Origin: Syncephalis fuscata
Lineage: Eukaryota; Zoopagomycota; Zoopagomycetes; Zoopagales; Piptocephalidaceae
DNA length: 24,282 nt
Assembly (NCBI GenBank): GCA_025786725.1
Contig: JAHLTZ010000131.1
Span: forward strand, 1-24,282
Reading direction: 5' to 3'
The notes under the pieces were generated by a model that saw nothing but the letters and a program-made list of their open reading frames with translations, made no database searches and had not been told where the DNA came from. Shown here one piece after another: positions 1 through 24,282 of the stretch. A program made the translations under genes and the position numbers. The first letter of the stretch is position 1. Each line of letters starts with the position of its first letter.

Positions 1-325
1 GTCGTAGACGGTATAGCCGTATCTTTTATACTACGCGTAATCATTGTATTTAATTGTCTATGCTGACCCATTCCACTACGACATAAACGCCACATTGTAA
101 CTAATTGTTGAAAACGGCAATAATACACCAATACTGTATAGAATAAAAATAAACATAAAATAAAATAGTAAAGTGTTAATATTATTTAATCAAGTGTTAT
201 AATAATTATTAGGATCCGAATCTACCCGTATTAAGTGGTATGGATTAGCGCACAATCTGCTGATATCTATCTACAACACTCTCCTTTTTCGTTTGATCAT
301 TCAAGAAAGTGCTTCTTTGTGAATC
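1..325. promoter_or_regulatory. Upstream region of QCR9, no gene seen
   Basis: AT-rich sequence with no convincing coding frame on either strand. It includes a run of A/T-rich sequence around 140-215 and presumably carries the QCR9 promoter and 5' leader. No clear TATA element or other site stands out. The far left could be the end of a neighbouring transcript outside the window, but nothing shows it. Confidence 0.4.
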
Positions 326-586
326 ATGTCAGCTCTTAACAAGTTCAACCACTTGATTGTGAACTCACTGTTCCGCCGTAATTCTGTGTTTCTTACCGGT
401 ATATTTGTCGGTGCTTTTGCCTTTGAGATTGGCTATGATTGGCGTGACAGAGCGTATCTGGAAGCGATTGAATCAAGGGTAAGTTTGCTATGGATCCCAA
501 CAGCTCTACTCGTAACTATAGTATAGTATTAACGCGTTTAAATCTAGCGTACCTGGGATGATATCAAGGATCGTTATTCTGCTTAG
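326..586 (+). CDS. QCR9: Cytochrome bc1 complex subunit 9 (QCR9/UQCR10 family)
   Basis: Small subunit of mitochondrial respiratory complex III in the inner membrane. It helps hold the Rieske protein and cytochrome c1 in the assembled complex. Two exons are predicted, 326-478 and 548-586, with a 69-nt GTAAGT...TAG intron falling between codons, giving 63 residues, the usual size. The family pattern is clear: a basic FRRNSVF stretch at about 16-22, one membrane helix at about 22-36, and the conserved end WDDIKDRY in exon 2, like the WKxIKxKY end of animal and fungal homologues. Without splicing, the frame runs into unrelated residues and loses this end, which supports the intron. Confidence 0.93.
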
Positions 587-1376
587 ATTTCCATCTAACA
601 ACAACAACAACTATAAATACAGCGAAAATGAATAAACATGACTACATATCGTGTGATTTACTATTTCAATGAACATTTTAGTTACTATTGTCTATTTATG
701 TTCCAATCAAGTGATGGATGTTCATTATATTTCCATGAAATGTATACACACACATATATATAGCCACAATACATAGAAAAGTATATGATGTTTGATAGAG
801 CGTTATAATGATTGTAAATGAACCAATAACTGTATTGCTTCGTGTTAACACCACATCTCTGTAACAATACAGGTGGATAGTTGATAGAAGAGAACGACAA
901 GACTTTTATTCTATTAATAATACACGACTACTATTCTACACAGTATATTACACTCTACTGGTGTGAGTACACCCTTATTGTTCTGTTGACTACACACATT
1001 CTATTCTATTCATTCTGAAGTAAGCGTAGTTACTCCGTCTATACCTGTTACTGCTACTGCGCTTGTGCTTGTTGTTCTTGTTCTATTAATAGTACGCAGT
1101 TTGTTTGTCTATAGTGTATTTATCTATGCAGCGTTATAGTTCTCGTCGTCATCAGTACCAGTACAGTAGTACGCCACCGCGAAAGACAAAATCACTCCAT
1201 GCTCGACGTCGCCACTGGCTTCCACTATTTATTGCCCCACCACGGCCCCGTCTAGTCATTAGTACAGCGTCGCCGCTATCGACTATTCCAAGCACTCATG
1301 GTCTCTCTCGTCTCCTCACTCTTCTTCTGACTCCTCTTCCTTTCCCTCCCCTTCCGCTCAGCAACCGACGACTGCC
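587..1376. other. Intergenic: QCR9 3' UTR and PI4K upstream region
   Basis: An AATAAA polyadenylation signal lies at 631-636, 45 nt past the QCR9 stop. From about 1100 the base composition becomes less AT-rich. The frame used by the PI 4-kinase is open from 1263, right after an in-frame TAG whose AG could serve as an acceptor, up to its first ATG at 1377. It reads as a serine-rich peptide, so an extra 5' exon of the kinase is possible. A second open frame from 1126 (ATG) to 1419 is Arg/Pro/Leu-rich and recognised as nothing. Confidence 0.5.
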
Positions 1377-3982
1377 ATGCCATGGCTCAACAGTCACAGA
1401 CCCATCAATATACTGTTAGATACACCGCCAGCCATTGATTCTCCCTATTTGGCATCCAATTCATCACAGCCATCTATTCTACTATCAAGTAATAGACATA
1501 GTCGCCAAGAAAAGGAAGAGGCTGCAGAAGAAGAGGAGGAGGAAGAGTCTGATAATGAAGATAATGAAGAAATCAATGTACGGCGTCCATTGTTGGGAAA
1601 ATTATCTCATCAACCAAAACGTCATCAAAATGATGGTAATAATTATGCGGTTTCAGAAGATTTAGTTACAAAACCTTTAGTAAAATTGTATCGACGAGGG
1701 AATAATGAAATGAAAGCTAGTTATGCAGTTATTTATTCACCACTTTATACACCTATCAATACATCAACGTCTATTGCTATTCCATCTATTAAGAGTTCTA
1801 TGGATGGACGTCATAAGGGATCTAGTGCTAGAATAGGTATGTCAGCATCACCTAGATCATCTGTGCCGGCTGTACCGGCAACGGATGAGGAGGGAACACT
1901 GAGACGGTCAACAAGACGAAAGCGTAAAGGGCGTAAGCGACAAGTAGATTTACGAATGAGTGTATTTCAACCACTTCCCAATGAATTAGAAAGTTGGCAG
2001 GTAAGTAAATAGTCCAGTAACATTGATAGATACTAATTAATATTTGCTTGGTTAGACAGAAGTTGTTAGTTGTACACCATTTCATGCGCCTGTTAATAGC
2101 CGCGACTTTAACTCTAAAGTGGATAGAGTCAAGATGGCTATTAATAATAATATACAACCAGAGAGAAATGCGCAAGGGTCATCCGGATCGTATTTCTGTA
2201 GAATGTTGTTACCAAATAGTGATGAGGTGTCTACACGTTATCGATATGCGTTAGATCATAGAGATCCACCATTACAACGTACGCAAGTAGTGGGTATATT
2301 CAAACCAAAGAATGAAGAACCATATGGACATTTAAATCCCAAATGGACTAAATGGCTACACCGTAACTGTTTCCCCTGTTTCTTTGGCCGTAGTTGGTAA
2401 GTAATATATACATAACTATATAGATATGTAAATTATTAATGATGCTAATATGTTTTTAGTTTGATTCCTAATTTGGGATATTTATCAGAATCGGCAGCAT
2501 TTCTACTTGATCAAAGACTAGGATTGAATATTGTGCCACATACTAATATTGCTCATTTAGCATCTACTTCATTCTATTATGGGAAGCGTAGACGTAGAAG
2601 AGCGAATAGAGAGCACAATGAGGAGGGAATGACTAGTACGGGGAATGACTATTTACCGCAAAAGATTGGTAGTTTTCAATTATTTGTTGATGGCTATGAA
2701 GATGCCGATAAGTTCTTCTCTAATCATCCCTGGACTGAGGATGATGCACCTGAAGTAGATCCAGCAGTTGATTATACCAAGAAGAATGCAACTGCTGAAT
2801 TTAGATGGTCAGCGTCTATTAAAAAGCAATTTCAAGAAGAATTTGAGAAATTAGTGATATTAGACTATCTAATGCGTAATACAGGTGAATAGATAGTATT
2901 GATTGCAAATTGTCAATGTATTTATTAGTATATTTGTAGATCGTGGTATGGATAATTGGATGATCAAGTGGTGTATGGCACCTGATGAACATCCAGCTGG
3001 TTGGTGTACTACAAGTGAAGAAGATTGTAGTCAATTACATACTACTGTCACTACTACTGCTGCTGCTGCCACTAATCATTATAATGTACAATCTGATATT
3101 ATATTTAATGATCACTCAAGTGATCATACGTCAAAGCAGGCTACTAGATCATTGCGTAATACAAATAGTGATTTAATTACACCAGAGTATTTATCTGGTC
3201 CATCTACAACATCACCATCTAATAGTACACGTCCTCATTTACATATTGCCGCTATTGATAATGGATTGGCCTTTCCGTGGAAGCATCCAGATGAATGGCG
3301 CTCTTATCCATTTGGTTGGCTTAGTCTGCCTTCTAGTATTATAGAGAGACCATTTTCGGAATTTACTCGACAGGCGATGCTAACTAAATTGACGAATCAT
3401 CGATGGTGGGAGCGTACAGTGCAGTCACTCCACGCGCTATTCCGTCAAGATGAAGACTTCAACGAACGTATGTTTCATCGCCAATTATCGGTAATTAAAG
3501 GACAGGCTTGGAATTTGGTAGAGTGCCTAAGGGATCCCACGAAAGGCCCAGTTCATCTGTGTGATATGGTGGCCGTGGCAGTTATTGAGGAAGAGGTGGA
3601 TGCGCCGTCACCACTACCGGTAGATCCGAACCACCCGCCAGCCATACCGCTTACCGAGCAGCAACTGGATGGAGATGGAGAGGAGGGTGGTGAATCACCG
3701 CCAAGACCGCCGCATTCACTAGCTCGGTTAAAGGAGCCACGGTATAGACGTAGTGTCCATAGTTTGAGAAGTGCGACGAGTAATCGGTCACAGCACAGTA
3801 GACGTAGTAATCGCAGTGGCCACGCTGCAGCCACCGCTACCGCTACTGGTACTTATCATGGGGCGTTGTCGCCTAACTATTTTGATGCACCGGCAGCAAC
3901 AACAAGAACCCGACGGCGACAACGTGTAAAAGAACGACTACAATTTCTCACACAAATACGACCTTGTTTTACATGGTGTTAA
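1377..3982 (+). CDS. LSB6: Type II phosphatidylinositol 4-kinase (Lsb6/PI4K2 family)
   Basis: Makes phosphatidylinositol 4-phosphate on Golgi, endosome, vacuole and plasma membranes. Exons are 1377-2000, 2056-2396, 2460-2884 and 2940-3982, together 810 residues, against about 480 in humans and 607 in yeast. The extra length is low-complexity sequence: an acidic run at about 45-66, a basic run at about 177-189, an insert after the catalytic loop and one before the C-terminus. Conserved parts appear in order: QGSSGSYF (about 248-255), the ATP-binding lysine K291 in GIFKPKNEEPYG, a CFPC segment at the position of the palmitoylated cysteines of PI4K2A, the catalytic loop RNTDRGMDNW (461-470) and AIDNGLAFP with D570. 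The C-terminus FTWC matches the aromatic end of the family. A dileucine RRPLL (69-73) resembles the AP-3 sorting signal of PI4K2A. The start is the first in-frame ATG, and the frame is open upstream to 1263. Confidence 0.95.
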
Positions 3983-4073
3983 TATTACAAGTTGTTACAA
4001 GTTGTTAGTGCTGATGATCCTGTTTGTTATTCATATTAGTTGGTTGATTGATCAATAGTGTTTTTATTTTATT

Positions 4074-4079
4074 AATAAA
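4074..4079 (+). terminator. Polyadenylation signal of the PI 4-kinase
   Basis: AATAAA about 90 nt past the stop codon, in a T-rich then A-rich context. Confidence 0.6.
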
Positions 4080-5000
4080 GTAAATGATTAAATTGATCTA
4101 TTGATTGGTGGCATTAATGGGATATGCATTAATGCAGCGGCTGGCGCATGCACCTAGCTGAAAACCAAGCATTAATAATGCCCCTTGTTTGTATATAGCA
4201 TGGCCATACTGCTGACAGTAAGATGAATGTCGCCGCCTTGTTTGTTAAAAGTCTGGCCTATGCCCGTGGCAAGTTCATGTTTCACACAACAAGCACCAAA
4301 TTGTACGCAATTTAGGCGCCATCGGTGCACAATTGAACGTGGGGCCGGATGGTGCGCAATGTGAATGATTTGATTGTTTGCTTATATTGTGATTGGGTGT
4401 CAAATGACTATAGCCAATAAAATTCGCGCAGTTGAACTAGACATTCTTTCTATTGAAAATGAAACTAGGTGGTGAGTGACGTCAGTCATCAAAATATTTA
4501 TTATCATAGATTTATTATCCAATATACATACTGAATATATGCATATATCCTTTATCATTGCCATTTATACTTTTACTATTGTATATCATTTTAGAAGTAG
4601 AAAAGTAAAAGAAAATATAGCCAGTACAGTTATCGTGTACAACAATTTTGTATGTACAGTATTAACAGTAGTAGCAGATCGCACTATTATAATAGTACTA
4701 AAGAGTTGTTCAATGACTATGCTAGCAGTGCTTTCTACATCATTGCTGTTGTATGTAAACAGCTGCTATATATGACGACTGTGGCGGCTACATACTGCCA
4801 AAGTCTTTATATGCTTTGGTTTACTATAGATCTGCAATGCTCCATAGTAATGACAAAGCAAAAGACAAAATTTACAGCACATATTCAACATAGCATATAA
4901 AAAAGTCAGAAATGCACTTACTGTGTCAATAAAACTGTTAATACTAGTGATTGGAGTAATAAAGGTCAGATTACAAAAGAGCAATGCAAGTACATAGTGT

Positions 5001-5056
5001 AAATAATGTTTGTATCTAACTAATAGCCAAATAATGTTTGTATCTAACTAATAGCC
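5001..5056. repeat. 28-bp tandem duplication
   Basis: Two identical 28-bp copies, 5001-5028 and 5029-5056, each starting AAATAATGTTTGTATC and ending CTAATAGCC, followed by six more matching bases. No mutations separate the copies, so the duplication looks recent or is an assembly artefact. It lies in noncoding DNA. Confidence 0.9.
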
Positions 5057-6192
5057 AAATAACTACTGATACTATATATGTACCATATATGGAGTGTACA
5101 AGTATATGTAATGGATATATGCAATCAAGCGTAAAGAAAGAGAAAGGGAAATGTGATGACGTAGATTGTGAGCTGTGAGCCTGTCAGTCAATATTTATAA
5201 ACAGCCGAGTTTAATTGATTAATAAATGGAGTGTAAATAATAAAAGTCAATCTATCCAACATGTCGGTACATCATAAAACAACAAGTGAAGCAATAATGC
5301 ATTAAGAATAAAAGCTATTTGGTATTAAAACTACTCATTATTATAAAAAATATATTTAGTATAATAACGAGTATAATAAAAAATATTTTACCACCAAATA
5401 ATAAGCCATTACTATAGAATATGTTTTTAGTAAATAATGAGTTACAATATAAGAAATAATAACAAATAATAAAGACAGCTTGCGATAAAATATACTGATT
5501 TATTCTATATACTAATAAAAGAGCAATAACAATACATCATAGCGTATTAGTGGTAGTCTATACACAGTGTAGCAATATATCCTGAATGTTGCATAGAAAA
5601 GAACTACAGTGTAGATATTTGTCGTACAGTTTTGTTAGTAAGTAGCACGGTTTATTATTAGCTGTCCATCAAGGACTATAGCTATAGTGCTGGGCAGTGA
5701 GTTAAATAACGCATGTGGTACTTGTGAAGCTACTAAAACACATTTACTCCTGATAAGGCGAGATAATAAGTACAGGCCAAGCATAAACAATAGCATGGCA
5801 TGCATAAGCAATTAGCATGGCGAGCATGATCAACTGCGTATAACGTCTATTTCTATGCGCTGCAATGTCATTTATTATTTCATGAACGGTTAGTGACTTT
5901 GTATAAAACAAATATACCATTGTTCAAGGTTCGGGGCCATTGTATTCAGCCCAAATATCTAACAGCTAAATATATCCATCGCTTGATTAGTGTAACCAAC
6001 TATCTTGCACTTAACGGAGGGACTATCTGGTGTAACGAACAGCAACTTGAAACGTCTTGCCAACCTATATTCAATATGTATTCTACTATACACAGGTGGG
6101 TGCCTTGACAACCTACCATGTTGTACTTGTTTTACTAGCAAGTATTATTAGATTTGTTACTGATTGCTAGTGATGATATGTCATGTTACTAC

Positions 6193-6198
6193 CACGTG
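6193..6198. promoter_or_regulatory. CACGTG E-box, possible Pho4-type site
   Basis: A perfect CACGTG palindrome about 1 kb upstream of the phosphate transporter start. In yeast the phosphate regulator Pho4 binds this hexamer. The distance is large and one hexamer is weak evidence. Confidence 0.25.
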
Positions 6199-6859
6199 CC
6201 GGCGTCGTGGATGTGTGACGCTACCGTGTGATGCCTCATCTGATTTCTAATGGTAAAGATATGACGACCCGACCACGATAATGACTATATGGAGATAGTA
6301 ATAGCGATTGCGGTAACGAGTTTTCCCGTAAATATATCCGGTACTTCAGCGGCCGAGTATGTGACACTGATGGACACTATAAAATTCACAGCTGGTTAAG
6401 TATTATAGAAGACGTATATAGTGTGGTATATACTGTGGGTATGTTTCTCCTTTCTCCCCCGTTTCCCTTTCGAACTTTGTTGTCTCTTGTAGCCACGACT
6501 ATCCTTATTTGAGCAAACGAAAGTGAGGGACGGCCTCTGAACGACTCCACCACCACCACCACCTATTCTTGTACTTATTACTACAAACGACAACCAGACA
6601 GACAAACAAGGGGGCATCATCATTTGCATGAATTAAAACATTGAAACAAGTCGGTTTATTTGATCCAGCCGGTTAGTTTTATTTCGATACAAGAGCCCGC
6701 TACACAGGCCAGTATTTTGCAGCTATTGTCCAAGCCCCGTTTTCTGGTTATTTGAATAGGGACGCCAGTTTTACCGGTACGTGTCTATATAGTTCTGTGC
6801 TTGCGCGTGGTCCTTGTTGGCCATATGGATAAATAGCTAAAAGCGGCGTGAAGAGTCTT

Positions 6860-7050
6860 TTTTTCTTTCCGTATTGCTCTATTAATTTTACCATTCATTT
6901 TCTTTTGCTTCACCGGTGGGACAAAAGTATTGCAGCCTAAATAGCTTGGCATATTTATCTACACGAACATTTCTTTACTAGGCCTTTTGCTTTTCTTTTT
7001 TTTGCCTACTCTTTCTTTTTTTCCCTATTGCCAGTCAGTCTCAGTGCTGC
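6860..7050 (+). promoter_or_regulatory. Pyrimidine-rich promoter of the phosphate transporter
   Basis: Several T/C tracts (about 6859-6872, 6987-7005 and 7010-7026) lie 150 to 350 nt before the transporter ATG. Such tracts are common just upstream of fungal transcription starts. No convincing TATA box was found. Confidence 0.4.
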
Positions 7051-7205
7051 TTAATAGTGGTGACCTTTCGTGGCTGCCATAAAACGGTCATACACAACCT
7101 AACCTATCTTTCTCTACCTTCTATAACGAGTAGTACTACGTATCTAATCAGAAAATTTTTATTATTTAAAGAACATTTATACGTATCTACGTACACGATA
7201 TCATA

Positions 7206-9777
7206 ATGAAATTCGAACGACAGCTCGAACTTAACGCAAATCCCGACTGGATTGATTATTACATCAAGTAAGTATTATATTATAGTCCACTTGGACCAGT
7301 ATTTAACCGGATATTAATATAATGTATTTTATAGTTATGGTCGGCTAAAGAAATTGACCTACAAGGAAGAAAAGGTCACTTCAGAACTACGATCGACAGG
7401 CAGTCTTGAACAAAAACTTGAATCGCCAGGATGTCCGTCTAAAACACTTATGACGTTCCAAGATGCGGTCGAACAAGAATTAGGCCATGTTGTATCGTTC
7501 TACCAAGCAACTGAATCATCACTTTATGAACGTCTCGACCAGTTGACCCGCCATTGTTTGGAAGAAAAGGCCCGTCGTGAAATTGAAGCCGATGAATCGA
7601 ATACTCCGTATATTCATCCACATTGGTGGGAAGGCGGCTGGACAGACGCACAAGTACCCATGGCTGAAGCACGTAAAAATGATACTTTGAGTGCGCCTTC
7701 TCATACAATTAGCGGTATTACCGAAGAAGATGTTCATTCTGACACTTATACCATTGCCTCGGCACGCCATATGGGCCAGTTACGTTCCGGCCTTTCATCA
7801 CCCACCGTATCGATGCATGGTGGTGCTTCGGACGATGACGAACTAAAGGATGAAGCCCGTCAATTGTTTATGCAACTATCAGAATTGGAACGTTACGCGC
7901 AGCTTAATCGTTCTGGTTTTGATAAGATTCTAAAGAAACACGATAAAGTAATGGGATCAACGCTACGTAAATGGTTTATGAATGAGCGAGTCGACATGGC
8001 ACGTCCATTCCAATCTGATACGCAAAGCACTTTGCGTCGTAAAATCCTTCGAGTGGAGGTTCTTCATGGATTTGCAGCTCGTATTGATAATTCACGTAAA
8101 AATGGTACATTGCTACGCCGTTTACTTCGTGATAAAATCACTTTTTCACGCAACACCGTATGGCGTGATATGATTAACCGTGAGCGTATGATGTCAACGG
8201 TTGATGTTGACTCACCGGAAGATATTGAGGAAGCACTTGAACGGCCACACAATCGTATGCGGCTCTTTGGACGTGAGCTGCCATTCCCGCGCATTCCACG
8301 CAGCTTTATAATTGGTGTGCCATGTGTTATCATTTTTATTGTGTTGCTTTGCCTACCAATCATGAATAACTCATCGGAACGCAATTGTCTGGCTCTTCTC
8401 GTATTGGCCTCTTTGTTCTGGGCCTTTGAAATTATACCGCTCTTTGTTACTTCAATGCTGGTGCCATTCCTCGTTGTTATTTTAGGTGTTATGCGCGATG
8501 CTGAGGGCAATGCATTGCCAGCACCAAAAGCAACCAAGACTATTTTTGGCGCTATGTTTTCACCAGTAATTATGCTATTGCTGGGTGGCTTTGCTATTGC
8601 TGCTGCATTTAGCAAATATCATATTGCTCGTAAGATTGCTGCTGTTGTACTTTCCAAGGCGGGTACACGACCAGAAGTTGTACTTATTTCAAATATGGCA
8701 GTGGCCGCCTTCCTCAGTATGTGGATCAGTAATGTGGCTGCACCTGTTCTTTGCTTCTCGCTACTCGAACCGGTACTTCGTTCTATGCCGTCGACTTCAA
8801 ATTACGGTAAAAGTCTTGTACTAGGTATTGCACTTGCCTCAAATGTTGGCGGTATGATGTCGCCCATCAGTTCACCTCAGAACTTGATTTCGATTGATGT
8901 CCAAAAACCAGCGCCATCCTGGGGCTCTTGGTTTGCCGTTGCTTTACCCGTGGCCATTATATCGCTATTTGGCGTCTGGGCCTTACTCATGATCACTTAT
9001 AAGCCACACCGCGAGAAGGACACTGTTGTTACCATTCGTAAATACGATGAAGCATTTGGCTGGAAACAATATTTTATTATTGCCGTTACTCTATGCACCG
9101 TTGTTCTTTGGTGTATCGAGTCACAGCTTAAAAGTTATGTCGGTGATATGGGTGTTTTAGCTATTATTCCACTTGTTGTATTCTTCGGTTCAGGCCTACT
9201 TACCAAGGAGGATTTCAACAATTTCTTGTGGACAGTTATTATGCTTGCTATGGGTGGTATTGCCCTGGGTCAAGCTGTTAACAGCTCGGGTCTATTGCAC
9301 ACCATTGCCACGGAGATTAGTGAGGCCGAAAAGGGCTTTTCACTTTGGGCTGTGACGGCAGTATTTGCTCTTTTAATGGCGGTTATTGCTACATTTATAT
9401 CGCATACTGTGGCGGCACTTGTCATTCTACCTGTGGTCAATGTCGTCGGCCAGAGTATGCCAGAGCCACATGCTCGACTAATGGTTATGGTAAGTCTTTA
9501 AAGCAGTACAGTGACTATAGTCATTGCTATTTCTTCTAAACATTAACTAACAAATATTTATTACTATTAATAGGTTTGCACAATGATTTGTTCTGGTGCT
9601 ATGGGATTGCCGGTCTCAGGATTCCCCAATATGACGGCTATTATGCTTGAAGATTCAATGGGTCGTAATTATTTGAAAACGATCGATTTTATCAAAGTTG
9701 GTGTACCGGCCACGCTGTTCACTGCATTAGTGTCAGTATCGCTAGGTTACGGTATCTTGTTGGCTCTTGGATTCTAA
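7206..9777 (+). CDS. SPX-domain low-affinity phosphate transporter (Pho87/Pho90/Pho91 family)
   Basis: Membrane phosphate carrier: an N-terminal SPX domain that senses inositol pyrophosphates, fused to an SLC13-type sodium/dicarboxylate-like transporter. Exons are 7206-7267, 7335-9489 and 9574-9777, giving 806 residues. The first exon carries the diagnostic SPX start MKFERQLELNANPDW, continuing across the intron to INYGRLKKLTYKEEK with the lysine cluster that binds phosphate-rich inositols. The second SPX part runs from about 197 (QLFMQLSELERYAQLN) to the KILKKHDK helix at 218-225. Membrane segments start at about 345. SLC13 hallmarks are SNVAAPVLCFSLLEP, the MSPISSPQNLISI loop and, near the end, SHTVAALVILPVV followed by SGFPNMTAI. 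The first ATG is required for the SPX start. I cannot tell plasma-membrane Pho90 from vacuolar Pho91. Confidence 0.95.
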
Positions 9778-10321
9778 AATGTTCATTTCTATAACGTTCT
9801 TTCCTTTCTCTTCTACTTACTATAACTTACTTCTTACGTTATATTTTTATATCGAATAAGAAGAATAAATACACAGTTATAACATAATGAGCTATCCATT
9901 TTTATTTAATATTTTAACATTGTAATAATTGAGTAATTAGAATATGGATATTTAAATAATGTTCATTGTATCGCTTTACTAAAATGGTGAAGATGAGCAC
10001 AATACACAAATAATGGCAATGGTTTGATAGAAAGCTAGAATAATGTAATCATATTGCTTTTTGCTTGGACATCGACAATGAAATCATGTTTATTACTAAA
10101 GCTTGCATAGCTGAATAGGTGCAACTAAATGCAGACTTGCTGGTAATATAATGACGCCATTGATTAAAAGACGAATAAATCGGGACATTGGCTAGAACTT
10201 GGTATACGAATAAGCTGATTGGCAAGTGCCAACTGATCTTGCTTTTGCCGAATATATACCTAAATTATATCGGACTAGTAGCCCAGCCATGTTACTAATG
10301 CTAGCGTCTTGAATGTACCGG
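9778..10321. other. Convergent intergenic stretch, transporter 3' UTR and micro-exon gene 3' UTR
   Basis: No open frame of interest. It holds the transporter's AATAAA at 9864-9869. On the minus strand, TTTATT at 10089-10094 gives an AATAAA about 230 nt past the predicted stop of the micro-exon gene. Confidence 0.45.
9864..9869 (+). terminator. Polyadenylation signal of the phosphate transporter
   Basis: AATAAA 87 nt past the stop codon, the first such motif downstream. Confidence 0.55.
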
Positions 10322-13300
10322 TTATTCTATGTCTATAAACAAATATAACACATGCTATAGAGTTAATGTATAAACTAGCAATACACAATGCCACTTACTA
10401 GCTAATAGTGTTAAGTCGTTGGTATACACGATACATATCAGTTAATTAGTACATAATTAGCTAAGACACAGAATCACTTACGACCTATCAATATTGATTT
10501 GTCAATACATATAATGAGCACACAGTTAATGCATGGCTGATTGCAACAAAATGTCACTTACAGCCTATTAGCATTGAGTTTTCGATACAAAAATAAACAT
10601 GCAGTTAGTGCATAGCCAATTGATATACGGTGCCACTTACGATCTATTAAGGTTGAGTCATTTATAAACACAGTATAAATTATTTAATCAGTAGATAGTT
10701 AGCTACCATAAAATCCACGTACTCTCTATTAATGTTAGATTATTGGTAAGGACAATTTATAGTATAGAATTAGGATATGGTCAATTAATATACAACATCA
10801 CTTACGATCTATTAATGTTAAATCATTGGCAGACACAATGCATAGTATGTAATTAGCGCATAATCGCTTAGTGTAAAACACTACTTACTGCCTATTAATA
10901 TTAAGTTGTTGATACACACAGTGGCCAATATATAATCAGTGTATAGCTAATTAATATACAATGCCACTTACAGCCTATTAAGTTGTCAATGAATACATTA
11001 AAGATTATTTAATTAGTATATAATCAATCAATAAACAGTATCACTTACGAGCTATCAATATTAATTTGTTGATGCACACAATTCATAGCATGGAATTAGT
11101 GCATAGTTACTTAATATATAATGTTACATACTGACTATTAGTGTCAATTCGTTGACATACACAGTATATGATAAGCAGTCGATATATAGTCAATTAATAA
11201 ACAGTATCACTTACTGCCTATTAATATTAATTTTTAATACACATAATGATTACATAATTAATGCATGGCTAAGTGCCATAAAATACCGCTTACAGTCTAT
11301 TAGCATTGAATTGTCAATACACGCAATAAACATACAATTAGTGCATAGTCAATTGATATAAAATATTACTTACCATCTATTAATATTAAATTGTTGACAA
11401 ACAGTAAATGGTGTGCAATTAATGTATAGCCAATTACTATATAATACCACTTACCAACTATTGATATTAAATCATTGATAGACACAATACATAGTATGTA
11501 ATTAGTGCATAATCCCGTAATATACAATACCACTTACTGTCTATTAATATTAAGTTTTTGGTATACACGGTAGACAATCTATAATCAGCGTATAAATAAT
11601 TGACATACAATATCACTTACAGCCTATTGAGTTGTCAGTAAATACAGTATAGATTATTTAATTAGTAGTTAGCTAATTGCCATAAAATACCACTTACTCT
11701 CTATTAGTGTTAATTTGTTGATACGCACAATCCACAACATGTAATTAGCGCATAGCCAATTAATGCACGGTGCCACTTACTCTCTATCAATGTTTTAACA
11801 TTGATAAACACAATACACAACATGTGATCAGTGAAAAGTTATTAATATACAACACTACTTACTGTCTATTAATATTATTTGATTGATAAACGTAATGCAT
11901 AGCATTTAATCAGTGTATATCTAATTGACGCAATATCACTTACCTTCTATTAAGTTATTAATACATGAAATAATCATGTAATTAGTACAAGCCAATTGAT
12001 ATACAATGCCACTTACCCGCTATTGATATTAAGTTGTTAGCAGAAATAATACATAGTATGTAATTGGTTCATAGTCAATAATATAAAATACTACTTACGC
12101 TCTATTATTTATAATATATTAATACATAATTAATAATATAAATGCTACTTACTGCCTATTATTATTAATTTGTTGGTATACACAATAAACAGTATTAATC
12201 AGTGCATATCCAATTAATATACGATGCCACTTACAAACTATTAATATTGCATTGTTGATACAAATAGTCAATAGTATATAATTAGCGCATATTCAATTAG
12301 TATATGATGCCACTTACAAACTATTAATATCAAATTGTTGATGCAAATAGCACATAGTATATAATTAGTGTAAAATTACTTATTACATGATTACTTACCG
12401 CCTGTTAATATTAAGTTGTTAATACACACAGTAAGCATATAATTAGTGCATAGCCAATTGCCATAAAGTACTACCTACAGTCTATTAAGTTGCCGATAAC
12501 ATATTATAGATTATGTGATTAGTGGATAGCTTATCAATGCACGGCGCCACTTACATTCTTTTAAGACCAGGTTTTGACCCACATGAAATATATCATTTAA
12601 TTAATACGCAGCCAATTAATATACAGTACCAAGGGGACGTTGCTAGCCCAGTTGGTAAGGCAGCGTCTCCCGAGCTGAAGGCTCCGGGTTCAAACCTCAG
12701 TTTGAACCAATCCTTAAGTGGAAAATCCCCCCCCCCCCCCTAGTTTTCTCTAGTTAACAAATTGCAAACCAGAACCCAATAAGTAGGTCCGGAAACAAGA
12801 CCTTGGCCAGAATAGCCGAGGAAAAACCCAATTGGGACCAACTTCAAGAGAATAGTGCTGTGTAGCACCATTTAAAAGAAGATGGCCCCCGTGTAAAATC
12901 TATATGGACCAGATTTTGCGCAAAAACGTGGCAGTCCACCCGTTAAAAGTTTGGAAAAGTCCAAATATAGTGGGAAGCAGCGCAAATTCTTTAATTATGC
13001 GCAGCGGGGGCTCACAAGCTCTTCAAAATAAATAAATAATATACAGTACCACTTACTCTCTATTAATATTAGATTGTGGACGCATACAATAATGATATAA
13101 TTAGTAAATACTCAATTGCTATACAATACCGCTTACCATCTATAGCATTAGGTTGTTAATACGTACAATATTCAATAAATGATTAGTGCATAGCTGGTAC
13201 ATATAAAATATCACTTACAGTCTATTGTCAATAAACATATTATAGGTTATGTAATTAGTAGATAACCAATTAATCCACGGTGCCACTTACAAGCTATAAG

Positions 13301-14103
13301 CATTAAATCGTTGACCCACACAATAGATATCATTTAATTAATACCCAGTCGATTGATATACAGTACCACTTACCAGCTATTGATATTCAATAATCGATAC
13401 ACACAATGCATAGAATGTAATTAGTGCATAACCATCTAATATACAATACCACTTACTGCCTATTGATATTGATTCGTTGATAAATACAGTGGACAGTATA
13501 TAATTAGTGTATAACTAACTGACATACAATACCACCTACATTCTATTAATTTATTGATAAACACCACAAATGTCACGTAATTAGTGTATAATCACTAAAT
13601 ATAGCATGGCACCTACTTTCTATTAACATTAAATTGTTGATACACGCAGCGCATATCATGTAATTAGCTTATATTTAACTAATATACAATAGAACTTACC
13701 TTCTATTGATTTTAATTTGGCAAATAAAATATATTTAATTAAATTGCTAACTGGCCCGTAATACTACTTGCCTTTTATTAATGTTAGTTTAACATAGTAG
13801 CATTACAAATACAGTGTTTAATGTACTGTTTATAACAAACTTACCATCTGTTTACATTTTTCATTGTGTTTATTATGTGTATGGAGTTGTATAATAAGTA
13901 ATGTAGTAACAATCCCATGATCACAACTTACTAGCTAATATCACCATTAGTGGTTAAATATAACAACAGTAAGCATATCAATTTGCACATTATTGTAATT
14001 ACAACATACCACGACGGGCTAGAGCCGGTCTAGCTTCCACAATGGCTGTACTGGCTACAAAAGCTATAGTGAGGGTGCAGGCGACTATAATAAAAAGCTT
14101 CAT
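10322..14103 (-). CDS. Secreted six-cysteine peptide encoded by 40 single-triplet micro-exons
   Basis: Not a gene I recognise. Exon 1 (14103-14010, 94 nt) codes MKLFIIVACT, a hydrophobic core, then VEARPALARR: a secretory signal peptide, probably with a short propeptide ending in a Kex2-type Arg-Arg. It ends one base into a codon at a GTATGT donor (14009). Then come 40 exons of exactly 3 nt, spaced 72 to 87 nt apart except one 54-nt step and one step holding a SINE. A terminal exon (10332-10322, coding part) follows, after a GTTTATAG acceptor. Joined, they stay open and give 74 residues with cysteines at 38, 46, 49, 61, 65 and 70, a CVFC motif, and many K/E/D/Y. The last codons are Asn-Ile-Glu-stop. 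Every micro-exon is phase 1-1, so each codon is split across an intron. The fold suggests a small disulfide-rich secreted peptide, perhaps an effector or antimicrobial, but the function is unknown. An alternative last acceptor would lengthen the tail. Transcript data are needed. Confidence 0.8.
12617..12631. repeat. Left target-site duplication of the SINE
   Basis: TAATATACAGTACCA, identical to 13037-13051. It belongs to the array unit, so the pre-insertion intron can be recognised. Confidence 0.88.
12632..13036 (+). mobile_element. tRNA-derived SINE inserted in an intron of the micro-exon gene
   Basis: A 405-bp insertion that interrupts one array unit and lies antisense to the host gene. 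The head resembles a tRNA: RNA polymerase III A box TAGCCCAGTTGG at 12644-12655 and B box GGTTCAAACCT at 12687-12697, with degenerate stems, so it is not a working tRNA. A 14-base C tract follows at 12727-12740, then an unrelated body of about 280 bp, ending in an A-rich tail AAAATAAATAAA. Identical 15-bp sequences flank it. This is the classic structure of a SINE moved by LINE machinery. It codes for nothing and lengthens the host intron from about 80 to about 500 nt. Confidence 0.88.
12687..12708. repeat. Perfect 9-bp hairpin covering the SINE B box
   Basis: GGTTCAAAC, a CTCA loop, then GTTTGAACC: a perfect inverted repeat. The B box makes up its left arm. Confidence 0.9.
13037..13051. repeat. 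Right target-site duplication of the SINE
   Basis: TAATATACAGTACCA, the second copy. Its last base is also the final base of the GTAAGT donor at 13056-13051 (minus strand). The insertion therefore fell next to the donor without destroying it. Confidence 0.88.
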
Positions 14104-15358
14104 GGTGATATTGATTTGTTAAACAAAGTAAAAAAGTAGAGGATCAAAGTATAGAGTAAAGTGTAGTAAATTCTTGGTAGAAAGCAGGGTGTAATGAAGA
14201 TATTGCTGCTATGTGTGCAGTTTGCGGCTATTTAAGCTTATAATTGTACTGAAATATAAAACATGTATTGTATGGATTATACCATTGGTGTAATATGAAC
14301 CAATAGCAATACATTTACATAGTGATCTAAATCGTACATATACCAGTATGTTCATAGTGTGACATTGTGCTGCCTGGCCCTTTGCTTCAATCTGCTTAGT
14401 GTTTAGTCATGTGAAGTGGCAATGATGATGGTTCAGTACATATAATACAGGGGTACATATACCAACCTGTACTTTGTTGCCCCATTTGGACATTTAGTTA
14501 AAAAACTTGTTCGTTTTATAAAAATAGTAATGACGACTTTGCTGTCACTTTCATTGACAGAAATGCGTAAACTAGTCTTAACTCCTTGAGTTATAAAATA
14601 AACTGGTTGGTGCATGTGTGTATTCAATCTAACAGTATGAAGATTTTTACAAAAATAAGCAGTGCATTAAATTTGCAAAAGTATAGTATCAAAATATCAT
14701 TGTATACTGCACTATTGTCAATGTCTCAAGTAGCGCATTGTCAAAATCGTTCAAAAATCAGTTGCGTAATAGGCACTGTTTGTAATATACTACAGCACAT
14801 AGTTTACTAGTAGATATTTTATTCAATTACAATGTTATTGACTATTCAACCGTTCGGCTATCTCAATTACCCAAATAACACTTACTAAAATGTGGAAATA
14901 CTAAGCTACAATTGTAGGGCTGCCATAGTTAGATACAGTTAGTTTTGCTATAGTTAGTTTTGCACAGTATACAAACACAGTTTGCTTGATGTTTTAGTTT
15001 CAAATTGCATATTTAAATAATATTATCGAACTCAATATAAATTATTATTACATTCGACTCTTTTATTATGTTTATATAAGATAAACATGCTAATACACTA
15101 GCACCATATGCTTCTAGAAATAAAATAGTAATAAGGCTTTATTATTATTGATAAAGTGTTCGGAGTAAGAGAATGCCAGATCAGATCATGACTGTGATGA
15201 GTGATCAATTAAGGATCGAGTAGTTCAAATCAGATTCACTCTATCCAAGTAAGTTTTTCTTTTTGCAGTAATTCCGTAGAAGCGACACCAGTTCTCTTTA
15301 TCGTGCCTGATTTCTACTCGCGTTGATCTACTCTTTAAACGAAAAGCACCATAGCAAT
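14104..15358. other. Divergent intergenic region between the micro-exon gene and TIM8
   Basis: AT-rich with no recognised gene. The left part is the promoter and leader of the micro-exon gene, and the right part the TIM8 promoter. A plus-strand open frame at 14586-14810 has no family resemblance and is probably chance. Confidence 0.5.
14228..14235 (-). promoter_or_regulatory. TATA-like element of the micro-exon gene
   Basis: TTAAATAG on the minus strand, about 125 nt before the ATG at 14103, preceding a purine-rich leader. It is a fair position for a core promoter element, on sequence similarity only. Confidence 0.35.
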
Positions 15359-15655
15359 ATGGCTTCACACGGACATGCTTCGAGCCTCTTTTCCGGTGCC
15401 GCCGGTAATGATTCGCCATTTAGCCCAGAAGATCAAAAAGAGCTGGCCGTGTTCCTCGAAACCGAGCAGTCAAAGGCTCGTCTCCAGAGCTCTATCCATA
15501 CATTCACGGAAATGTGCTGGGATCGGTGCATTACGGGCAAGATCGGCGCAAAGCTATCGTCAAGCGATGAATCGTGTCTAACTAACTGCGTAGAACGCTT
15601 TCTCGACACTAGCTTGTTGATTGTCAAGCAGTTGGAAAGCAAGCGTGGCAATTAA
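15359..15655 (+). CDS. TIM8: Mitochondrial intermembrane-space chaperone Tim8
   Basis: Small Tim protein. With Tim13 it forms a hexamer that escorts hydrophobic precursors such as Tim23 across the intermembrane space. A single exon codes 98 residues. The twin CX3C motif is intact: C53-X3-C57 (CWDRC) and C73-X3-C77 (CLTNC), 15 residues apart, forming two disulfides after Mia40 oxidation. Family-specific context is strong: FLETEQSKARLQ before the first pair and VERFLDTSLLIVKQLE after the second, as in Tim8/DDP1 rather than Tim9, 10 or 13. The start is the first ATG of the frame, giving a normal length. An 18-bp AAT repeat lies just downstream. Confidence 0.95.
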   Translation: MASHGHASSLFSGAAGNDSPFSPEDQKELAVFLETEQSKARLQSSIHTFTEMCWDRCITGKIGAKLSSSDESCLTNCVERFLDTSLLIVKQLESKRGN

Positions 15656-15672
15656 CGCTACACAGTAATAAC

Positions 15673-15690
15673 AATAATAATAATAATAAT
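15673..15690. repeat. (AAT)6 microsatellite
   Basis: Six perfect AAT units followed by degenerate AGT/AAT copies to about 15701, in the TIM8 3' flank. Confidence 0.9.
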
Positions 15691-15948
15691 AGTAATAGTA
15701 GTGGCATAGTAATCATATCCATAACATGTTTTATTACGCTGAGTGCTTTATTGCTTGTATGGTCTGAGGTCACAAACATTGATAAAGTATAACGACAATG
15801 ATACTGATATTCAAGTAAAACACCGCCTATTGCGATACTATCTATACTTAACTGTCTATTATATTTTAATGTTATTTATTAAATACGATCAATATAAAAC
15901 ATAGTATTCATTATATTAAATTGGTATAGGCTAATCATTTATTACTAT

Positions 15949-17704
15949 CTAAAGTTCAATATCTTCTGAATTGTACTGTTCCACGAGTAACTGTCCGATA
16001 AAAGACCGTGGCTGGGCACCACTAGTTGATTTGTTAGTATATGCTGTGTCAAACCATCTACAGCCCATTATATTTAATACTTACATATTAGTAATAAACA
16101 AATCAATAGACTCTGGCGGTACATATTCATGTCGAGGCTGTAACACTTGAACTTCTTTAATCAATTGATCTACAATATAATAAATAAAATAATTAATAAG
16201 CCATCCACTATCATTGTTACTGGAACATACCTTCTTCAAATGGTAGAATAGCATCCGGTGCACCGTGTACAGTGTATTGACTTGCATCAAACGGCACAAC
16301 TGGAGAGAATTTAAATACACCGCAGCATACTACAACAGGTACGTGATGGTGTCGTGCTGCAACTGTAGCGGCCCGACTACCAGCAATAGCACTTAGACCG
16401 CCATTAGCAAATACTATTAAATTATGAGTATAAGCAATTAGTAACACATAGCCTTTAATCTCCTACCTCCATGAGCGCCTATTACGACTTTATTCATACG
16501 CGACATAACTGCAAATATCGCGGCATCAGGAATAACAGTCGTTTCAATGCCCGCTGCCACTAATGCCGCTGCTTGCTCATGACCTATATAACTGTAACAA
16601 TTAAGTGATAAATTGTCAAATAACTAGATAAACTATAATATATTGTTATTTACCTAGGAGCAGATTCGGCCACCACCACTTGAAATCGTCGCTTTTTAGC
16701 AGCGTGCCGTAGAAATTGTTCTACCGTTCTCGATTTGCCAATAGTCAAAATAATTTCACTATATACATAGTAAGTATAATATATATATATGCCAATGGCC
16801 ACATCTAGCTTACTTTGAATGAATATGATCTAATACTTGACCTGCTACATTGACATAGACATTTTCAAGCTCGTCAATATACTCTTGAATTGCCTGTATC
16901 ATATTAGGCTTCAGTCGTAAAAAGCAAAGTAAGTCAAGTTAATAACAGTTATTAGCCAGTGTACTAAGTGCTTATAACAAGGATATTATATGTAGATGTT
17001 GCATCATTATCATTGTCGTCGTCGTCTTTATCGTTGTGGTTGCTATCATCGTCATCTTGTACAGAATCGGCCGTATCAGCGCCTACCCGCATTGCTGCAA
17101 CCAGATCATTGCCAAACAGTGTAAACATAGACGATGTTGTAGCATATTGATGTTGGCCATGTGTAGACAGCGTTCCTGAACCAGTGGCAGTAGCACCAGC
17201 TGCCCCATGAAGTCGTGGTCCAACAGCGCTGCCAGCCGTATTATTGCTAGTTTCTGGCTGCAATGCTGTTTGATACTCTTCGCGGATCAGTTGCATCACA
17301 CGTCGACACACATTGCCTACAACCAATTCTATATACTATATTAGCGTGGTTAAATAAAATTAATTTAAGCTATTTACTTACCAGTGGGCTGTGCAGCCAC
17401 CAATCGACTAGATACTTCGCGAACAACCTTTAAAAGCTGATGCACATTGGCCCAACGACTTGACGATACCACCTGGCGCAAAAGAAGTGCCGTCTCCAAA
17501 GCAATAGGCCAAGAACCCACCACTTGTCTACTCGATAATACACACAAATACATATATAAGTAAGTTGAATCTGAATCCAAGGGATAGATTGCAGCTTACA
17601 ACACACTGCCCACCCCTATATTATATCTACATATCTACATACCGTAATCTTAGACGACTAATAAACCCGTCTACCTCTGTTTGTAGTGCTTGTGAACCTG
17701 TCAT
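15949..17704 (-). CDS. GCD7: Translation initiation factor eIF2B subunit beta (Gcd7)
   Basis: Regulatory-core subunit of the guanine nucleotide exchange factor for eIF2. Nine exons are predicted: 17704-17643, 17527-17382, 17328-16979, 16908-16814, 16758-16654, 16591-16467, 16413-16231, 16169-16085 and 16021-15949. Their phases agree throughout and give 407 residues (human 351, yeast 381). Conserved blocks in order: [36 protein letters not shown] with IREEY, the [17 protein letters not shown] loop, [36 protein letters not shown], and the C-terminal [20 protein letters not shown]. The excess length is an Asp/Asn-rich insert ([14 protein letters not shown]) at the end of exon 3. The weak point is the third intron: its donor is GTTATA and its acceptor GAAG. 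They were chosen because they alone keep phase and preserve the NMIQAIQE helix. The N-terminal ATG fits known homologues. Confidence 0.95.
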
Positions 17705-18394
17705 AATGCTGAAGTGGTCAAATAGAGCACTTGTTACCAAGGAATGCTCGCTGTAGGTAAAACAAGTAGAAAAAACACTATTCAAGATCAAAGAATTCCA
17801 ACCAGTCTTTAGAGTATTACTCTTTTCCTTCACTCACTCGCTCCTATTACTTACACCACCACTTGTCACTACGACTGTCATCTAAACAGTCAGTTAGGTA
17901 ACCGGTCATCTAGTTTATACTGTTTGCTTCGTATCTTTCTTTCTAGTGTTTAAATACAACTGTGGATTTGTAGCTAAATACATTTAGTATTATACAGACA
18001 CGGGATCTTGCCTCTACTTGAGCAGCAAGTAGTGAACGAACGAACGAACGAGCGAGTGCATGCATTCTTATACTGCATGCTTGCGTGTTCGAGCGTTTAA
18101 CCACAACTATTTGTTGAATATACTATCAGCGCCGGTAAGGCTTTCATCGCCATTCACGCCTACACGAGTGGAGGACTGGACACGGCAGGTGCTTGGTCAG
18201 CACGCCTGCTCGTTGGATCGGCACCTCCTTTAGCCACTGCTACAACAGCGGCTGGCCAGTCTTCATTGCTGCCATTCTCTGGCTCATCACCCCTATCGCT
18301 TACGCCCGACGGATTAACTGTGGCATCGCGTCTACGCGCCTCTTCTTCTGCCTCGCATATTGTTAATAATAGTAACGGCATTGCGGGTAACAAT
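17705..18394. promoter_or_regulatory. Divergent promoter region of GCD7 and CAF1
   Basis: Noncoding as far as I can tell, with a (GAAC)4 repeat at 18034-18049. The CAF1 frame is open without an ATG from 18101 to 18395 and reads as an Ala/Ser/Thr-rich peptide. An upstream exon or a non-AUG start is therefore conceivable. GTAAGG at about 18135 could be a leader donor. Confidence 0.45.
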
Positions 18395-19940
18395 ATGCCT
18401 TCACAAGAGGGCAAATATATCCGAGAGGTATGGGCGGATAACCTTGAAAGTGAAATGGCTATATTACGCGATCTTGTTGAACATTATCCCTATCTAGCCA
18501 TGGTAAGTTATAATACGCAGTTATAGTGTAGTCGATAGAATGGTCTATATTAATAAGTATTAGGATACTGAATTTCCAGGTGTTGTTGCCCGACCCATTG
18601 GTAGTTTCCGAACTGCATCTGATTATCATTATCAAACATTAAGGTGTAATGTTGATTTGTTAAAGATTATTCAACTGGGCCTTACATTTGCCAATGAACA
18701 AGGAGAAATGTCACCGGGTGCAGCTACTTGGCAATTTCATTTTAAATTCAGTTTAGCGTAAGTAGTAGCGTGTGTGTTAAATAGTAAAATATGTAAAATA
18801 TAATATTAATTTTAATATATATATATATTGATATGTATATATAGCGATGATATGTATGCACAGGACAGTATTGATCTACTAGCCAAGTCTGGTATTGATT
18901 TTAAACGACACGAGGACCGTGGTATTGATGTGCATCTATTTGGTGAATTACTAATCAGTTCTGGATTTGTATTAACACGCGATGTAAAGTGGATTTCATT
19001 TCATAGGTATTTATTGTAATATTGATTATGGATGTGTATTAATGGATCATTAATAGTGGCTATGATTTTGGGTATCTACTTAAAGTACTTACGTGTTCTC
19101 CATTGCCACCTGAGGAAGCAGGATTTTTCTCGTTGCTACATACCTATTTTCCATGCATTTATGATATTAAATATTTGATGAAAAGCTGTAAAAACCTTAA
19201 GGGAGGTCTACAAGATGTGGCCGATGATCTACAGGTACAGCGTGTTGGTCCACAGCATCAAGCTGGTAGTGATAGTCTATTGACTTGTACGACATTTTTT
19301 AAAATGCGTCAAATGTTTTTTGCTGATCAAATTGATGATGCCAAATATCTGTAAGTAATTAACTAGTGTAATGTATTTATAGTATCAATATTAACCACCA
19401 TTCATTACATCCTATACTATTAGTGGGTATTTATATGGACTGGGTAGTGGTGCACCCGTCAATAATGGTGCAGCTCCTACGCCACTTAACTCAGTCAATG
19501 GTACACATACAGATGCATCAACACCACAGCCATCATCTTCATCGTCAACCTTGTTATCGATGGCAGCCGCCACCGGATCTATTAGTATGATTAGCAATAC
19601 TACAGTTGTTTCTACGACTATGGCAACAGCAACGACAACGACAACACCAAAAGCTATCATTTCAACACCTCCCACATCATCATCATCTCATGATGTCAAT
19701 AAAGAAACTAAAACTGATGATACAACGACTTCAACTACTGCTGCCACTGCACCACCATCGACAACAGAAGATAAAGATCAGTCTGTTGATACAGCAACAG
19801 TAGCAGCAGTAACAACAGTTATTACAGCTACAACTACTGCTGATGTTACAGCCATTACCACTACCACCACCACTACATCTTCTCCTTCATCTCCTACTTC
19901 ATCAACTTCAAATCCAACTATTTCTACACCAGCCTCTTAA
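18395..19940 (+). CDS. POP2: CCR4-NOT complex deadenylase Caf1/Pop2
   Basis: DEDD-type 3'-5' exonuclease that removes poly(A) tails in the CCR4-NOT complex. Exons are 18395-18502, 18564-18757, 18845-19006, 19057-19350 and 19424-19940, giving 424 residues. The start [18 protein letters not shown] matches compact homologues. Catalytic residues are visible: D37 and E39 in DTEFPG, D158 in SGYDFGYLL, and H222 and D227 in GPQHQAGSD. After the nuclease domain ends at about [12 protein letters not shown], a tail of about 165 residues made mostly of Thr, Ser, Ala and Pro follows, which is not typical of Caf1. The same frame remains open for 46 codons past the stop (see 19941-20081). Transcription is convergent with the OHCU decarboxylase gene. 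Confidence 0.94.
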
Positions 19941-20081
19941 ACTAAAGGCTTTTCTGTGTTATATACACCTTCATATACACCTTTTGGTATACTTGTTTAC
20001 TCGCAGGCATATAATACTAACGAAGCATGGGATTGTACCGATCCGTTTATGGGTCAACGACTCGTATCACATTTATTTTAA
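19941..20081 (+). other. Open extension after the CAF1 stop codon
   Basis: 46 codons in the CAF1 frame between the TAA at 19938-19940 and the TAA at 20079-20081. The composition differs from the Thr-rich tail and looks protein-like, with Trp, Cys, Pro and Tyr (for example NEAWDCTDPFMGQRL). A possible acceptor TTTACTCGCAG ends at 20006, so the last 24 codons could be a spliced final exon. Chance 3' UTR openness is the alternative. Confidence 0.3.
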
Positions 20082-20085
20082 TAAA
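20072..20085. terminator. Overlapping polyadenylation signals for two convergent genes
   Basis: TTTATT at 20072-20077 reads AATAAA for the minus-strand OHCU decarboxylase, 29 nt past its stop. AATAAA at 20080-20085 serves the plus-strand CAF1. Confidence 0.55.
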
Positions 20086-20105
20086 ATAAGAAAGCAGTTT
20101 ATAAA

Positions 20106-20705
20106 CTATAATTTTGATATTTGTAGTTTGGTTAAACGATCACGAGCAATAGCAATCATTGCTTCTAAAGCTGTGCGGATCTCTTGTTCACGATGTCCAT
20201 GTGCTAAGCGATCCTCAAGTACGGGCACAATTTCGGCCCGGCTACGACCATTGACAAATACCATAAAGCAAAAGCCGTACTTTGCCTCGTAGGCCGTATT
20301 GAGCTCGGCCAAACGCGCCAGTGTCTCGGCAAGTGGGACGGCAGTCGTTGCGGCCGATCCACCTGACTGACCGCCGCCTTGTTCTACTTTCGATAGCGCG
20401 GAAAGTGAAGCAGTAGGCGCGCCAATACGAGGATGGGCATTAATAACCTCAACGACCTCTTGCTCGGTCAGTCTTGATTCGTTGTCGTATGAAACGTTGG
20501 CATCGCACGCCGCTAGCAGTATCGTTTCGGCTGTCGATATCAGCGACTCATACGACATGTACGGTCGACGTATCAGTAGTCGTTGGGCCAGCGGAGGCGC
20601 CGTCTCAAATAATACGTTGACCACAGCAAGGAATTGCTCGTCGGGAAGTGCGTTTAAATCGTTTATCGGCGGTAGAGAAGGCTGTGCGGTTGACGACGAC
20701 GACAT
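20106..20705 (-). CDS. URAD: Peroxisomal OHCU decarboxylase (ureidoimidazoline decarboxylase)
   Basis: Third enzyme of urate breakdown: decarboxylates 2-oxo-4-hydroxy-4-carboxy-5-ureidoimidazoline to S-allantoin, after urate oxidase and HIU hydrolase. An unspliced 199-residue protein is coded, close to the usual 170 to 190. The diagnostic HPRIG motif with catalytic H91 is present, followed by SALSKVEQG (102-110) and the YEAKYGFCFMVFVNGRSR segment (139-156) of the active site. The C-terminus is Ser-Lys-Leu, a perfect type 1 peroxisomal targeting signal, matching the usual home of uricolysis. The ATG at 20705 is preferred. An in-frame upstream ATG at 20774 would add 23 residues with no family similarity. 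A poly-Ser N-terminus and a Gly/Ser/Ala-rich insert at about 110-124 are lineage additions. Confidence 0.95.
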   Translation of the reverse strand: MSSSSTAQPSLPPINDLNALPDEQFLAVVNVLFETAPPLAQRLLIRRPYMSYESLISTAETILLAACDANVSYDNESRLTEQEVVEVINAHPRIGAPTASLSALSKVEQGGGQSGGSAATTAVPLAETLARLAELNTAYEAKYGFCFMVFVNGRSRAEIVPVLEDRLAHGHREQEIRTALEAMIAIARDRLTKLQISKL

Positions 20706-21072
20706 ATTGTAACAATAATTGCGTAGAATAATTGGATAGAATAAAGTTAAATTTGGACCATCTTGGCACATCATTCAATTGTATCGATGTGAAGTGTTAA
20801 TCACGTGGATCTATTGCCGTTAGGCAAAGGCATGTGCGCACCGTCATGCGATAAACATTGAATGCGAGTGCCGGCCTTTTAATGGTCGTGGCCATCGGTC
20901 GTTACATATAGACAGCGTCTAAATAAGCAATGTTAAGCCGCCAAGATTAGCGGTTATGGCGTTGATAACGGCAATAAATTAGCAAATAAATAAAATGAAT
21001 GATTACTGCTGCATTATGGAGTGCTAGTTGAACCATTAGTTTTGATTCTTATTGTTTAATTAGTAGTTTAGT
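20706..21072. promoter_or_regulatory. Divergent promoter of URAD and the ABC transporter
   Basis: Shared upstream region of 367 bp. It has a CACGTG palindrome at 20802-20807 and no coding frame of interest. Confidence 0.5.
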
Positions 21073-24000
21073 ATGAGTGAGGATCGTCCAATTGAGCTAA
21101 TACCTAGGGAAAATAGCCGTCGCCGACCCATGTCATCGCCGGATCGTGCCGCCAATGCTGCATCTTTTAGCGATGATATCGAGAATAAATCGAATCATCA
21201 GCATGTCACGTCAAACGTATCGTTAAAAACACCGCTGCCACCACTAGCGCGAGCAAATTGGTTCTCGCGACTAACATTTGGTTGGATTGGCTCGCTGGTT
21301 TCACTAGGCCAAAAGCCTATACTAACTGAAGTCGATATGCCACCTATAAGGTAATTTGACCCAGCTATTTATTCTGTAAATGATGCAGTAGGCTAATAAT
21401 AATAATAATAATACACGTTAGTGACGATGATAATTGTCGTAATTTATCGGATACTATGCTTGATGCATGGAGAATTGAATTGGATCGAGTGCGACATATC
21501 AAAGGAGCAACGCCTAGTCTGTGGCGCGTATTATTTCGTACATTAAAATCGATATTTTTAATCTCTGGTGTAATGAGTGTATTAGTTGCGGGGCTTAAAA
21601 TAGCTGAAGCAATATTACTGGGGTAAGTACTATGTTAATAAAGTGTTATAACATTACAATATTATGATAAAATATACTGTTATTATTATTTATTAATAAT
21701 GGTACTAATAATGACTGTAATTACTAGACAGTTTATATATTTCTTCCAGGATCCACAGGCACCCAATCGCACGGTAAGTACATTTTAATCTACTATTTAT
21801 TGCCTGACTGTATTATATTTAATAATAACAATTTTATTTTGTCTAATGTGGTCTTCATTTAGGGATATTTGTGGGCATTGGCACTTATTGGTGTCACTAT
21901 GACCCATGCATGTTTACAAAGTCAGTATATCTTTCCAGCTCGTCGTATGGGCTTTCAAGCGCGTACCGGTCTTATTGGTAAATATTAAATTGCGTACATT
22001 ATAGATGTACACATACCAATCATTATCAATCTATTTAGCTGTATTATATCGTAAAATGCTACGACTACCCGCTAGTTCGTTGATTTCATCTGGTGAAGCC
22101 ATTAATATCATATCAAATGATACCCAGTGCTTCGAAACGCTTGCTCCATTACTTCACGATTTATGGATTGGACCGACCGAGTCCATGATTGTTATATTTC
22201 TGCTGTGTATTACACTTGGTTGGCCAGCACTTATAGGTGTAGGAATTGTTGTGATATCTGTGCCGGTCAACGCATGGATTACTCGTCAGCTAATGTTTAT
22301 TCGCATGGGACTTGTTACGCATCGAGTAAGTAATGCAATATAATAAATTAAAATAACCTGTTTATTTATTGCTTTATTTCTAATTATAGGATTCAAGAAT
22401 TAGATTACTAAGCGATATATTTCACGGCATTGAACTTATTAAATTGTTAGTCTATTGTTAACGTGTATAGCACATACTTACATTTTACTAGATCTGCATG
22501 GGAAGAGCCATTGGAAAATGAGGCCAATAAACAACGAAATGAAGAAATGCAATTCTTTTTGCAAAATTTAAAATATGCTACAGTACTGTTTTCATTTTTC
22601 TCTAATATTACAAGTAAGTAATAATTAGCATAAATATGATTAATTACTAATTATTGGTATAGATGTGCTTGCTATCAGTACATTTGCTGTATATGTGGCT
22701 ATCGGCAATGAATTACAGCCAGATATTGTTTTTTCATCGCTAGCTTTGTTAAATATTGTTCGTTTAGCAGTTGGAACAAGATTTCCAGCTGCTTTACGTT
22801 TACTTGCTGAATGTATCGTTGCTGCAGGGCGTATAGTATCATTATTGACACTGCCAGAAAATGCACCACTATCCATTGATGATAGTCGATCGTTAATTTC
22901 AGATCCAAGTCTCAATGATAGTTCTGTATCAAAGCCAATTATGGAATTTAGAAATGCCAACTTTACCTGGGCTCCCTTAACTCAATTATTACTACCCGTT
23001 AAATCTAAAGTAATAGCAAATAAACGTAAGTAGTAGTATTTATATTGATATAGCTTTATGTTCATCCATTTAACTAGATGAAATGGCCACCGATATACCA
23101 TTAAAATCTAATTCAGAAGCAAATAATGTATTAAAAATATTAGTTTTGATTTATTGGATGAGGAGCTACTGGTTGTTGTCGGACCGGTGGGCGGGTAACT
23201 AATTAGCTAATCTAAATAGTTGAATTATTCTAATGCATCTATATAGTGGCAAATCATCATTATGTATGGCTGCTTTACAAGAAATACACGCCGTATCAGG
23301 CAATGCAGCATTTTTACAACAAACACCAATACCGCTGGTCGTGGTCGTATTGGCTATGCACAACAGCAGCCATTTCTGCTGTCAGGCACAGTAAGAGATA
23401 ATATTACCTTTGGCGAACCCTATGATCCCGATTGGTTTGCTCGAGTTGTGGAGGCATGTGCACTCCGAGAAGATCTTGAAAAGCTATCGCACGGTGATAT
23501 GACATTTGTCGGTGAACGAGGCATTACACTTAGGTAGGCAATATTTACCCCCCCCAATAGTTATACAGTATATTCATTATAACAAATATAGTGGAGGTCA
23601 AAAAGCCCGTGTAGCACTGGCCCGTGCCATTTACACACCGGCCGATTATTATGTCTTTGATGACCCATTATCGGCTGTTGATCCACACGTAGCCCGTCAT
23701 CTATTTGATCAAGCCATTTGTGGATTGCTAGCTGGCCGACCACGGCTACTTACTACACATCAGCTTCAATTTGTATTTCAATGTGATAGAATATTGGTAT
23801 TAGAGAATGGCGAGATAACCGCACTGGATACACCAAGTAATGTACTAGCAACATTGGTGGAAATCGATGCTACAGATTCTACCAACAATGATGAACAAGG
23901 TTTTATTCATCAATTGCGCCAATATATGCAAAATGAAAGCAGTGCAAGTCAAAGTGCCAGTGAAGAAGTAAAAGATAGCGATAGCACTAATAATGAAGAC

Positions 24001-24282
24001 ATTAATAACATTAGTAATGATAACAGCAGCCATTAGTAAGTATTTAAACGTTTAAAGCCATAACTAATTATTTATACACAAAATCACATAGTGAAATTGC
24101 ATCAACCAGCGATACTGATACAGCCAAAGACATAAAAACAGAAGGAAGTTTAGAGACTAATAATGCAGTTGCTGAAGATCAAGAAATTGGTACAACGCCA
24201 TTAAATGTTTATTGGCAGTTTCTTAGATTCGGTGGATCCATTGGCACTGTTATATTACTTTTATTGATCACTGTTGCAACTC
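21073..24282 (+). CDS. ABCC-family (MRP-like) ABC transporter, 5' part, with two frameshifts
   Basis: Multidrug-resistance-protein type exporter without a TMD0, similar in layout to ABCC4. Exons: 21073-21350, 21422-21622, 21728-21773, 21863-21977, 22039-22325, 22390-22445, 22492-22613, 22663-23025, 23078-23194, 23247-23533, 23592-24035 and 24092 past the window end. Features in order: the ANWFSRLTFGWIGSLVSLG entry helix, TMD1, MEFRNANFTW opening NBD1, Walker A GPVGGGKSS split by an intron, Q-loop YAQQQPFLLSGTVRDNITFG, signature LSGGQKARVALARA, Walker B YYVFDDPLSAVD, H-loop TTHQ, an acidic linker, and the start of TMD2. Exons 9 and 10 each lack one base relative to the conserved frame, at A5 (23133-23137) and T5 (23311-23315). 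All other junctions are in phase. This could be sequencing error or a decaying gene. The 3' half lies outside the window. Confidence 0.92.

Follow-up and report, generated by a model that had tools for sequence, protein, structure and literature searches.

A gene family of Syncephalis fuscata in which mature peptides are probably encoded almost one triplet per exon

Results and Discussion

A family of three-nucleotide exon arrays

The window analyzed here, a stretch of 24,282 nucleotides of Syncephalis fuscata DNA, contains on its minus strand one gene of a large family, and we consider it highly probable that the mature peptides of this family are encoded almost wholly as one triplet per exon. 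The initial annotation had implied a single gene; the arrays form a genome-wide family and are not an isolated oddity. AATAG-NNN-GTAAGT occurs 3,183 times genome-wide versus 28 times for the reversed control, and the leader-donor junction 126 times versus 2.

In the window gene, a leader exon precedes 39 usable 3-nt exons and one decayed unit, and the stop codon lies in a terminal exon (Table 1). Forty units were listed from 13934 to 10399 (weaker chance matches were discarded by eye), and our recount gave the numbers reported initially: an AG acceptor in 39 of 40, a GT donor in 39 of 40 and exactly GTAAGT in 32. Under a first-order Markov model of this stretch, 0.04 AG-NNN-GTAAGT sites are expected on average, with a maximum of 1 in 300 simulations; outside the array, the remaining window has one site, on the plus strand. 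Exon 1, all 39 triplets and the coding part of the terminal exon join to 222 nt, or 73 codons and a stop. The open frame and six cysteines claimed earlier for the exon-1 phase were recovered (0 stops, 6 Cys), while the triplet-as-codon frame has 0 stops and 0 Cys and the third frame 5 stops and 1 Cys. The decayed unit, AAG at 13774, had been described as lacking both splice sites; this is correct for the acceptor (AA, not AG) but not for the donor, since GCAAGT preceded by G is used as a donor in other family models (12 units, all with G at -1). This unit is probably skipped, and by manual reading the frame is open with or without it.

Table 1. Features of the window gene (positions in the window)
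Feature	Position	Strand	Basis or remark
exon 1: secretory leader MKLFIIVACTLTIAFVASTAIVEARPALARR + 1 nt, donor GTATGTT	14010..14103	-	150 leader matches in genome among 150 candidates scored
micro-exon CTA	13932..13934	-	AG/CTA/GTAAGT
micro-exon ATG	13845..13847	-	AG/ATG/GTAAGT
decayed unit AAG, acceptor AA, donor GCAAGT	13772..13774	-	same state in duplicate L061
micro-exon AAG	13700..13702	-	gene model
micro-exon AAA, donor GTAGGT	13617..13619	-	gene model
micro-exon AAT, donor GTAGGT	13540..13542	-	gene model
micro-exon GCA	13457..13459	-	gene model
micro-exon CTG	13374..13376	-	gene model
micro-exon CTT	13291..13293	-	gene model
micro-exon ACT	13219..13221	-	gene model
micro-exon ATG, donor GTAAGC	13137..13139	-	gene model
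micro-exon AGA	13057..13059	-	gene model
SINE-like insertion, 406 bp, intronic; 14-bp target-site duplications 13037-13050 and 12617-12630	12631..13036	-	absent from duplicate L061
micro-exon AAT	12555..12557	-	gene model
micro-exon ACT, donor GTAGGT	12479..12481	-	gene model
micro-exon GCG	12399..12401	-	gene model
micro-exon TTT	12318..12320	-	gene model
micro-exon TTT	12235..12237	-	gene model
micro-exon GCA	12153..12155	-	gene model
micro-exon AGC	12099..12101	-	gene model
micro-exon CGG	12017..12019	-	gene model
micro-exon AAG	11944..11946	-	gene model
micro-exon ACA	11863..11865	-	gene model
micro-exon AGA	11781..11783	-	gene model
micro-exon AGA	11698..11700	-	gene model
micro-exon GCT	11621..11623	-	gene model
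micro-exon ACA	11538..11540	-	gene model
micro-exon TTG	11455..11457	-	gene model
micro-exon ATG	11374..11376	-	gene model
micro-exon ACT, donor GTAAGC	11294..11296	-	gene model
micro-exon GCA	11215..11217	-	gene model
micro-exon TCA, donor GTATGT	11132..11134	-	gene model
micro-exon CTC	11049..11051	-	gene model
micro-exon GCT	10972..10974	-	gene model
micro-exon GCA	10889..10891	-	gene model
micro-exon ATC	10806..10808	-	gene model
micro-exon AGA, donor GTACGT	10723..10725	-	gene model
micro-exon ATC	10641..10643	-	gene model
micro-exon GCT	10562..10564	-	gene model
micro-exon GTC	10482..10484	-	gene model
micro-exon CTA (last)	10399..10401	-	gene model
terminal exon, coding part ACATAGAATAA, stop TAA; 3' UTR presumably next	10322..10332	-	acceptor ATAG 66 nt past last donor
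intron array with micro-exons between introns	10333..14009	-	gene model and family intron consensus

Gene models of 34 non-redundant arrays were made with a script favouring 3-nt exons; in seven of them the ends were placed manually. In these models 769 of the 812 internal exons are exactly 3 nt long and 806 are multiples of three; in all 34 arrays the leader breaks off after one base of a codon. Modelling without a preference for length 3 gave 599 exons of 3 nt among 683. Strict settings skip units with unusual sites and thereby create false stops, also in the window gene, while relaxed settings recover these units. Of 20 arrays examined (L062 left out), 17 have a candidate terminal acceptor, and in 14 of these the first such acceptor closes the frame in no more than 23 nt. 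A 2-nt exon occurs in the models of L065, L068, L001 and L038, and for L065 the DNA itself shows a clear unit of 2 nt; L081 has the leader and some units, yet no array model was obtained for it. In a protein search with the family, all matches listed with E up to 0.1 were from S. fuscata.

Triplet order and intron-free paralogues

Joined frames are open in 32 of the 34 non-redundant arrays, while shuffling the triplet order leaves at most 20 open. The 34 joined frames contain 3 stops (shuffled-order mean 40, minimum 26) and 112 cysteines (mean 53, maximum 69). An open frame by itself does not settle the phase, because the triplet-as-codon frame is likewise open in 18 of 20 arrays. The predicted products are small, mostly cysteine-rich peptides in which the leader is conserved and the mature part diverges strongly. 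Several have a cysteine spacing in common, and only 0-2 cysteines are present in five of 20 (L064, L069, L077, L082 and L083). Judging from the leader, they are apparently secreted.

For four of 19 arrays, the joined product matches an intron-free paralogue better than any of its 1,000 shuffles. L066, L079, L063 and L074 score 132, 79, 69 and 59 versus shuffle maxima of 58, 58, 62 and 51 (0/1,000 each). Three of the partners, L046, L078 and P0002, lie uninterrupted in the genomic DNA, and the stretch shared with the partner P0011 is covered by a contiguous match on its own contig. The window product matches the nine intron-free peptides no better than shuffles do (336/1,000), and no contiguous relative of its mature peptide was found in a search in which an empty answer proves little. 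Support for the window gene comes from its frame, its cysteines and its family. Four intron-free copies are scattered among the arrays in a leader tree (branch support not considered), which suggests, but does not prove, repeated intron loss.

The window product had no Pfam match above the cut-off and no PDB sequence match, and Rfam and ARAGORN gave no result. The L073 product reached 21.7 bits (E 2.5e-4) against Scorpion short toxin PF00451, under the cut-off of 25.1. The predicted fold of P0002 is of low confidence (mean pLDDT 66).

Introns and donor compensation

The consensus of 142 family introns of exactly 80 nt is GTAAGT.gTATTgTATATTAAtTgA.TAT.cACTAATtAtAT..tAT.tAcTgTgTgTATcAA.aA.TTaATAtTAATAG. 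Length is at most 100 nt in 611 of 625 introns of 21 gene models (median 78). Array introns fit the U2-type spliceosomal class by their GT/GC-AG borders and by a CTAAT element resembling a branch site; ten candidate introns of ordinary window genes, chosen by a pattern including the branch-like motif, start with GTAAGT and end with TAG. A G at -1, the third base of the triplet, is present in 45 of 91 units with donors other than GTAAGT versus 101 of 463 with GTAAGT (Fisher p 2e-7, stratified z 5.3), and in all GCAAGT (12/12) and GTAATT (8/8) donors. Weak donors are rescued by the -1 G, the pattern expected of splice sites recognized by U1.

A rival possibility is that each array does not code for anything: it would be a tandem repeat, a minisatellite made up of decayed or selfish introns with meaningless triplets, and exon 1 would be joined straight to the terminal exon. 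Units of about 83 bp are indeed tandemly repeated, and introns within one gene are on average about 0.72-0.74 identical (neighbours 0.740 versus distant introns 0.718). We find this explanation extremely unlikely, as triplet order carries both the frame and twice the cysteine content of shuffled orders in the phase that exon 1 sets, donors are near consensus with weak ones compensated, and four of 19 arrays spell peptides of intron-free paralogues, the L066-L046 match already opposing it. The earlier reading of a coding sequence spread over 3-nt exons is supported by the family, the order-dependent frame and cysteines, the intron-free paralogues and the U1-pairing trade-off.

Of the 53 overlapping paralogue pairs listed, 52 show lower divergence at splice-site bases than in the rest of the intron, sometimes only slightly, L033/L043 being the exception. 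The window gene and L061 are a recent pair with 37 of 39 triplets identical and single-base differences in the other two. Both observations, together with the excess of open frames over shuffles, oppose the notion that the arrays were once spliced but are now mostly pseudogenes, with the intron-free copies as the working genes. In-frame stops in L062 and L069, the 2-nt unit of L065 and the existence of intron-free members with the same leader would fit such decay, which on balance appears very unlikely.

Whole-gene alignments gave an extreme excess of change in triplets over introns, but this was inflated by unit slippage. In a recheck of 106 exon pairs with both flanking introns anchored, which are not independent of each other, 9/63 and 8/39 triplet sites differed where introns differed by 4.6% and 7.0%, 0/105 and 3/105 where introns differed by 0.4% and 1.8%, and 2/3 and 0/3 in two single units. 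A faster change of triplets than of introns is suggestive only.

Proposed mechanism

Transcription, splicing and its order, secretion and a biological role are inferred here from genomic DNA. Exon 1 would encode the conserved signal peptide and a propeptide ending in RR, which we take to be probably a Kex2-type cleavage site, and would end with a single base of a new codon. Each 3-nt exon would then contribute two bases to complete the codon already begun and one base to start the following codon. The similar spliceosomal introns of about 80 nt are presumably removed by ordinary intron definition, probably in 5' to 3' order, and each step would place an exon that is 3 nt longer right before the next GTAAGT. 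Such a process would be akin to recursive (ratchet) splicing that deposits one triplet per step. Splicing along a donor-acceptor chain of this length may be inefficient.

Micro-exons could also be skipped deliberately, so that one gene yields many peptides with single-residue differences. This is compatible with encoding by one triplet per exon. With 806 of 812 internal exons divisible by three in length, nearly any skip preserves the downstream frame, as does inclusion or loss of the decayed unit. Yet loss of the ATG unit at 13139 yields a stop in the window gene, several products share their cysteine spacing, and donors are mostly consensus, with weak ones tending to be compensated, which favours constitutive use. 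We consider regulated skipping rather unlikely.

About 400 bp of unrelated sequence in the window array is an insertion with target-site duplications. This SINE-like element has 41 long genome copies among the matches listed, the window copy included. Six of eight SINE-like insertions examined lie near one position of the intron unit.

Comparison with known systems

No report of such 3-nt-exon arrays was among the literature matches listed, most subscription journals being outside the coverage. Micro-exon genes (MEGs) of Schistosoma mansoni are described as encoding secreted proteins by many short exons, mostly multiples of three, with 10-20 exons per gene of 6-81 bp (3-81 in the abstract), mostly 15 bp, and introns of 0.1-5 kb (PMC10526429). 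The S. fuscata arrays share mostly multiple-of-three short exons and, judging by the leader, secreted products, but their exons are nearly all 3 nt, up to 54 per model, between similar introns of about 80 nt; we claim no homology. Aphid bicycle genes, putative effectors with about 17 exons on average, have many unusually small internal exons, nearly all starting at codon position 2 according to the published description (PMC9168663). The micro-exons of S. fuscata start at this position as well, the leader stopping after one base of a codon in all 34 arrays. Recursive splicing in Drosophila is described as stepwise use of juxtaposed acceptor and donor, AG/GT without a gap, in very long introns (PMC6110457). 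Stepwise use of adjoining sites is what we propose for S. fuscata, where three bases separate AG and GT in nearly all units and introns are about 80 nt long. Single ultra-short exons are described in Fusarium CYP621A (1 nt; PMC12940212), Dactylellina lipS genes (two of 3 nt; PMC5639578), plant APC11 and VPS55 (1 nt; PMC8831610) and Drosophila homothorax (3 bp; PMC7392893). In these accounts there are one or two per gene, whereas in S. fuscata they are the main coding substance of a family.

Significance

With dozens of 3-nt exons per gene, splicing would need to assemble a peptide almost codon by codon. Exons this short are hardly accessible to exon definition, and a run of dozens would demand very accurate stepwise intron definition. 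The family would supply thousands of natural splicing test cases within one small genome, and it makes minimal exon size, splicing order and intron origin directly testable questions. Standard annotation struggles with the family: only 14 public S. fuscata proteins with the family leader were found, and at least one of them, P0001, reads through an array intron.

A tentative idea, to which we give slightly less than an even chance, is that the repeated element is the intron, with the codon as a variable spacer. An intron together with one triplet would then be the evolving unit, and duplication, loss and conversion of such units would lengthen, shorten and recombine peptides residue by residue, almost without frame shifts and in a single phase, yielding a fast-diversifying secreted arsenal, and the introns would be common enough for a specialised SINE.

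The predicted micro-exon gene and its family

The gene followed up here lies on the minus strand and is built from a secretory leader exon, a long array of predicted three-base exons with flanking splice sites and a terminal exon. As counted in the initial annotation, 39 of its 40 units have an AG acceptor and a GT donor, and GTAAGT is found in 32; a Markov model of the array stretch gave a mean of 0.04 for AG-NNN-GTAAGT, against the 32 seen. The exceptional unit, 13774-13772, had been described as lacking both sites. It has AA in place of the acceptor, but its donor is of the GC form, and the same defect is present in the duplicate gene L061 on contig C35. Joining the 39 sound units yielded the anticipated 222-nt ORF, and its product, MKLFIIVACTLTIAFVASTAIVEARPALARR-ANEEKCTAYYEKYCVFCKPEDKKSYIDDCITRCNQNRCPNIE, indeed contains six cysteines, all past the leader.

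Features of the micro-exon gene and locations of the SINE-like element
Feature	Position	Strand	Remarks
Exon 1	14103-14010	minus	secretory leader; stops 1 base into a codon
40 AG-NNN-GT units	downstream of exon 1	minus	spacing mostly about 80 nt
Terminal exon, coding part	10332-10322	minus	closes the array of the window gene
SINE-like insert	12631-13036, 406 bp (12617-13050 with duplications)		in the window gene array; 14-bp target duplications
Further SINE-like copies	L002, L037, L048, L058, L068		

This gene is one member of a family and not a lone gene. In the 28.95-Mb genome, AATAG-NNN-GTAAGT occurs 3,183 times versus 28 for the reversed pattern, and the leader-to-first-donor boundary 126 times versus 2 for the control. 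The exact pattern accounts for 409 of 601 three-base units in 21 gene models, a share which roughly suggests about 4,600 units in the genome. When the best 150 of 291 candidates from a leader search were scored, all 150 matched (E up to 10). All 14 proteins matched by a family profile were from Syncephalis fuscata, and a protein search matched a single public protein, also from S. fuscata, which maps to contig C239 in two pieces. The species belongs to the fungal order Zoopagales, and members of its genus are parasites of other fungi. Pfam families in the adjoining ORFs include SPX and Na/sulphate symporter, Tim10/DDP zinc finger, OHCU decarboxylase, CAF1 and ABC transporter; two PI3/PI4-kinase matches were weak and fell under the cut-off.

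Joined triplets as reading frames

The array models scored donors and acceptors by profile and introns by length, leaving the reading frame out of account; the splice-site profiles were trained on these same kinds of unit. Among 22 regions around leaders, hand-picked from the list, 20 gave an array, L072 proved to be an intron-free family gene and no model resulted for L081. Seven gene models had their ends set by hand after earlier models had been viewed. In 21 models including the window gene, 599 of 683 internal exons were 3 nt long and 644 a multiple of 3 without any exon-length preference, and 601 and 622 of 625, respectively, with one. Read in the frame of exon 1 and with L062 omitted, 19 of 20 arrays were open, with 1 stop and 87 cysteines in the set, while 1,000 shuffles of triplet order within the same 20 genes averaged 32 stops (minimum 19) and 40 cysteines (maximum 59). 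The frame in which each triplet is a codon was also open in 18 of 20 arrays, yet encoded 2 cysteines in all, and the third frame had 68 stops.

A set of 34 arrays comprised the modeled ones, L062 included, plus shorter stretches, minus near-identical copies. Here 769 of 812 internal exons were 3 nt and 806 multiples of 3, joined frames were open in 32 arrays (at most 20 in shuffles) and cysteines numbered 112 (at most 69). The arrays that were not open were L062 (2 stops) and L069 (1 stop), and four models contained a 2-nt exon. Products of the 20 arrays carried 3 to 8 cysteines in 15 cases and 0 to 2 in the remaining five. Several share a C-x2-C-x3-C ... C-x3-C spacing; a strict cysteine-spacing pattern was found in 5 of 20 arrays and in none of 1,000 shuffles of the set. 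A candidate terminal acceptor was present in 17 of the 20 arrays examined. In 14 of these the first such acceptor brought the frame to a stop no more than 23 nt on; the exceptions were L065, which has a 2-nt unit, L069, where a stop comes earlier, and L071.

The 2-nt unit of L065 (2567-2568, plus strand), ATAG-GC-GTAAGT, lies amid a regular array and could possibly mean a frameshifted gene or a skipped unit. Intron 2 of the L063 model (about 465-623) is 158 nt long and holds more possible exons; since the exon of public protein P0007 in this region appears to be longer, the model may be incomplete. One 15-nt exon occurs in each of six models (L064, L082, L052, L048, L034 and L068), and in the first four it spells an APLAKR-like stretch, likely a second dibasic processing site. 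The joined product of L073 weakly matched the Pfam scorpion short toxin model, under the cut-off, which probably reflects common cysteine spacing only.

Intron-free paralogues

Contiguous members with the same leader were found at L046, L054/L055, L072 and L078. At C236 and C273 the whole of public protein P0002 (69 residues) is encoded without a break, as are the 43 tested residues of P0008 at C222 and C278. The 49 joined micro-exons of L066 encode a product containing CTYSECMEKCKTYC, which L046 encodes uninterrupted, and the two loci are alignable at the DNA level too. The joined products of 19 arrays were scored, with 1,000 shuffles per array, against nine mature peptides whose genes were treated as intron-free; contiguity is assumed for P0005 and P0010, and P0011 is backed only by a match on its contig. 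Scores exceeded all shuffles for L066 (132 vs. maximum 58), L079 (79 vs. 58), L063 (69 vs. 62) and L074 (59 vs. 51). Values were 1 to 15 of 1,000 for L073, L065, L067, L080 and L070, and 17 of 1,000 for L064; the other nine arrays, including the window gene (336 of 1,000), showed no excess over shuffles against these nine peptides. The public model P0001 (L079 bases 475-555, minus strand) translates a micro-exon and most of the next array intron, and P0006 looks alike. Public annotation of the family is probably wrong.

In whole-gene comparisons the leader is conserved and the triplets are very different, part of this divergence being due to unit slippage; the anchored comparison of triplets and introns rests on a small sample. 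L046 and L078 have about 0.3-1.4 kb upstream in common with array genes at about 75-83%, and a leader tree, its support not assessed, places both among array genes. Because of this upstream match and tree position, it is a fair guess from sequence that both lost all their introns through cDNA. L054 has at most about 165 bp upstream in common with array genes. L036-L040, L046 and L053 have about 1 kb ahead of the leader in common at roughly 80%, which may represent promoter conservation or segmental duplication.

A SINE-like element in the arrays

The insert in the window gene is missing from L061. By eye, part of it reads as tRNA-like and antisense to the gene; ARAGORN called no tRNA there. 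A genome search, with 40 of 60 candidates scored, gave at least 43 matches, at least 41 of them long. At least 31 of the 41 long copies, counting that in the window, have a leader or junction, from a set of at least 186, no more than 6 kb upstream, a zone covering about 4% of the genome, and 30 of these 31 are in the gene's orientation; the other ten had no leader nearby among the matches listed. In six of eight distinct insertions examined, one being that of the window, the left junction falls directly past a TATTGTATATTA-like motif near a donor. The left junction of the second L068 copy is earlier than this position, and at L029 the left flank is absent. In most cases, then, the insertions share one site within the intron unit, and the element is possibly a site-specific retroelement specialised on array introns.

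Splice sites and proposed splicing

Ten candidate introns in ordinary genes of the window, picked by pattern, are 49-105 nt long, start with GTAAGT and end with TAG. GC donors and donors without G at +5 are known to rely on G at -1. In 19 genes with 554 three-base units, G was the last exon base at 45 of 91 non-GTAAGT donors versus 101 of 463 GTAAGT donors (Fisher p 2e-7; gene-stratified z 5.3). It preceded GCAAGT in 12 of 12 cases, GTAATT in 8 of 8 and GTAAAT in 5 of 6; variants without this tendency include GTATGT (1 of 10). Since the exon base is not scored by the model, this association is independent evidence of donor use. Splice-site bases were also less diverged than other intron bases in 52 of 53 paralogue pairs, which overlap.

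With 3 bases between two used splice-site halves, exon definition would be implausible and intron definition across each ~80-nt intron is likely. Introns would probably be removed stepwise from the 5' end, so that each unit in turn would become an ordinary exon-GTAAGT junction and one triplet would be gained per splicing step; this 5'-to-3' order is inferred.

Isolated exons as short as 1 or 3 nt have been described (PMC12940212, PMC5639578, PMC8831610). Schistosome micro-exon genes likewise have many short exons and encode secreted proteins, but with longer exons than here and long introns (PMC10526429). Aphid bicycle genes share many short exons, effector-like proteins and the exon phase found here (PMC9168663). 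Literature searches gave no description of runs of 3-nt exons or of these S. fuscata genes among the matches listed. Because of this and the differences from known short-exon systems, we rate the array genes of S. fuscata as new and extreme micro-exon genes, with splicing predicted from DNA.
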